Positions 1 to 64,000 of a stretch of 64,000 nt of DNA are shown piece by piece. Positions within the stretch are counted from its first letter, which is position 1. Each line of letters begins with the position of its first letter. The stretch is from Roseobacter sinensis (GTDB lineage: Bacteria > Pseudomonadota > Alphaproteobacteria > Rhodobacterales > Rhodobacteraceae): positions 186,001-250,000 of the forward strand of contig NZ_JALIEB010000004.1 of assembly GCF_025755255.1 (NCBI RefSeq), given 5' to 3'. A program made the translations under genes and the position numbers. The notes under the pieces were generated by a model. The model saw only the letters and a list, made by a program, of their open reading frames with translations. It ran no database searches and was not told where the DNA came from.

Positions 1-673
1 AGTGAAACAGGTGAGTAAAGGTCGCGGCACCCAGGATCGGAATGATCAGGTTCAGAAGCGGGATCGTGAGCGGGATGGCCATCAGCGTGCCGGCGGCCCA
101 GATCGTCAGCATATGGCGTGAGCGCAGCACCTTTGCCTCCTTGCGCCCGACCCGGCGCAGGGCCGCCAGCGTGAAGTATTCCCGGCCCAGCAGGAACCCG
201 TTCAACCCCCAGAATATGAAGAGCGCGGCAGGGGCAAAAATCAGATAGAGGATCAAGGCGGCCAGATTGGCCGCGATCAGTACCCCCAGGAAGTTCACGG
301 TATCGCGCAGCGCGTCGCCGAAGGGCACCGAGGTGGCGGGCGGAAGATGCGGGTAATGCTCATCCTCGACCGCCTGTGCGACGGTTTCAAGAAACATCGA
401 GGTGATGGCCGAGGCGACCGGGATCATCAGGAAGGACGACAGCACCGCCAGCAGCAGCGCCGAGCCCCAGCTGACCAGATCCTGCAGCCAAGAGACCTCG
501 CCGATGAACCAGATGGTTGTGGTCTCGCCGACGAGGCCGGAAATCAGCCAGACGAAGGCCGCCGAGGCCGCAATCAGCAAGGCGAGCGTCAGCGCCAGTC
601 CCAGCAGCAGCACGCGCCGAAACCGCCGGTCCGTCATCTGCCCAAGCGCGCTGAAAAAGGCGGTGAGGATCAT
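1..673 (-). CDS. EI24 domain-containing (CysZ-like) membrane protein, C-terminus cut by window edge
   Basis: Reading leftwards from an ATG at 673-671 gives about 224 codons with no stop before the window edge, so the C-terminus is missing. The protein is very hydrophobic, with likely membrane segments near residues 21-42, 68-92, 132-160 and 190-215. The motif NGFLLGREYFTLAALRR is the signature of the EI24/CysZ family of inner-membrane proteins; E. coli CysZ is a sulfate transporter, but many alphaproteobacterial EI24 proteins have no proven substrate. The start codon overlaps the stop of the upstream nitroreductase gene as ATGA, which indicates translational coupling. The family call is firm; sulfate transport is not shown here because no cys genes are nearby. 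Confidence 0.85.
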   Translation of the reverse strand, partial: MILTAFFSALGQMTDRRFRRVLLLGLALTLALLIAASAAFVWLISGLVGETTTIWFIGEVSWLQDLVSWGSALLLAVLSSFLMIPVASAITSMFLETVAQAVEDEHYPHLPPATSVPFGDALRDTVNFLGVLIAANLAALILYLIFAPAALFIFWGLNGFLLGREYFTLAALRRVGRKEAKVLRSRHMLTIWAAGTLMAIPLTIPLLNLIIPILGAATFTHLFH

Positions 674-1248
674 TGGCTGAGCCAGGTGGTGAGTGCCGGG
701 ACATCGGGCCGCGGCCTTTCCGGCGGCGCAGATGTCTCAGTGCCGATATGAACGAAGCCGGCGATGCATTCGTTCTCGGCCAATCCAAGTGCGTCCGTCA
801 TGAAGCTGCGATCGTGGCTCGGCCAGCCGCTGAGCCAGTTGGCACCCCAGCCTGAGGCGAGGGCGGCGTTCAGCAGTGCAAGGCAGACACAGCCCGCCGA
901 ATAGCTCTGTTCGCGTGGCGGGATCTTCTCGGATGGTTTCTGCACCTCGATGACCGCCACAGCCAAATGCCCATCGTCGAACTGTCCACGGCCTTTCGCG
1001 ATCTGATCCGCCGGCAGACCGAGCGCCTCGCCGCGCGCCTGTGCGACCGTGGCCAATCGCGCCATCGCCGCTTTTTCGATCACGATGAAACGCCACGGCT
1101 CCAGCTTGCCATGATCCGGTGTGCGGGCTGCTGCGACCAGCAGCGGTTCGAGCTCTGCCGCGCTGGGGACGGGTTCGGCCAATGTCTTCGCGGGCCGCGA
1201 CCGGCGGGTGGTCAGAAAGTCGAACGCATAGGGGTTGGGTGTCGGCAT
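670..1248 (-). CDS. Nitroreductase family protein (YdjA-like)
   Basis: This 192-residue protein has the compact single-domain length of YdjA-type FMN nitroreductases. The N-terminal segment FLTTRRSRPAKTL carries the Arg-rich FMN phosphate-binding motif, APDHG-like TPDHGKLEPWRF follows near residue 43, and the C-terminal half contains a Gly-Trp-Gly-Ala-Asn-Trp segment and a conserved Cys-Ile-Ala-Gly-Phe block. Such enzymes use NAD(P)H to reduce nitro or quinone compounds; the natural substrate cannot be read from the sequence. It lies two bases downstream of the histone-deacetylase-like gene and overlaps the EI24 gene by four bases, so these three are probably one transcript. Confidence 0.85.
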   Translation of the reverse strand: MPTPNPYAFDFLTTRRSRPAKTLAEPVPSAAELEPLLVAAARTPDHGKLEPWRFIVIEKAAMARLATVAQARGEALGLPADQIAKGRGQFDDGHLAVAVIEVQKPSEKIPPREQSYSAGCVCLALLNAALASGWGANWLSGWPSHDRSFMTDALGLAENECIAGFVHIGTETSAPPERPRPDVPALTTWLSQ

Positions 1249-1250
1249 GA

Positions 1251-2357
1251 TCAGAGGTCTCGTGCGAAGCGGTCGATTTCGCCTTTCAGGAAGGCATCAA
1301 ATCTGGGGTTGGGCTGACGAATGTTCAATGCCTCGGCCAGCGGATCGGGGGCGGTGATTGTGCTGCCCGAGAGCGCTTCGAGCGTGGCGTGGCCGCAAAA
1401 CGGGACGTAGGCCTCGGAATACCCGCCCTCATGAACCAGCACGAGGCGCCCCTCGCAGTGCCGTTCGGCTGCCGATTTCACGCGCGCGGTCATCTCGCGG
1501 AAGGTCTGCGCCGTGGCCAGCATCCGGGCCAGCGGGTCAATGGCCGAGGCGTCGAACCCGCAGGCGACGATGATCAGATCCGGCGCAAAGGCCTCGATCT
1601 GAGGCAGCACGATCCTGTCCATCGCGTGCAGGTAGGCCGTGTGACCCGCGCCGGCCGGCAGCGGCAGGTTGAGATTGCAGCCCTCCCCGGCCCCTTTTCC
1701 CCGGTCGCTGAAGGACCCGGTGTCGAGCGGATAGTTCCCCTCCTGATGGATCGAGATCGTCAGCACGTCGTCGCGCTCGTAGTAGATCGCCTCTGTACCA
1801 TTGCCGTGGTGCACATCCCAGTCGAGCACGACGACACGGTGCGCGCGGCCCTGCGCCTGCGCCTCTTCGATGGCGATGGCGATGTTCGCCAGCAGGCAGA
1901 ATCCGTTCGGGAAATCGGGTAGGCAGTGATGGCCCGGCGGACGCGAGAGCGCATAGGCGTTGTCCAGCGCGCCCGTGGTGACGGCCTCCACTGCGGCGAC
2001 GGCCAATCCGGCGGAGAGCGCCGCGATTTCATAGCCGCCTTTGGCAAAGGGCGTCCGGCGGCCGAGCTCTCCGCCACCTGCATCGGACATCGTCTTGAAG
2101 GCATCCAGATAGGATTCGGGATGGACGCGCAGCAGCATCTCGCGGGTCGCTTCCGGCGCGCGGCGCATGTCGAGCGCGTCCGAAAGGCCGGTCACATCCA
2201 TCAGGTTCTTCAGCCTGCGCTTTGTCTCGGGGCTTTCCGGCAGCCCACCCGCGGCAAGCGGTTGCACATGGCCGCCGATCGGCAGCGTGAAGGTGTAGTT
2301 TCCGCCGGCATGCCAGAAACACCGTTCGTCCCAGAAAAAGCCTGTCGCCATATCCAC
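1251..2357 (-). CDS. Class II histone deacetylase-like / acetylpolyamine amidohydrolase family protein
   Basis: The 368-residue product has the zinc amidohydrolase fold of the arginase/deacetylase superfamily. The segments RPPGHH (about residues 139-144) and VLDWDVHHGNGTEA (about 177-190) hold the general-base histidine pair and the Asp and His zinc ligands. A later GFDAS block (near residue 268) supplies the second zinc Asp, and HEGGYS supplies the glycine-rich active-site loop. Bacterial members deacetylate acetylpolyamines or other small acetyl amides; none acts on histones. The neighbours (nitroreductase, VOC protein) do not point to a pathway. The start chosen, MDMATGFFWDERC, gives the usual family N-terminus. 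Confidence 0.9.
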   Translation of the reverse strand: MDMATGFFWDERCFWHAGGNYTFTLPIGGHVQPLAAGGLPESPETKRRLKNLMDVTGLSDALDMRRAPEATREMLLRVHPESYLDAFKTMSDAGGGELGRRTPFAKGGYEIAALSAGLAVAAVEAVTTGALDNAYALSRPPGHHCLPDFPNGFCLLANIAIAIEEAQAQGRAHRVVVLDWDVHHGNGTEAIYYERDDVLTISIHQEGNYPLDTGSFSDRGKGAGEGCNLNLPLPAGAGHTAYLHAMDRIVLPQIEAFAPDLIIVACGFDASAIDPLARMLATAQTFREMTARVKSAAERHCEGRLVLVHEGGYSEAYVPFCGHATLEALSGSTITAPDPLAEALNIRQPNPRFDAFLKGEIDRFARDL

Positions 2358-2441
2358 CCTGCCGCTCGTTCCGGCGCAAAGTGGCCGAGAGTACGGGAAT
2401 TGTCCATGCGTCGGGGGCGAGGATGAGGGATCGGGGCACGC

Positions 2442-2921
2442 TCAGCCGGCCTCCGCAATGAGCGCATCGATATCGAGCGGATCGTTCACCATCGCCAGAC
2501 CTCCATCCGGGTCGCGTGGCCATTCCTCGGGCGCACGGTCGCGATATAGCTCGACACCGTTTCCATCCGGATCCCGCAGGTAGACGGCCTCGCTCACACC
2601 GTGATCCGCCGCACCGTCGAAGGGAATGCCTGCCGCCCGGACGCGCTTGAGCACCGCTGCGAGGCTGCGCCGATCCGGGTAGAGGAAGGCCGCATGATAG
2701 AGCCCGGTATGACCCTCCGGCGGCGGTGCCCCATTCTTGCTGTGCCAGGTATTCAGACCGATGTGATGATGATAACCGCCAGCCCCGAGAAAGGCCGCCG
2801 CATCGCCGTATCGCTGGGTGAGCTCGAACCCCAGCAGATCGCGATAGAATGCGATCGCGCGGTCAAGATTGGCGACTTTCAGATGAACATGGCCAATCAT
2901 GGCCGCGCCTTGCCTTGTCAT
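2442..2921 (-). CDS. VOC family protein (glyoxalase/extradiol dioxygenase fold)
   Basis: The 159-residue protein opens with HVHLKVANLDRAIAFYRDLL, the first beta-alpha-beta-beta-beta unit of the vicinal oxygen chelate fold, and ends with DPDGNGVELYRD, which holds the C-terminal Glu metal ligand. A central GLYHAAFLYPD block supplies another likely His ligand. The arrangement of two VOC modules in one short chain resembles CatE-like dioxygenases and glyoxalases. A second Met (MIGHVHL, at 2900) is an equally plausible start. Substrate unknown. Confidence 0.8.
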   Translation of the reverse strand: MTRQGAAMIGHVHLKVANLDRAIAFYRDLLGFELTQRYGDAAAFLGAGGYHHHIGLNTWHSKNGAPPPEGHTGLYHAAFLYPDRRSLAAVLKRVRAAGIPFDGAADHGVSEAVYLRDPDGNGVELYRDRAPEEWPRDPDGGLAMVNDPLDIDALIAEAG

Positions 2922-3114
2922 GCGGGTGCTCCAATTTATTTACATAAGAGTAGTTTTAACGCCGCGCGTTCCTTGTGCGAGATGCACAAACGCGCAGCAC
3001 CTGTGCGGTGGCGTTTGTTGCAGATCGGCGAAATTTCGCCCTTTCCGCCGTGATGTATGAGACTCGTTTCGCCACTTATGGTAGCATCCAAAGTCGACCT
3101 TGGGGGATAACTCT
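2922..3114. promoter_or_regulatory. Divergent promoter region with two inverted repeats
   Basis: This 193-base gap separates the divergent VOC and small-membrane-protein genes. It holds an interrupted inverted repeat at 2964-2995 (GCGCGT..TTGTGC and GCACAA ACGCGC around GAGAT) and a perfect 14-bp palindrome at 3027-3040, GGCGAAATTTCGCC. Either could be an operator serving both genes. No convincing -35/-10 pair was identified. Confidence 0.4.
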
Positions 3115-3642
3115 ATGTTTCGCTTCGCAAATTCGCTGACGCTGTACGATATCGTACGGAAAATAGGCGCTTCTCCGCGGACTGTGGCCGCGGCCGTTTC
3201 GGGTTTCGTGATGATGTTACTGGTTGTGCTCTTTACCAAAGCGTTTTTTGTCGTGCTCTTTGGCCTGATCGGCACCGCCGCCGGCTATGTGCTGCACAAT
3301 CTGCACAAGGACGATAATCCGATCCCGGCACTGAGGTCGGTGTTTGGCGTGCGCCGGTCGCACGCGCTGGCTCTGGGCAGCGTCATCGCCGCGCTGATCG
3401 CGCTTATGCTGTTCCTCGAAGGGATCGGCGCCTCACCGGACGCGCCCTTCACCAAGGCCGCCTTCACCTGTGGCGCTTACGGGTTCTTCGCCTTCAGCCT
3501 GTCGTCCTACGTGTTTGGCCGCCAGGCGCTGTCGCGCGCCCGGCGCAAGCTGGCCCGCGCCGGGGTCGAGCAGACCCACATCTGGCAGAGGAACGCAGAG
3601 GCCTCCCGCAAGAAGGGCGGCGCGATGAGCAACGTCTTCTAG
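3115..3642 (+). CDS. Small integral membrane protein of unknown function
   Basis: I do not recognise this protein. The ATG at 3115 gives 175 residues beginning MFRFANSLTLYDIV; an in-frame TTG 15 bases upstream is less likely because the GGGGGA at 3102-3107 is well placed as a ribosome-binding site for the ATG. It has hydrophobic segments near residues 27-64 (probably two helices), 83-103 and 113-134, and a basic C-terminal tail rich in Arg and Lys, which suggests a cytoplasmic C-terminus. It is a single-gene unit between a divergent VOC gene and the convergent trpS. The sequence gives no catalytic motif. Confidence 0.65.
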   Translation: MFRFANSLTLYDIVRKIGASPRTVAAAVSGFVMMLLVVLFTKAFFVVLFGLIGTAAGYVLHNLHKDDNPIPALRSVFGVRRSHALALGSVIAALIALMLFLEGIGASPDAPFTKAAFTCGAYGFFAFSLSSYVFGRQALSRARRKLARAGVEQTHIWQRNAEASRKKGGAMSNVF

Positions 3643-3652
3643 CGCAGGGTTT

Positions 3653-4669
3653 TTAGCGCACCATCCCGACGATGTCGTAGGTCTTGGCCAGAATGGGCGC
3701 TGCAATCTCCCGCGCCTGTTCGGACCCGCGGGCGAGGATCCGGTCGATCTCGGCGGGATCGCTCATCAGGCGCGCCATCTCCGACGAAATCGGAGAGAGC
3801 TTCGCAACCGCCAGCTCAGCCAAGCGCGGCTTGAAGGTGCCGAACTGTTGCCCGCCGACCTCGGCCAGCACCTCGTCAACCGACTGATCGTTCAGGGCTG
3901 CATAGATATTGACGAGATTGCGCGCTTCCGGGCGGTCTTCAAGGCCTGCCGCGTCCGAGGGCAGCGCATCGGGATCGGTCTTGGCCTTGCGGATCTTCTT
4001 GGCGATGGCGTCAGCATCGTCGGTCATGTTGATCCGCGAGGCATCCGACGGATCCGACTTGGACATCTTCTTCGACCCGTCCCGCAGTGACATCACGCGG
4101 GTGGCCGCCCCTTCGATCACCGGCTCGGTGATCGGGAAGAAATCGACGCCGTAGTCGTGGTTGAACTTCGTTGCGATATCGCGCGTGAGCTCAAGGTGCT
4201 GTTTCTGATCCTCGCCCACCGGCACATGTGTTGCGTGGTAGATCAGGATGTCAGCGGCCATCAGCGCCGGGTAGCCAAAAAGCCCGAGCGACGAGTTCTG
4301 CGCATTCTTGCCTGCCTTGTCCTTGAACTGGGTCATCCGCTGCATCCAGCCCATGCGGGCCACGCAGGAGAAGATCCAGCCAAGCTGCGCATGTTCGGGC
4401 ACCTGGCTCTGGTTGATCAGGATGGATTTTTCGGGGCTGATGCCGCTGGCGATGAAGCCCGCCGCCAGCTCGCGCGTGTTGTGCGCGAGATCCGCAGGGT
4501 CCTGCCAGACGGTGATCGCATGCAGATCCACCATGCAGTAGATCGTCTCGAAGGCATCGTCCTGCATCTGCACGAAGCGCTTGATCGCTCCGAGGTAATT
4601 GCCCAGCGTCAGCCCGCCCGACGGCTGAATGCCGGAGAAGACGCGCGGCGTGAAGGCGGGGGTGGTCAT
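3653..4669 (-). CDS. trpS: Tryptophan--tRNA ligase
   Basis: Charges tRNA-Trp with tryptophan in the cytoplasm. The 338-residue product has the class I HIGH-equivalent motif TLGN at residues 21-24 after the PSGG signature, and KMSKS at residues 201-205, followed by the usual alpha-helical anticodon-binding region. I start at the ATG at 4669 ([19 protein letters not shown]). Longer in-frame starts would reach into the divergent rhomboid gene and add a low-complexity N-terminus not seen in the family. It is convergent with the small membrane protein and separated from it by about 10 bases. Confidence 0.97.
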
Positions 4670-4745
4670 GGCGGGCTCCGTTCTTGCTGGAAAAGCGGTT
4701 TGCGCTGCCTTACCCATGGGGCAAAGCATCGTCAAGGAAGGCCCC

Positions 4746-5432
4746 ATGCACGACCACCAAGATCCCTCGCCGGTCAACCCGCTGCCCCTCGTCGTTGTGA
4801 TCCTGTTCCTGGCGATTGCGCTTCCGGAAGCGGCCTTCGGTCTCGGCGCGCGCGGTCTCATCGGCGGCACCGAGGCGGTGGGATGGCGGCTCGCCTCCGT
4901 GCAGGCCTACGCGTTTTCCGGCGATATCTTCGACTGGATGGTGACCAACGGGCGCTGGCTGCCCGAGCATTTGCTGCGCTTTCTGACCTATTCCTTCGTG
5001 CACACGAGTTTCACCTCCGCGCTCTTTGCCGGTGTGCTGCTCCTGGCCCTCGGCAAGCTGGTGGGTGAGACCATGGGGCAGGTGGCCGTGCTCGTCCTCT
5101 TCTTTGGTGGGGCGGTGTTCGGGGCGCTGGTCTACGCGCTGCTGTTGAACGATCCAACTTGGCTCGTGGGCGGCTTTCCAGCCGTCTATGGCCTCATCGG
5201 CGGCTATTCCTTCGTGATGTGGCAGAGCCTGGCGGCCCGCGGCGAGGAACAGCTGCGCGCCTTCAGTCTGATTGCGATCCTCATGGGGTTGCAGCTGATC
5301 TGGGGCATCTTCTTCGATGTCGGCAACGGTTGGGTTGCAGATCTTGCAGCGTTCTTCTTCGGGTTCGGTGCCTCTGCAACCCTGGTACCGGGCGGGATTG
5401 CCCGTGTGCTGGCGGCGCTGCGGCGGGATTGA
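4746..5432 (+). CDS. Rhomboid-fold membrane protein lacking catalytic residues
   Basis: The 228-residue product has six or so hydrophobic segments and the order of a bacterial rhomboid: a first helix at 13-34, [12 protein letters not shown] at 78-89, a glycine-rich helix [13 protein letters not shown] at 142-154, and a last helix containing [13 protein letters not shown]. In an active rhomboid the fourth helix reads GxSG and the last helix carries the catalytic His before a GG or similar pair. Here the serine position is Phe144 and the His position is Asp199. The oxyanion His and Asn in the second helix also align with Ser91 and Ala95. It should therefore be proteolytically inactive if the alignment holds. 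The ATG at 4746 is used because it gives a normal N-terminus 76 bases from the divergent trpS start. Confidence 0.75.
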
Positions 5433-5623
5433 CAAGAAGAGGGCTTCGCCCGACCTGGAGGGCATTCGCAACACCCATGCTGCGCGCGCCGTGACCGCGC
5501 AGCAATCGGTCATGCACATTGAAACGATGCAAAATCGCCCTCCGGGGGGAGGTCGGGCGAAGCCCGGCCTGTCAGCCGGGCGGGACCTCTCTAAATGAGG
5601 CGATGACCGATGAACGCTGAAAT
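5433..5623. repeat. Intergenic inverted-repeat element between convergent genes
   Basis: The gap between the convergent rhomboid-like and murJ genes holds two arms in inverted orientation: 5441-5456 (GGGCTTCGCCCGACCT) and its exact complement at 5550-5565, with a second matching pair GGAGGGC (5457-5463) and GCCCTCC (5537-5543). Each arm also folds on itself (GGGC TTC GCCC). A further hairpin, GCCCGGC/GCCGGGC, lies at 5562-5581. This could be a bidirectional terminator, or a REP-like palindromic pair. Confidence 0.55.
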
Positions 5624-7168
5624 CTAACGTGACCGCCCCAAAGCCCGCTTGAGCTCGCCAAACCGGATCGCTCCGGTCATATGCGCGACGCTGAAGTAGG
5701 TGATCACGCCAATCGCGATCAGGACCGCGAGCGCGAAGGCGCGAATCCATGGCATGCCGAGAAAGGGGCTGAGCAGGACCGTGCCGAGCCAGAGCGCACC
5801 GCCCATCACGGCAGAGGCCAGAACCATTCGCCAGATCCGGCCGTGAAAGCGGCCATCGAAGCGGGCGACATCGCCATAGCTGCGCGCCCCCACCCGCAGC
5901 AGCGCCACCATCAGCCACGCCGCGACTGTCGTGGCGATCGCGGGCGCGATCCAGCCTAGGACCGGCGCAAGGCCAATGGCCAGTGCGGCATTCGCAACCA
6001 TAGAAACGACAGCGTAGTGAAACGGCCGCCGGGTATCCTCGCGCGCGAAGAACAGTGGCTGCAGGATCTTCTGCATCACGAAAGCTGGCAGACCGAGGCC
6101 GTAGATCGCGACGGCAACCGCGATGGCAGCTGTGTCGTCCACGGTCGCGGCCCCGCGCTGGAAGAGCACCGAGACCAGCGGGAAGGGAATGATCACAAGT
6201 GCAACGGCGGAAGGGATCGTCAGCGCCAATGAAACCTCTGCCGCCCGGCTCAGCGCATCTTTTGCGCCCGCGTCGTCCCGCGCCTGCAAGCGCCGCGACA
6301 GATCGGGCAGCAGGACGACACCGACCGCGATCCCCACCACACCCAGCGGCAGTTGATAGAGCCGATCCGCCGCAAAGAGCCAGCCCACCGCCTTGTCGAA
6401 GTAGCTGGCGACCTGCTGACCGACGAGCAGGTTGACCTGCACGACGCCGCCGGCGAGTGCGGCGGGGATGGCCACCTTGATCAGGCGGCGCATGTCCGGG
6501 CTGAGCTTTGGCCACTTGAGCTTCAGGGTGAAGCCGGCCCGTCTGACCGCGATCCAGAGCAGCCCGAATTGCACCACACCCGCGACCGGAATCGCCCAGA
6601 TCAGGGCCCGCGCGATATCGCCGCCCAGCCAGGCGGCGCTGGCCATCGCACCGATCAGCAGCACGTTCAGCAACACCGGCGCCGCGGCGGCGGCGGCGAA
6701 GCGTCCGGCGGCATTCAGCATCCCCGAGAGCAGCGCAGCCAGCGAGATGAAGAGGATGTAGGGAAAGGCGATCCGGCCGAACTCCACCGACAGGTCGAAC
6801 TGCTCCTGACCTGCAAAGCCGGACGCGAGCCCGTAGATCAGCCAGGGCATCGCGGCCATCGCCACCAGCGTCAGCACAATCAGGACCGAGGCGAGCCCGG
6901 CAAAGGCATCCGAGGCAAAGCCGTCCGGGTCCTGTTCCCCTTCGAGCCGCTTCGAGAACATCGGCACGAAGGCCATATTGAAAGCGCCTTCCGCGAAGAA
7001 GCGTCGGAACATGTTGGGCAGACGGAAGGCCACCACATAGGCCTGGTAGAGCGGTCCGGTGCCGAGGTAGGCCAGGATCATCGCATCGCGCACAAAGCCG
7101 AGGATGCGGCTCATCAAGGTCCAACCGCCCACCGTGAAGAAGCCCGACATCAGGCGGATTGGCCTCAC
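5624..7168 (-). CDS. murJ: Lipid II flippase MurJ
   Basis: MurJ moves lipid II across the inner membrane for peptidoglycan synthesis. The 514-residue product has the 14-helix MVF/MviN organisation and opens with SGFFTVGGWTLMSRILGFVRD, where the family's conserved Arg-Xaa-Xaa-Gly-Phe-Xaa-Arg-Asp motif in helix 1 is intact. The LPNMFRRFFAEGAFNMAFVP segment (about residues 50-69) is the second family signature. Its start overlaps the glnD stop by four bases (7165-7168), so the two genes are co-transcribed, an arrangement common in Rhodobacterales. Confidence 0.95.
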   Translation of the reverse strand: MRPIRLMSGFFTVGGWTLMSRILGFVRDAMILAYLGTGPLYQAYVVAFRLPNMFRRFFAEGAFNMAFVPMFSKRLEGEQDPDGFASDAFAGLASVLIVLTLVAMAAMPWLIYGLASGFAGQEQFDLSVEFGRIAFPYILFISLAALLSGMLNAAGRFAAAAAAPVLLNVLLIGAMASAAWLGGDIARALIWAIPVAGVVQFGLLWIAVRRAGFTLKLKWPKLSPDMRRLIKVAIPAALAGGVVQVNLLVGQQVASYFDKAVGWLFAADRLYQLPLGVVGIAVGVVLLPDLSRRLQARDDAGAKDALSRAAEVSLALTIPSAVALVIIPFPLVSVLFQRGAATVDDTAAIAVAVAIYGLGLPAFVMQKILQPLFFAREDTRRPFHYAVVSMVANAALAIGLAPVLGWIAPAIATTVAAWLMVALLRVGARSYGDVARFDGRFHGRIWRMVLASAVMGGALWLGTVLLSPFLGMPWIRAFALAVLIAIGVITYFSVAHMTGAIRFGELKRALGRSR

Positions 7169-9942
7169 TCCTTGGCCCTTTCAGCGCCCTCTTCGATGGC
7201 CTCTCGCAGCTTCTTCTCTAGCGAGCGCTGCTTGCTCTCGGAGTAGTACTTCAGGCCGAACATGTCCTTCACGTAGAAGGTATCGACCACCTGCTCGCCG
7301 TAGGTGGCGATCACCGCATTGGCGATGTAGACGTTCGCGGCGGCCAGCGTCCGGGCGAGGTCATAGAGCAGGCCGGGCCGGTCGCGGGTGTCCACCTCGA
7401 TGATCGTGTAGATTTCCGAGCCTTCGTTGTCGAAGGTGATATGCGTGGGCACCTTGAAGGCGCGCTCGCGTTTCTTGACCTTGTCGCGCGATTTCAGCGC
7501 CTCACGGGCCACCACTTCGCCACGCAGGGTCTTTTCGATCATCTGGCGCAGGCGGGGCAGGCGCGCGGCGTCATAGGGGTTCCCTTCGGCGTCCTGGATC
7601 CAATAGGCATCCGTGACCATTCCATCCTTGGTGGTATAGCTGCGCGCATCCACCACATTGGCGCCCACCAGTGCCAGCGCGCCAGCGAGGCGCGCGAAGA
7701 TGCCCGGGTGATCGGCCATGACAAAGCAGGCCCGCGTTGCATCGCGGTCGTCGTCGGGGTGCAGGTCGATGAGGATTTCGCCATCCTTCACGTCTCGGAG
7801 CATCTTGGCGAAAGTGACATGCGCGGTCACATGCAACGCCTGCCAGTAGGGATCGTAGTGTCGCGCGGTTTCGGCCATGAGGTCCCTGCGCGGCCAGTCG
7901 CTGAGCGCCTCTCGTAGCGCCCGCTTGGCCTCGGCGCCGCGGTTCTCGCGGTTGAGGTCCTCCAGCCCGGTCTCCAGCGCCCGCCGTGTTTGCCGGTAGA
8001 GCGCCCGGATCAGCACTGCCTTCCAGTTGTTCCAGGTGTTCGGCCCGACACCGCGGATGTCGCAGACCGTGAGCACGCAGAGCAGGTCGAGCCGCTTGAC
8101 CTCTCTCACCGCCTTGGCGAAGTCGCGCACCGTGCGCGGGTCGGCGATGTCGCGCTTCTGTGCCATGTCGGACATCAGCAGGTGATAGCGCACCAGCCAT
8201 TCCACGGTATCGGTGTCGGCCTTGTTGAGGCCCAGCCGCGGCGCGATCTTGCGGGCCATCTGTGCGCCGAGGATCGAGTGATCCTCCTGCCGACCCTTGC
8301 CGATGTCGTGGATCAGCAAGGCAGTATAGAGCACCTTGCGATCCACCCCATCCTTGAGGATCGAGGAGACGACGGGCAGGTCCTCTTCCAGCTCGCCCTT
8401 CTCGATCTGGGCAAGCGTCTTGATGCACTGGATGATATGCTCATCCACCGTGTAGCTGTGATACATGTTGAACTGCATCATCGCGACGATCGGCTCGAAC
8501 TCAGGGACAAAGGCCGAGAGCACGCCAAGCTCGTTCATGCGCCGCAGCGCCCGCTCCGGGTTGCCGTGCTTGAGCAGCAGGTCAAAGAAAATGCGCTGGG
8601 CTTCGGGCGCAGTGCGCACCTCGTCGTCGATCAGATGCAGGTTCGACTTGATCAGCCGCATCGCGTCCGGGTGGATCAGCATACCTGTCCGCAACGCCTC
8701 TTCAAACAGCCGCAACAGGTTCAGCTTGTCGGACAGAAACGTGGCATCGTTGGCGATGCCGATCCGGTTGTTGACAACCTGATAACCCTCTTTGACCTTG
8801 GGCCGCCGGCGGAAAATCCGTTCGAGGATCGGCTCCGCCTTGACGTGATCAGCTTCCAGTTTGGTCAGGAAAATCCGCGTCAGATCGCCCACTTCGGTGG
8901 CGTGCAGGAAGTAGTCCTGCATGAAGACCTCGACGGCCCGCCGGCCCTTGGTGTCCTCATAGCCCATAGCCTCGGCGACCCGGACCTGCATGTCGAAGGT
9001 CAGTTGCTCCGAGGCGCGATTGTTCAGCAGATGCAGATGACCCCGCACCGCCCAGAGAAAGTCTTCCGCCGCCGCAAAGCCCGCGAACTCCTCCTCGGTG
9101 AATACGCCGATCGGGATGAGGTCGGCGGCGTGATCGACGTTGTGCACATATTTGGCGATCCAGTAGAGCGACTGCAGGTCGCGCAGCCCGCCTTTGCCCT
9201 CCTTGACGTTGGGCTCAACGATATAGCGTTGACCCTGCTTGCGGTGCCGGGTCTCGCGCTCGGCAAGTTTGGCCTCGACAAAGGCGCGCTCCGATCCCGT
9301 GAAGAGATCGCTGCGCAGGCGCTTTGTGAGCGTCGTGGCGAGTCCGGGATCACCTGCAAGGTGCCGCTGTTCCAGCAGCGAGGTGCGGATCGTGAAGTCT
9401 TCGGCTCCGAGGCGAAGGCACTCCTTGATCGTGCGGCTGGCATGGCCGACCTTCAGCTTCAGATCCCAGAGGATGTAGAGCATCGACTCGATCACGCTCT
9501 CGGCCCAGGCGGTGATCTTGTAGGGCGTCAGAAACAGCAGATCCACGTCTGAAAAGGGCGCCATCTCGCCCCGGCCATAGCCACCGACTGCGATCACGGT
9601 GAGATGCTCGCTGGCGGTGGGGTTCGGCTTGGGGTGCAACAGGGTCCAGGCGACATGCAGCGCCGCGGTGACCAGCTGATCCGTCAGATAGGTGTAGGAG
9701 CGTGTCATCGGCCGTGCCGCGAACGGCGCCGCCGCGAAGGCTTCGGCGATGTGCGTCCGGCCCGTCTTTTGACGCGCCTTCAGCAGCGTGACGGCAGCTG
9801 ACCGGATCTCGCCGGGCGAAGACAGCCCCTTCACCGCCGAGGCAAGCTCCCGATCAAAGGCGGCCCGGTCGAAGATCAACTCGGGCGCACAAATCAGCTC
9901 TCCGTTCGGAGGTGCATGGGCCCGCTGTGCTGTCAGGGACAT
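7165..9942 (-). CDS. glnD: Bifunctional uridylyltransferase/uridylyl-removing enzyme
   Basis: GlnD senses glutamine and adds or removes UMP on PII proteins, so it sits at the top of the nitrogen control cascade. The 925-residue product has the nucleotidyltransferase core with GGYGRGEMAPFSDVDLLFL at residues 120-138 (Gly-Gly and two metal Asp). An HD phosphohydrolase domain follows, with HSYTVDEH and then LIHDIGKG near residue 543. Two ACT domains close the protein, at about 730-810 and 840-920; the last includes DTRDRPGLLYDLARTL. All active-site motifs look intact, so both activities are expected. murJ follows directly. Confidence 0.97.
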   Translation of the reverse strand: MSLTAQRAHAPPNGELICAPELIFDRAAFDRELASAVKGLSSPGEIRSAAVTLLKARQKTGRTHIAEAFAAAPFAARPMTRSYTYLTDQLVTAALHVAWTLLHPKPNPTASEHLTVIAVGGYGRGEMAPFSDVDLLFLTPYKITAWAESVIESMLYILWDLKLKVGHASRTIKECLRLGAEDFTIRTSLLEQRHLAGDPGLATTLTKRLRSDLFTGSERAFVEAKLAERETRHRKQGQRYIVEPNVKEGKGGLRDLQSLYWIAKYVHNVDHAADLIPIGVFTEEEFAGFAAAEDFLWAVRGHLHLLNNRASEQLTFDMQVRVAEAMGYEDTKGRRAVEVFMQDYFLHATEVGDLTRIFLTKLEADHVKAEPILERIFRRRPKVKEGYQVVNNRIGIANDATFLSDKLNLLRLFEEALRTGMLIHPDAMRLIKSNLHLIDDEVRTAPEAQRIFFDLLLKHGNPERALRRMNELGVLSAFVPEFEPIVAMMQFNMYHSYTVDEHIIQCIKTLAQIEKGELEEDLPVVSSILKDGVDRKVLYTALLIHDIGKGRQEDHSILGAQMARKIAPRLGLNKADTDTVEWLVRYHLLMSDMAQKRDIADPRTVRDFAKAVREVKRLDLLCVLTVCDIRGVGPNTWNNWKAVLIRALYRQTRRALETGLEDLNRENRGAEAKRALREALSDWPRRDLMAETARHYDPYWQALHVTAHVTFAKMLRDVKDGEILIDLHPDDDRDATRACFVMADHPGIFARLAGALALVGANVVDARSYTTKDGMVTDAYWIQDAEGNPYDAARLPRLRQMIEKTLRGEVVAREALKSRDKVKKRERAFKVPTHITFDNEGSEIYTIIEVDTRDRPGLLYDLARTLAAANVYIANAVIATYGEQVVDTFYVKDMFGLKYYSESKQRSLEKKLREAIEEGAERAKE

Positions 9943-9951
9943 GGTGCCGCC

Positions 9952-11133
9952 TCAGAACCCCGCGCCACCGAAGGATTGCGGGGCAGGGCTCACGATCGTC
10001 ACCTGGGCGTTGTTGATCGTCGCCACGGCGAGGCCGCGCTCGTTCGTACCGTCGGGGCGCAGGCGGAAGATCCCGCTTGCGCCGCGGAACCCGGCGCCCT
10101 GGGTGAGGGCCGCGGGTGTCAGGGCGTTGGGGTTGCCTTGGCTGACAAGCGCGCCGATGGCCGCCACGCCGTCAAAGGCCAGCCCGCCGATGGGGTGCGG
10201 CAGGCTGCCATAGGCATTCTGGTACTGCGCGCTGAAAGTGGCGGAGGCCGCAGGATCGGGTCCGGCGAACCAGCCGCCCTGTACGCCGGGAAGGCTGAGC
10301 GTCTGGGGCGGGATGTCCCACCGGGTCAGGCCCATGAACTGCGCCGTCTGGGAGCTGATGCCCGCCTCGGGCAGCAGTTGCGACAGAAGCGGCAGGGCGC
10401 TGGCGGTGTCGGTCGTCATGAAGACGGCGTCGGCCGCATTGCCTTCAACGGCCGATTTGATCTGCGGGATCGAGGCGATCACATCCTGCTGCGACAAGGC
10501 GTAGCCGACCGTTCCGACGACCGAGCCGCCCTGGGCGTTCACGGCGTTGTTGATCGCATCGCGCCCCTGCGTTCCAGCAGAATCCTGCCCATGTACGATG
10601 ACGAACCGCGATTTGCCCTGCCCTCGGGCGTAGCTCACCATCCGGTCCGCGGTGTTCTGGAAGGTCTGGCCGAGCACGAAGACGTTGCCGCCTGCGATCG
10701 CCGCATTGTTCGAGAACGACAGCACCGTGATGCCGTCGCCCGCCACCGCATTCCCGACCGCATTCGCTGAAGCTGCGTAAACCGGTCCGAGAATGATCTT
10801 GGCGCCTTCGTCGACCGCCTGTTGCGCCCGCGCGGCGGCGGTGGCTGCGTCCCCTGCGGTCTGGTAGACGCGCAGGTCGACACTGGCGCCATTCAGGTCC
10901 CGCATTGCGAGACGCGCCGAGTTTTCAAGGCTTTGTGCCAAGATCTCATCTGTGGTCTGACCGGATCCGCTGGGCACGAGCAAGGCAACCGGCACCGCTT
11001 CACCGGTGTTGATGCTGGGCCCGCCGCCGAAGCCCGCTCCCGGGAGCGTGTCGCAAGCGGCAAGGAGAAGCGCAACGAGCGGGAGCGCGATCAGGTGCGC
11101 GGCCTTGCGGGCGGATGGGAAAACGGCAAACAT
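9952..11133 (-). CDS. Penicillin-binding-protein activator, LpoA-like lipoprotein
   Basis: The 393-residue protein begins with a lipoprotein signal peptide ending LLLAAC, so Cys27 would be lipidated. The rest has the periplasmic type I binding-protein fold: PVALLVPSGSGQTTDEILAQ near the N-terminus and VILGPVYA-like IILGPVYAAS followed by VLSFSNN. This is the architecture of the C-terminal domain of LpoA and of its alphaproteobacterial relatives annotated as penicillin-binding-protein activators. A role in controlling peptidoglycan synthases is inferred from the family. I start at the ATG at 11133 because a TTG six codons upstream adds nothing to the signal peptide. It is divergent from rsmI. 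Confidence 0.85.
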   Translation of the reverse strand: MFAVFPSARKAAHLIALPLVALLLAACDTLPGAGFGGGPSINTGEAVPVALLVPSGSGQTTDEILAQSLENSARLAMRDLNGASVDLRVYQTAGDAATAAARAQQAVDEGAKIILGPVYAASANAVGNAVAGDGITVLSFSNNAAIAGGNVFVLGQTFQNTADRMVSYARGQGKSRFVIVHGQDSAGTQGRDAINNAVNAQGGSVVGTVGYALSQQDVIASIPQIKSAVEGNAADAVFMTTDTASALPLLSQLLPEAGISSQTAQFMGLTRWDIPPQTLSLPGVQGGWFAGPDPAASATFSAQYQNAYGSLPHPIGGLAFDGVAAIGALVSQGNPNALTPAALTQGAGFRGASGIFRLRPDGTNERGLAVATINNAQVTIVSPAPQSFGGAGF

Positions 11134-11215
11134 ATGCGGATACTCCAGCAATCAGAATTCGGGCGCAGATGCGCTTAGGCCGCAATCATAGACGTCACGA
11201 AAGGCGGGTCCAGCG

Positions 11216-12073
11216 TTGAATTTCCAAAAGATAGCCCTGAGCGCAGGCCTCTACTTCGTGGGTGTGCCCATCGGAACCGCGCGCGACATCACGCTGCGGG
11301 CGCTCGACATCCTGGCCGCGGCGGACGTGCTGGCCGCCGAAGACACCCGCAGCTTGCGGCGGCTCCTGGACATTCACGCGGTCCCGCTGGCTGGCCGGGC
11401 GATCGTCGCTTTGCACGACCACAGCAAGACGGCGGTCATCGCCCGGCTGCTGGCCGAGGTGAAGGCGGGGAAATCAGTGGCCTACGCGTCGGAGGCGGGA
11501 ATGCCGCTGATCGCGGACCCCGGCTTCGAGCTCGCGCGGGCAGCGGCGGCGGCCGGCCTGCCGCAGACCTGTGCGCCCGGCCCCTCGGCGGTGCTGACGG
11601 CGCTGGTGCTTGCGGGGTTGCCCACGGACGCCTTTCATTTCGCGGGATTTCCGCCCAACGCGAAGGCCGCCCGCCGGGCCGCTTTCGAGGCGTTGCGGGA
11701 GGTGCCGGGCACGCTCGTCTTCTACGAATCCCCGAAGCGGCTGGCGGCAATGCTTGCGGATGCGGCGGCCGTCCTGGGCGGAGACCGGCAGGCCGCCGTC
11801 TGCCGGGAGCTGACCAAGAAGTTCGAAGAGGTGCGGCGCGGCAGCCTCGCGGAGCTCAGTGCTAGCTATGACGGCAAGGCCGTGAAGGGTGAGCTCGTCG
11901 TTCTGATCGACCGCAACCGTTCAGGTTTTGTTAGCCAAGACGACGTAGAACACGATCTGACCCGGGCCTTGGCGACCATGACCATGCGGGACGCAGTGGA
12001 CATGGTGGCCAAGGCGCATGACGTACCGCGCCGGCAGGTCTATCAGACGGCGCTCGAGTTGACGAAAGGATGA
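11216..12073 (+). CDS. rsmI: 16S rRNA (cytidine(1402)-2'-O)-methyltransferase
   Basis: RsmI 2'-O-methylates C1402 in the decoding centre of 16S rRNA. The 285-residue product has the tetrapyrrole-methylase-like fold with GLYFVGVPIGTARDITLRAL at about residues 12-31, AAEDTRSLRRLLD shortly after, and GPSAVLTALVLAGLPTDAF near residue 122. The C-terminal region carries the expected LTKKFEEVRRG and KGELVVLI blocks. It starts with a TTG (MNFQKIALSAG); other rare starts nearby cannot be excluded. It is four bases upstream of yraN, a conserved pairing next to the divergent LpoA gene. Confidence 0.95.
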   Translation: MNFQKIALSAGLYFVGVPIGTARDITLRALDILAAADVLAAEDTRSLRRLLDIHAVPLAGRAIVALHDHSKTAVIARLLAEVKAGKSVAYASEAGMPLIADPGFELARAAAAAGLPQTCAPGPSAVLTALVLAGLPTDAFHFAGFPPNAKAARRAAFEALREVPGTLVFYESPKRLAAMLADAAAVLGGDRQAAVCRELTKKFEEVRRGSLAELSASYDGKAVKGELVVLIDRNRSGFVSQDDVEHDLTRALATMTMRDAVDMVAKAHDVPRRQVYQTALELTKG

Positions 12074-12077
12074 CGGC

Positions 12078-12458
12078 TTGGGGATGCTCGCACAGCGCGC
12101 CTTGCGCGGACAGGTGGCCTTTCACGCCGGCCATGCCGCCGAAGCGGTGGTTGCGCGCCACTACGAGAGTTTGGGCTACACCGTCGCAGACGTAAGATGG
12201 CGCGGCACGGCGGGGGAGGTCGACCTGATCGTCCGGGACATTGCAGGCCTCGTCTTTGTCGAAGTGAAGAAGAGTGACAGTTTCGATGCCGCTGCAGCTC
12301 GGCTGACGGCGCGGCAGATGCGACGCATCTACACGGCGGCCGAGGAATACCTGGCAGGACAGCCGCTGGGGTCGCTGACCGAGGCGCGCTTTGACGCGGC
12401 TCTGGTCGACGGCACGGGCCGTGTTCAGATCGTCGAAAACGCCTTCGGCGCGCTCTGA
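12078..12458 (+). CDS. yraN: YraN family (UPF0102) nuclease-fold protein
   Basis: The 126-residue protein matches the UPF0102 family in length and motifs: AEAVVARHYESLGY at the N-terminus, then GTAGEVDLIVRD and LVFVEVKKS, which hold the Glu-Asp and Glu-Xaa-Lys positions of a PD-(D/E)XK-type nuclease core. The function of YraN is not established. It follows rsmI by four bases, the same order as in many proteobacteria, and the gshB promoter region follows. Confidence 0.9.
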   Translation: MGMLAQRALRGQVAFHAGHAAEAVVARHYESLGYTVADVRWRGTAGEVDLIVRDIAGLVFVEVKKSDSFDAAAARLTARQMRRIYTAAEEYLAGQPLGSLTEARFDAALVDGTGRVQIVENAFGAL

Positions 12459-12477
12459 TCTTCTGCCTGCGGCACCA

Positions 12478-12506
12478 TTGAACCTTTCTGACAGCTGGGC
12501 CATGTA
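12478..12506 (+). promoter_or_regulatory. Candidate gshB promoter
   Basis: TTGAAC at 12478-12483 and CATGTA at 12501-12506 are separated by 17 bases and lie just upstream of gshB. The match to the vegetative consensus is moderate; this is a sequence-only prediction. Confidence 0.3.
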
Positions 12507-12531
12507 GGGGCGGTCAACGCGAGGAGCCGCC

Positions 12532-13467
12532 ATGAAAATCGCCTTTCAGATGGACCCCATCGGGGACGTCGACATCACCGCAGACAGCTCCTTTCGCCTG
12601 GCCGAAGAAGCGCAGGCGCGCGGCCATGAGTTGTTTTTCTACTCTCCTGACCATCTCGCCTATCAGGAGGGGCGGATCACGGCGCTCGGTCACGATCTGC
12701 GGGTCCAGCGGGTGCAGGGGGACCACGCACAGCTGGGACACGCCCGCGAGGTCGATCTGGCGGAGTTCGACGTGGTGTGGTTGCGGCAGGACCCGCCTTT
12801 CGACATGCACTATATCACGTCGACCCATCTTCTGGATCGGCTCGGCCCGGACACCCTTGTGGTTAACGATCCTTTCTGGGTCCGCAATTATCCCGAAAAG
12901 CTGCTGGTCCTCGATTTTCCCGATCTGACCCCGCCCACGAGCATCGCGCGGGATCTCACGACGATCAGGGCCTTCAAGGAAAAGCACGGCGACATCATCC
13001 TCAAGCCGCTTTACGGCAATGGGGGTGCGGGGGTGTTTCGCCTTGACGTCAATGATCGCAACCTGAGCTCGCTCTACGAGCTCTTCACGGGGTTCTCGCG
13101 CGAGCCGCTGATCGTGCAGAAGTTCCTGCCGGCGGTCTCGAAGGGTGACAAACGTGTCATCCTCGTCGATGGCGACCCGGTCGGGGCCATCAACCGCGTG
13201 CCGGCCGAAGGCGAAACCCGCTCCAACATGCATGTGGGCGGACGACCGGAGAAGATCGGCCTGACCGACCGCGACCGCGAGATCTGTGCCGCAATCGGGC
13301 CCTTGCTGAAGGAGAAGGGCCAGATCTTTGTGGGGATCGATGTGATCGGCGACTATCTGACGGAAATCAACGTGACCTCTCCGACCGGCATCCAGGAACT
13401 GGAGCGGTTCGATGGCGTCAACATCGCCGCCCGCATCTGGGAGGTGATCGAGGCGCGCGCCGGTTAG
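12532..13467 (+). CDS. gshB: Glutathione synthase
   Basis: Joins gamma-glutamylcysteine and glycine with ATP to make glutathione. The 311-residue protein begins [20 protein letters not shown], the typical start of bacterial GshB, and has the ATP-grasp segment [18 protein letters not shown] near residues 157-174 and [15 protein letters not shown] near the C-terminus, which holds the metal- and glutathione-binding residues. A GAGGAG Shine-Dalgarno-like stretch precedes the ATG. Its stop codon overlaps that of the convergent yifB gene. The GST gene beyond yifB may use its product, but the link is not operonic. Confidence 0.97.
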
Positions 13468-14978
13468 GCGTCTGCCGGGCTCGCCAGGCGAAAGCTGATC
13501 GCTTCGGCAATATGCGGTTTGCGCACCTGATCGGAGTGATCCAGATCGGCGATGGTGCGGGCGACGCGCATCACGCGATGGTAACCGCGGGCGGACAGGT
13601 TGAACCGTTCAGCGGCGCGCAGCAGTAGATCGCGGCCTTCCGCGTCCGGGCGGGCGACCTCTTCCAGGGCCTCGCCTGCGGCTTCGGCATTCGAGCGCAT
13701 GTCGGGCCGCTCCGCAAAGCGGGTCTGTTGAACCGCCTGCGCCGCGGCGACCCGGGCGGCGACCGCGCTGGAGGTCTCGCCAGTGGCCGGCAGATCGAGA
13801 TCGCTGTAGGCGACCGGCGGCACATCCACGCGCAGATCGAAGCGATCCATCAGCGGCCCGGAGATGCGGCCCAGATAATCTGTGCCGCAGTGGGGTACGC
13901 GGGCGCAGGCGCGTTCGGGATCGGACAGATAGCCGCATCGGCAGGGGTTGGCGGCCGCGACGAGCATGAAGCGGCAGGGGTAGCGGACATGCGCGTTGGC
14001 GCGGGAGATCATGACTTCGCCGGTTTCGATCGGCTGTCGCAGGGTTTCGAGCACGTTGCGCTGGTACTCGGGGAATTCGTCCATAAAGAGCACGCCATTG
14101 TGCGCCAGCGACACCTCGCCAGGCTTGGCCATGCGACCGCCGCCGATCATCGCGGCCATGGACGAGGTGTGGTGCGGGTCGCGAAACGGCCTGTCGCGGG
14201 TGATGCCGCCCTCGTCCAGGAGGCCGGCCACGGAATGCACCATAGAGGTCTCCAAGGCTTCCATCGCCGTCATCGGCGGCAGGATACCGGGCAGGCGCTG
14301 CGCCAGCATGGACTTTCCCGATCCGGGCGTTCCCACGAAGATCAGATGGTGCCGCCCGGCGGCGGCGATCTCCAAGGCGCGTTTGGCGCGCTCCTGCCCT
14401 TTGACCTCCGACAAGTCCTTTGTTTCTGCCCGCGTTTCCACCTGGCCCGGGGCCGCCTGCTGCAGAGGCACCTGGCCGGTGAAGTGGCGCACCACATCGC
14501 CCAGCGTGCGAGCGGCGATCACACGTGCGTCGCTGACCCAGGCCGCTTCCTTTCCGCAGGCTTCGGGGCAGAGCAGACCGAAGCCCTCTGTGGCCGCTGT
14601 CATGGCCGCGGGCAGCGCGCCGTTGACAGGGACGATCTTGCCGTCGAGCGAGAGCTCTCCGAGGGCCACGACGGATTGTGTGATGTCCTGCGGAATGATC
14701 TCGAGCGCGGCCAGCAGCGAGACCGCAATGGGCAGGTCGAAGTGGCTTCCCTCTTTTGGCAGGTCCGCCGGGCTGAGATTGATCGTCACCTTCTTCGAGG
14801 GAAAGGCGATGGCCATGCAGGACAGCGCAGCGCGCACCCGTTCCTTGGCCTCGGACACGGCCTTGTCGGGCAAGCCCACGATACTGAACGCGGGCAGACC
14901 TGGAGAGAGCGAGCACTGGACTTCGACAAGACAGGCCTCAATCCCGCGAAAGGCGACCGAATGGGCAAGAGCAACCAC
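13464..14978 (-). CDS. YifB family Mg chelatase-like AAA ATPase (ComM homologue)
   Basis: The 504-residue protein has the three parts of YifB/ComM: an N-terminal ChlI/Lon-protease-like domain ([20 protein letters not shown]), a central AAA+ domain with Walker [20 protein letters not shown] and a zinc-finger-like [17 protein letters not shown] segment, and a C-terminal Mg-chelatase lid. ComM is a hexameric helicase that promotes branch migration during natural transformation in Vibrio and Acinetobacter; a role in integrating foreign DNA is an inference here. The start is GTG at 14978, well placed after AGGAGG. That ribosome-binding site lies inside a hairpin described separately. Confidence 0.92.
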
Positions 14979-14982
14979 GAAA

Positions 14983-15022
14983 ACCCCTCCTGACTAACGT
15001 GGTTAATCGGTACGTCAGGGGT
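14983..15022 (-). terminator. Hairpin between GST and yifB that contains the yifB ribosome-binding site
   Basis: On the minus strand, ACCCCTGAC pairs with GTCAG..GGGG across a 19-20 base loop, and the stem is followed at once by TTTT. The second arm contains AGGAGG, the ribosome-binding site of the GTG start of yifB. The structure looks like an intrinsic terminator for the upstream GST gene, and if read through it would mask yifB translation initiation. Confidence 0.5.
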
Positions 15023-15034
15023 GTTTACGAAAGG

Positions 15035-15730
15035 TTAATCCCCGCGCGTCTCGGCAGGCCAGTCCGCGAGGGTGCAATTCGTCGGATAGGGAAAGGGGTC
15101 GTAGGTCACTTTCAGTGCCTCCGCCCGCCATGCCCGGAAGGCCGGATCCTCAATGGTTTGGACGCAATAGGCGCGGTTCTGTGCCGATACGGGCAGATCG
15201 TAGCCGATAATCCGCGCCGCAACCGGGGCAAAGAATACGTCGACAAGCGAATAGGAGCCCATGATCCAACCCTCCGTCGCGCCGGACATGGCACGGGCGC
15301 TGGCCCAGACCTCTTGGAGCCGCGTCAGATCGGCGGCCAGCGCCGGGGAGACCTCGAAGCGCTGATTGACGTGATGCAACTGCATCGGACAGGTCTCGCG
15401 CAGCGCCGAAAATCCGCTGGCCATTTCGGCGCACAACCACCGCGCCCGGCTGCGCAGCGCCGGCGGTTTCGGCCAGAGCCCGGCCTCGGGATGCCTCTCG
15501 GCCAGTGTCTCCGCCATCGCCAGTGTCTCGCCGATGATCTCGCCCTCGGGCGTTTTCAACACGGGCACAAGACGGGCGGGTGCAAGCGGGGCCAGATCGT
15601 CGGCCATCGTGCCGCTGTAAAGCCCGACCAGATGGGTCCGGTGGGGCAGCGCGAATTTCTCCAGCATCAGCCAGCCCCGGAGGGACCAGCTGGAGAACAG
15701 GCGGTCGCCGATGTAAAGATCGTAGGTCAT
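15035..15730 (-). CDS. Glutathione S-transferase family protein
   Basis: The 231-residue protein has the thioredoxin-like N-terminal domain with LYIGDRLFSSWSLRGWLMLE, where the Ser-Xaa-Trp-Ser region supplies the catalytic serine, and the conserved cis-proline block KTPEGEIIGETLAMAETLAE that binds the gamma-glutamyl group. An all-helical C-terminal domain follows. The Ser-Trp-Ser pattern is seen in zeta- and omega-like bacterial GSTs. Substrate unknown. It lies upstream of yifB on the same strand. Confidence 0.88.
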   Translation of the reverse strand: MTYDLYIGDRLFSSWSLRGWLMLEKFALPHRTHLVGLYSGTMADDLAPLAPARLVPVLKTPEGEIIGETLAMAETLAERHPEAGLWPKPPALRSRARWLCAEMASGFSALRETCPMQLHHVNQRFEVSPALAADLTRLQEVWASARAMSGATEGWIMGSYSLVDVFFAPVAARIIGYDLPVSAQNRAYCVQTIEDPAFRAWRAEALKVTYDPFPYPTNCTLADWPAETRGD

Positions 15731-15790
15731 GACGCGCAGGTTAGCCGCGGCCCGGGTGCGACATCAAACGACCATTTGTGACCGTGGCGA

Positions 15791-16372
15791 TCACGGACGG
15801 TGATTGATCTGGTGCACGGTGGTCTCGGCCCCGGCAAAAACGATCCGGGTGCAGGACAGATTGTCGATGGAATGCGAGAGCGCCTCAAAGGGGGTGACCC
15901 CGAGCCCGCGCTGCACCTGGGTGAGGATGACCCCGATATGCGCGGTCGCGATGATGTGCGCATCGGGGTGCGCGGCCGTCAGCGCATCGACGCAGGCATT
16001 GATGCGTCGCGCTGCGGCATTCCAGCTTTCGCCCTCGGGGGGGGCAACATCTCCGGGCGTTTCCCAGTAGGCGCGGCTCAGCTCCGGATCACGCTGTGCG
16101 ACGTCGGAGAAATGCAGGCCGTCCCAGGCGCCGAAATGAAACTCGCGCAGGGCCGATGTGTCAGCCAGCCGCGCGTGCCCCGGCGCTTGTATGGCGTCGG
16201 CCGTGGCCGAGGCGCGGATCAGGTCCGATGAAACCAGCAGAGCCTGATCGGGCAGGTGGTCCCGCAGCTTTGCCACCTGCGCGGTGTCCGACAGATCGGC
16301 AGGCACGTCACGCCAGCCGACCAGCGCTTTTTCATGCGTAGGCCCGTGCCGCACCCAATGCCAGACCGTCAT
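15791..16372 (-). CDS. Histidine phosphatase family protein, probable alpha-ribazole phosphatase (CobC-like)
   Basis: The 193-residue protein has the phosphoglycerate-mutase-like motif VRHGPT near residue 7 with the phosphohistidine, a conserved Glu in LREFHFGAWDG near residue 88, and a second catalytic His in ATAHIGVI. The family includes many phosphatases, but the gene overlaps cobU by four bases (ATGA), so dephosphorylation of alpha-ribazole 5'-phosphate in cobalamin nucleotide-loop assembly is the likeliest role. That assignment rests on the neighbour. Confidence 0.8.
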   Translation of the reverse strand: MTVWHWVRHGPTHEKALVGWRDVPADLSDTAQVAKLRDHLPDQALLVSSDLIRASATADAIQAPGHARLADTSALREFHFGAWDGLHFSDVAQRDPELSRAYWETPGDVAPPEGESWNAAARRINACVDALTAAHPDAHIIATAHIGVILTQVQRGLGVTPFEALSHSIDNLSCTRIVFAGAETTVHQINHRP

Positions 16373-16890
16373 GGCAACGTCCCCTTCATGACGATCGGAA
16401 GCCCTGCGCTCACCTGAACCGCGAGATCGGCCTCTGCTGCAAGCGCGATGTTCAACCGACCCTGCGCCTCGCGAAACCTGCGCGCCAGCGCGTTCTCGGG
16501 CACAATGCCGTGGCCGACCTCATTCGAGACGATCACGACTGGTGCTGCGCAGTCGTGCAAGGCAGAGAGGAGATCGGCCTGACCTTCCGCTATGTCGCGC
16601 CCGTCCATGATTAGGTTCGTCAGCCACATCGTGGCGCAGTCGATCAGCACGGCCTGGCCCGAGGTGAGCTGTGACAGAACCGGGTGAAGTTCGATTTGTG
16701 CCTCAAAATTCAGCCAGCGGTCACTTCTGCGCGATCTGTGCAGTTCTACGCGCATTTTTATTTCGTCGTCAAAGACCCGCGATGTGGCAAGGTAAACAGG
16801 TTCTAAAGCACTGCTTAACAAAAGGTTTTCTGCCCAGACTGATTTCCCGGAGGCTGCACCTCCTAGAACGAAAGTCAGTTTTGGCAACAT
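16369..16890 (-). CDS. cobU: Adenosylcobinamide kinase / adenosylcobinamide-phosphate guanylyltransferase
   Basis: Phosphorylates adenosylcobinamide and then attaches GMP, activating it for the nucleotide-loop steps of vitamin B12 synthesis and salvage. The 173-residue product starts MLPKLTFVLGGAASGKSVWAE, with the P-loop GGAASGKS close to the N-terminus as in CobU/CobP. The conserved IVSNEVGHGIVPENALARRF segment lies at about 120-140, and the guanylylated His is in the early RVFDDEIKMRVELHRSRR region. I use the ATG at 16890; upstream extension would add a long unsupported N-terminus across the rpoH promoter region. I see no cobalamin riboswitch upstream. Confidence 0.93.
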   Translation of the reverse strand: MLPKLTFVLGGAASGKSVWAENLLLSSALEPVYLATSRVFDDEIKMRVELHRSRRSDRWLNFEAQIELHPVLSQLTSGQAVLIDCATMWLTNLIMDGRDIAEGQADLLSALHDCAAPVVIVSNEVGHGIVPENALARRFREAQGRLNIALAAEADLAVQVSAGLPIVMKGTLP

Positions 16891-16907
16891 TTTATAAACC
16901 TTTGAGG

Positions 16908-16937
16908 TGAACCAATCGTTGGTATGGTGCGTACCTA
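16908..16937 (+). promoter_or_regulatory. Candidate rpoH promoter/operator
   Basis: TGAACC at 16908-16913 and TACCTA at 16932-16937 are 18 bases apart. This resembles the -35 element and spacing of group IV (RpoE-type) promoters that drive rpoHII in Rhodobacter, but the -10 is a poor match. The stretch also contains ACCAA-TCG-TTGGT (16911-16923), a small perfect inverted repeat that could be an operator. Confidence 0.25.
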
Positions 16938-16987
16938 TATCAATTGTACACGGCAAGGTGTGCTTCATCTGACTGGGAGATGTCGCT

Positions 16988-17866
16988 ATGGCTTTGGACA
17001 CAGCAAGAGATATGTCACTGTCGCGGACCGCGATGAAAGCAGAGTTGCTCGACGCGGAAACCGAGCTCAAACTGGCCTACGCGTGGCGCGACGAGCGATG
17101 TGAAGACTCCCTACACCGGCTGATCACAGCCTACATGCGATTGGCGATTTCGATGGCCGCCAAGTTCAAGCGGTACGGCGCACCCATGAATGATCTCATT
17201 CAGGAGGCCGGGCTGGGGCTGATGAAAGCAGCCGACAAGTTCGACCCGGATCGCGGCGTGCGCTTTTCGACCTATGCAGTGTGGTGGATCAAGGCGTCGA
17301 TCCAGGATTACGTGATGCGCAACTGGTCGATGGTGCGCACCGGTTCGACCTCGTCCCAGAAGTCCCTCTTTTTCAATATGCGTCGCGTACAGGCCCGGCT
17401 GGAGCGCGAGAGTGCTGCCGCAGGCGAGGTGCTAGATCGGCACCAGTTGCGGCAGATGATTTCGACCGAGATCGGTGTTCCGCTTCATGATGTCGAGATG
17501 ATGGAAGGCCGCTTGTCGGGCTCGGACTACTCTTTGAACGCCACCCAGTCGACCGATGACGAAGGCCGCGAGTGGATCGATGCGCTGGAGGATGAAAGCG
17601 CGCAGGCTGCCGATATGGTCGAGCATTCCCATGACACCGAACAGCTGCGCGAGTGGCTCTTGAAAGCCATGAACGATCTGAACGAGCGCGAGCGGTTCAT
17701 CGTACGCGAGCGCAAACTGCGGGACCAGCCCCGCACGCTTGAGAGCCTTGGCCAGGAGCTGAACCTCAGCAAGGAACGGGTGCGCCAGTTGGAGGCCGCC
17801 GCCTTCGGCAAGATGCGCAAGTCGCTCGAGAGCCAGTCGCGCGAAGTGCATCATTTCCTGATGTGA
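16988..17866 (+). CDS. rpoH: RNA polymerase sigma factor RpoH, RpoHII-like
   Basis: The 292-residue protein has sigma70 regions 2 (ITAYMRLAISMAAKFKRYG, DLIQEAGLGLMKAADKFD, FSTYAVWWIKASIQDYVM) and 4 (RTLESLGQELNLSKERVRQL). Between them lies QKSLFFNMR, the nine-residue RpoH box with small departures from the canonical Q(R/K)KLFFNLR. Alphaproteobacteria of this group carry two RpoH proteins, RpoHI for heat shock and RpoHII for singlet-oxygen stress. The altered box and the chaN/coaBC/dut context suggest RpoHII, but I cannot test that here. The stop overlaps the possible GTG start of chaN. Confidence 0.9.
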   Translation: MALDTARDMSLSRTAMKAELLDAETELKLAYAWRDERCEDSLHRLITAYMRLAISMAAKFKRYGAPMNDLIQEAGLGLMKAADKFDPDRGVRFSTYAVWWIKASIQDYVMRNWSMVRTGSTSSQKSLFFNMRRVQARLERESAAAGEVLDRHQLRQMISTEIGVPLHDVEMMEGRLSGSDYSLNATQSTDDEGREWIDALEDESAQAADMVEHSHDTEQLREWLLKAMNDLNERERFIVRERKLRDQPRTLESLGQELNLSKERVRQLEAAAFGKMRKSLESQSREVHHFLM

Positions 17867-17886
17867 CGCGCTCATATCCAAGATCT

Positions 17887-18678
17887 ATGACGTTGTTTGG
17901 AGCGGCCATCTGGGCCGCTTCTTTCGCCTCTGCCGACGACATGCCGCCCGAAGCTGCACAGACGGCCGACGTGCTGTTCATCGGCGAGCAGCATGACAAC
18001 CCTGCTCATCACACGCTTCAGGCCGCCTGGACCCGTGCGCTTGCGCCGACCGCATTGGTCTTTGAGATGCTGACCCCGGATCAGGCGGCCCGGATCACGC
18101 CGCAGCTGCGCAGGTCAGAGAGCGATCTCGAAGCCGCGCTGGAGTGGGAGGCGTCGGGGTGGCCCGATTTTGGCATGTATTATCCGATCTTCGCCGCCGC
18201 ACCGGATGCGCAGATTTTCGGCGCCGCTGTCCCCCGGGATCAGATCCGCGGCCTGATGCAGGATGCGCTGGTCGACATCTTCGGCGCCGCGGATGCGGTG
18301 CGCTTCGGCCTTGACCAGCCGCTGCCTGCAGCGCAGCAGGCGACACGCAAAGAGATGCAGGCCGAGGCCCATTGCAACGCGCTGCCGGACGAGATGCTGC
18401 CGGTGATGGTCTCCGTCCAGCGGCTGCGCGATGCAGCGCTTGCGCGCGCCGCGCTCGCGGCCGTCTCGGCAACGGGTGGCCCTGTGGTCGTGATCACCGG
18501 CAACGGCCACGCGCGGGCGGATTGGGGTGCGCCTGTTTACCTCGAAACCGCCGCACCCGACCTCGCGATCTTTGCGCTGGGACAGGGCGAAGATGGCAGC
18601 ACCCCGCCTGGGCGCTTCGACGTCACCGTGGATGGCCCGCCGGTCGACCGGGGTAATCCCTGCGACGCGTTCAACTGA
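17887..18678 (+). CDS. ChaN family haem-binding/uptake protein
   Basis: The protein has a short signal peptide (MTLFGAAIWAASFASA) followed by a ChaN-like domain: DVLFIGEQHDNPAHH, with the Glu-Xaa-His and His pair typical of the fold, VFEMLTPDQA, and a C-terminal VVVITGNGHARADWGAP segment. ChaN of Campylobacter binds two haems and is thought to help iron uptake; function here is inferred. The ATG at 17887 gives 263 residues with a clean signal peptide. A GTG at 17863, overlapping the rpoH stop, would give 271. Likely co-transcribed with rpoH. Confidence 0.82.
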   Translation: MTLFGAAIWAASFASADDMPPEAAQTADVLFIGEQHDNPAHHTLQAAWTRALAPTALVFEMLTPDQAARITPQLRRSESDLEAALEWEASGWPDFGMYYPIFAAAPDAQIFGAAVPRDQIRGLMQDALVDIFGAADAVRFGLDQPLPAAQQATRKEMQAEAHCNALPDEMLPVMVSVQRLRDAALARAALAAVSATGGPVVVITGNGHARADWGAPVYLETAAPDLAIFALGQGEDGSTPPGRFDVTVDGPPVDRGNPCDAFN

Positions 18679-18745
18679 TCCGCGGGGCTGGCGATTGCCG
18701 TCATGACGGCCTATGGTCGCGCCGATGACCACCCAACGGGGACGC

Positions 18746-19942
18746 ATGATGCTGACCGGGAAACACATTTTGCTGATCATCGGTGGGGGAATCGCAGCCT
18801 TCAAATCGCTCGATCTGATCCGCCGCTTGCGCGAACGGGGCGCAGAAGTCACCCCCGTTCTGACCCTGGCAGGGGAGGCTTTTGTCACGCCGCTGTCCGT
18901 CTCGGCGCTGGCCGGGAGAAAGGTCTACCGGGATCTCTTCGATCTCACGGATGAGGCCGAGATGGGGCATATTCAGCTGAGCCGGGTCGCGGATCTGCTC
19001 GTGGTGGCACCCGCCACGGCCGATCTCATGGCAAAGATGGCCAGCGGCTTGGCCAATGATCTGGCCAGTACGATCCTTCTGGCCACCGATACGCCCGTGC
19101 TGGCCGCACCCGCCATGAACGTTCGCATGTGGCAACACCCGGCAACCCGGCGCAATCATGCGCAACTGTCTGACGACGGGGTGCGCTTTGTCGGGCCGAA
19201 CGACGGCGACATGGCCTGTGGTGAATACGGCCCCGGCCGGATGGCCGAACCGATGGAGATCGTTGCGGCCATCGAGGCGCAGCTGGCAGGTGGGCCGCTC
19301 TCGGGCAAACGTGTTCTCGTGACCTCGGGGCCGACGCACGAACCGATCGATCCGGTGCGTTACATCGCCAACCGGTCCTCTGGTGCCCAGGGCACAGCCA
19401 TCGCCCGCGCGCTCTCGGCTCTTGGCGCAGAGGTCGTCTTCGTCACCGGCCCCGCGGATGTTCCGCCGCCCGAGGGGGTGACGGTGGTGCCGGTCGAGAC
19501 CGCGCGCCAGATGCGTGAGGCGGTCGAGGCGGCCTTGCCCGCAGATGCCGCTGTCTTCGCCGCTGCGGTCGCGGATTGGCGCGTGCAGGGCGCGCGTGAT
19601 CAGAAACTGAAGAAGTCCAAGGACGGCCTGCCGACGCTCGCGTTCGAGGAAAACCCGGACATTCTGAAAGAGGTTTCTCATCTGGGCGCAGGGCGACCCA
19701 AGCTGGTGGTCGGTTTCGCGGCCGAGACCGATGATGTCCTTGCCAATGCGACGGCCAAGAGGCAGCGCAAGGGCTGCGACTGGATCGTGGCCAACGATGT
19801 CTCGGGCGGGTCGGGTGTCATGGGCGGTGCCGACAATACCGTGACCGTGATCGACGAAGCAGGCCCTGAGAGCTGGCCCAAGATGACCAAGACCGAGGTG
19901 GCCAAGCGCCTCGCCGCGCGGATCGCTGAGGCGCTGAACTGA
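18746..19942 (+). CDS. coaBC: Bifunctional phosphopantothenoylcysteine decarboxylase / phosphopantothenate-cysteine ligase
   Basis: CoaBC carries out two consecutive steps of coenzyme A synthesis. The N-terminal CoaC flavoprotein half starts [20 protein letters not shown] and has the [11 protein letters not shown] active-site motif near residue 121. The C-terminal CoaB half begins [20 protein letters not shown] near residue 193 and carries AAAVADWR and the KLKKSKDG substrate-binding lysines. Two adjacent ATGs (18746 and 18749) are both usable; upstream ATGs give no family-like sequence. dut follows after four bases. Confidence 0.96.
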
Positions 19943-19946
19943 TCTC

Positions 19947-20417
19947 ATGACAGCGGAACCCGGTCATGTCGAGATTGCGTTTGCCTGGACGGACGACGCC
20001 GACCGCAGCCTCGGGTTGCCGGCGTATCAGACGCCGGGCGCGGCCGGCGCGGACGTGCGGGCCAACCTGCCGGAAGGCGATGTCACGCTTGTACCGGGGG
20101 CCCGCGCCTTGATCCCGACCGGCCTGAAGATAGAGATCCCACACGGGTATGAGGTGCAGGTGCGTCCGCGATCGGGCCTGGCCTTGAAGCATGGGCTGAT
20201 GCTGGTCAACAGCCCGGGCACCATCGACAGCGACTATCGCGGCCCCTTGGGCATTATCGTCCTGAACGCAGGTGAGGCCGCCTTTACCGTCACCCACGGC
20301 ATGCGGATTGCCCAATTGGTGGTGGCACCGGTTGTGCAGGCCGGTTTCACGCTGCAGGACCGGTTGAGCGGGACTGAGCGCGGTGAGGGCGGGTTCGGAT
20401 CAACGGGGCCGCGCTGA
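19947..20417 (+). CDS. dut: dUTP diphosphatase
   Basis: Hydrolyses dUTP to dUMP and pyrophosphate, keeping uracil out of DNA and feeding thymidylate synthesis. The 156-residue protein contains the five trimeric-dUTPase motifs: [49 protein letters not shown] and the C-terminal GEGGFGSTG arm. It lies four bases after coaBC, a common alphaproteobacterial pairing, and its stop overlaps the ATG of the next gene. Confidence 0.97.
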
Positions 20418-21472
20418 TGGTTCTGGTTCTGGCCATGGCCGCGGGGTTCTGGGGGCTCGGTGCGCTGATGGGGGCGCCGCGCAGCACCCGCCTGACGATG
20501 ATCGGCGCGCTTTACGTCGGTGTTCTCATCATTCAGCTGACGCTGCCCGACGGCAGCGCCCTGCGCGCGGCCACCGGCGAAAGCCCAGCCCTGTGGCTCA
20601 TCCTGGGCGGGTTCGTGGCGCTGGTGCTCGGGTACCGGCGCGGTCTGCGCGCCCTGCAAAGCCGCGCAGACACTGCACAATCCTCGCATCGGTTCGATGT
20701 CGTGAAACCCGGTTTCAGTGAGACGGAACTGAACCGCTACGCCCGGCACATCGTCCTGCGCGAAATCGGCGGGCCGGGGCAAAAACGGCTTAAGGCGGCA
20801 AAAGTCCTGGTGGTGGGCGCCGGCGGGCTTGGCGCACCGGCGCTGCAATACCTCGCGGCGGCGGGCGTCGGGACCATCGGAGTGATCGATGACGACACGG
20901 TCGAGAACGCGAACCTCCAGCGCCAGGTGATCCACAAGGATCAGTCTATCGGGACGCCGAAGGTCTTCTCTGCTCAGGCGGAAATGACCGCGCAGAACCC
21001 GCATGTCGTCGTGCGGCCCTATCACCGCCGCCTGACCGAGGAGATCGCAGATGACCTCATTGGCGACTACGACTTAATCCTCGATGGCACGGACAATTTC
21101 GACACGCGCTACCTCGTCAACCGCGTTGCCGTCGCGCAGGGCAAACCGCTGATCTCGGGTGCGCTCAGCCAGTGGGAAGGGCAGTTGAGCGTCTTCGATC
21201 CGGCGTTCGGCGCCCCGTGCTACCAATGCGTCTTCCCGGAGGCGCCGGCCTCAGAGCTGGCCCCGTCCTGTGCCGAAGCCGGTGTTCTGGGCCCGTTGCC
21301 CGGCGTCATCGGCGCCATGATGGCCGCGGAGGCCATCAAGCTCATCACCGATGCCGGGACGGTCCTGCGGGGCCAGATGGTTATTTACGACGCGCTTTAC
21401 GGCGAAAGCCGGACCATCGCGGTGGCGCCCCGGTCCGACTGTCCCGTTTGCGCTGGAAAGCGCCCAGGATAG
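20417..21472 (+). CDS. Membrane-anchored HesA/MoeB/ThiF family sulfur-carrier adenylyltransferase
   Basis: Residues 1-95 hold about three hydrophobic segments (near 1-18, 28-43 and 58-74). Residues 105-351 are a complete MoeB/ThiF domain: ARHIVLREIGGPGQKRLKAA, VVGAGGLGAPALQYLAAAGVG (nucleotide binding), the LQRQVIH loop and DGTDNFDTRYLVN. A structural zinc site is formed by CYQC (about 273-276) and CPVC near the C-terminus. The domain adenylates the C-terminal glycine of ThiS- or MoaD-like proteins. No partner carrier gene is visible. The membrane part would place the enzyme on the cytoplasmic face of the inner membrane, which is unusual compared with E. coli MoeB. The start overlaps the dut stop (TGATG). 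Confidence 0.85.
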   Translation: MVLVLAMAAGFWGLGALMGAPRSTRLTMIGALYVGVLIIQLTLPDGSALRAATGESPALWLILGGFVALVLGYRRGLRALQSRADTAQSSHRFDVVKPGFSETELNRYARHIVLREIGGPGQKRLKAAKVLVVGAGGLGAPALQYLAAAGVGTIGVIDDDTVENANLQRQVIHKDQSIGTPKVFSAQAEMTAQNPHVVVRPYHRRLTEEIADDLIGDYDLILDGTDNFDTRYLVNRVAVAQGKPLISGALSQWEGQLSVFDPAFGAPCYQCVFPEAPASELAPSCAEAGVLGPLPGVIGAMMAAEAIKLITDAGTVLRGQMVIYDALYGESRTIAVAPRSDCPVCAGKRPG

Positions 21473-21543
21473 CCCGGCGCAGCAGGTCCGCCGCTTGTGC
21501 ATCCTCGGTCCCGAACCTAGCTTGTGTCCCAAAGGAGAGCCGC

Positions 21544-23559
21544 ATGACGAACCCGCTGTTGCAGGACTGGACCACCCCCTTTCAGATCGCCCCGTTTGAC
21601 GCCATTTCAGACGATGATTTCGCACCCGCGGTCGAGCAGGCGCTCGCCGCACACCGCGACGAGATCGAGGCCATCGCGAGCGCGTCCGAGACACCGAGTT
21701 TTACCAACACGATCGAGGCGCTGGAGGCTGCCGGGGCGTCGCTCGATCAGGTGTTGAACGTGTTCTTCAACCTTGTGGGGGCCGACAGCAACCCGGCGCG
21801 CGAAGCGCTGCAGCGCGAGTTTTCGCCCAAGCTCGCCGCGCATTTCTCGCAGATTTCCAGCAACAAGGCGCTCTTCGCCAGAGTCGCTGACCTGTGGGAG
21901 CGTCGTGACGCGCTGGACCTCACTGCCGAGCAGGCCCGCGTGCTGATGCTGAAACATCGCAACCTGGTTCGGTCGGGAGCGGCTCTGGAAGGTGCGGACG
22001 AGGCGCGGATGACAGAGATCAAGGAGCGGCTTGCCGTTCTCGGCACCGAGTTCACCCAGAACCTTCTGGCGGACGAGCGCGACTGGACCTTGCCGCTGGC
22101 CGAGGCCGACCTTGAGGGCTTGCCGGGGTTCGTTGTTGCCGCGGCGCGGGCCGCAGGCGAGGAGAAGGGCGCGGACGGCCCTGTCGTGACGCTTTCGCGC
22201 TCGCTGATTGTACCGTTCCTGCAGTTTTCGCCTCGGCGGGATCTGCGCGAGACCGCTTTCAGGGCCTGGGCTGCGCGTGGGGCCAACGGGGGGGCCACCG
22301 ACAATCGGGCCATCGCGGCCGAGATCCTCGGTCTGCGCGAAGAACGCGCGCGCCTGCTCGGCTATGACAGCTTTGCCGACTACAAGCTCGAAACCGAAAT
22401 GGCCAAGACCCCTGCGGCGGTGCGCGATCTGCTTATGGCGGTCTGGGAGCCTGCCGTGGCCCGGGCCAGGGCCGATGCCGACGCGCTGACCGAGATGATG
22501 CGGGCCGATGGGATCAACGGCCCGCTGGCTCCCTGGGACTGGCGCTACTATTCGGAAAAACGCCGCCTGGCCGAGCATGACCTCGATGAGGCGGCGCTGA
22601 AGCCCTACTTCCAGTTGGAGCGCATGATCGAAGCCGCCTTTGCCTGCGCGACCCGGCTCTTCGATCTGCAGTTCGCCCCGCTCGATGTTCCGCTCTATCA
22701 CCCTGATTGCCGGGCGTGGGAGGTGACGCGGAACGGAGCGCATGTGGCGGTGTTCATCGGTGACTATTTCGCGCGGGGTTCGAAACGCTCGGGCGCCTGG
22801 TGCTCGGCCATGCGCGCGCAGGCCAAGTTCCCGAAGCCGCAGACGCCCGTGGTTGTCAACGTCTGCAACTTCGCCAAGGGTGATCCTGCACTTCTGTCCT
22901 ATGACGACGCGCGGACGCTGTTCCATGAGTTTGGCCATGCGCTGCACCAGATGCTGTCCGATGTGACCTATGAAAGCGTTTCGGGCACGTCTGTCGCGCG
23001 CGATTTTGTCGAGCTGCCAAGCCAGCTTTACGAGCATTGGCTGGACGTGCCGCAGGTGCTGGCCGAATTCGCCACCCATGTCGAGACCGGTGCCGCGATG
23101 CCGCAGGAGATGCTGGACAAGGTGCTCGCTGCAGCCACCTACGACATGGGCTTTCAGACGGTGGAATACGTGGCCTCGGCCCTTGTTGACCTCGCCTTTC
23201 ACGACGGGCCTGCGCCAAGCGATCCGATGGCCCGGCAGGAGGAGGTCCTGCGCGAGATCGGTATGCCCGAGGCCATCGCGATGCGTCACGCCACGCCGCA
23301 TTTCGCGCATGTGTTTGCCGGCGACGGTTATTCCAGCGGCTATTACAGCTACATGTGGTCCGAGGTGATGGACGCCGATGCCTTTGCGGCCTTCGAAGAG
23401 GCGGGCGGTGCCTTCGACCCCGAGCGCGCGGCCGCGCTGGAGCAGCATATCCTGTCGACCGGCGGCAGCCGGGATGCGGCCGAGCTCTACACGGCGTTCC
23501 GCGGGCGGCTTCCGGGGGTCGAGGCCTTGCTGACGGGGCGCGGTCTCGCCGCAGAGTGA
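21544..23559 (+). CDS. M3 family oligopeptidase (Dcp/OpdA-like)
   Basis: The 671-residue protein is a cytoplasmic zinc metallopeptidase. It has the thermolysin-type motif FHEFGHALHQML near residue 462, with the third ligand Glu in the following FVELPSQLYEHW helix, and the family's YYSYMWSEVMDADAF block near residue 600. Length and N-terminal NPLLQDWTTPFQIAPFD match bacterial peptidyl-dipeptidase Dcp/oligopeptidase A. AAGGAG lies a few bases before the ATG at 21544. Its stop abuts the stop of the convergent reductase gene with no gap. Confidence 0.93.
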   Translation: MTNPLLQDWTTPFQIAPFDAISDDDFAPAVEQALAAHRDEIEAIASASETPSFTNTIEALEAAGASLDQVLNVFFNLVGADSNPAREALQREFSPKLAAHFSQISSNKALFARVADLWERRDALDLTAEQARVLMLKHRNLVRSGAALEGADEARMTEIKERLAVLGTEFTQNLLADERDWTLPLAEADLEGLPGFVVAAARAAGEEKGADGPVVTLSRSLIVPFLQFSPRRDLRETAFRAWAARGANGGATDNRAIAAEILGLREERARLLGYDSFADYKLETEMAKTPAAVRDLLMAVWEPAVARARADADALTEMMRADGINGPLAPWDWRYYSEKRRLAEHDLDEAALKPYFQLERMIEAAFACATRLFDLQFAPLDVPLYHPDCRAWEVTRNGAHVAVFIGDYFARGSKRSGAWCSAMRAQAKFPKPQTPVVVNVCNFAKGDPALLSYDDARTLFHEFGHALHQMLSDVTYESVSGTSVARDFVELPSQLYEHWLDVPQVLAEFATHVETGAAMPQEMLDKVLAAATYDMGFQTVEYVASALVDLAFHDGPAPSDPMARQEEVLREIGMPEAIAMRHATPHFAHVFAGDGYSSGYYSYMWSEVMDADAFAAFEEAGGAFDPERAAALEQHILSTGGSRDAAELYTAFRGRLPGVEALLTGRGLAAE

Positions 23560-24492
23560 TCAGTACCCGCTGCGGCGGTCCACCAGATGCAGGAAGGGCT
23601 CCCCGGCCTCCCCGCGTCGGACATTCTCGGCGATGACTCGGGCCGCGGTGGTCGGGCGCGTCTCGGCGGCCACATGCGGTGTGACTGTGACCTTCGGATG
23701 CGCCCAGAAGGGATGAGCCTGCGGCAGCGGCTCGGTACGGAAGACATCGAGCGTCGCGCCGGCGACATGGCCTCGGTCGAGCGCGTCGAGCAGCGCCTCA
23801 TCGTCGATCAGCGGCCCGCGGCCCGGGTTGATCACAAACGCGCCTTTCGGAAGCCGCGCCAGGGTTTCGGTGTTGAGCGTGTTCTCTGTGGCCGGTGTAT
23901 CAGGCAGCAAGAGCACGAGGATCTCGGCCTGCGCCAGGGCCGTTGCAAGCCCGCCCGAGCCATGATGCGCGATGACGCCCGGCACGTGTTTCTCCCGACG
24001 GCTCCAGCCGGTCACGGCAAAGCCGAGGCTCAGCAGCACCTCGGCTACGGCCGATCCCAGTGCGCCGAGGCCCAGGATGGTGACCTGGCGCTCGGACGCC
24101 AGGGGTGGTGTATGCGGCACCCAGAGATGGTCGGGGTTGTGGATGTGCTGGTCCATCCCGAGGTGATAGCGCATCACGTGGCCCGCCACCCATTCGGTCA
24201 TGGATTGGGTCATGCCGGGGTCGACCATGCGCGCAAGCGGCAGGGTCAGCGTGGGGTTGTTCACGATTGTCTCGACACCCGCCCAGAGGTTCAGCACCGC
24301 CTTGGCCCGGGTAAAGGGACTGAAATCCTGCAACGGCGCATTCGGCGTATAGATGATGTAGTCAACCTCGGCAGGTGGAATGTCCGGTGCGAGATGGGGC
24401 GAGAGGCCAAGCTCGGCGAAGGCGGACCTCAGTGGCGTCTCGTAGATGGTCCAGCGGCTTGGATGTGCGGCAAAAAGGACGTTTGGTGTCAC
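23560..24492 (-). CDS. 2-hydroxyacid dehydrogenase, glyoxylate/hydroxypyruvate reductase A-like
   Basis: The 310-residue protein has the NAD(P)-binding core TILGLGALGSAVAEVLLSLG (about 133-152), NPGRGPLIDDEALLDAL with the catalytic Arg nearby, TLDVFRTEPLP with the Glu, and TPHVAAETRP with the catalytic His. It lacks the N-terminal length of PGDH and matches GhrA in size. The predicted reaction is reduction of glyoxylate or hydroxypyruvate. It starts with GTG six bases after rodA on the same strand, so it may be read from the elongasome operon, although its role is unrelated. Confidence 0.88.
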   Translation of the reverse strand: MTPNVLFAAHPSRWTIYETPLRSAFAELGLSPHLAPDIPPAEVDYIIYTPNAPLQDFSPFTRAKAVLNLWAGVETIVNNPTLTLPLARMVDPGMTQSMTEWVAGHVMRYHLGMDQHIHNPDHLWVPHTPPLASERQVTILGLGALGSAVAEVLLSLGFAVTGWSRREKHVPGVIAHHGSGGLATALAQAEILVLLLPDTPATENTLNTETLARLPKGAFVINPGRGPLIDDEALLDALDRGHVAGATLDVFRTEPLPQAHPFWAHPKVTVTPHVAAETRPTTAARVIAENVRRGEAGEPFLHLVDRRSGY

Positions 24493-24498
24493 GGTGGC

Positions 24499-25638
24499 TT
24501 ATCTCAGGCGATGCACATGCGCGCTTTGCATCAGGCCGAAGGCCAGCATCAGCACCAGCATCGCCGAGCCGCCAAAGCTCACCAGCGGCAGCGGCACACC
24601 CACGACCGGCGCAAGGCCCATCACCATCGACATGTTCACCGCGAAGAACAGGAAGAAGTTCAGCGCGATCCCGAGGATCAGCAGGGACGAGAAGCGGTCC
24701 TTGTTGATCAGCGCCGACCAGATGCAGAAGACGATGATCAGCGCATAAAGCCCCAACAACGACATGCTCCCCAGAAAGCCGAACTCCTCGGCCAGCGTCG
24801 TAAAGATGAAATCGGTGTGTTTCTCGGGCAGGAAGTTCAGCCGCGTCTGTGTGCCCTGCATGAACCCACGCCCGGTCCATCCGCCGGAGCCGAGCGCGAT
24901 CTTGGATTGGGTGATGTGATAGCCCGCGCCCAGCGGGTCGGTACTGGGGTCGAGGAAAGTGTCGATGCGGCGGAACTGGTAGTCCTTGATCAACTGCCAC
25001 TCGGTCCCGCGGGACTTGAAGACGGTGGTCACCAGCCCGATGGCGCTGGCGAGCACGGCAGCGAAATAGGCCCAGTGCACGCCGGCGAGGAACATCAGCC
25101 CGCCCCCTGCGGCCAGCAGCAGGATGGAGGTGCCCAGATCGGGCTGTCGCAGCACCAGCGCGGTCGGGATCAGGATCACGATCACCGGCAGCAGCACCCA
25201 GAACGGGTGAGAGGTGCGTTTCGCAGGCAGCCAGTCGTAGTAGGCGGCCAGGAACATCACCAGCGTGATCTTCATCAGTTCGGAGGGCTGCAAGCGCATG
25301 AAGCCGAGGTCGATCCAGCGCTGTGCCCCCATGCCGACCACGCCAAAGAACTCCACCGCGACAAGCAGTGCGAGCGTGACAAGATAAGCGATGCCCGCCA
25401 GCGAACGCCAGAACCAGATCGGAACCATCGCGACGCTGATCATCAGCACGAACCCTACGGCAAAACGCTTCATCTGCGGCTCGGCCCACGGGCTGAAGGA
25501 GCCGCCTGCGACCGAATAGAGCATCAGAAACCCGACCCCGGAGATCGAGGCCAGAAGGATCGCGATGGGCCAGTTCAGATAGAGGATCTTGCGCACCCCG
25601 GTCGGTGCGGTTTTGACGGCATACTCGAGATAACTCAT
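24499..25638 (-). CDS. rodA: Rod-shape peptidoglycan glycosyltransferase RodA
   Basis: RodA is the SEDS-family glycosyltransferase of the elongasome and works with PBP2. The 379-residue protein has about ten membrane segments, the FMRLQPSELMKI motif near residue 116, AAGGGLMFLAGVHW, and ARTGSGGWTGRGFMQGTQT-like GSGGWTGRGFMQGTQTRLNF near residue 250, including the catalytic-loop region. The C-terminal PLVSFGGSAMLVLMLAFGL is the SEDS signature. It overlaps mrdA by four bases. Confidence 0.96.
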   Translation of the reverse strand: MSYLEYAVKTAPTGVRKILYLNWPIAILLASISGVGFLMLYSVAGGSFSPWAEPQMKRFAVGFVLMISVAMVPIWFWRSLAGIAYLVTLALLVAVEFFGVVGMGAQRWIDLGFMRLQPSELMKITLVMFLAAYYDWLPAKRTSHPFWVLLPVIVILIPTALVLRQPDLGTSILLLAAGGGLMFLAGVHWAYFAAVLASAIGLVTTVFKSRGTEWQLIKDYQFRRIDTFLDPSTDPLGAGYHITQSKIALGSGGWTGRGFMQGTQTRLNFLPEKHTDFIFTTLAEEFGFLGSMSLLGLYALIIVFCIWSALINKDRFSSLLILGIALNFFLFFAVNMSMVMGLAPVVGVPLPLVSFGGSAMLVLMLAFGLMQSAHVHRLR

Positions 25639-27578
25639 GCCTGATCCCGCCCGACGAAGGAGGCCTGGGGCTGCACGCCGCGCAGCCGCTCCTGCTGTTC
25701 TTCAATGCGCTCGCGGTCCTTTGTCGGATAAGCCTCGAGCGGCGGCTCTCCTCCATAGAGCGCCTGAAGCGTTATGTCGCGTGCAATCGGAGCAGCGGCT
25801 TTCGAGCCGCCACCGCCATGCTCGACGACAACGGAAATCGCGTACTTCGGCCGATCGATGGGCGCGAAATTGACGAAGAGCGCGTGATCGCGCCGTTCCC
25901 AGGGCAGGTCTTCGTTGCGGATCACACCTGCCCGCCGCTCTGCCGCGGTGATGTTGCGCACCTGGCTCGTTCCGGTCTTGCCGGCCATGCGCATGCCCTC
26001 GTCGATGATCCGCGAGCCATAGGCCGTGCCGCGCCGGTCATTGACCGTGACATCCATGGCGCGGCGCATCTTGCGCAGGTTGTTCTCGTTCATGCCGAGG
26101 CTCTCGCCGCCGCGCTCGGGCTGCTCGACCCCGTCGATCGATTTGATCAGCCGCGGTTCGACCGCCCGGCCCGTGGCCAGCCGTGCGGTCATCACGGCCA
26201 ACTGCATCGGCGAGGCGAGCATGAAACCCTGGCCGATCGAGACGTTGACCGTGTCGCCGACCCGCCAGCTTTGCCCGTAGGTCTGCTGTTTCCACGCCAT
26301 GTTCGGGGCGAGGCCCTGCGCGACTGCCGACATGGGCACATCGTGCTTCACCCCAAGCCCGAAGCGCTTCGCCATCTCGGAGACCTTTTCGATCCCCACC
26401 TTGATCGCGAGATCGTAATAGTAGACGTCGCAGGACCGTTTCAGCGAGGTTTGCAGATCGACCCAGCCGTGACCCCCGCGCTTCCAGCAGTGAAACCGCC
26501 GACCCGACACTGTAAGGTGGCCCGGGCAATAGACCGTCTCATCCGGCCCGATCAGCCCCGCCTCGAGTGCGGCCATCGCCGTGATCATCTTGAAGGTGGA
26601 GCCGGGCGGATAGAGGCCTTGCACGGTCTTGCTGGCGAGCGGGCGATACTTGTTGTTGGTCAGGGTGTTATAGTCCTTGACCGAGATCCCCCGCACGAAG
26701 AGGTTCGGGTCGAAGGTCGGCGCCGAGGCGCAGGCCACCACATCGCCCGTGTCGCAATCGAGAACCACGGCGCTGGCGCTCTCCTGGTCCAGCCGCGCCT
26801 GAACGTAGCCTTGCAGCTTGGCGTCGATGGTCAGCTGCACGTCGGAGCCGGGAATGCCCTCGCGCCGGTCAAGCTCGCGCATCACCCGCCCGGCGGCGTT
26901 GACCTCGACCCGCTTGGCACCTGCCTTGCCACGCAGGAGCGGCTCCAGCTTGGTTTCGACCCCCACCTTGCCGATCTGGAAGCGGGGGATGCGCAGGACC
27001 GGCTCGGGATCTTCGATCTTCTGCAGATCATAGTCCGAGACGGGCCCCACATAGCCCAAGACATGCGCAAAATCCGATCCCTGCGGATAGACGCGGCTGA
27101 GACCCACCTCCGGGGTGACCCCAGGCAGTGCGGGTGCGTTCACCGATACCCGGCTGATATCCTGCCAGCGCACGTCCTCGGCGATGGTGATCGGCAGGAA
27201 GGAGGGCGAGCGTCTGAGCTCTTCTTTGGTGCGGGCGATGTCTTCGGGATCGAGCGGGATGATGCGTGACAAGCGCTCGAGCACCGCGTCGGTGTCGCCC
27301 GCATCCTCGCGCACGATGACGATGCGATAGGAGGGCGCATTCTGAGCCAGGCGCACGCCGTTGCGGTCGAAGACCTCGCCGCGAGACGGCGGGATCAGCC
27401 GGACGTTGATGCGGTTCTCCTCGGCCAGCAGCCGGAACTGGTCGGCCTGTTCCACCTGCAGGAACCGCATGCGCGCGGCGAGGCCGCCGATGAAGAGTAG
27501 CTGCGCGCCGCCGAGCAGGGCGGCCCGGCGGCTGATCCGGCGATGGCTGAAATCAGTCTCGGCGCGTGTCTTCTTCAT
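25635..27578 (-). CDS. mrdA: Penicillin-binding protein 2, elongasome transpeptidase
   Basis: PBP2 crosslinks peptidoglycan during rod elongation. The 647-residue protein has an N-terminal anchor (RRAALLGGAQLLFIGGLAAR), a pedestal domain and a transpeptidase domain with the active-site motif YPPGSTFKMITA near residue 323, a following SXN-type element in the KRSCDVYYYDLA region, and KTGTSQV near residue 526. I start at the ATG at 27578 (MKKTRAETDFSHRR); the longer form would overlap the gap after mreD. It is 31 bases downstream of mreD and overlaps rodA. Confidence 0.96.
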   Translation of the reverse strand: MKKTRAETDFSHRRISRRAALLGGAQLLFIGGLAARMRFLQVEQADQFRLLAEENRINVRLIPPSRGEVFDRNGVRLAQNAPSYRIVIVREDAGDTDAVLERLSRIIPLDPEDIARTKEELRRSPSFLPITIAEDVRWQDISRVSVNAPALPGVTPEVGLSRVYPQGSDFAHVLGYVGPVSDYDLQKIEDPEPVLRIPRFQIGKVGVETKLEPLLRGKAGAKRVEVNAAGRVMRELDRREGIPGSDVQLTIDAKLQGYVQARLDQESASAVVLDCDTGDVVACASAPTFDPNLFVRGISVKDYNTLTNNKYRPLASKTVQGLYPPGSTFKMITAMAALEAGLIGPDETVYCPGHLTVSGRRFHCWKRGGHGWVDLQTSLKRSCDVYYYDLAIKVGIEKVSEMAKRFGLGVKHDVPMSAVAQGLAPNMAWKQQTYGQSWRVGDTVNVSIGQGFMLASPMQLAVMTARLATGRAVEPRLIKSIDGVEQPERGGESLGMNENNLRKMRRAMDVTVNDRRGTAYGSRIIDEGMRMAGKTGTSQVRNITAAERRAGVIRNEDLPWERRDHALFVNFAPIDRPKYAISVVVEHGGGGSKAAAPIARDITLQALYGGEPPLEAYPTKDRERIEEQQERLRGVQPQASFVGRDQA

Positions 27579-27609
27579 GCCGATGCCTCGGTTGTGTCGG
27601 TGGTCTGCA

Positions 27610-28149
27610 TCATAGCCGCGCACCCGTGCTGTCGAGATCGCCCGGCGTCGCCTTGCGGACCCTCATCAGCCCATGCGTTGCGGCGACCACCAGCGGATAA
27701 AACAGGATTGTCATCACCGTCTCGAAGATCGTCAAGCCGAAGGGTGGCAAATCCACCAGCGTGATGATCAAGAGCGCCCGATAGAAGATTGCCACGCTCA
27801 CCATGACGATGGCGACGCGCAGCCATTCGCTTGCGAAACCCGTGTCGCGCAGGCCACGCGCCCGGCGCTTCAGGCTCTCGCAGCCCAGCAGGGCCACCAT
27901 CGCCCAAAGGCCCGGCGGCCGTTGCAGCAGCAGATCAGCCAGCAGAAACAGCCCGGCGAGCGCGAGCACGGGCACATATTCCGGCCGGCGCAGGGACCAG
28001 GCGCAGGCAAAGGCCAGCAGCAGGTCGGGTCCGACCCAGCGGCGCGGGGTCGTCTCGAGCGGCAGCAGGTGGAAGAAGAGGATCACGCAGACCAGCAGGG
28101 CAAAGCCCAGGCGCATCGTCCAAAGGCGTGTTTGCGGCAGCTCGCTCAC
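27610..28149 (-). CDS. mreD: Rod-shape-determining protein MreD
   Basis: The 179-residue protein has about five membrane segments and sits between mreC and mrdA, the diagnostic position of mreD. The C-terminal half carries LLIITLVDLPPFGLTIFETVMT, consistent with the family. MreD is poorly conserved, so the call relies on length, topology and context. It overlaps mreC by four bases. Confidence 0.9.
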   Translation of the reverse strand: MSELPQTRLWTMRLGFALLVCVILFFHLLPLETTPRRWVGPDLLLAFACAWSLRRPEYVPVLALAGLFLLADLLLQRPPGLWAMVALLGCESLKRRARGLRDTGFASEWLRVAIVMVSVAIFYRALLIITLVDLPPFGLTIFETVMTILFYPLVVAATHGLMRVRKATPGDLDSTGARL

Positions 28150-29048
28150 TGGCCCAGGCCCTCGGTGGCGATCACCGGCGGCGGTGGCAGCTGCGGGCCG
28201 ATGATCCGGGCGGTGTCAGACACCGGTTCGGTCCCGTGATGGCGCAGCACCCGCAAGAACTCGAGCCGCTGATAGTCGGCCGAGAGCCGCACCCGCAGCT
28301 TGCCACCGGGATCAAGTGCCACCTGACCGATCAGCAGCCCGGGCGGGAAGACACCGCCATCACCGGAACTGATCACCCGATCGCCTGGACGCACCTGGTC
28401 GCTGTCTTCGAGGAACTCGATGGGTGGGGCCGAGGAATTGTCGCCCGCGACGATTACCCGCTGCCCGGACGGCTGGATGATCGCCGGAATACGGCTGGAT
28501 GCATCGGTGAGCAGGATCACGCGGGCCGTGTTTTCGCCGACACCGGAGATACGCCCGACGACACCGATCCCGTCCATCGTGGCCCAGCCATCGACGACGC
28601 CGTCGCGTGCACCGACGTTGAGCAGCACCGACTGGCGGAAGGGCGAGCCGCTGTCCGCCAGCACGACGCCGGTGATGTATGTCAGCCGCGGATCGAGCCG
28701 GACCTTGTTCAGATCGAGCAACCTTGCGTTTTCCTGTTCGAGCTGCAGTGCGGCCTCTTTCCAGGCTTGCATGCGCCGCAATTCCGAGCGCAGCTCGCCG
28801 TTCTGCTGCGCCAGCCGCTGATAGCTCTGGAAGTTCTTCAAAAGGTTGATCGTACCGGTCACGGGCGCCATCGCCCAGTCGAGGCTGGGCACGAACTTAT
28901 CCGTGACCAGCGCGCGAAAGAGTTCGACCCGGGGGCTGTCGATCCGCCAGACGAGGAAAATTGCAAAGAGGCAGAGCACCACCACGCTCAGCAGCAGGCG
29001 CCGGACGGGGCCGGTGTATTCGCTGCTGGTGGGTCGGTCCTTGGCCAT
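28146..29048 (-). CDS. mreC: Rod-shape-determining protein MreC
   Basis: The 300-residue protein has one N-terminal membrane helix (LLLSVVVLCLFAIFLVWRID), a coiled-coil region at about 60-100 (LLKNFQSYQRLAQQNGELRS and on), and the two beta-barrel domains typical of MreC, with GVVDGWATMDGIGVVGRISG and GDRVISSGDGGVFPPGLLIG. MreC forms periplasmic filaments that activate the PBP2-RodA pair. It is 73 bases after mreB, and that gap holds a stem-loop. Confidence 0.95.
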   Translation of the reverse strand: MAKDRPTSSEYTGPVRRLLLSVVVLCLFAIFLVWRIDSPRVELFRALVTDKFVPSLDWAMAPVTGTINLLKNFQSYQRLAQQNGELRSELRRMQAWKEAALQLEQENARLLDLNKVRLDPRLTYITGVVLADSGSPFRQSVLLNVGARDGVVDGWATMDGIGVVGRISGVGENTARVILLTDASSRIPAIIQPSGQRVIVAGDNSSAPPIEFLEDSDQVRPGDRVISSGDGGVFPPGLLIGQVALDPGGKLRVRLSADYQRLEFLRVLRHHGTEPVSDTARIIGPQLPPPPVIATEGLGQ

Positions 29049-29061
29049 CTCTCGGCGGTCT

Positions 29062-29081
29062 CCTGCCCCGGATCGGGCAGG
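29062..29081 (-). other. mreB-mreC intercistronic stem-loop
   Basis: CCTGCCC (29062-29068) and GGGCAGG (29075-29081) form a seven-pair stem next to the AGGAGA ribosome-binding site of mreC. It could tune the ratio of MreB to MreC by processing or by partial attenuation. There is no U-run. Confidence 0.4.
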
Positions 29082-29121
29082 GCAGACCTGCCGCTGAACG
29101 GGGCGCTATGATCGGATGCGC

Positions 29122-30351
<1,230 letters not shown>

Positions 30352-31920
30352 TCAGCTGACGTCCTTGTAGCTGATCTCGCGCTTGTCCTTGCCACCTTTT
30401 TCGCGACGCATCAGCAGGCGGTTCAGCGCGTGAATGTAGGCAAGCACCGAGGCGACGACCGTGTCGGTGTTGGCTGACTGGCCGGTCACGATGCGGCCGT
30501 CTTCTTCCATCCGGACCGAGACGGTCGCCTGCGCATCGGTGCCTTCGGTCACCGCATGCACCTGGTAGAGCTGCAGCCGCGCGCTGTGCGGCACCAGCGC
30601 CTTGATCGCGTTGAAGGAGGCATCGACCGGGCCATCGCCCGTCTGCGTCGTCGATTGCTCTTCACCGTCGATCTCCATCACCAGATCGGCCTGTTGCGGT
30701 CCTTCCGTCCCGCAGACGACCTTCAGAGACTTGAGCTTCAGCCGGTCGTTTTCGGGATCAGTGGAGGTCCGCATCAGCGCGATCAGATCGTCGTCGTAGA
30801 TCTCTTTCTTGCGGTCCGCCAACTCCTTGAACCGCACGAAGACATCCTTGAGCTGATTGTCCCCCAGCTCGAAGCCCAGATCCTCCAGCTTGGAGCGCAA
30901 TGCCGCGCGACCGGAGTGCTTGCCCATGACGAGATTGGTCTCGGAAAGGCCCACATCCTCGGGGCGCATGATCTCGAAGGTCTCGGCGTTCTTCAGCATC
31001 CCGTCCTGATGGATGCCGCTTTCATGCGCGAAGGCGTTCTTGCCGACGATGGCTTTGTTGAACTGCACCGGGAAGCCCGAGACGGCGGCCACGCGACGCG
31101 AAATGTTCATGATCTTGGTGGCATCAATGCCGGTCTGGAAGGGCATGATGTCGTTGCGCACTTTCAGGGCCATGACCACCTCTTCGAGGGCTGTGTTGCC
31201 CGCACGCTCCCCCAAACCATTGATCGTGCATTCGATTTGACGTGCGCCGGCTTCGACGGCGGCCAGTGAGTTCGCCGTCGCCATGCCCAGATCGTTGTGG
31301 CAATGGGTGGCGAAGGTGATCTCATCCGCGCCGGGCACCCGGTTGATCAGCATCGCAATCAGCTCAGCCGATTCTCGCGGCGCGGTGTAGCCCACCGTGT
31401 CGGGGATGTTGATCGTCGTCGCACCGCATTTGATCGCGATCTCGACCACGCGGCAGAGGTAATCTTCTTCCGTCCGGGTCGCATCCATGGGGGACCACTG
31501 CACGTTGTCACAGAGGTTGCGGGCGTGGGTCACGGTCTGCTCGATCCGCTCGGCCATCTGATCCATGTCGAGGTTCGGGATCGCGCGGTGCAGTGGCGAG
31601 GTGCCGATAAACGTATGAATGCGAGGGGCTTTTGCGTGTTTCACCGCCTCCCAGCAGCGGTCGATGTCGCCGATCTGGGCGCGCGCCAGCCCGCAGATGG
31701 TGGCGTTCCGCGTCTGCTTGGCGATTTCGGTGACGGCAGCAAAGTCGCCTTCCGAGGCGATGGGGAAGCCCGCTTCGATGATGTCCACGCCCATCTCGTC
31801 GAGCAGCCCGGCGATCTCAAGCTTCTCCGCGTGGGTCATGGTCGCGCCCGGGCTCTGCTCGCCGTCGCGCAGGGTGGTGTCAAAAATCAGGACGCGGTCC
31901 TGTTCGCTCTTGTCTGTCAT
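30352..31920 (-). CDS. leuA: 2-isopropylmalate synthase
   Basis: First committed step of leucine synthesis: condenses acetyl-CoA with 2-oxoisovalerate. The 522-residue protein has the TIM-barrel motif FDTTLRDGEQSPGATMTHAE near residue 13, the metal-binding THCHNDLGMATANSLAAVEA block near 205, NGLGERAGNTALEEVVMAL, and a C-terminal LeuA allosteric domain from about residue 390 that normally binds leucine. Upstream lies a leader peptide with a run of Leu codons and a hairpin, consistent with attenuation by charged tRNA-Leu. Confidence 0.97.
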   Translation of the reverse strand: MTDKSEQDRVLIFDTTLRDGEQSPGATMTHAEKLEIAGLLDEMGVDIIEAGFPIASEGDFAAVTEIAKQTRNATICGLARAQIGDIDRCWEAVKHAKAPRIHTFIGTSPLHRAIPNLDMDQMAERIEQTVTHARNLCDNVQWSPMDATRTEEDYLCRVVEIAIKCGATTINIPDTVGYTAPRESAELIAMLINRVPGADEITFATHCHNDLGMATANSLAAVEAGARQIECTINGLGERAGNTALEEVVMALKVRNDIMPFQTGIDATKIMNISRRVAAVSGFPVQFNKAIVGKNAFAHESGIHQDGMLKNAETFEIMRPEDVGLSETNLVMGKHSGRAALRSKLEDLGFELGDNQLKDVFVRFKELADRKKEIYDDDLIALMRTSTDPENDRLKLKSLKVVCGTEGPQQADLVMEIDGEEQSTTQTGDGPVDASFNAIKALVPHSARLQLYQVHAVTEGTDAQATVSVRMEEDGRIVTGQSANTDTVVASVLAYIHALNRLLMRREKGGKDKREISYKDVS

Positions 31921-31967
31921 GTTTCGGGTCTTTCGTTTCTGCTGTTTTCCCTGGCGCGCGGCACGAT

Positions 31968-32003
31968 CCTCTGAGCGGGCGCGCCGAAGGGCACGCTCAG
32001 AGG
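31968..32003 (-). promoter_or_regulatory. leuA attenuator-type hairpin
   Basis: CCTCTGAGCG and CGCTCAGAGG (31968-31977 and 31994-32003) form a perfect ten-pair stem, and an inner GCC/GGC stem shortens the loop. The first arm on the transcript contains the stop codon of the leader peptide. No U-run follows, so this is not a textbook terminator. Farther on, the transcript has CAGCAG close to leuA that could pair with the CTGCTG of the leader Leu codons. Confidence 0.55.
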
Positions 32004-32077
32004 CGGGTTAGCAGCAGCAGAGCGGCGGCTGGGCGCAAGGCATAGCGCGGGCAGAGGATATGCGTCTTCGGATGCAT
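31997..32077 (-). CDS. leuL: leuA leader peptide, 26 residues
   Basis: A short reading frame from ATG at 32077 to TGA at 31997 encodes a peptide ending AAALLLLTRL, with seven Leu in 26 residues and four consecutive Leu codons (CTG CTG CTG CTA). It sits 77 bases upstream of leuA, and its stop falls in the ascending arm of the hairpin at 31968-32003. This is the classic layout of leucine attenuation, in which scarce leucyl-tRNA stalls the ribosome on the Leu run. There is no Shine-Dalgarno, but TATAAC (complement of 32085-32090) lies so close that the transcript may start at or near the ATG, making the peptide leaderless. Confidence 0.7.
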   Translation of the reverse strand: MHPKTHILCPRYALRPAAALLLLTRL

Positions 32078-32202
32078 GGCCGTAGTTATACGCAGGCGCG
32101 CGCAAATGGGAAGGTGGTTTTTCGGGCATCTCGCCCTGCGCAGCGACAATCTGCCCCGTTCCGGCTCTTGAAGGGGGCAAGCCCCCGGCTAGGTCTGCGC
32201 AG

Positions 32203-32868
32203 ATGAAAAGAACCTTGATTATAGGCGCTTCGGGCGGGATCGGCGCGGCGTTGGCACGCGGTTGCCGGGCGCGGGGCGACGACGTGGTCACCCTGTCACG
32301 GTCGGCCGATGGCTTCGAGATCACCGACGAGGCTGCGGTCGCTCGGCATCTGGACGCGCTGGAGGGCACCTTCGATCTCATCCTCGTCGCCACAGGCGCG
32401 CTGGAGATCGACGGGGCCGAACCCGAGAAAACCATCAAGGCGGTCACGGCCCGCGCGATGATGGATCAGTTCGCGGTGAACGCGCTCGGGCCTGCGCTGG
32501 TGCTGCGGCATGCGGCGGAGCTTTTGCCGCGGGATCGCCGCGCGGTTCTGGCGGTGCTCTCGGCGCGGGTGGGATCGATTTGCGACAACAGGATCGGCGG
32601 TTGGGTCAGCTATCGCAGCGCCAAGGCGGCGGTGAATCAGATCGTGCATACGACATCGATCGAGCTCAGCCGGACGCACAAGCAGTCGATTTGCGTGGCG
32701 CTGCATCCGGGCACGGTGGCGACGCCCTTCACGCAGAAGTACCTGGGGCGGCATCCCTCGGTCCTGCCCGCGGAGGCGGCGGAGAACCTGTTGCAGGTGG
32801 TCGAACAGCTTAGCCCGGCGGAGACGGGCCAGTTCTTTGACTGGGCCAGGAAGGCGGTGCCCTGGTGA
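32203..32868 (+). CDS. SDR family oxidoreductase (CsgA-like)
   Basis: The 221-residue protein has the Rossmann motif IIGASGGIGAALARG at residues 6-20, the NALGPALVLRH block near 93, and a YRSAKAAVN sequence near 140 with the catalytic Tyr and Lys. A catalytic Ser is in VLSARVGSI. It resembles C-factor-like SDRs. The stop codon overlaps the GTG start of the photolyase gene, so the two are translationally coupled; a link to photoprotection is only suggested by this pairing. Confidence 0.85.
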   Translation: MKRTLIIGASGGIGAALARGCRARGDDVVTLSRSADGFEITDEAAVARHLDALEGTFDLILVATGALEIDGAEPEKTIKAVTARAMMDQFAVNALGPALVLRHAAELLPRDRRAVLAVLSARVGSICDNRIGGWVSYRSAKAAVNQIVHTTSIELSRTHKQSICVALHPGTVATPFTQKYLGRHPSVLPAEAAENLLQVVEQLSPAETGQFFDWARKAVPW

Positions 32869-34391
32869 GCCGGCTGGTTCTGGTTCTGGGGGATCAGCTT
32901 AGCCCGGGGCTGAGCGCGTTGCGCGAGGCAGACCCTGACAGCGATATTGTGGTCATGGCCGAGGTCGCGGAAGAGACCGACTACGTGAAGCACCACCCGA
33001 AGAAGATTGCCCTGATCTTCGCGGCGATGAGGAAGTTTGCCGCGCGGTTGCGCGACGAGGGCTGGGATGTGCGCTACAGCCAGCTCGATGACACGCAGAA
33101 TGCGGGATCCATCGTGGGCGAGCTGCTGCGCCGGGCCGAGGAAACCGGCGCCAAGGAGGTTTTGGCGACCGAACCCGGCGAGTGGCGGCTGATCGACAAG
33201 CTGAAACACGCGCCGATCACCACGCATATCCTGCCCGATGACCGGTTTATCGCCTCGCACCAGGAGTTTGAAGACTGGGCCGAGGGGCGCAAGGCGCTGC
33301 GGATGGAGTACTTTTATCGCGAGATGCGGCGCAAGACGGGGCTGCTCATGGACGGTGACGAGCCGGTTGAGGGCAAGTGGAATTTTGACCATGAGAACCG
33401 CAAGCCCGCGCCCGGCGAGGTGGCGTTCAACGGACCGATGCAGTTCACGCCGGATGAGACGGTCGAGGAGGTGCTGGCGCTGGTGGAGTCTCGGTTCGGG
33501 GACCATTTCGGTGACCTGCACCCCTTCTGGTTCGCGACCACGGAAGGCGAGGCCCGACGCGCGCTGTCTCATTTCGTTTCAAAGGCCTTGCCGAAGTTCG
33601 GCGACTATCAGGACGCGATGTTGGCCGAGAACCGGTTTCTCTATCACGCGGTGATCTCGGCCTATATCAACATTGGGTTGCTGGATCCGCTAGAGGTCTG
33701 CGAACAGGTGGCCGAGGCCTATGCGGCGGGAGACGTACCGATCAATGCCGCGGAAGGGTTTGTCCGCCAGATCATCGGCTGGCGGGAGTACATGCGGGGC
33801 ATCTACTTCCTGAAAGGCCCGGACTATGTGACGGGCAATGCGCTCGGGCACGAGCGCGACCTGCCGGCGCTCTTCTGGGGGGGTGAAACGAAGATGCGAT
33901 GCCTCGCGAAAGCGGTCGAGCAGACACGGGCCGAAGCCTATGCGCATCACATCCAGCGCCTCATGGTCACGGGGAACTTCGCGCTGCTGGCCGGGATCGA
34001 TCCGCATCAGGTGCACGAATGGTATCTGGCGGTGTACATGGATGCCTTCGAATGGGTCGAAGCGCCGAACACAATCGGCATGAGCCAATTCGCCGATGGC
34101 GGGTTGATCGCCTCGAAACCCTATGTCTCGAGCGGCGCCTATATCAACCGCATGTCGGACTACTGCAAGGGCTGTCACTATAGCGTCAGCACAAAGACGG
34201 GGGAGGGTGCCTGTCCCTTCAACCTGCTCTATTGGCACTTCCTTGACCGGCATCGCGAGCGGTTCAAGGACAATGCGCGCATGGGGAACATGTATCGGAC
34301 CTGGGACAGGATGGATGCGGAGCGGCGCGCGACGGTGATCGCGGAGGCTGATGCCTTTTTGAAGCGTCTGGACGCCGGCGAGACCGTCTGA
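32865..34391 (+). CDS. Iron-sulfur bacterial cryptochrome/photolyase (FeS-BCP, CryB/PhrB type)
   Basis: The 508-residue protein starts SRLVLVLGDQLSPGLSALRE, the typical N-terminus of this subfamily, and has a C-terminal FAD-binding half with NFALLAGIDPHQVHEWYLAV. Four cysteines at residues 346 (MRCLA), 434 and 437 (YCKGC) and 450 (ACPF) match the [4Fe-4S] ligands described for Rhodobacter CryB. Members repair (6-4) photoproducts or act as blue-light receptors; which applies here cannot be told. It begins with GTG overlapping the SDR stop. Confidence 0.92.
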   Translation: MSRLVLVLGDQLSPGLSALREADPDSDIVVMAEVAEETDYVKHHPKKIALIFAAMRKFAARLRDEGWDVRYSQLDDTQNAGSIVGELLRRAEETGAKEVLATEPGEWRLIDKLKHAPITTHILPDDRFIASHQEFEDWAEGRKALRMEYFYREMRRKTGLLMDGDEPVEGKWNFDHENRKPAPGEVAFNGPMQFTPDETVEEVLALVESRFGDHFGDLHPFWFATTEGEARRALSHFVSKALPKFGDYQDAMLAENRFLYHAVISAYINIGLLDPLEVCEQVAEAYAAGDVPINAAEGFVRQIIGWREYMRGIYFLKGPDYVTGNALGHERDLPALFWGGETKMRCLAKAVEQTRAEAYAHHIQRLMVTGNFALLAGIDPHQVHEWYLAVYMDAFEWVEAPNTIGMSQFADGGLIASKPYVSSGAYINRMSDYCKGCHYSVSTKTGEGACPFNLLYWHFLDRHRERFKDNARMGNMYRTWDRMDAERRATVIAEADAFLKRLDAGETV

Positions 34392-34610
34392 GCACGTGAG
34401 CGTGGACCGGGGCGGTGCGGCTGCAGGTGGCACGCCTTGGCCTGGTCATGCGGTTCCATGACGCCGGGACGCCGCTCGGCTGCGCCGTCGCCCCGCCCGC
34501 CGTCCCGCTTGCATGCCGACAGTTTGATCGAAAACCGAAACGGATTCTTTCTCCTTTTCCGATATCAGCACATGCTATGCAGTGCGGAAGTGATCCGGAG
34601 GAGCGAGTGA
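34392..34610. other. Intergenic region before the EAL gene
   Basis: About 219 bases without a gene. GGAGGAG at 34597-34603 is a strong ribosome-binding site for the EAL gene. The 3' part is AT-richer (34530-34580) and probably holds the promoter, but no clear -35/-10 pair or terminator hairpin is visible. Confidence 0.4.
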
Positions 34611-35408
34611 ATGGAACCCGAACGCGCAAAGAAAGGATGTCCGCAGTGCGCGTCACGTCCAGGATCCTCCTTTACCGAGGACATCACGATGGCCTTCCAG
34701 CCGATCTTCGATCTGGCCGCCGGCACCGTCTTTGCGCAGGAGGCGCTGGTGCGGGGCAAGGATGGGCGCGGCGCAGGCGAGATTTTCGAGAAGGTGACAG
34801 AGGAGAACCGCTACCGGTTCGATCAACTCTGCCGCACGACGGCCATCGAGGTGGCGACCCGGCTCGGACTGGACAGCGCGCTGTCGATCAACTTCATGCC
34901 GAACGCGGTTTACGAGCCGCGTCACTGCATTTCGCACACTCTGTGGACCGCGGAGAAGTATGAGTTCGACGTGAGCCGTATCATCTTCGAGTTCACGGAA
35001 ACGGAGCTGGTGCGGGACGTATCGCACCTCACGAATATCATCGAAACCTACAAGGAGATCGGGTTTCGAACCGCCATCGACGATTTCGGTGCCGGCTTTT
35101 CGGGGTTGAACCTGCTGGCGGATGTGGTTCCCGACCTGATCAAGCTCGACCGGCATCTGATCAAGGGGCTGCACAGGGATGCCGTCCGGCGGGCCATCGT
35201 GACCCGCACCAAGGCGCTTTGCGACGATCTCGGTGTTGCGGTCGTGGCCGAGGGGATCGAGCTCGCGGAAGAGCTTGAAGCGCTGCAGGAGATCGGGATC
35301 ACGCTGGTGCAGGGCTACTACCTGGCGCGGCCCTTGTTTGAGCAGATGCAAAGCCTGCCGAACGTGCCTTTCGGCCAGACGGGACGCGGTGCGTCAGCTG
35401 CGCGCTAG
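34611..35408 (+). CDS. Stand-alone EAL domain protein, probable cyclic-di-GMP phosphodiesterase
   Basis: The 265-residue protein is a single EAL domain after a short N-terminus with a CPQC pair (residues 10-13). The catalytic set appears complete: QEALVRG (the EAL Glu), NFMPNAVYEP, FEFTETE, AIDDFGAGFSGLNLL, DLIKLDRHLI, VVAEGIE and VQGYYLARP supply the Glu, Asn, Glu, Asp-Asp, Lys, Glu and Gln positions. Hydrolysis of c-di-GMP to pGpG is expected. No sensory or GGDEF domain is present. The CPQC pair could bind metal or be redox-active; that is speculative. Its stop overlaps the stop of the convergent gene. Confidence 0.88.
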   Translation: MEPERAKKGCPQCASRPGSSFTEDITMAFQPIFDLAAGTVFAQEALVRGKDGRGAGEIFEKVTEENRYRFDQLCRTTAIEVATRLGLDSALSINFMPNAVYEPRHCISHTLWTAEKYEFDVSRIIFEFTETELVRDVSHLTNIIETYKEIGFRTAIDDFGAGFSGLNLLADVVPDLIKLDRHLIKGLHRDAVRRAIVTRTKALCDDLGVAVVAEGIELAEELEALQEIGITLVQGYYLARPLFEQMQSLPNVPFGQTGRGASAAR

Positions 35409-36166
35409 GGGACCGTCAGGCGGATCGTGTCAGCGACCGGACCGTCCGCAGAAAAATAGGGTGTGCCGTCGAGCGCACTGAGCACGACGCGCAGGGCAAC
35501 AGGCCCCGAGGGCAACGCGCCGATCCGCACGACGGGATCTGCAATGCGGCCCAGCCGGGTGCCATCCGCGAAGAGCTCGGCATAGCCTCGGATGGGGGCG
35601 TCTGCAGCCTCCGATTGGCCGTCGAAGGCGAAATGTTCTGTGTCGAGTGCCACACGCCAGCCTTCGCCGTCGGGGCTGGCGCTGAGCGTCACGGACGGCA
35701 CGAGGCCGGCTCCAGCCATATCCCTCGGGCGCTCGAAGCGCGATAGACGCGCCGCTGTCTCTTCGGCGCTGGTGTCCTGATAGCGGATGATCGCGGAGAC
35801 CTGCCCTGCGGTCTCGAATTCCATGCGGAGCGGCACGGTGTCACCCGCCATGAGACTCCCCGCGGTTTCCAACCGGATATGGCCTGCCTCGGCGGTCAGC
35901 CAGCTGACACCGGAGGGCACAGTCAGTCCGCGCGCACCGGCGCCGCGCAGGCTGGCCTCCCCTGCCGTGCTAGCGACGGCCGACAGCCGGTCGGGCGCGC
36001 CGCGGTTCTCGATCTGGAAGGTGACGACGAGGCCGCCGCTGTGGGTCGTGCGTGCGGCGGTGTCGCTGATCAGGATATGGTTGGCTTCCCCCTCCGAAAC
36101 CAAAGTGAGCGCCCAGAATCCGATGAGACCAAGCATCAAGGCGGTCAGTATCCTGGTCGTCGGCAT
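35405..36166 (-). CDS. Secreted PCu(A)C-like protein with a second C-terminal domain, metal ligands not conserved
   Basis: After an N-terminal helix (residues 6-22, signal anchor or signal peptide), residues 30-135 follow the PCu(A)C copper-chaperone pattern: FQIENRGAPDRLSAVAS, LTVPSGVSWL, GHIRLE and GDTVPLRMEFETAGQVSAII. The expected His-Xaa-Met pair of the second ligand block reads His-Ile-Arg, and the early Met/His ligands are not evident. Residues 150-253 resemble a small periplasmic beta domain (AELFADGTRLGRI, ALPSGPVALRVVLSALDG) in which the usual Gly-His-Ala-His is Gly-Tyr-Ala-Glu. The fold call is moderate; copper binding is doubtful. Confidence 0.5.
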   Translation of the reverse strand: MPTTRILTALMLGLIGFWALTLVSEGEANHILISDTAARTTHSGGLVVTFQIENRGAPDRLSAVASTAGEASLRGAGARGLTVPSGVSWLTAEAGHIRLETAGSLMAGDTVPLRMEFETAGQVSAIIRYQDTSAEETAARLSRFERPRDMAGAGLVPSVTLSASPDGEGWRVALDTEHFAFDGQSEAADAPIRGYAELFADGTRLGRIADPVVRIGALPSGPVALRVVLSALDGTPYFSADGPVADTIRLTVP

Positions 36167-36252
36167 CGTCGCAGTCCTTGGTCCTCGGCACGGGCAGCCT
36201 GCTGAAGACCTGGACTGCGATCAAGTCAACTCGACGTCATGTGCCGGCAGGC

Positions 36253-37638
36253 TCAGCCATCGGTGAGCGCGCCGTTTTCCCAATCGCCGGTGGCCTCTTC
36301 TCCCGTCGCGTAGCGCATGGTGCCTGTGCCCTGTCGCTTGCCCGCTTCGAACATGCCTTCATAGACGTCGCCGTTGGCATAGGTGGCGATGCCCAGGCCT
36401 TCGATCTCGCCTTCGACCCAGGCGCCTTCATAGGTGAAGCCCGACGGCATGGTGATCTTGCCCTGGCCGTGGCGCTGGCCGTTCTCGAACTCGCCGACAT
36501 AGATCGTGCCGTCGGGGTAGGTGGCCGTGCCCTGGCCCTGGCGCTGGCCATCGACCCAGGTGCCGTTGTAGGTGTAGCCATCGGCATAGGTCATCACGCC
36601 CTGCCCATGGTTGCGGGCGTTCTTGAATTCGCCCTCGTAGATCACGCCGTTGGTGTAGGTGGCCTTGCCTTTGCCGTCGATCACACCGGTCTTCCACTCG
36701 CCCTCGTAGGTGGAGCCGTCGGGATAGGTGATCAGCCCTTCCCCATGGGCCAGACCGTCAGCGAAGCTACCGGCATAGACGGATCCGTCGGGGTAGATGA
36801 CGCGGCCCTGGCCCTCGATCTCGCCCGCGACCCAAGAGCCGGTATAGGTGTACCCGTCCTGCGCGGCGAAGGTGCCCTGGCCGTCGCGCAGGTCGTTTGC
36901 GAACTCGCCTTCATAGGTGTCGCCGTTGGCATAGACCACCTTGCCGATGCCTTCGCGCCGGCCCGAGACCAGCTGCCCCTCATAGACATCGCCGTTCGCC
37001 TGCGTCAGCTTGCCGGTGCCGTCGATCTGCCCGTCGCGCCACAGGCCCACGTAGACCAGACCGTCGGGCATGGTCAGCGTACCCTGACCCGCGCGCTTGC
37101 CGGCCTTGATCTCGCCCTCGTAGACCGCGCCGTCAGGGTAGGTGATGGTGCCGGTGCCTTCCTTCACACCATCGACCCAGTCCCCCTTGTACTCATAGCC
37201 ACCCGGGCTCTGCATCGTGCCCTTGCCATGGTGCTTGGCGTTCCGGAACTGGCCTTCGTAGCGCACGCCGTTGGCATAGAGCGCGATGCCAGTGCCCATG
37301 ATCGCCCCGGCCTGCCATTCGCCTTCATAGGTGCCGCCGTCCGCAAAGGTGATCTTGCCAAACCCGTCGGGCTTGCCCTTGGCAAAAACCCCTTCGTAAA
37401 CCGAGCCATTGGGGAAGCGGGCGACACCTTCGCCCTTGATCTCGCCATCGATCCACTGGCCGGTGTACTCATAGCCGTTGGGCAGCTTGTAGGTGCCGGT
37501 GCCGTGTTGGACTCCACCGCGGAAGGTGCCCTCGTAGACGCCGCCGTCGTCATACTGTTTGGTCAGGACCTGCCCGTCCTGAGCGACAAGCCCGGTCGGC
37601 AGAAAGGCAAGGCAGATAATCAGGCGGCGAAGAGACAT
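36253..37638 (-). CDS. Secreted MORN-repeat protein with 18 repeats
   Basis: The 461-residue protein has a signal peptide (cleavage after about residue 19, LVAQ) and then 18 MORN repeats of exactly 23 residues, from residue 33 to 446, each of the type xYEGxxxxGxxxGxGxxxxxxG, plus a degenerate 15-residue tail. Repeats 1-9 (33-239) align unit by unit with repeats 10-18 (240-446), so the array looks like a duplicated nine-repeat block. MORN repeats form extended beta ribbons that bind lipids or proteins; role unknown. I use the ATG at 37638 because it starts the signal peptide. It is divergent from nadE. Confidence 0.85.
   Translation of the reverse strand: MSLRRLIICLAFLPTGLVAQDGQVLTKQYDDGGVYEGTFRGGVQHGTGTYKLPNGYEYTGQWIDGEIKGEGVARFPNGSVYEGVFAKGKPDGFGKITFADGGTYEGEWQAGAIMGTGIALYANGVRYEGQFRNAKHHGKGTMQSPGGYEYKGDWVDGVKEGTGTITYPDGAVYEGEIKAGKRAGQGTLTMPDGLVYVGLWRDGQIDGTGKLTQANGDVYEGQLVSGRREGIGKVVYANGDTYEGEFANDLRDGQGTFAAQDGYTYTGSWVAGEIEGQGRVIYPDGSVYAGSFADGLAHGEGLITYPDGSTYEGEWKTGVIDGKGKATYTNGVIYEGEFKNARNHGQGVMTYADGYTYNGTWVDGQRQGQGTATYPDGTIYVGEFENGQRHGQGKITMPSGFTYEGAWVEGEIEGLGIATYANGDVYEGMFEAGKRQGTGTMRYATGEEATGDWENGALTDG
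36301..37542 (-). repeat. 69-bp MORN-coding repeat array arranged as two nine-unit blocks
   Basis: Eighteen in-frame 69-bp units encode the MORN repeats. Block A (37542-36922, units 1-9) and block B (36921-36301, units 10-18) share unit-specific features in the same order, for example GEI in units 2 and 11, RNAKHHG and KNARNHG in 5 and 14, WVDG in 6 and 15, MPDG and MPSG in 7 and 16, and DVYEG in 9 and 18. Confidence 0.75.
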
Positions 37639-37773
37639 ATGACCCCTAGAGCGTGACATGGTGGTATCGAACGGGCGTGACGTGCTGCACACCCCCTTGC
37701 CGGAACTTAGGCAAAGGCCGCTTTGGGGGCAATCTTCTTTTCTGGCATCAGGGGGCGGCAGGCTTTTCACGCG

Positions 37774-37791
37774 CATGTAATCTGCTACATG
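37774..37791. promoter_or_regulatory. Inverted repeat upstream of nadE
   Basis: CATGTA and TACATG flank a six-base centre 30 bases before the nadE ATG, within the divergent promoter region shared with the MORN gene. It could be an operator; no cognate regulator is known from the sequence. Confidence 0.3.
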
Positions 37792-37820
37792 GCTGCTGAC
37801 TGGTGAAAGAGGGCAGGCGC

Positions 37821-39479
37821 ATGGTGGATCGATTTCGGATAACTCTGGGGCAGCTCAACCCCACCGTGGGCGATCTTGCGGGGAATTCGGCGCTGGCGAA
37901 AGCGGCCTGGGACGCCGGTCGCGAGGCAGGCGCGGACCTTGTCGCGCTGCCCGAGATGTTCATCACCGGCTATAATGCGCAGGATCTTTGGATGCGGCAG
38001 GCGTTTCAGCTCGATGTGGCGCGGCATGTCGAGACGCTGGCCAAGGACTGTGCCGAGGGCCCGGCACTTGCCATCGGGGCCCCCTGGGTTGAGGGTGCCA
38101 AGCTCTACAACGGCTATCTGATCCTGAAGGGCGGGCGGATCGCGAGCCAGGTTCTGAAGCACCACCTGCCGAATGACACCGTGTTCGACGAGGTGCGCAT
38201 TTTCGACGCAGGGCCTCTGGGTGGTCCCTATTCTGTCGGCAACTCACGTGTCGGATCTCCGATCTGCGAGGATGCCTGGCACGAGGATGTGGCCGAGACG
38301 CTGGCCGAGACGGGGGCGGAGTTCCTGCTGGTGCCGAACGGCTCGCCCTACGATCGCAAGAAGTTCGAGGTGCGCCTCAATCACATGGTGGCCCGCGTGG
38401 TCGAGACCGGGCTGCCGCTGGTCTATCTCAACATGGTGGGCGGGCAGGACGACCAAGTCTTTGACGGTGGCTCCTTCGCGCTCAGTCCTGGCGGCGCGCT
38501 GGCCGTGCAGTTGCCGGTTTTCGAGGAGAGGGTGGCTCATGTGGATCTGGAACGCACGCCCGACGGCTGGCGTGTGGTCGAGAGCGAGAAAGCGCCGCGT
38601 CCCGACGCGTGGGAGCAGGACTACCGCGTGATGGTCACATCCTTGCGCGACTATTGTCGCAAGACCGGGTTCGGCAAGGTGCTGCTGGGGCTGTCGGGCG
38701 GTGTGGATTCCGCATTGGTGGCGGCGATTGCGGTGGATGCGCTGGGGGCGGAGAACGTGCGCTGCGTGATGCTGCCGTCGGAGTACACCTCTCAGGTCTC
38801 GCTGGAGGACGCCGAGGCCGTCGCCAAGGCGCTTGGGTGTCGCTACGACTATGTGCCCATCTCCGGGCCGCGCGCCGCGGTGACCGAGACGCTTTCGCCG
38901 CTTTTCAACGGGACGGAGCCGGATCTGACGGAAGAGAACATCCAGTCGCGCCTGCGAGGGCTTCTGCTGATGGCGCTCAGCAACAAGTTCGGCGAGATGC
39001 TGTTGACGACGGGGAACAAATCCGAAGTGGCGGTGGGCTACGCGACGATCTATGGCGACATGGCGGGCGGGTACAACCCGATCAAGGACCTCTACAAGAC
39101 CCGCGTTTTCGAGACCTGCCGCTGGCGTAATGCCAATCATCGCGACTGGATGAAGGGCCCGGGCGGTGAGGTGATCCCGCAGCGGGTCATCGACAAGCCG
39201 CCTTCCGCCGAGTTGCGCGCGGATCAGAAGGACAGCGACAGCTTGCCCGACTATCCCGACCTCGACGCGATGCTCGAGATCCTCGTGGACAAGGCGGGCT
39301 CGATCGAGGATTGCGTTGCTGCAGGCTTTGACCGCGACGTGGCGAAGACGGTCGAGCATCTGATCTACATCAGCGAATACAAGCGCTTCCAGTCCGCGCC
39401 CGGCGCCCGGTTGACGGAAGGCGCGTTCTGGCTTGACCGCCGCTATCCGATCGTGAACCGGTGGCGCGACCCCTCCTGA
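37821..39479 (+). CDS. nadE: Glutamine-dependent NAD(+) synthetase
   Basis: Final step of NAD synthesis: amidation of deamido-NAD using glutamine. The 552-residue protein has an N-terminal nitrilase-type glutaminase domain with LPEMFITGYN (Glu), LKHHLPNDTVFDE (Lys) and GSPICEDAWHEDV (Cys), and a C-terminal synthetase domain with the P-loop GLSGGVDSALVAAIAVDALG and GNKSEVAVGYATIYGDMAGG. The ATG at 37821 starts the nitrilase domain at its normal place (DRFRITLGQLNPTVGDL). Confidence 0.97.
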   Translation: MVDRFRITLGQLNPTVGDLAGNSALAKAAWDAGREAGADLVALPEMFITGYNAQDLWMRQAFQLDVARHVETLAKDCAEGPALAIGAPWVEGAKLYNGYLILKGGRIASQVLKHHLPNDTVFDEVRIFDAGPLGGPYSVGNSRVGSPICEDAWHEDVAETLAETGAEFLLVPNGSPYDRKKFEVRLNHMVARVVETGLPLVYLNMVGGQDDQVFDGGSFALSPGGALAVQLPVFEERVAHVDLERTPDGWRVVESEKAPRPDAWEQDYRVMVTSLRDYCRKTGFGKVLLGLSGGVDSALVAAIAVDALGAENVRCVMLPSEYTSQVSLEDAEAVAKALGCRYDYVPISGPRAAVTETLSPLFNGTEPDLTEENIQSRLRGLLLMALSNKFGEMLLTTGNKSEVAVGYATIYGDMAGGYNPIKDLYKTRVFETCRWRNANHRDWMKGPGGEVIPQRVIDKPPSAELRADQKDSDSLPDYPDLDAMLEILVDKAGSIEDCVAAGFDRDVAKTVEHLIYISEYKRFQSAPGARLTEGAFWLDRRYPIVNRWRDPS

Positions 39480-39483
39480 CGCA

Positions 39484-39506
39484 GCGGTGGCCCGAAGGCC
39501 CACCGC
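39484..39506 (+). terminator. nadE terminator hairpin
   Basis: GCGGTGGCC and GGCCCACCGC pair around CGAA with one bulge, five bases after the nadE stop. No U-run is present. Confidence 0.5.
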
Positions 39507-39636
39507 ACCTGCCAGCACGGGCGGTCAGGACCGGCAGGTTCGGCGGGCTTTCAGGCCGCCGCGACCCACAGTCTTGTGACTGGACCTGCGCCGGAGCCGG
39601 CGCCATCGTCGCCACGGGTCATCAAGGAGTCATTAT

Positions 39637-40446
39637 ATGCGCCTGTTGTCGTTGATTGCGTCATCGCTGTTTGTGGTGAGTGCGCCTGCGCTGGCCTGCG
39701 GGCCTGACACCAATTGTGAACTCGGGAACCGGCATTACCGCATTGCGATGCCCGAAGGGCACGACGGCGCGACCCCGGTGCCGGCGATTGTCTTTGCCCA
39801 TGGGTATCGCGGCTCGGCCCAGGCTGTGATGCGCAACGGGTCGCTGCGGCGCATGGCATCCGACATGGGGGTTGCGCTGATAGCCGCCAAATCCGAGGGC
39901 GACGACTGGGTCATTCCCAACGCGCCGCGGCACATGGACACCGATGGCGCGCCGGAGTTCGACTATTTCGATGCGATGCTTGATGATGCGATGGCGCGCT
40001 TTCCCATCGACGGCGACCGGATCGTCGCCACCGGCTTCAGCGCCGGTGGCATGATGACCTGGAACCTCGCCTGTTCGATGAGCGGCCGCTTTGCCGGGTT
40101 CATCCCGATCTCCGGCACCTTCTGGCTGGAACCGCCCGAGACCTGCGCGGGTCCGGTCGCCAGCATTGTGCATATCCATGGCACCACCGACCGTATCGTA
40201 CCGCTCGACGGGCGCCCCATTGGACCGACACATCAGGGCAAGGTCAGCGCAGCGCTCAAGATGTATCGGAGCTATGGCGGCTTTGAGCCGCAGGGCGCGG
40301 CCACCTACGGCGATCTGGACTGCACCGAAGAGGCGAGTAAAGCAGGTGACATGCTCAAGTTCTGTCTCTTCGAGGGGGGTCATTCCTTCCGGACGGAGTT
40401 CGTCAGATTCGGATGGGACCAGCTTGAAAAGATTGGCCGGCTCTGA
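39637..40446 (+). CDS. Secreted alpha/beta-hydrolase, polyhydroxybutyrate depolymerase/feruloyl esterase-like
   Basis: The 269-residue protein has a signal peptide (MRLLSLIASSLFVVSAPALA) and an esterase domain of the LpqC/PHB depolymerase family: PAIVFAHGYRGSAQAVMRNG with the oxyanion segment, VATGFSAGGMMTWNLAC with nucleophile Ser in GFSAGG, HIHGTTDRIVPL with the Asp, and GGHSF with the His. Two early Cys (CGPDTNC) may form a disulfide. The substrate is probably an extracellular polyester or aromatic ester. An AAGGAG-like site precedes the ATG. Confidence 0.87.
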   Translation: MRLLSLIASSLFVVSAPALACGPDTNCELGNRHYRIAMPEGHDGATPVPAIVFAHGYRGSAQAVMRNGSLRRMASDMGVALIAAKSEGDDWVIPNAPRHMDTDGAPEFDYFDAMLDDAMARFPIDGDRIVATGFSAGGMMTWNLACSMSGRFAGFIPISGTFWLEPPETCAGPVASIVHIHGTTDRIVPLDGRPIGPTHQGKVSAALKMYRSYGGFEPQGAATYGDLDCTEEASKAGDMLKFCLFEGGHSFRTEFVRFGWDQLEKIGRL

Positions 40447-40455
40447 CAGCCGATC

Positions 40456-40477
40456 GGGTGGGCCGAGGCGCCCACCC
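40456..40477. terminator. Bidirectional terminator hairpin between convergent genes
   Basis: GGGTGGGC (40456-40463) and GCCCACCC (40470-40477) form a perfect eight-pair stem with a six-base loop midway between the stops of the esterase and the MBL hydrolase. It serves both directions; no long U-run. Confidence 0.5.
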
Positions 40478-40493
40478 TGCTGCGTGCGGATAC

Positions 40494-41420
40494 TCAGAGC
40501 ATCAGCTGATAGCTGTGCGGCGCATAAGCAAAGCCATCGCCCGCCGTCTCGACATAGCCGATCCCGGGCCAGGGCATGTGGTAGCCGACAAAGGCGGTCT
40601 TGTCGGCGGCCATCATGTCGAGCAGGCGCCGCCGGGTTGCGGCAGCCGCGGCTTTGTCCATGTCGAACTTCACCTCCCAGTCCGGGTGCGCAAGCGACCA
40701 GACGTAGTGGTTGGCGAAATCGGCGCCGATGACCAACTGCGTGCCCCCGTCCTCGACCATGTAGACCATATGGCCTGGCGTGTGGCCGAAGGCGGCCATG
40801 GCTGTCAGGCCCGAGGCCACCGAGCCCCCGTCCTCCAAGAAGGAGAACTGCTCGGCGAACGGGGCGATCTTGGCCTCGAAATTGTCATTGTCCTGCGCCG
40901 CCCAGGCGTCGAATTCGGCGCGGCCCGTGATGTAGCGTGCATTCGGGTACGTCAGCGATCCGTCTTCGCGCGTCATACCGCCGATATGATCGCCATGCAT
41001 ATGGGTGATCACCACCGCATCGATTTGATCAGGGCTGTAGCCTGCGGCTTCGAGTGCGGCCGAGGTGCCCTCACCCGAGAGCCCGGTGTCGAAAAGCACG
41101 AGCTCGTCGCCCGTGTTGACCACCGTGGGCGTAAAAAAGAACTGCGCCGTATCAGTGGGCAGGTTGGCTTCTTCCGAGACCGAGGCGAAGGTGTCTGCAT
41201 CAATATTCAGACCGAAGATGCTGTGCGGGTCGTCGCGGGCGACGGATCCGGCAAGCAACGTGGTGACATCGAAGGCGCCGACCTTCACCCGATGGAACGG
41301 GGACATCGCGGTCCCCTTGATGGGCGCGGCGGCACGGGCGACGCCGGTCGCTGCGGCCAAGGGCGCTGCGGCAGCCCCCGCAAGAGCCGCGCGGCGGGTC
41401 AGATTGATCCGATCGGACAT
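40494..41420 (-). CDS. Tat-exported MBL-fold metallohydrolase
   Basis: The 308-residue protein begins with a Tat-type signal (NLTRRAALAGAAAAPLAAAT) and has the metallo-beta-lactamase motif THMHGDHIGG near residue 125, with further ligands in FGHTPGHMVY and GADFANH. The closest familiar types are AttM/AhlD-like lactonases and methyl-parathion-hydrolase-like enzymes, but substrate cannot be assigned. Export by Tat implies a folded metal-loaded enzyme in the periplasm. I use the ATG at 41420, which starts the twin-arginine signal. Confidence 0.88.
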   Translation of the reverse strand: MSDRINLTRRAALAGAAAAPLAAATGVARAAAPIKGTAMSPFHRVKVGAFDVTTLLAGSVARDDPHSIFGLNIDADTFASVSEEANLPTDTAQFFFTPTVVNTGDELVLFDTGLSGEGTSAALEAAGYSPDQIDAVVITHMHGDHIGGMTREDGSLTYPNARYITGRAEFDAWAAQDNDNFEAKIAPFAEQFSFLEDGGSVASGLTAMAAFGHTPGHMVYMVEDGGTQLVIGADFANHYVWSLAHPDWEVKFDMDKAAAAATRRRLLDMMAADKTAFVGYHMPWPGIGYVETAGDGFAYAPHSYQLML

Positions 41421-41523
41421 GATCACTTTCCTTTCCTGTTGGACACTCCTTGAGGTAGTATGTGGCGGAAACCTGCCCACGAAAAAATCGCCGGCGCGCG
41501 ATCATATTCCTGCGAGGTGCCAC

Positions 41524-41934
41524 ATGAACGACGCGCTAGAAGTGGCCACATTCCTCGCCGCGGTGCACCCGGAGCGGCGCTACCGCGAGGCGGGCGTGCT
41601 GGATGCGCTTTTTCGCGAGGTGACCGGCTGGGGGCCGCGGCTGTGGTCAGGCGGGATGCTGGGCTACGGCAGCTATGACTACACCTACGCCTCGGGCCGG
41701 TCCGGCACCTTCTTTGCCACCGGCTTTGCGCCGCGGAAGGCGCGGCTCTCGGTCTATATCCTGCCAGGCTATGCGGATTTCGCCGCGATCCTTGCCGATC
41801 TCGGAAAACACAAGACCGGCAAATCCTGTCTCTATATCAACAGGCTGGAGGATGTGGACCTGGACGTGCTGAAGCGGCTGATCCGTGCAGGCTTGGACGA
41901 TCTGGGCGCGCGCTGGCCGGTGCATCCGACCTGA
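41524..41934 (+). CDS. DUF1801 domain-containing protein
   Basis: The 136-residue protein has the DUF1801 pattern: RYREAGVLDALFREVTGW, LWSGGMLGYGSYDYTYASGR, RKARLSVYILPGYADFA and GKSCLYINRLEDVDLDVLKR. The family has an YdhG-like fold and no established function. It is divergent from the MBL gene and 59 bases upstream of gltX. Confidence 0.85.
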   Translation: MNDALEVATFLAAVHPERRYREAGVLDALFREVTGWGPRLWSGGMLGYGSYDYTYASGRSGTFFATGFAPRKARLSVYILPGYADFAAILADLGKHKTGKSCLYINRLEDVDLDVLKRLIRAGLDDLGARWPVHPT

Positions 41935-41993
41935 GTGCCTTGCTGGACAAATCTGCACACCTGTGAGAGGACCCGCAGGAACAGGAGACCTGC

Positions 41994-43319
41994 ATGACCA
42001 CCACCCGTTTCGCGCCGTCGCCCACCGGCCATATCCACATCGGCAACCTGCGCGCCGCGCTGATGAACTTTCTCATCGCGCGCAAGGCGGGCGGGACGTT
42101 CATCTTGCGCATCGACGACACCGATCCGGAGCGGTCGAAGGAAGAGTACGTCGACGGGATCAAGCAGGATCTCGACTGGCTTGGGCTGCACTGGGACCGG
42201 GTGGAGCGGCAGTCGGAACGGCTGGATCGCTATGCAGCAGCCGCAGACACGCTGCGCGAGATCGGACGCTTCTACGAGGCGTTCGAGACGCCGACGGAGC
42301 TTGATCTGAAGCGCAAGAAGCAGCTCAACATGGGCAAGCCGCCGGTTTACGACCGGGCGGCGCTGGCGCTCTCGGAGGCGGAGAAGGAGAGGCTGCGCGC
42401 GGAACGTGGCAACGGGGTCTGGCGCTTCAAGCTCGATCACGAACGTATCGAGTGGGCTGACGGAATTCTGGGCGACATTTCGATCGATGCGGCCTCGGTG
42501 TCGGATCCCGTGCTCATCCGCGGCGATGGGCAGGTGCTCTATACGCTGGCTTCGGTGGTGGATGACACGGAGATGGGCGTGACCCATGTGGTGCGCGGAT
42601 CCGACCATGTGACCAACACCGCAACGCAGATCCAGATCATCGAGGCACTGGGCGGTACCGCGCCGGTGTTTGCGCATCATTCCCTGCTGACCGGACCGCA
42701 GGGCGAGGCGCTCAGCAAGCGGCTCGGCACATTGTCGTTGCGCGATCTGCGCGCGCGGGGTGTGCAGCCCATGGCGGTTCTAAGCCTGATGGCGCGGCTG
42801 GGGTCTTCCGACCCGGTGGAGCTCCGGTCGGAGATGGCGGAGTTGATCGAGGGGTTCGATATCTCGCACTTTGGATCGGCGCCAACGAAATTCGATGAAA
42901 ATGACCTCTTCCCGCTGACCGCCCGGCATCTGGCCGGTTTGCCGCTGGAAGACGTGGCTGGCGCGATTTCGGAGGCAGGCGTGCCCCAGGACAAGGCGGC
43001 GCAGTTCTGGGAGGTCACCCGCGAGAACATCACGACGCTGCACGATCTGTCGGGCTGGTGGGAGATGATGCGCGACGGTGCGGAGCCGGTGATCGACGCG
43101 GAGGATGCAGAGTTCGTCGCTGAGGCGATGGCGATGTTGCCCGAGGGGCCGTTTGACGATCAGACCTGGAGCACCTGGACCGGCGCGGTGAAGGAGGCCA
43201 CAGGGCGCAAGGGGCGCGGGCTCTTCATGCCGCTCCGCAAGGCGCTGACCGGGCAGGCGCACGGGCCCGACATGGCCGCGCTGATGCCGCTGTTGCAGGT
43301 GGTGCGCGCACGCGGATGA
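41994..43319 (+). CDS. gltX: Glutamate--tRNA ligase (short form)
   Basis: The 441-residue protein charges tRNA with glutamate. It has the HIGH motif FAPSPTGHIHIGNLRAAL at residues 5-22, LRIDDTDPERSKEEY, and a KMSKS-type sequence EALSKRLG near residue 240. It lacks the longer anticodon-binding region of E. coli GltX. Alphaproteobacteria often hold two GluRS genes, one able to charge tRNA-Gln as well as tRNA-Glu; whether this is that enzyme cannot be told. An AGGAGA site precedes the ATG. Confidence 0.95.
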   Translation: MTTTRFAPSPTGHIHIGNLRAALMNFLIARKAGGTFILRIDDTDPERSKEEYVDGIKQDLDWLGLHWDRVERQSERLDRYAAAADTLREIGRFYEAFETPTELDLKRKKQLNMGKPPVYDRAALALSEAEKERLRAERGNGVWRFKLDHERIEWADGILGDISIDAASVSDPVLIRGDGQVLYTLASVVDDTEMGVTHVVRGSDHVTNTATQIQIIEALGGTAPVFAHHSLLTGPQGEALSKRLGTLSLRDLRARGVQPMAVLSLMARLGSSDPVELRSEMAELIEGFDISHFGSAPTKFDENDLFPLTARHLAGLPLEDVAGAISEAGVPQDKAAQFWEVTRENITTLHDLSGWWEMMRDGAEPVIDAEDAEFVAEAMAMLPEGPFDDQTWSTWTGAVKEATGRKGRGLFMPLRKALTGQAHGPDMAALMPLLQVVRARG

Positions 43320-43350
43320 GCCTGCGGTCCGCGAGGGTCCGATGTGGGGT

Positions 43351-43375
43351 TTGAGTATTTCTGGACGGGTGAAGC
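43351..43375 (+). repeat. Intergenic GAGTATTT..GGGTGAAGC motif, copy 1
   Basis: An AT-rich core GAGTATTT followed by TGGACGGGTGAAGC lies between gltX and the MATE gene, in their direction. Related copies are at 47180-47204 and 63976-63998. Confidence 0.6.
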
Positions 43376-43387
43376 CAGGGTGCGGCC

Positions 43388-44788
43388 GTGGCTGAGGCGC
43401 AGGCGAAGTTCCTGACGGGCAATCTGTTTGTCCATATCTCGGTGATGGCGAGCACCTTTTCCATCGGGCTGATGGCGGTCTTTGCCGTCGATTTCATTGA
43501 CATGATCTTCATTGCCATGCTGGGCAAGGAGGAGCTGGCCGCCGCGGTGGGTTATGCCGCGGCGATCCTCTTCTTCAACACCTCCTTCGGGATTGGGATG
43601 GCGATTGCGGCGGGGGCGCTGGTGGCGCGGGCGCTGGGGGAAGGGAACGCCGTGCAGGCGGAGACGCGCAAGACCCATGCGCTGGCCTACGGCGCGATCT
43701 TCGGGATCTGCTTTGCCGCCGTGGTCTGGACACAGCTGCCCTGGCTCGTGACGCTGATGGGGGCCACGGGAGAGACGGCGGATCTGGCTCTATCCTATTT
43801 GCGGATCACCGTGCCGGCGCTGCCGTTTCTGATGATCGGGATCATCGGGGGTGCGATCCTGCGCGCGCATGGCGACGCGCGGCGGGCGATGATGTCGACC
43901 ATCTGGGGCGGGCTGGTCAACGCGGTGCTGGACCCGATCCTGATTTTCGGGCTGGGGTTGGAGCTGACCGGGGCGGCGCTGGCCTCGGTGGCGGCGAATA
44001 TCGCGATTGCGGTCATGGCCCTGCGTCCGATCATCCGGTTCTACGGTGGGTTGGGGCGGCCGCAGCTGGGGCCGATGCTGCGGGATCTGGGGCCGATCCT
44101 GGCGATTGCCGCGCCGGCGATCCTGACGCAGATCGCCACGCCGGTGGGGCAGGCCATTGTGACCCGCGCCATGGCGCAGTTCGGCGAGGCGGCGGTGGCG
44201 GGCATGGCCATCGTGGGGCGGCTGACGCCTTTGGCCTTTGCCATCATCTTCGCGCTCTCCGGCGCGGTGGGGCCGATCCTCGGCCAGAACTTCGGGGCAC
44301 GGGATCATGCGCGGGTGCGGCGCGGGTTCAACGACGCGGTGCTGTTTACCGCGCTGGTGATTGCGCTGGTCTCGGCCGTGCTCTTTGCCCTGCGCGGCCC
44401 GATAGCAGACCTCTTCGATGCGCAAGGCGTCACGCGCGAGTTGGTGTTCCTGTTCTGTGGGCCGCTGTCGCTGCTGTTCTTTTTCAATGGGGTGCTTTTC
44501 GTCGGCAACGCGGCCTTCAACAACATGGGGCGGCCGCTCTATTCCACGGCGCTGAATTGGGGGCGCAACACCCTGGGCATGGTGCCCCTTGTGCTGGGCG
44601 GTGCCTGGCTTTTGGGGCCGGCCGGGGTGCTGATCGGGCAGGCGCTGGCGGGCGTCATCTTCGGATCGATTGCCTGGGCGCTCGCCCGTCGGGTGATGCG
44701 CGAAGCGATGGTCGATGCGGGGCCTGTTGCTGCTTCAGAATTCGGGCGGCAGGGGCGCCTCATGTCGCTCTTTCACCTGCGCCGATAG
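43388..44788 (+). CDS. MATE family efflux transporter
   Basis: The 466-residue membrane protein has twelve predicted helices in two related halves, with features of the NorM/DinF type: DMIFIAMLGKEELAAAVGYA in helix 1-2, GIIGGAILRAHGDARRAM and GPILGQNFGARDHARVRRGF near residue 297. Such proteins exchange H+ or Na+ for cationic drugs or metabolites. The start is GTG at 43388. The 3' end overlaps the 3' end of the gene on the other strand by 54 bases. Confidence 0.92.
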   Translation: MAEAQAKFLTGNLFVHISVMASTFSIGLMAVFAVDFIDMIFIAMLGKEELAAAVGYAAAILFFNTSFGIGMAIAAGALVARALGEGNAVQAETRKTHALAYGAIFGICFAAVVWTQLPWLVTLMGATGETADLALSYLRITVPALPFLMIGIIGGAILRAHGDARRAMMSTIWGGLVNAVLDPILIFGLGLELTGAALASVAANIAIAVMALRPIIRFYGGLGRPQLGPMLRDLGPILAIAAPAILTQIATPVGQAIVTRAMAQFGEAAVAGMAIVGRLTPLAFAIIFALSGAVGPILGQNFGARDHARVRRGFNDAVLFTALVIALVSAVLFALRGPIADLFDAQGVTRELVFLFCGPLSLLFFFNGVLFVGNAAFNNMGRPLYSTALNWGRNTLGMVPLVLGGAWLLGPAGVLIGQALAGVIFGSIAWALARRVMREAMVDAGPVAASEFGRQGRLMSLFHLRR

Positions 44789-45325
44789 ACGGTGGAGGTG
44801 GTCGTCGACCAACACGGTTTGCTTGCGGGTGAGCTGCTGGTGACGCGGATAGATCGGGTTGTCGCGGTCATTCAGGATCGGCGTGTCCCAGCCGTCGGTG
44901 GTGTCGAAGAAGCTTTGCACACCGGCCTCGCCAAAGACGTCGTGAAAGCCCTGTACGACCACGTCGAGGTAGCTGAGCAGGATCATCTGGTCGCTGCGCG
45001 GGCGCAGGTGGTGACGCTCGACCGCGTAGACGTCGATCAGCGGCGTGGCGGGGTGCGCGTGATCGATGTCGCCATGCGCCGAGACGCGGGCGTAGCCGTT
45101 TTCGCGTGCGTCCAGCGCCGTCCAGTCCGCGCCGGGCACCGCCGCGATGAGACCTTCGATGCAGTGGCCAGGCGCGGGTACGCCGGTGAGCAGCACCGCA
45201 CCGGACCGCGGTGTGGTGACCCAGGCGCGGCGCCAGCCGCGCAGACGCGCGGGATGCGGATCGGGGTAGGCATGGCTGCGGGTGTTCACCAGGCTGCCGT
45301 AGCCGAAGAAATAGGGGTCGCTCAT
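44735..45325 (-). CDS. Gamma-glutamylcyclotransferase family protein
   Basis: The 196-residue protein starts SDPYFFGYGSLVNTRSHAYP, with the YGSL substrate-binding motif of the GGCT fold. The catalytic Glu should lie in the central LDARENGYARV block. Family members release 5-oxoproline from gamma-glutamyl compounds or, like ChaC, cleave glutathione. The long C-terminal half is unlike E. coli ChaC. Its last 54 bases overlap the MATE gene tail on the other strand. Confidence 0.85.
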   Translation of the reverse strand: MSDPYFFGYGSLVNTRSHAYPDPHPARLRGWRRAWVTTPRSGAVLLTGVPAPGHCIEGLIAAVPGADWTALDARENGYARVSAHGDIDHAHPATPLIDVYAVERHHLRPRSDQMILLSYLDVVVQGFHDVFGEAGVQSFFDTTDGWDTPILNDRDNPIYPRHQQLTRKQTVLVDDHLHRLSAQVKERHEAPLPPEF

Positions 45326-45426
45326 TCTGTCGTCTCTCGCGAAGATGCGCCTTACTCAATCATTTGACGGGGGCGGGCACAAGATGTCTTGACGCTCCGG
45401 CATGCCTGCGCATACCGTCACCGCAT

Positions 45427-45588
45427 CCCGCCCGGGAGAACCGGCCGCTGTGCCGGTGCCGAAGGAGCAACCGCCCCGGAAACTCTCAGGCCACCGGACC
45501 GTGCGGGACAACAGACTCTGGAGAGAGGTGCCGGATGGCATCCGCCGAAGGGATAACGATCTCAGGCGAAAAGACAGAGGGGGCATCT
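45427..45588 (+). ncRNA. Tandem glycine riboswitch
   Basis: Two adjacent glycine aptamers can be read. Aptamer 1 (about 45431-45525) has GGGAGAACC, the conserved GCCGAAGGAGCAA, AAACTCTCAGG and ACAGACTCTGGAGAG. Aptamer 2 (about 45526-45588) has GCCGAAGGGATAACGATCTC, CTCAGG and AAAAGACAGAGG. They precede gcvT, which is the usual target: glycine binding raises expression of the cleavage system. The exact ends are approximate. Confidence 0.93.
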
Positions 45589-45635
45589 GGAGCGCGCGGG
45601 GCGCGTAATGGATGCCGGGTGTGTGTCACGCAGAA

Positions 45636-45656
45636 CCGGCTGGAAAGAGAGGCCGG
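45636..45656 (+). promoter_or_regulatory. Candidate riboswitch expression platform around the gcvT ribosome-binding site
   Basis: CCGGC (45636-45640) and GCCGG (45652-45656) form a five-pair stem whose loop holds GAAAGAGAG, the ribosome-binding site of gcvT, and which ends at the ATG. With no terminator between aptamer 2 and gcvT, control at translation is plausible. A second small stem (GCATC at 45583-45587 with GATGC at 45611-45615) may compete. Confidence 0.4.
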
Positions 45657-46781
45657 ATGACGGATTTGGCGCGGACGCCGCTATACGAGCTGCATGTGGA
45701 GCTGGGCGCGAAGATGGTGCCTTTCGCGGGCTATGCGATGCCCGTGCAGTACCCCATGGGCGTCCTGAAGGAGCATCTGCATACGCGGTCTGCGGCCGGA
45801 TTGTTCGACGTCAGCCATATGGGGCAGGCGATGCTGTCCGGGCCCTCGTGGGAGGCGGTGGCCGAGGCCTTCGAGGCGCTGGTGCCGATGGATGTGCTGG
45901 GGCTCGACGACGGGCGGCAGCGCTACGGCCTTTTCACCAATGACGCAGGCGGGATCGAGGACGACCTGATGTTTGCGCGGCGCGGGGACGAGCTCCTCGT
46001 CGTCGTCAATGCTGCCTGCAAGGCGGCTGATTTTGCCCGGATGCGGGCGGGGTTGCCAGACGAGATTGCGGTCACCGAACTGGCGGACCGCGCGCTGATC
46101 GCCCTGCAGGGCCCGGCGGCGGCTGTGGTGATCGAGGATCTGGATCCGGCCGCCAGCGACATGCGGTTCATGGATGTGGCAGACCTCAGCCTTTGCGGCC
46201 ATGCGGTCTGGGCGTCACGGTCGGGCTATACCGGCGAGGACGGCTTTGAAATCTCGATACCGGCGGATGAGGCGGAGACATTGGTGCGCTCGCTGCTCAC
46301 GCAGCGCGATGTGGCACCGATTGGCCTCGGTGCGCGGGATTCGCTGCGGCTGGAGGCCGGCTTGTGCCTTTATGGGCATGACATCGATGCGATGACGGGA
46401 CCTGTGGAGGCCGGGCTGAGCTGGGCGGTGCAGAGGGTGCGCCGTCCGGGCGGCGCGCGGGCAGGCGGCTATCCGGGAGCGGATGTGATTGCTGAGGCCC
46501 TTGCGCAAGGGGTGGCGCGGCAGCGCGTCGGGCTGCGCCCTGAAGGCCGCGCGCCGATGCGCGAGGGTGTGCAGCTTTTTGATGCCGAAGAGGGGGGCGC
46601 GCAGGTGGGCACCGTGACCTCCGGCGGCTATGGACCTTCGGTCGAGGGGCCGGTGGCGATGGGCTACGTCACGGCGCCCCATGCCGCGGTGGGCACCCGC
46701 GTGTGGGGCGAGGTGCGGGGCAAGCGGCTGCCAGTCGATGTGGCAGCGCTGCCCTTCGTGCCCGCGAACTTCAAGAGATGA
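45657..46781 (+). CDS. gcvT: Glycine cleavage system aminomethyltransferase (T protein)
   Basis: T protein transfers the methylene group from the H-protein-bound intermediate to tetrahydrofolate and releases ammonia. The 374-residue product starts TDLARTPLYELHVELGAKMV, with PFAGYAMPVQYPMGVLKEHL and FDVSHMGQ following, and has SRSGYTGEDGFEI near residue 184 and RDSLRLEAGLCLYG near residue 228, both diagnostic. The ATG at 45657 follows AAAGAGAGG. It heads gcvT-gcvH-gcvP behind the glycine riboswitch. Confidence 0.96.
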   Translation: MTDLARTPLYELHVELGAKMVPFAGYAMPVQYPMGVLKEHLHTRSAAGLFDVSHMGQAMLSGPSWEAVAEAFEALVPMDVLGLDDGRQRYGLFTNDAGGIEDDLMFARRGDELLVVVNAACKAADFARMRAGLPDEIAVTELADRALIALQGPAAAVVIEDLDPAASDMRFMDVADLSLCGHAVWASRSGYTGEDGFEISIPADEAETLVRSLLTQRDVAPIGLGARDSLRLEAGLCLYGHDIDAMTGPVEAGLSWAVQRVRRPGGARAGGYPGADVIAEALAQGVARQRVGLRPEGRAPMREGVQLFDAEEGGAQVGTVTSGGYGPSVEGPVAMGYVTAPHAAVGTRVWGEVRGKRLPVDVAALPFVPANFKR

Positions 46782-46797
46782 GCAACAGGAGACAGGT

Positions 46798-47157
46798 ATG
46801 AAATTCACCGAAGAGCATGAGTGGTTGCGCGAAGAGGACGGTGTGATGGTGGTGGGCATCACCACCCATGCCGCCGAGCAACTGGGCGATGTGGTCTTTA
46901 TCGAGCTGCCCGAGGAGGGGACCACGGTGAGCAAGGACGACGAGGTTGTGGTGATCGAAAGCGTGAAGGCCGCGAGTGACATCTTGGCGCCGGTCGACGG
47001 CGAGATCGTCGAGGTCAATTCCGCTTTGGCGGACAATCCGGGGGCGGTGAACGACGACCCGCAGGGCGAGGCCTGGTTCTTCAAGATGAGCGTCAGCGAT
47101 GCGAGCCAGCTGGACGAGTTCATGGATGAGCCGGCGTATCAGAAGTTCATCGCCTGA
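46798..47157 (+). CDS. gcvH: Glycine cleavage system H protein
   Basis: The 119-residue lipoyl protein shuttles the aminomethyl group between P, T and L proteins. The lipoylated residue is Lys57 in VVIESVKAASD. EEHEWLREEDG and NDDPQGEAWFFKM match family blocks at both ends. An AGGAGA site is placed before the ATG, 16 bases after gcvT. Confidence 0.97.
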   Translation: MKFTEEHEWLREEDGVMVVGITTHAAEQLGDVVFIELPEEGTTVSKDDEVVVIESVKAASDILAPVDGEIVEVNSALADNPGAVNDDPQGEAWFFKMSVSDASQLDEFMDEPAYQKFIA

Positions 47158-47179
47158 GCGGGCTGTGACCTTCGGGATC

Positions 47180-47204
47180 TTGAGTATTTTTGGACGGGTG
47201 AAGC
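47180..47204 (+). repeat. Intergenic GAGTATTT..GGGTGAAGC motif, copy 2
   Basis: TTGAGTATTTTTGGACGGGT followed by GAAGC lies between gcvH and gcvP. It differs from copy 1 (43351-43375) at a single base in the core. Confidence 0.6.
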
Positions 47205-47229
47205 GCAGGCGCGCGCAAGGAGCGATGTG

Positions 47230-50073
<2,844 letters not shown>

Positions 50074-50305
50074 GGCGCGTCGTGACGAAGGCATGCGGGA
50101 CGCATGCTGCCCGATCCCGCGGCACGTGAGACCAGAAGAAACGGGGAGCGGTTTTTCCAACTGCTCCCCGAACAAGAAGCGTTTTGGCTTCTCCTGGCGC
50201 GATCATCGGCGTCCCCGCCTGTACCGCAGGTTGATAGACGTATGATCTTGGTTAAGATTTCGTTGCTTCTTCTGGGGAAAATATCCCCGCCGGAGGCATG
50301 AAGTC
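50074..50305. terminator. Intergenic region with several hairpins between convergent gcvP and the permease gene
   Basis: A strong hairpin CGGGGAGC (50142-50149) / GCTCCCCG (50163-50170) lies downstream of gcvP, followed by a smaller one, AGAAGC..GCTTCT, at 50174-50191. GCATGC repeats near 50091-50108 can also pair. On the minus strand, after the permease stop, 50265-50288 carries the GGGATATTT..AGAAGAAGC motif. Confidence 0.5.
50265..50288 (-). repeat. Intergenic GGGATATTT..AGAAGAAGC motif, copy 1
   Basis: On the minus strand this reads GGGGATATTTTCCCC then AGAAGAAGC, just downstream of the permease gene. It matches 61047-61070 (GGGATATTTATGGCCAGAAG then AAGC) and is related to the GAGTATTT motif. 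Confidence 0.55.
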
Positions 50306-52834
50306 TTACTCGCGCGCGCGCAGTACCTGCGCCGGCCGGGCGTTGATCGGGCCCCAGGTGAAGGCAAGGCTCGCCGCAAGCGTCGCCAGCGCACCGCCCA
50401 AGATGATTGCCAGCGCCGAGGACCACATGACCGAAAACTCCGTCTCCATGATGAAGTGGCTCACCGCCCAGCCGCCGGCAATGCCAGCGGCAAGGGCGAC
50501 GACCCCTGCACAGAAACCCAGGAGCGCCGAGCGTAACGCGAAGCTGATCAGGATGCTGCGGCGCGAGGCGCCGAGGGTCTTCAGCACAGCGGCCTCGTAG
50601 ACTCGCGCCCCGGTGCCGGCGGCGGCGGCACCGACAAGCACCAGAAAACCGGTGAGCAAGGTGGCCGCTGCGCCATATGAGGTGGCCGCTGCAAGCCCGG
50701 CCAGCACGTCGGCCACACGGTCGATGGCATCGCGCACCCGGACGGCGGTGATGTTGGGGTACTGTCCGGCGAGATCGCGCAGGATCTGCGCTTCGGCCTC
50801 CTCGTCTGCATAGACAGTGGAGATGAAGCTATGCGGCGCGCCCGCGAGCGCGCCCGGGTTCATCGACAGGATGAATCCGATGCCAGCGGTCGAGAAATCC
50901 ACCTCCCGGAAGCTGGCGATCGTGCCGGTGATGTCACGGCCCAGGATGTTCACCGTCAGCTCATCGCCAATCGAGAGGCCCATTTCAGACGCTTCCTCAG
51001 CGGCGAAACTGATCAACGGGGGGCCGGAATAGTCCGGCTCCCACCACGTGCCGGCGGTGAGACGGGTGTTCTCCGGCATCTCCTCGGAATAGGTCACGCC
51101 CCGATCGCCCTGCAGGACCCAGTGATCCCCCGCCACGTCGCGCGCGGGCTGTCCGTTGATGCGGGTGATGATTCCGCGCAGCATGGGAGCGGATTGCACA
51201 CGCTCGACCGCCGGATCGTTGGCTAACCGCTCGGTAAACCCGTCCATCTGGTCTCTCTGGATATCAACGAAGAAGTAGGAGGGCGCCACCTCGGGCAGGT
51301 TGCCTGTGATGGCGCCGCGCAGATTGCCGTCGATCTGGCCGACCGCAGCCAGTACCGAGAGGCCGAGGCCCAAAGACAGCACCACCGATGCAGCCCCTTC
51401 GCGCGGCCCGGAGATGGCGGCAAGCGCCCACCTGGCGCGGGGCATGCCCCGCGCCAGGTGGGCGCCCCGGCGCGAGAGGTGACGGATGAGCAGGGCGGCC
51501 CCGGCGAGCAGGCTCAACGCGCCGAAGATGCCGCCCGCCGTCCAGAGCGTCAGCCACCAGGTGCCCGAGAACCAACCGGCAAGCGCCAATAGCAAACCAA
51601 GCGCCAGGGCCGTGGCCAGCAGATAGCGCGGCGCCGGCAGCGTGCGGGCGGTTTGCAGCGCATCGCGAAAGAGGGTCGCCGGCTTGATCTCCTCGGCGCG
51701 TGCCAGCGGCCAGAGCGTAAAGAGAAACGCTGTGAGCAGCCCGTAGATTGCAGCCTCCAGAAGCGGTGCTGGATAAAGCGCAAAGGCCGCCGGGATCGGC
51801 AGGCGCGCTTCGATAAGTGGCGCAAAGACCAAGGGGGCTAACCCGCCCAGGCCAACGCCGAGGACGATGCCAGCGAGCGACAAGACTCCGATTTGCAAGA
51901 AGTAGGTCTGGAAAATCACCCGCCGTGTAGCGCCAAGGGTGCGCAGAGTCGCGATGACGCTGGTCTTGCCGGCGAGATAGGCGCGCACGGCAGAGGAGAC
52001 GCCGACCCCGCCGACGGCGAGGCCCGAGAGTCCCACGAGGATCAGGAATGCGCCCAGACGATCCACGAACTCGGATACGCCAGGGGCGCCGTTGCGGGAA
52101 TCGGTCCAGCGCAGGCCCGTGTCCTCGAAGCGGCTGCGCGCCTCGGCGGCGAGCGCGGCAAGATCCGCGTCCGGCGGCAGATCGAGCCGGTACTTCGTGG
52201 AGAAGAGTGTGCCAGGGGCGAGCAGTTGCGAGTCTGCAAGGCTCTCGGTGGTCACAATCGTGCGCGGGCCAAGGGCAAAGCCGCCGGCGGCGCTGTCGGG
52301 TTCGCGGGCAAGCTCGGCGCTCAGGCGAAATTCCTGTGTGCCGACGCGGAAGCTGTCACCCAAACTGAGGCCCAGGCGGTCGATCAGCACCCGCTCCATG
52401 ACCGCTCCGGGCCGCCCGTTTTCCACCGCCAGAGCCTGATCCAGCGAGATATCCGGCGCCAGCTCTACAGCGCCGATCAGGGGATAGGCGCCATCGACGG
52501 CCTTGATCTGGGTCAGGCCGCGCTCGGCGGTCTCTCCCTCGCCCACCACGGCCATGGAGCGGAAATCGACGATCTCGGAGAGGGCCTCCGCGACGCCGTG
52601 CATCCAAGCCCGCTCGTCTTCGGTGGCGAAGCGATAGGTGAAATCCATCTCGGCATCGCCGCCCAGAAGGGCGGCACCTTCGCGGGCGAGCCCGGCCTCG
52701 ATGCCCGAGCGGACCGAACCGACGGCGGCGATGGCCGCCACTCCAAGGGCGAGGCAGGCGAGGAAGATGCGAAACCCCCGCAGGCCGCCGCGCAGTTCGC
52801 GCCGGGCAAGGCGGGCCGCGAGCGCGAGGCTCAT
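50306..52834 (-). CDS. FtsX-like ABC transporter permease (YbbP type)
   Basis: The 842-residue protein has the YbbP topology: an N-terminal helix (FLACLALGVAAIAAVGSVRS), a large periplasmic domain, a central set of helices, a second periplasmic domain and a C-terminal FtsX block with TLGASRRSILISFALRSALL. The central loop also has VIATLRTLGATRRVIFQTYF. Such permeases, with their ATPase, release lipids, lipoproteins or hydrolases rather than pump ordinary solutes; the partner is often an arylesterase/thioesterase encoded next door, as here. It overlaps the ATPase gene by four bases. A 42-bp palindrome lies inside it. Confidence 0.9.
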   Translation of the reverse strand: MSLALAARLARRELRGGLRGFRIFLACLALGVAAIAAVGSVRSGIEAGLAREGAALLGGDAEMDFTYRFATEDERAWMHGVAEALSEIVDFRSMAVVGEGETAERGLTQIKAVDGAYPLIGAVELAPDISLDQALAVENGRPGAVMERVLIDRLGLSLGDSFRVGTQEFRLSAELAREPDSAAGGFALGPRTIVTTESLADSQLLAPGTLFSTKYRLDLPPDADLAALAAEARSRFEDTGLRWTDSRNGAPGVSEFVDRLGAFLILVGLSGLAVGGVGVSSAVRAYLAGKTSVIATLRTLGATRRVIFQTYFLQIGVLSLAGIVLGVGLGGLAPLVFAPLIEARLPIPAAFALYPAPLLEAAIYGLLTAFLFTLWPLARAEEIKPATLFRDALQTARTLPAPRYLLATALALGLLLALAGWFSGTWWLTLWTAGGIFGALSLLAGAALLIRHLSRRGAHLARGMPRARWALAAISGPREGAASVVLSLGLGLSVLAAVGQIDGNLRGAITGNLPEVAPSYFFVDIQRDQMDGFTERLANDPAVERVQSAPMLRGIITRINGQPARDVAGDHWVLQGDRGVTYSEEMPENTRLTAGTWWEPDYSGPPLISFAAEEASEMGLSIGDELTVNILGRDITGTIASFREVDFSTAGIGFILSMNPGALAGAPHSFISTVYADEEAEAQILRDLAGQYPNITAVRVRDAIDRVADVLAGLAAATSYGAAATLLTGFLVLVGAAAAGTGARVYEAAVLKTLGASRRSILISFALRSALLGFCAGVVALAAGIAGGWAVSHFIMETEFSVMWSSALAIILGGALATLAASLAFTWGPINARPAQVLRARE
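51424..51465. repeat. Perfect 42-bp palindrome inside the permease gene
   Basis: Bases 51424-51444 are the exact reverse complement of 51445-51465 with no spacer; all 21 pairs match, 16-17 of them G-C. The flanking pair (51423 A, 51466 C) does not match. The region codes for GAHLARGMPRARWAL within the permease and so is not an insertion that breaks the frame. Confidence 0.97.
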
Positions 52835-53520
52835 TCCGCCGCCCGGTCCATCGGCACCACTCGCCCATCGCCCAGCCGGATCACGCGGTCGCAGCGCGCC
52901 GCGAGGCTCTGGCTGTGGGTGACCAGCACAAGCGTCGCGCCATGCCGGTCGCGCAGACCAAAGAGCAGGTCGATGATGGCAGCGCCATTGGCGCCGTCGA
53001 GGTTGCCGGTCGGCTCGTCGGCCAGCAGGATGTCGGGCCGCGGAGCCGAAGCGCGCGCAAGTGCCACACGCTGCTGTTCACCGCCGGACAGCTGCGACGG
53101 GTAGTGATCGGCGCGATGCGCAAGACCCACCTCGGCCAGTTCCGCTTCGGCCTTTGCGAAGGCATCTGCGTCTCCGGCCAGCTCCAGGGGCGTGGCGACA
53201 TTTTCGAGTGCAGTCATCGTTGGAATCAGGTGGAACGACTGAAAGACCACGCCCATGTGGTCGCGGCGGAAGCGCGCAAGCCGATCCTCGGACATCTGTG
53301 TCAGGTCTTGCCCGAGGGCCCTGACGGTGCCTGAGGTGGCGCGCTCCAGCCCGCCCATGAGCATGAGCAGCGAAGATTTGCCTGATCCGGAGGGGCCGAT
53401 CAGCCCGAGGCTCTCGCCGTCTTGAACCTCCAGCGAGATCCCGTGCAGGATATCCACCCGGCCGGCATTGCCATCGAGCGACAAAGTCGCATCTTGGAGA
53501 GAGAAGACGGGGTCGGACAT
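52831..53520 (-). CDS. ABC transporter ATP-binding protein (YbbA/LolD type)
   Basis: The 229-residue ATPase has Walker A GPSGSGKSSLLMLMGGLE near residue 42, the signature LSGGEQQRVALARA, Walker B DILLADEPTGNLD and the switch His in LVTHSQ. These are the features of the MacB/LolD/YbbA group that drives FtsX-type permeases. I start at MSDPVFSLQDATL (53520); a Met 12 codons upstream would run into the promoter region shared with the divergent arylesterase. Confidence 0.93.
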   Translation of the reverse strand: MSDPVFSLQDATLSLDGNAGRVDILHGISLEVQDGESLGLIGPSGSGKSSLLMLMGGLERATSGTVRALGQDLTQMSEDRLARFRRDHMGVVFQSFHLIPTMTALENVATPLELAGDADAFAKAEAELAEVGLAHRADHYPSQLSGGEQQRVALARASAPRPDILLADEPTGNLDGANGAAIIDLLFGLRDRHGATLVLVTHSQSLAARCDRVIRLGDGRVVPMDRAAE

Positions 53521-53573
53521 ACGCAGGATCACCTTTGGCAGGTATACGTGTGGCATATGGAGGCTGGATCAAG

Positions 53574-54212
53574 ATGCACAAGGTTGTGATGGGAGCGCTG
53601 ATACTGGCGTGGCCCATGACCGCAAATGCCGAAGAGCTGGTGATCGCCGCTCTGGGCGACAGCCTGACACAGGGGTACGGCCTGGTCGAAGCGCAGGGGT
53701 TCGTGCCGCAGCTACAAAGCTGGCTCGAGGAGCAGGGTGCCGAGGTGCGGCTGATCAACGCGGGTGTCTCGGGCGATACCACGGCGGGGGGGCTCAGCCG
53801 GGCGGCCTGGACGCTGACGCCGGAGGTTGATGCGATGATCGTCGCACTTGGGGGCAATGACCTTCTGCGCGGGATCGACCCTACGGTGAGCCGTGCGAAC
53901 CTTGATGGCATCCTGCAGGCCGCTGCGGCCGCGGAGGTAGAGGTCCTGCTGGTGGGGATGCAGGCGCCCGGCAACTATGGGCCCGAGTTCAAAGCCGACT
54001 TCGATGCCATGTACCCGGACCTGGCCGAGACCTATGACGCGCTCTACGCACCGAGCTTCTTCGAGGGGCTCGGCGCGGCGGCGGAGGATCCGGCAGCCGC
54101 TGCACCCTTCATGCAGCCTGACGGTATCCACCCCAGCGCAGAAGGCGTGGCGCGGATCGTCGAGGGGCTGGGCCCCTACGTGATGGAGCTGATCGCCCGG
54201 GCCGAAGGCTGA
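53574..54212 (+). CDS. Arylesterase / lysophospholipase L1-like SGNH hydrolase (TesA type)
   Basis: The 212-residue protein has a signal peptide (MHKVVMGALILAWPMTANA) and the SGNH blocks: ALGDSLTQGYG (nucleophile Ser), NAGVSGDTTAGG, VALGGNDLLRGI and PDGIHPSAEG with the Asp and His. It is a periplasmic esterase/thioesterase like E. coli TesA, whose gene also sits divergent from ybbA-ybbP. The functional link to the transporter is inferred from this conserved neighbourhood. Confidence 0.93.
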   Translation: MHKVVMGALILAWPMTANAEELVIAALGDSLTQGYGLVEAQGFVPQLQSWLEEQGAEVRLINAGVSGDTTAGGLSRAAWTLTPEVDAMIVALGGNDLLRGIDPTVSRANLDGILQAAAAAEVEVLLVGMQAPGNYGPEFKADFDAMYPDLAETYDALYAPSFFEGLGAAAEDPAAAAPFMQPDGIHPSAEGVARIVEGLGPYVMELIARAEG

Positions 54213-54215
54213 GGC

Positions 54216-54833
54216 ATGCCCGGCCGGTTTTTCCTGACCGCACCCATGACAGAGCTGGCTGCTGCGGTGGCGCAGGACGCGGAACCCATCGCGGACGAGC
54301 CGCCGCGGAGCAACATCGCGCCCGGCGAGGCGATCGTGGTGCTCACCCAGGCAGGCCTTTCGCGTATGCGTTGGGGGATTATCCCCGTCGGCCGCGTCAA
54401 TGCGCGGGGTCGCCCGGTGATGGAAACCATCGTGAATGCCCGCAGTGAAACCGTCTTCGACAAATCCGCCTATCTGGGCACGGGGCGCGCGGTGGTGCCG
54501 ATGAACGGCTGGTACGAATGGACAGGCGAGACGCGGCGCAAGACGCCTTGGCGCATCATGCCGAAAACGGGCGGATTTCTCTTCTTTGCCGCGATCACCG
54601 ACCGCTGGCAGGGGCCCGGCGGCATCGCGGTGGATCAGGTGGCGACGCTGACCTGCCCGCCGTCAGGCGACGTGGCTGATATTCACCATCGCATGGGCGT
54701 TATCCTCGCGCCGCAGGATATTCCGCTTTGGCTGACCGGCGACGAGGAGCATGTGATGCCCTTGCTGCGACCTTGGCCCGACGGGCAGCTGACGGTCTCG
54801 GAGGCGACGGATCTGAACTGGGACGCGCCGTAA
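54216..54833 (+). CDS. SRAP (YedK/HMCES) family protein lacking the catalytic cysteine
   Basis: The 205-residue protein matches the SRAP family along its whole length: NARSET (Asn74), MNGWYEW (Glu101), DIHHRMGVIL (His157 or His158) and the RWGIIP block. YedK/HMCES form a DNA-protein crosslink with abasic sites through Cys2 in the invariant MCGR start. Here the N-terminus is MPGRFFL, so Cys2 is Pro while the other active-site residues are kept. No other start would supply a Cys at position 2. It follows the arylesterase by three bases. Confidence 0.85.
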   Translation: MPGRFFLTAPMTELAAAVAQDAEPIADEPPRSNIAPGEAIVVLTQAGLSRMRWGIIPVGRVNARGRPVMETIVNARSETVFDKSAYLGTGRAVVPMNGWYEWTGETRRKTPWRIMPKTGGFLFFAAITDRWQGPGGIAVDQVATLTCPPSGDVADIHHRMGVILAPQDIPLWLTGDEEHVMPLLRPWPDGQLTVSEATDLNWDAP

Positions 54834-54859
54834 AAAAACGGGCACTGAAGCGCCCGTTT
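54832..54859 (-). terminator. Intrinsic terminator of the cold-shock gene
   Basis: AAACGGGC (54836-54843) and GCCCGTTT (54852-54859) form an eight-pair stem, followed on the minus strand by seven T. It can also serve the SRAP gene on the plus strand, whose stop codon overlaps the A-run. Confidence 0.85.
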
Positions 54860-54884
54860 GCAGATCGCATTTTTCAGCCTGAGA

Positions 54885-55091
54885 TCAGGCCAGTGCCAGG
54901 TTTCCTGCGCTTTCGCGGCCGTCGCGGCCCGCTTCCACGTCGAAGGTCACCTTCTGGTTGTCCGCGAGGCCTGTGAGGCCTGCGCGCTCAACGGCAGAAA
55001 TATGCACAAAGATGTCTTTGCCGCCGCCGTCGGGGGCGATAAAGCCGTAGCCTTTTGTGGTGTTGAACCATTTCACGGTGCCAGTGGCCAT
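54885..55091 (-). CDS. CspA family cold-shock protein
   Basis: The 68-residue protein is a single cold-shock domain with RNP1 KGYGFIA near residues 13-19 and RNP2 DIFVHIS near 26-32, and starts MATGTVKWFN. It binds single-stranded RNA and acts as an RNA chaperone. Upstream is an SD-type AGGAGA and a stem-loop in the leader. Confidence 0.96.
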   Translation of the reverse strand: MATGTVKWFNTTKGYGFIAPDGGGKDIFVHISAVERAGLTGLADNQKVTFDVEAGRDGRESAGNLALA

Positions 55092-55112
55092 GTTCCGTGT
55101 CTCCTGTTTTGT

Positions 55113-55134
55113 GCTGCCCGCGGAATGCGGCAGC
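55113..55134 (-). other. Stem-loop in the cold-shock gene leader
   Basis: GCTGC..CGC and GCG..GCAGC pair in the 5' leader, about eight bases upstream of the AGGAGA ribosome-binding site. It may take part in temperature or stability control of the transcript. Confidence 0.35.
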
Positions 55135-55344
55135 TTGGCTCGGTCGAAAGCAGATCGAGGGACTGGCCAAAAGGAGCAGTGGTCGATAGTTTGTCGCGTC
55201 GCTCCTTCGATATCGGGTGCCGGAGGTGCAAAAGCAAGTTAAATTCCGATGACAGCGCTTACGTCTAAATGGTCGGCAAATTCCCGCCAGCCGTGTATTG
55301 CACAATAATTCATCGCGACCGTTGGAGCGTGTTCGGAAACAATT

Positions 55345-55360
55345 TTTACCAGTTGATAAA
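55345..55360. promoter_or_regulatory. RutR-like operator upstream of preT
   Basis: TTTACCA GT TGATAAA is a 16-bp near-palindrome with one mismatch, 56 bases before preT. It shares 13 of 14 arm bases with the site at 59383-59398 and the layout of the E. coli RutR consensus TTGACCAnnTGGTCAA. Confidence 0.6.
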
Positions 55361-55416
55361 AATTTTTTTCCGTGCCAGCGTTTCAGAAATGAACAAGCCA
55401 GAAATGGGGTCACACC

Positions 55417-56739
55417 ATGTCCAGCGACGCATTTACACCGGGCATTGTGCCCGGCCGGATGGCCGCCGAGGCCTACGCCGAGCACTTCTCGGATCTGCAT
55501 CCGCGGCTCGATGATCACGAGGCGCTGGTGGCGGCAGATCGCTGCTATTTCTGTCATGACGCGCCCTGTATCACGGCCTGTCCGACGGATATCGACATTC
55601 CGCTCTTCATCCGCCAGATCGCGACCGGCACGCCGGATGCAGCGGCCAAGACGATCCTGAGCCAGAACATCATGGGCGGTATGTGTGCGCGGGTCTGCCC
55701 GACCGAACAGCTCTGTGAAGAGGCCTGCGTGCGCGAGATGGCCGAGGGCAAGCCGGTGCTGATCGGGCAGCTGCAGCGCTATGCGACAGACCATTTGCAA
55801 GAGCAGGGCCTTCATCCGTTTGAACGCGCGGCGCCGACCGGCAAATCGGCGGCTGTGGTGGGCGCGGGGCCTGCGGGGCTGTCTTGCGCGCACCGGCTGG
55901 CGATGCTGGGCCACGAAGTGGTGGTCTATGACGCCCGGCCCAAGGCTGGCGGGCTGAACGAATACGGCATCGCGACGTACAAAACAGTCGACGGATACGC
56001 GCAGGCCGAGGTGGACTGGCTCCTTAAAATCGGCGGGATCTCGATGGAGTATGGCAAGGCTCTGGGGGTCGACGTGACGCTCCAGAGCCTGCGGGAGACA
56101 CATGACGCCGTTTTCCTCGGGATCGGCCTCGGCGGCGTGAATGCACTCGGCGCAGAAGGTGCTGACAAGGACGGCGTGCTCGACGCTGTCGATTTCATCG
56201 CCGATCTGCGCCAGGCGCAGGACCTCGCGCAGGTGCCGGTGGGCCGCGATGTGGTGGTGATCGGTGGTGGTATGACCGCGGTCGACGCCGCCGTGCAGGC
56301 GAAGCTGCTGGGCGCGCTGAATGTGACACTGGTCTACCGTCGCGGGCGTGACCGGATGAACGCGAGCGTCTTCGAGCAGGACCTCGCGGCCCGCAAAGGC
56401 GTGCGGATCGTGACCCATGCGGTGCCCAAGGCGGTGATCGGCAATGGGGCGGTGCGCGAGATCGAGTTCGACTATGTGGACGACGCGATGCAGCCTACGG
56501 GCCAGACCCTTCGGCTGGCCGCCGATCAGGTCTTCCGCGCCATTGGTCAGACCCTGGTGGGTGACGGCCTGCCGGAGTTGGACGGGCGCAAGATCAAGAT
56601 CACGGGCGCAGGGCGCACCTCGGTGGCAGGCGTCTGGGCCGGGGGCGACTGCGCTGCGGGCGGCGATGATCTGACCGTGACCGCGGTGGCCGAAGGGCGC
56701 GACGCGGCCATGGACATTCATGCAACACTGACGGCTTGA
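55417..56739 (+). CDS. preT: NAD(P)-dependent dihydropyrimidine dehydrogenase subunit PreT
   Basis: PreT is the flavin and iron-sulfur electron-transfer subunit that supplies electrons to PreA. The 440-residue protein has an N-terminal [4Fe-4S] region (CYFCHDAPCITACPTDIDIP and CARVCPTEQLCEEACV) like the glutamate synthase small subunit, then an FAD site AAVVGAGPAGLSCAHRLAML near residue 146 and an NAD(P) site VVVIGGGMTAVDAAVQAKLL. preA follows 13 bases later. A RutR-like operator precedes it. Confidence 0.95.
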   Translation: MSSDAFTPGIVPGRMAAEAYAEHFSDLHPRLDDHEALVAADRCYFCHDAPCITACPTDIDIPLFIRQIATGTPDAAAKTILSQNIMGGMCARVCPTEQLCEEACVREMAEGKPVLIGQLQRYATDHLQEQGLHPFERAAPTGKSAAVVGAGPAGLSCAHRLAMLGHEVVVYDARPKAGGLNEYGIATYKTVDGYAQAEVDWLLKIGGISMEYGKALGVDVTLQSLRETHDAVFLGIGLGGVNALGAEGADKDGVLDAVDFIADLRQAQDLAQVPVGRDVVVIGGGMTAVDAAVQAKLLGALNVTLVYRRGRDRMNASVFEQDLAARKGVRIVTHAVPKAVIGNGAVREIEFDYVDDAMQPTGQTLRLAADQVFRAIGQTLVGDGLPELDGRKIKITGAGRTSVAGVWAGGDCAAGGDDLTVTAVAEGRDAAMDIHATLTA

Positions 56740-56752
56740 GGGAGGCTGCGAG

Positions 56753-58054
56753 ATGGCTGATTTGACAAGTGAGTTTGTGGGCATCAAGAGCCCGAACCCG
56801 TTCTGGCTGGCCTCGGCGCCGCCAACAGACAAGGAATACAACGTGCGCCGTGCCTTCGATGCGGGCTGGGGCGGCGTGGTCTGGAAGACCCTTGGGCTCG
56901 ACCCGCATATCGTGAACGTGAACGGGCCGCGCTATGGAGCTGTCTGGGGTGCAGACAGGCGGCTTCTGGGTTTGAACAACATCGAGCTCATCACCGACCG
57001 ACCGCTACAAACCAACCTCGATGAGATCAAGGTGGTCAAGCGCGACTATCCCGACCGCGCGATGATCGTCTCGCTGATGGTGCCCTGCGAGGAGGAGCCG
57101 TGGAAATTCATCCTGCCGCTCGTGGAGGACACCGGCGCCGATGGGGTGGAGCTGAACTTCGGCTGCCCGCACGGGATGTCGGAGCGCGGCATGGGCTCGG
57201 CGGTGGGGCAGGTGCCCGAATACATTGAGATGGTCACGCGCTGGGTCAAGGCCAACACGCGGATGCCGGTGATCGTGAAGCTGACGCCGAACATCACGGA
57301 TATCCGCAAGCCCGCCGAGGCGGCGCTTAAGGGCGGCGCGGATGCGGTCAGCCTGATCAATACCATCAATTCGATCACAAGCGTCGATCTGGACCTCTTT
57401 GCGCCGGAGCCGACGATTGACGGCAAGGGTGCCCATGGCGGTTACTGCGGGCCCGCCGTCAAACCCATCGCGCTCAATATGGTGGCCGAGATTGCGCGGA
57501 CGCCGGAGCTGTCGAAGCTGCCGATTTCCGGGATTGGGGGGATCACCACCTGGCGGGATGCGGCGGAGTTCATGGCGCTGGGCGCGGGCAATGTGCAGGT
57601 CTGCACGGCGGCGATGACCTATGGGTTCAAGATCGTGCAGGAGATGATGTCCGGCCTGAGCGAGTACATGGACAGCAAGGGGTTGACCTCCGTCGATCAG
57701 ATCGTCGGTCGCGCCGTGCCGAATGTGACCGACTGGCAGCACCTCAACCTCAACTATGTCGCCAAGGCGAAGATCAACCAGGAGCTGTGTATTTCCTGTG
57801 GGCGCTGCTTTGCCGCCTGCGAGGACACGTCACATCAGGCGATCGCCATGTCGGACGACCGCACCTTCACCGTGATCGACGAGGAATGCGTGGCCTGCAA
57901 CCTCTGCGTCAACGTTTGCCCGGTCGAAGAGTGCATCACCATGGAAGCGATGACGCCAGGCACCGTCGATCCGCGGACGGGTAAGGTGGTGGAGGCGGAG
58001 TACGCCAATTGGACCACGCATCCGAACAATCCCGCCGCGAAGGCCGCCGAGTAG
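56753..58054 (+). CDS. preA: NAD-dependent dihydropyrimidine dehydrogenase subunit PreA
   Basis: PreA reduces uracil or thymine to the dihydropyrimidine, the first step of the reductive pathway. The 433-residue protein has an FMN-binding barrel with NPFWLASAPPTDKEYNVRRA at the N-terminus, VELNFGCPHGMSERGMGSA near residue 133, GAHGGYCGPAVKPIALNMVA and GIGGITTWRDAAEFMALGAG. At the C-terminus are two [4Fe-4S] motifs, CISCGRCFAAC and CVACNLCVNVCP, with the active-site Cys in the catalytic loop. It pairs with preT. Confidence 0.96.
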   Translation: MADLTSEFVGIKSPNPFWLASAPPTDKEYNVRRAFDAGWGGVVWKTLGLDPHIVNVNGPRYGAVWGADRRLLGLNNIELITDRPLQTNLDEIKVVKRDYPDRAMIVSLMVPCEEEPWKFILPLVEDTGADGVELNFGCPHGMSERGMGSAVGQVPEYIEMVTRWVKANTRMPVIVKLTPNITDIRKPAEAALKGGADAVSLINTINSITSVDLDLFAPEPTIDGKGAHGGYCGPAVKPIALNMVAEIARTPELSKLPISGIGGITTWRDAAEFMALGAGNVQVCTAAMTYGFKIVQEMMSGLSEYMDSKGLTSVDQIVGRAVPNVTDWQHLNLNYVAKAKINQELCISCGRCFAACEDTSHQAIAMSDDRTFTVIDEECVACNLCVNVCPVEECITMEAMTPGTVDPRTGKVVEAEYANWTTHPNNPAAKAAE

Positions 58055-58059
58055 CGGCC

Positions 58060-58530
58060 TCAGGCGTCGTCACGCTGAAGGATCGGTGCGGTGGGCAGCG
58101 GGTTGGGCAGGTCGACCTTCGGCTCGGCGGCTTTGGCCGCGGCCTCGGCTTCTGCAGCAGCGCGTTCGGCCACGCGTTCCGCATCCTGCGCTTCCTGCAG
58201 GGCTTTCGACTCGGCGCGAATCTTGGCCTGCTGCTCCAGGAAGGCGTCAGGCACCTTGCTTTGCGTCTGTGCCTCCACAACCGACTTCGGCGAGGCATCG
58301 ACCGGGGGCATGGCCACGCGGCCCCGCTTCAGCAGTGCGGCGAGATGGGCACCGCCCGTTCCTGTCCCGTTGCCCGATCCCTGGCCGGAATGGTCGGACG
58401 CCATGTTCGCACCGCTGCCTGCGGTCGATTTGGCAATCGGCCCCATGCCGACCAGCGCCGCGATGGCGTCGTTCTGAACCATGGCCACGGGCTGCGGCGC
58501 GTATGGGGCGTTGAATGATATCGCACTCAT
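58060..58530 (-). CDS. Hypothetical Ala-rich protein with C-terminal coiled coil
   Basis: I do not recognise this 156-residue protein. The first half is low in charge and includes a Gly/Ser/Asn-rich stretch (SGQGSGNGTGTGG). The second half (about 90-140) is rich in Ala, Glu and Lys and is probably a coiled coil (AERAAAEAEAAAKAAEPK). No signal peptide is evident. It is convergent with preA, five bases away. A CtrA-like site (58596-58610) lies upstream. The ATG at 58530 is used; an earlier Met adds only four residues. Confidence 0.6.
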   Translation of the reverse strand: MSAISFNAPYAPQPVAMVQNDAIAALVGMGPIAKSTAGSGANMASDHSGQGSGNGTGTGGAHLAALLKRGRVAMPPVDASPKSVVEAQTQSKVPDAFLEQQAKIRAESKALQEAQDAERVAERAAAEAEAAAKAAEPKVDLPNPLPTAPILQRDDA

Positions 58531-58595
58531 GTTTAGCTCCAATCTTGATCACAGTCTGAAGCCGCCACCCGGCAACCATTAAGCCAATATGAATC

Positions 58596-58610
58596 CTAAC
58601 GGGCTCTTAA
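58596..58610. promoter_or_regulatory. CtrA-like half-matching site
   Basis: CTAA-N7-TTAA at 58596-58610 (TTAA-N7-TTAG on the other strand) differs by one base from the CtrA consensus TTAA-N7-TTAA and lies 66-80 bases upstream of the hypothetical gene. Sequence-only guess. Confidence 0.25.
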
Positions 58611-58646
58611 CAGCCAGGGGTTTTTCGCATCGAGGTTACGGATCGG

Positions 58647-59264
58647 TTAAGGCGTGAGCAAACGGGTAAACAACGTTTGCAGGTATTGACCGGCGCCATC
58701 GTGGCAGCGGGCATCTTCCCGGAGCAGCACGCGCACCTGCGCGTCGAAATCTGCGTAGTGCTGGGTGGTGGCCCAGATCGAGAAGATCAGATGCCTCGGG
58801 TCGACGTCGGCCAGCGCGCCTCTGTCCATCCAAGCCTTTATGACAGCACATTTTTCGTCGAAGAGCGGTTGCAGGCCCGAGACGAGATGCGGCGCCATGC
58901 GCGGCGCACCTTGCAGGATTTCGCCGGCGAAGAGACGGCTCTCGCGCGGCAGATCGCGCGCCATGTCGAGCTTGCGCTGCACATAGCCGAGGATCTCCCG
59001 CAGCGGATCTCCATCGGGATCGAGCGTTACCAGCGGGTCAAGCCAGGTCTCCATCAGCTGGTTCAGCAGGGTGACATGAATCTCTTCTTTACCGTCGAAA
59101 TAGTAAAGGATGTTGGGCTTGCTGAGCCCGGCCGCCTCGGCGATCTGGTCAAGCGTGGCGCCGCGATAGCCATGCTTGGAAAAGACATCGAGAGCCGCAT
59201 CCAGGATCCGCCGTCGGTTGCGCTGTTGGATCCGGCTGGGCTTTTTCTCTACGCCGTCTGGCAA
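58647..59264 (-). CDS. rutR: TetR family regulator, RutR-like
   Basis: The 205-residue protein has the TetR helix-turn-helix: RILDAALDVFSKHGYRGATL, then DQIAEAAGLSKPNILYYFDG (about residues 32-60), and a C-terminal domain of the YcdC/RutR type (LFAGEILQGAPRMAPHLVSG). RutR represses pyrimidine degradation genes until bound by uracil or thymine. I use the TTG at 59264, with GGAGA seven to eight bases upstream; longer frames would cross the operator region. The gene lies divergent to the amidase, between the two halves of the pyrimidine locus. Confidence 0.85.
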   Translation of the reverse strand: MPDGVEKKPSRIQQRNRRRILDAALDVFSKHGYRGATLDQIAEAAGLSKPNILYYFDGKEEIHVTLLNQLMETWLDPLVTLDPDGDPLREILGYVQRKLDMARDLPRESRLFAGEILQGAPRMAPHLVSGLQPLFDEKCAVIKAWMDRGALADVDPRHLIFSIWATTQHYADFDAQVRVLLREDARCHDGAGQYLQTLFTRLLTP

Positions 59265-59442
59265 AGGGGGTCTCCGCAGGGGGGTGCCGTAAAATTTGGC
59301 ATTTCGAACAATACGGATACACTCCCACGCGAAACCGCCAAAAGGAAGTCTTGACTTGGTCGAGCGCAGTCGCAATCGTGCCTTTACCAAATGGTAAAAT
59401 TTGCCATCGGTCAACATCCGCACTGCCAGGAAGGACCCAGCA
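59265..59442. promoter_or_regulatory. Divergent rutR/amidase promoter region
   Basis: Contains the amidase operator at 59383-59398, a TTGACT (59351-59356) that fits a -35, and two near-identical 14-bp sequences GTAAAATTTG(G/C)CAT at 59289-59302 and 59394-59407, the first only 25 bases from the rutR start and possibly a weak autoregulatory site. Confidence 0.5.
59383..59398. promoter_or_regulatory. RutR-like operator upstream of the amidase gene
   Basis: TTTACCA AA TGGTAAA is a perfect inverted repeat of two seven-base arms, 45 bases before the amidase ATG and downstream of a TTGACT -35 element, the position expected for a repressor site. Confidence 0.7.
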
Positions 59443-60693
59443 ATGCCCGCGCCCGGACAGAACCTGAAGATCAACCCCGACCGGCTCTGGGACAGCCTGA
59501 TGGAGATGGCGAAGATCGGCCCGGGTGTGGCGGGGGGCAACAACCGCCAGACGCTGACGGATGAGGACGCGGAGGGCCGCGCGCTCTTCCAGACCTGGTG
59601 CGAGGCGGCGGGCTGCGAGATGGGGCTCGATCAGATGGGGAATATGTTCGCGCGCCGTGAGGGGACGGACCCGGATGCGCTTCCCGTTTACGTGGGCTCA
59701 CATCTCGATACCCAGCCAACGGGTGGCAAATATGACGGGGTGCTGGGCGTGCTCGGCGGGCTGGAGATCCTGCGCACGCTGAACGATCTCAATGTGAAGA
59801 CCAAGCACCCGATTGTGGTGACGAATTTCACCAATGAAGAGGGCACGCGGTACGCGCCGGCAATGCTGTCGTCGGGGGTATTCGCGGGAGTTCATACGCA
59901 GGATTGGGCTTATGCGCGGGTCGATGCGGAGGGCAAGACCTTCGGTGACGAGTTGCAGCGCATCGGGTGGCGCGGCGACGAAGCGGTGGGCGCGCGCAAG
60001 ATGCACGCCTTTTTCGAGCTGCATATCGAACAAGGGCCCATTCTCGAAGCCGAAGGCAAGGATATCGGGGTGGTCACCCACGGCCAGGGGCTGAGCTGGA
60101 CGGAAGTGACCATCCTCGGCAAGGACAGCCACACCGGTTCGACGCCCATGCCGATGCGCCGCAACGCAGGCCTCGGCATGGCGCGGGTGCTCGAGAAGGT
60201 CGACGAGATCGCCTGGAGCCACAAGCCCCATGCGGTGGGCGCCGCGGGACATATCGACGTCTATCCAAACTCACGCAACGTGATCCCGGGTAAGGTCGTC
60301 TTCACGGTTGATTTCCGCTCGCCAGAGCTTTCGGTGATCGAGGATATGGAGACGCGGTTGCGCCTCGAAGGCAAGAGGATCGCCGCTGAGATGGGACTGG
60401 AGATCTCCTTCGAGAAGGTGGGCGGCTTCGATCCGGTGGCCTTTGACGAAGGCTGTGTCCGAGCCGTGCGCGATGCAGCTGAGCGGCTTGGATACAGCCA
60501 TATGAACCTGATCTCCGGCGCGGGCCATGACGCCTGCTGGATCAACCGGGTGGCACCCACGGCGATGGTGATGTGCCCCTGCGTCGACGGGCTGAGCCAC
60601 AACGAGGCGGAGGAAATCTCCAAGGAGTGGGCCATGGCAGGCGCCGATGTGCTGCTGCATGCGGTGGTCGAGACTGCGGAGATTGTCGGGTGA
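59443..60693 (+). CDS. Zn-dependent amidohydrolase, probable beta-ureidopropionase
   Basis: The 416-residue protein belongs to the M20-like allantoate amidohydrolase / N-carbamoylase family. It has VGSHLDTQPTGGKYDGVLGV near residue 84 with His and Asp zinc ligands, TNFTNEEGTRYAP with the catalytic and ligand Glu, FELHIEQGPILE, and SGAGHDACWINRVAPTAMVM. In this locus it should hydrolyse N-carbamoyl-beta-alanine (from uracil) or its thymine analogue, the last step of the reductive pathway. I start at MPAPGQNLKINPDRLWDSL (59443), after GGAAGGA-like sequence. Confidence 0.93.
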   Translation: MPAPGQNLKINPDRLWDSLMEMAKIGPGVAGGNNRQTLTDEDAEGRALFQTWCEAAGCEMGLDQMGNMFARREGTDPDALPVYVGSHLDTQPTGGKYDGVLGVLGGLEILRTLNDLNVKTKHPIVVTNFTNEEGTRYAPAMLSSGVFAGVHTQDWAYARVDAEGKTFGDELQRIGWRGDEAVGARKMHAFFELHIEQGPILEAEGKDIGVVTHGQGLSWTEVTILGKDSHTGSTPMPMRRNAGLGMARVLEKVDEIAWSHKPHAVGAAGHIDVYPNSRNVIPGKVVFTVDFRSPELSVIEDMETRLRLEGKRIAAEMGLEISFEKVGGFDPVAFDEGCVRAVRDAAERLGYSHMNLISGAGHDACWINRVAPTAMVMCPCVDGLSHNEAEEISKEWAMAGADVLLHAVVETAEIVG

Positions 60694-61013
60694 TCAAGCT
60701 CGACCTGACCCTTGCGGAGCGGGTCTCGGCGTTGGTTGAGGCCGAGTTGGACGAGGCCATGCAGGGCATAGATATGGATCTGCGCAAGACGGCGGAAGCG
60801 ATGCGAGAGGTTCTCTGCCCCCCGCGGAAGATCAGGGTGAATTTCTCCGGCGGGATCGCGCAGGACTGCTGGAGCGTGACGCGGGGCGATGGCGACTATC
60901 GGGTGATGTACATGCCGGTTGCGGGATATTTCTCGCTCTGCGTCGAGAGTGATTTCGGGCCTTTGGACATCGGCGTGCATGGGTCCGCGCTGGGGTGTTT
61001 CGGCTCGGTCTGA
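60690..61013 (+). CDS. Conserved-position hypothetical protein in the pyrimidine locus
   Basis: I do not recognise this 107-residue protein. The GTG start overlaps the amidase stop (GTGA), so it is translationally coupled. The first half is helical and acidic (LAERVSALVEAELDEAMQGI); the second half is a beta-rich segment with GDYRVMYMPVAGYFSLCVES and GPLDIGVHGSALGCFG. No transmembrane segment or known motif is visible. Its position between amidase and dihydropyrimidinase suggests a role in the pathway, such as a regulator or accessory subunit. Confidence 0.65.
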   Translation: MIKLDLTLAERVSALVEAELDEAMQGIDMDLRKTAEAMREVLCPPRKIRVNFSGGIAQDCWSVTRGDGDYRVMYMPVAGYFSLCVESDFGPLDIGVHGSALGCFGSV

Positions 61014-61046
61014 TAAGGGCTCTGCCCTCGGCCTGCGGCCTCACCC

Positions 61047-61070
61047 GGGATATTTATGGCCAGAAGAAGC
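61047..61070 (+). repeat. Intergenic GGGATATTT..AGAAGAAGC motif, copy 2
   Basis: Lies between the 107-residue gene and the dihydropyrimidinase, in their direction. Compare with 50265-50288 on the other strand. A GGCC-TGC-GGCC hairpin (61028-61041 region) precedes it. Confidence 0.55.
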
Positions 61071-61096
61071 AAGGCCGGTGAGATGGGAGAGATGAG

Positions 61097-62557
61097 ATGA
61101 CCAAGGTGATCAAGGGCGGTCAGGTCTGCACAGCGGACCGGACGTGGACAGCGGACGTGCTGATCGAAGGCGAGACGATCAAGCAGATTGGCGAGGACCT
61201 TTCGGGGGATGAATACATCGATGCGGAAGGGGCCTATGTGATCCCCGGCGGGATTGATCCGCATACCCATCTGGAGATGCCCTTCATGGGGACGACGGCC
61301 GCCGAGACCTTCGAGTCGGGCACCTGGGCGGCGGCGGTGGGTGGCACCACGATGGTCGTGGATTTCTGCCTGCCCGGCGCGGATGGCTCGATCAAGAATG
61401 CGATCAATGAATGGCACCGCAAGTCGGCGCCGCAGATCTGCTCGGACGTGGGCTATCACATGGCCATTACGGGCTGGAACGAGAGCGTTTTCAACGAGAT
61501 GAAGGACGCGGTGGAGATGGGCGTGAACTCCTTCAAGCATTTCATGGCCTATAAGGGCGCGCTGATGGTGGAGGACGACGAGATGTTCGCCTCCTTCCAG
61601 CGCTGTGCGGAGTTGGGCGCGCTGCCGATGGTGCATGCGGAGAACGGCGATGTGGTGGCGGCCCTGCAGGAGAAATATTTCAACGAAGGCATCACGGGAC
61701 CGGAAGGGCATGCCTATTCGCGGCCTCCCGAGGTGGAGGGCGAGGCCGCGAACCGCGCGATCATGATTGCCGATGCGGCGAATGTGCCATTGTATATTGT
61801 GCATGTGTCCTGCGAGCAGGCGCATGAGGCGATCCGGCGGGCGCGGCAGAAGGGGATGCGGGTTTATGGCGAACCGCTGATCCAATTCCTGACGCTGGAT
61901 GAGTCTGAGTATTTCAACACCGACTGGGATCATGCGGCGCGGCGGGTGATGTCGCCGCCGTTTCGCAGCAAGGACCATCAGGACAGCCTCTGGGCTGGGT
62001 TGCAGGCGGGGTCGCTGCAGGTCGTGGCGACGGATCACGCGGCCTTCAACACCGAGCAGAAGCGGGCCGGGCGCAATGATTTCCGGATCATCCCGAATGG
62101 CTCGAACGGGCTGGAGGAGCGGCTGGCCGTGCTCTGGACCGAAGGGGTGGAGACCGGGCGTCTGACGCCCAATGAGTTCGTGGCCTGCACCTCGACCAAT
62201 GTGGCGAAGATCCTGAATATCTATCCGCGCAAGGGCGCGATTGTCGAAGGGGCGGATGCGGATATCGTGGTCTGGGACCCGAAGATCACCAAGACGATCT
62301 CGCCGTCGAACCACCATTCGGTGCTGGACTACAACGTCTTCGAAGGTTTCGAGGTCACGGCGCAGAGCCGTTATACGCTGAACCGGGGCGAGGTGATCTG
62401 GGCCTGGGGGCAGAATTCGCAGCCGAACCCGGGGCGCGGGCGGTTCATTCCGCGCCCGGCGTTCCCGAGTGCGCATAAGGCGCTCAGCAAGTGGAAGGCG
62501 CTGACGGCTCCGAAGATGATCGAGCGTGATCCGATGAATATTCCGGCGGGGATTTGA
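61097..62557 (+). CDS. hydA: Dihydropyrimidinase (D-hydantoinase)
   Basis: Opens the ring of dihydrouracil or dihydrothymine, the second step of the reductive pathway. The 486-residue amidohydrolase-superfamily protein has IDPHTHLEMPFMG near residue 54, the carbamylated lysine in NSFKHFMAYKG near residue 147, VHAENGD, VHVSCEQAH and VVATDHAAFN, which give the two-metal site. GENERAL length and motif order match dihydropyrimidinase rather than dihydroorotase. GGGAGAGATGAG precedes the ATG. Confidence 0.96.
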   Translation: MTKVIKGGQVCTADRTWTADVLIEGETIKQIGEDLSGDEYIDAEGAYVIPGGIDPHTHLEMPFMGTTAAETFESGTWAAAVGGTTMVVDFCLPGADGSIKNAINEWHRKSAPQICSDVGYHMAITGWNESVFNEMKDAVEMGVNSFKHFMAYKGALMVEDDEMFASFQRCAELGALPMVHAENGDVVAALQEKYFNEGITGPEGHAYSRPPEVEGEAANRAIMIADAANVPLYIVHVSCEQAHEAIRRARQKGMRVYGEPLIQFLTLDESEYFNTDWDHAARRVMSPPFRSKDHQDSLWAGLQAGSLQVVATDHAAFNTEQKRAGRNDFRIIPNGSNGLEERLAVLWTEGVETGRLTPNEFVACTSTNVAKILNIYPRKGAIVEGADADIVVWDPKITKTISPSNHHSVLDYNVFEGFEVTAQSRYTLNRGEVIWAWGQNSQPNPGRGRFIPRPAFPSAHKALSKWKALTAPKMIERDPMNIPAGI

Positions 62558-62560
62558 TGT

Positions 62561-63166
62561 ATGATCGGAGGGTATATCCTCAGTTTTTTAGGCGGTATCG
62601 CCGCCGATATCGCTAGAAAAGTGTTCCTTCCCCAAAGCGAAGCTCTTCTGGCGAGAATTATTCCCTCTTTGCAAAAAGAATCCAACAAAAGGGCGAATTT
62701 GGAGGAACTGGAAGTACGAGATAAGCTAAGGAAGATTGGCAAAAGTCCCGATCTGGCAAGACACATTACTGAGAACTCCGGCGACTTCGTAAGTCGCCTA
62801 AATGACAATCAAGAAGCAGACCGATTGTCATTTGTTGAAGTCGAAGCAGAGAGATTGGAAAGCAACGCTTCCACGCAAGCGGAAATGACGGCAGTTGCGT
62901 TGGCGAGATATGAAGCGGCTGATAAATTGCTGTCGATGCGGATGGAAAGCCTGAAAGAGTCGAGCGATGTAAGTGCAGCAGCAAAGGACGCGCTGGTCGA
63001 AGCGCAAAAAGCTTGGAAGGAGTTTATTTTCAAAGATGCCAGGGCGGAGGCTCTGTTCACTGCCGAAGGCGGAAGTATGGAGCCAATGATATTCAACTCT
63101 TCGCTAGAGCAATCGACCATGTCGCGTTTGAAGGAATTGCGGCACCTTCAGGAGTTGCTGCTCTAA
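62561..63166 (+). CDS. Low-GC hypothetical protein with LprI-like C-terminal domain
   Basis: The 201-residue protein has an N-terminal hydrophobic stretch (YILSFLGGIAADIARKVFL), a charged helical middle and a C-terminal segment of the LprI type: SDVSAAAKDALVEAQKAWKE, then FIFKDARAEALF, GGS, and a final LKELRHLQELL. LprI-like domains occur in lysozyme-inhibitor-type lipoproteins, but there is no lipobox here. Two sampled 60-base lines have 40% and 48% GC against 65% for a line in hydA. It lies three bases after hydA and two bases before the ATPase gene, so it looks inserted into the operon by transfer. Function unknown. Confidence 0.65.
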   Translation: MIGGYILSFLGGIAADIARKVFLPQSEALLARIIPSLQKESNKRANLEELEVRDKLRKIGKSPDLARHITENSGDFVSRLNDNQEADRLSFVEVEAERLESNASTQAEMTAVALARYEAADKLLSMRMESLKESSDVSAAAKDALVEAQKAWKEFIFKDARAEALFTAEGGSMEPMIFNSSLEQSTMSRLKELRHLQELLL

Positions 63167-63168
63167 AG

Positions 63169-63942
63169 ATGAACGTCATCGGTGCTCGAAATCTCAATCT
63201 GACATTCCAGACGAAAGACGGGCCGGTGCAGGCCTTGAAAGACGTGAGCCTCGACATCGGCAAGGGGGAGTTTGTCAGCTTCATCGGGCCATCGGGCTGT
63301 GGGAAGACGACCTTTCTGCGCTGTATGGCGGATCTGGAGCATCCCACCGGCGGCGAGATCAGCGTGAACGGGGTGAGCCCGGAAGAGGCGCGGAAGGCGC
63401 GGGCCTATGGCTATGTGTTTCAGGCGGCGGGGCTTTATCCGTGGCGGACGATTGGCGGGAACATCCGTTTGCCGTTGGAGATCATGGGGTACTCCAAGGC
63501 GGAACAGCAGGAGCGGGTCGCGCGGGTGCTGGAATTGGTGGAGCTGTCGGCGTTTGAGAAGAAGTATCCCTGGCAGCTCTCGGGCGGGATGCAACAGCGG
63601 GCGTCGATTGCGCGGGCGCTGGCCTTTGATGCAGATATCCTTCTGATGGATGAGCCGTTCGGGGCGCTGGATGAGATCGTGCGGGATCATCTGAATGAGC
63701 AGTTGTTGCAGTTGTGGCGCCGGACGGAGAAGACGATTGCCTTTGTGACGCACTCGATCCCCGAGGCGGTCTATCTGAGTACGAAAATCGTTGTGATGTC
63801 GCCGCGGCCGGGGCGGATTACGGATGTGATCGAGAGCCCGCTGCCGACGGAGCGGCCCTTGGACATTCGCGATAGCCCCGAGTTTCTGGAGGTGGCGCAT
63901 CGGGTCCGCGAAGGGCTGCGCGCGGGGCATCTGGATGACTGA
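63169..63942 (+). CDS. NitT/TauT-type ABC transporter ATP-binding protein
   Basis: The 257-residue ATPase has Walker A GPSGCGKTTFLRCMADLE near residue 39, the Q-loop YVFQAAGLYPWRTIGGNI, signature LSGGMQQRASIARALAFDAD, Walker B ILLMDEPFGALDE and switch His in FVTHSIPEAV. The SPRPGRI segment near the C-terminus is typical of SsuB/TauB/ThiZ-like importers. In this locus uptake of a pyrimidine or hydantoin precursor is likely, but the permease and binding protein lie beyond the window. Confidence 0.93.
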   Translation: MNVIGARNLNLTFQTKDGPVQALKDVSLDIGKGEFVSFIGPSGCGKTTFLRCMADLEHPTGGEISVNGVSPEEARKARAYGYVFQAAGLYPWRTIGGNIRLPLEIMGYSKAEQQERVARVLELVELSAFEKKYPWQLSGGMQQRASIARALAFDADILLMDEPFGALDEIVRDHLNEQLLQLWRRTEKTIAFVTHSIPEAVYLSTKIVVMSPRPGRITDVIESPLPTERPLDIRDSPEFLEVAHRVREGLRAGHLDD

Positions 63943-64000
63943 GGTACGAGCAGGTGGCGAGCGGCCCTCCGGGGGGAGTATTTGTCGACGGGTGAAGCAG
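63943..64000 (+). repeat. Intergenic end with GAGTATTT..GGGTGAAGC motif, copy 3
   Basis: The last 58 bases hold a GC-rich stretch (CCCTCCGGGGGG) and then GAGTATTTGTCGACGGGTGA followed by AGC (63976-63998), related to copies at 43351 and 47180. No gene starts before the edge. Confidence 0.5.

Follow-up and report, generated by a model that had tools for sequence, protein, structure and literature searches.

A lineage of SRAP proteins in Rhodobacteraceae carries a fixed proline at the position of the catalytic cysteine

The SRAP family (PF02586), which includes YedK and HMCES, is known for proteins that protect abasic (AP) sites through a persistent covalent bond, and the cysteine at position 2 counts as the family hallmark. 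In the founding analysis this Cys2 is ‘absolutely conserved’, and the residue is ‘always the second amino acid’ (PMC3765255). According to a YedK study, the N-terminal amine attacks the aldehyde of the AP site and the thiol then closes a thiazolidine (PMC9436759). The same study reports that YedK C2A, an SRAP protein without a thiol at position 2 (PDB 8D2M), cleaves as an AP lyase and uses its N-terminal amine to form a Schiff base, which was trapped and seen in the crystal, and that YedK reacts with 3'-PUA (PMC9436759). Lyase rate constants given there are 0.05 for C2A, 0.002 for C2A E105Q and 0.02 for C2A H160Q, a strong dependence on Glu105 and a lesser one on His160. Among the Fpg/Nei proteins, the nearest in action is Nei2 of M. 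smegmatis, whose N-terminal proline (residue 2 of the open reading frame) is reported to be the AP-lyase nucleophile on single-stranded DNA (ssDNA); the Nei2 crystal lacks Met1 and the P2C variant is inactive as a lyase (PMC11323726). Among the matches listed in the open-licence PMC literature, we found no report of a natural SRAP protein with Pro2 or otherwise without Cys2.

Here we describe such a protein, which we call Pro-SRAP, of 205 residues and encoded by an open reading frame at positions 54216–54833 (forward strand) of a 64,000-nucleotide stretch of the Roseobacter sinensis genome, hereafter the window. The frame opens ATG CCC GGC CGG, or Met-Pro-Gly-Arg, with the proline codon CCC (54219–54221, forward strand) at the site of the catalytic Cys2. 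A TGA at 54210–54212, which ends the upstream gene, lies in frame with the ATG, and a single GGC codon separates the two; no upstream start is therefore possible, and a misplaced start is ruled out. The first-pass annotation had read this gene as an SRAP/HMCES-family protein with Cys2 replaced by proline, and the family profile agrees: PF02586 scores 139 bits in Pro-SRAP against a curated Pfam cut-off of 27.1. At E ≤ 0.001 Pfam returned no further domain, and the Fpg/Nei domain (PF01149) was not found. An AF2 model of the protein has a pLDDT of 92.3, and a Foldseek search with it at E ≤ 0.001 gave 21 matches, all to YedK, HMCES or structural-genomics SRAP chains. VIA comparisons gave Z scores of 19.9 to 25.2 for 15 SRAP entries, including 21.7 for the Schiff-base complex of YedK C2A (8d2m; rmsd 2.5 over 192 residues), where residue 2 is the first aligned position in both structures. 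By profile and predicted fold, Pro-SRAP is thus placed within the SRAP family, whereas the defining Cys2 of YedK and HMCES is Pro2; its activity is a prediction.

The rest of the catalytic site is intact. A phmmer alignment together with a joint alignment matches Asn74 (codon 54435–54437), Glu101 (54516–54518) and His157 (54684–54686, all forward strand) to YedK Asn75, Glu105, the acid-base catalyst, and His160, which acts in ring opening. All three residues are invariant in the 76 distinct Pro-SRAP relatives described below, as are Gly3, Arg4, Arg76, Trp102 and Arg159; Gly3-Arg4 and the equivalents of YedK Arg77 and Arg162 are shared with YedK and HMCES. The initial list of kept residues, which had also included both histidines of an HHRM motif, holds for Asn74, Glu101 and His157 but not for His158, which aligns with YedK Asp161 and is present in only 68 of the 76. 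In 81 Cys2 proteins used for comparison, the glutamate and the histidine are each found in 81/81 and the asparagine in 80/81.

Pro-SRAP is the only SRAP match in the R. sinensis genome (4.9 Mb, 99.6% complete); a search for a second, MCGR-type paralogue, which had been proposed as a check, found no other SRAP of any kind there. Proline at position 2 is a shared trait of its close relatives. A scan of named genomes yielded 69 SRAP loci, and the 49 closest (56–81% identity to the window protein) all start with Met, Val or Leu followed by Pro-Gly-Arg. No Pro2 was seen in the other 20 (at most ~39% identity), with one of them (L092) split and some starts lying outside the aligned part. Locus L092, the SRAP gene of Tritonibacter mobilis, was matched as two separate reading frames and is possibly a broken gene. 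Among 248 genomes of the family, one per genus, 35 scored at least 284 bits against a profile of this Pro clade, and the next match scored 145.5 bits. We read 43 proteins, from 34 of these 35 genomes (the 35th being the window’s own) and from nine more genomes of the window’s genus, and Pro2 was present in 43/43.

After removal of identical sequences, the clade comprises 76 distinct proteins including that of the window, and position 2 is proline in every one of them. Its codon is CCG in 52, CCC in 18, CCT in 4 and CCA in 2, a mixture that suggests selection for proline itself. In 59/76 genes no other in-frame ATG, GTG or TTG occurs before the upstream stop, and proline is therefore residue 2. 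With 76 Pro2 proteins and four proline codons from many genomes, a sequencing error at codon 2 is ruled out, and so is the possibility that close orthologues carry Cys2. In a quick-type tree of 158 proteins, with SH-aLRT as its only branch support, the Pro clade forms a single branch (SH-aLRT 100) on a long stem of 1.74 changes per column; the tree also holds one further Pro2 protein, discussed below, and the remaining 81 all have Cys2. The branches inside the clade sum to 28.4 substitutions per site, with pairs of members as little as 46% identical, and the window protein is at best 36–38% identical to a Cys2 protein in the sample. Together, these comparisons mark Pro-SRAP as a distinct SRAP paralogue lineage of Rhodobacteraceae, with a fixed Pro2 and an otherwise intact site. 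It is carried by many marine members of the family. No near relative of the clade was found among 46 phage records (at most 36% identity) or 1536 plasmid records (all below 60%, the best row at 35%), and viral contigs gave one locus at 35%.

Genomic context offers little guide to function. Directly upstream, on the same strand and separated by 3 bases, lies an open reading frame for a TesA-like GDSL lipase/acylhydrolase (53535–54212, start codon uncertain; PF13472 on 53574–54209). Such a neighbour occurs in 64/90 Pro-SRAP loci (some genomes counted twice), with −1 to 9 bases between the two genes in 57 of these 64, and the pair is likely co-transcribed. Beside the lipase gene stand those for an ABC transporter ATPase and an FtsX-type permease. 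The lipase match is absent in 26/90 loci, and in three of these inspected by eye no repair gene was recognised. Downstream of Pro-SRAP are a PF00313 gene on the reverse strand (54885–55091), which we take to be a cold-shock protein, and a forward-strand pair with PF14691 and PF01180 (55417–58054), presumably of the PreT/PreA type. None of the conserved neighbours identified is a DNA repair gene, and the lipase says little about what Pro-SRAP does; context was accordingly dropped as a guide. Control by the SOS response was likewise rejected: no LexA-type box was found near Pro-SRAP, and such patterns occur in the window at chance level, with one match, at 25411.

The sequence and the model together describe a protein with a fixed Pro2, intact catalytic residues and a predicted SRAP fold. 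We favour, with somewhat better than even confidence, the reading that Pro-SRAP is an active enzyme on AP sites in ssDNA, which would form an iminium through its N-terminal proline in place of a thiazolidine, followed by beta-elimination or hydrolysis. Methionine aminopeptidase removes methionine ahead of proline, and Met1 would be lost from Pro-SRAP in this way, freeing the N-terminal proline. Its secondary amine could then react with the aldehyde of an AP site in ssDNA to give a transient iminium. Without a thiol at position 2, the adduct could not proceed to the stable thiazolidine formed by YedK and HMCES, and a lasting cross-link of that type is not expected. The adduct would instead end either in beta-elimination, an AP-lyase reaction that nicks the strand, or in hydrolysis, which amounts to reversible capture. 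With a secondary amine the iminium is charged, and this favours beta-elimination. Given this property and the chemistry of YedK C2A and Nei2, a transient adduct resolved by elimination or hydrolysis is the most likely product. Pro-SRAP differs from both precedents: YedK C2A is a laboratory mutant with a primary amine, whereas the change in Pro-SRAP is natural and fixed and supplies a secondary amine, and Pro-SRAP has the SRAP domain only, with no Fpg/Nei domain; the nucleophilic role known for the Nei2 proline is for Pro2 a prediction.

The first-pass annotation had offered binding without cross-linking, a lyase-like Schiff base through the proline amine, and a regulatory role. The Schiff-base option is the best supported of these, since Asn, Glu and His are kept in 76/76, Pro2 has persisted over 28.4 substitutions per site, and YedK C2A and Nei2 provide precedents; lyase action, reversible capture and binding without chemistry would all fit the sequence. 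No sign of a regulatory role came up in these analyses. Pro-SRAP thus probably reacts with damaged DNA through its proline, and possibly cuts the strand instead of shielding it.

Further support for an active enzyme comes from a second SRAP gene in one genome, G105, which also carries a Pro-clade gene. This protein (L148/L183:1459-2121) belongs to the canonical clade (59% identity to the nearest Cys2 relative, 37% at most to the Pro clade) and yet starts MPGR (ATG CCC GGT CGG). It keeps Asn, Glu and His in the motifs INAR, FYEW and LHDRM. Its position in the tree suggests an independent change from Cys2 to proline, represented by one sequence only. Across a sample of the phylum and of relatives of the G105 genome, Pro2 was found solely in the two G105 genes, with the N-termini of four loci (L191, L216, L217 and L219) unreadable, and four other loci (L213, L214, L215 and L221) have Ser, Thr or Ala at residue 2.

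These last four loci belong to two families of other classes in the phylum, f51 and f44, which we used as control clades, taking the best 30 loci of each together with one earlier locus. In f51, residue 2 is Ala in 27 and Thr in 4 of the 31 proteins read; the equivalent of Glu105 is Val, Leu, Ile or Ala and that of His160 is Ser, Thr or Gly in 31/31, and the Asn75 column is a gap in the alignment, the printed sequences having C-A-R where others have N-A-R. The f51 protein is nonetheless retained, with a match of at least 180 bits in 50/61 genomes searched, and is seemingly catalytically dead yet kept. In f44, residue 2 is Ser in 17, Cys in 12 and Thr in 2 of the 31 read; Asn75 is replaced by His or Gln in 31/31 and the His160 column is a gap in 31/31, with Glu105 kept in 31/31. 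SRAP lineages can therefore, as read from their alignments, lose the catalytic site, residue 2 then being variable, and the Pro clade differs from both in its constant residue 2 and its retained Asn, Glu and His. This contrast is less sharp than it may seem: in f44, 12/31 proteins still have Cys2 although Asn75 and His160 are gone, and the disappearance of these two residues therefore does not simply follow from that of Cys2.

The control clades bear on the rival reading that survives best, in which Pro-SRAP binds AP sites or ssDNA non-covalently, its pocket being kept for lesion recognition and Pro2 for shape. Arg4, Arg76, Trp102 and Arg159 are kept in the Pro clade and also in the two clades without Asn75 and His160, and part of the SRAP site can therefore be under selection without full catalysis. 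A pure binder, however, need not keep Glu101 and His157, whose YedK counterparts are catalytic (PMC9436759) and which are invariant in all 76 proteins, and neither control clade has kept His160. We consider non-covalent binding unlikely.

A further feature that sets the Pro clade apart, beyond residue 2, is a remodelled, arginine-rich loop at residues 58–73 (VGRVNARGRPVMETIV; 54387–54434, forward strand), which in the joint alignment is about three residues longer than in Cys2 proteins. The tryptophan corresponding to YedK Trp67, found in 81/81 Cys2 proteins and also in both f51 and f44, is replaced by glycine (Gly59) in 75/76 Pro-clade proteins, and Arg60, Arg64 and Arg66, each present in 76/76, are switched relative to the Cys2 group. 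Since the loop has lost a tryptophan common to all Cys2 proteins examined, substrate binding by Pro-SRAP may have changed. This fixed remodelling would suit a protein that uses the same N-terminal iminium chemistry mainly on another aldehyde, such as 3'-PUA ends left by lyases, abasic RNA or formyl-bearing oxidised bases, and the reactivity of YedK with 3'-PUA noted above lends this some plausibility. The core of the site is unchanged, however, and the identified neighbours give no pointer to a different substrate; a main substrate of this kind seems rather improbable, a shade more so than plain binding.

Far less credible is a degenerate pseudo-enzyme drifting after loss of its thiol. The two control clades, with non-Cys residues at position 2 and some catalytic residues missing, show that site loss occurs in the family, but Pro2, Asn74, Glu101 and His157 are all invariant across 76 proteins, and the clade occurs in 35 of the 248 one-per-genus genomes. 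Least plausible of all is a relocated thiol, in which Cys147, found in 74/76 Pro-clade proteins against 12/81 Cys2 proteins, would trap the iminium and restore a stable cross-link: the residue is Thr in the remaining two clade members, and it follows the invariant Thr146 at a strand end, where its side chain may face in the opposite direction.

We also compared the distribution of the Pro form with that of canonical SRAP, defined as a match of at least 119 bits to a canonical-clade profile. In 19 genomes of the window’s genus, six have the Pro form only, nine the canonical-clade form only, four both and none neither (totals of 10/19 and 13/19), so that every genome without the canonical-clade gene carries the Pro form. 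Fisher’s two-sided test gives 0.011 for this pattern, ignoring shared descent, and a gyrB tree, weak in its deep branches, requires three changes in canonical gene presence by parsimony. Five of the six canonical-less genomes (G005, G006, G009, G011 and G014) also contain a more remote SRAP match, and that of G006 begins MCGR; these genomes are thus not without a Cys2 SRAP, and only G000 relies on the Pro form alone. At best the pattern hints at a partial overlap between the roles of the Pro form and canonical SRAP, and, if it means anything, the restriction of canonical gene absence to genomes with the Pro form agrees with protection no less well than with cutting. Replacement of canonical SRAP is in any case not general, because 31 of the 35 Pro-bearing family genomes have a second SRAP match. 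Fpg/Nei (PF01149) is found in 242 of the 248 family genomes, mostly in one copy, and its co-occurrence with the Pro form is uninformative. SRAP copy number can also be higher: one genome (G013) has five matches, one of them with an in-frame TGA, and another (G331) has eight.

Returning to the reading of Pro-SRAP as an active, proline-dependent enzyme, a broader evolutionary proposal is tentative and falls a little short of an even chance: that an N-terminal Cys-to-Pro swap has converted an abasic-site cross-linking fold into an AP lyase capable of turnover, or into a reversible AP-site cap, for ssDNA, converging on the Fpg/Nei nucleophile at least twice, in the Rhodobacteraceae clade and in the G105 protein. 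Proteins annotated as ‘SOS response-associated peptidase’ are of at least three kinds, namely those with Cys2, those with Pro2 and those in which catalytic residues are missing. A widespread natural Pro2 lineage with an intact site would test the roles of the SRAP fold beyond cross-linking, and Pro-SRAP raises the question of why some cells would cut abasic ssDNA, or hold it reversibly.
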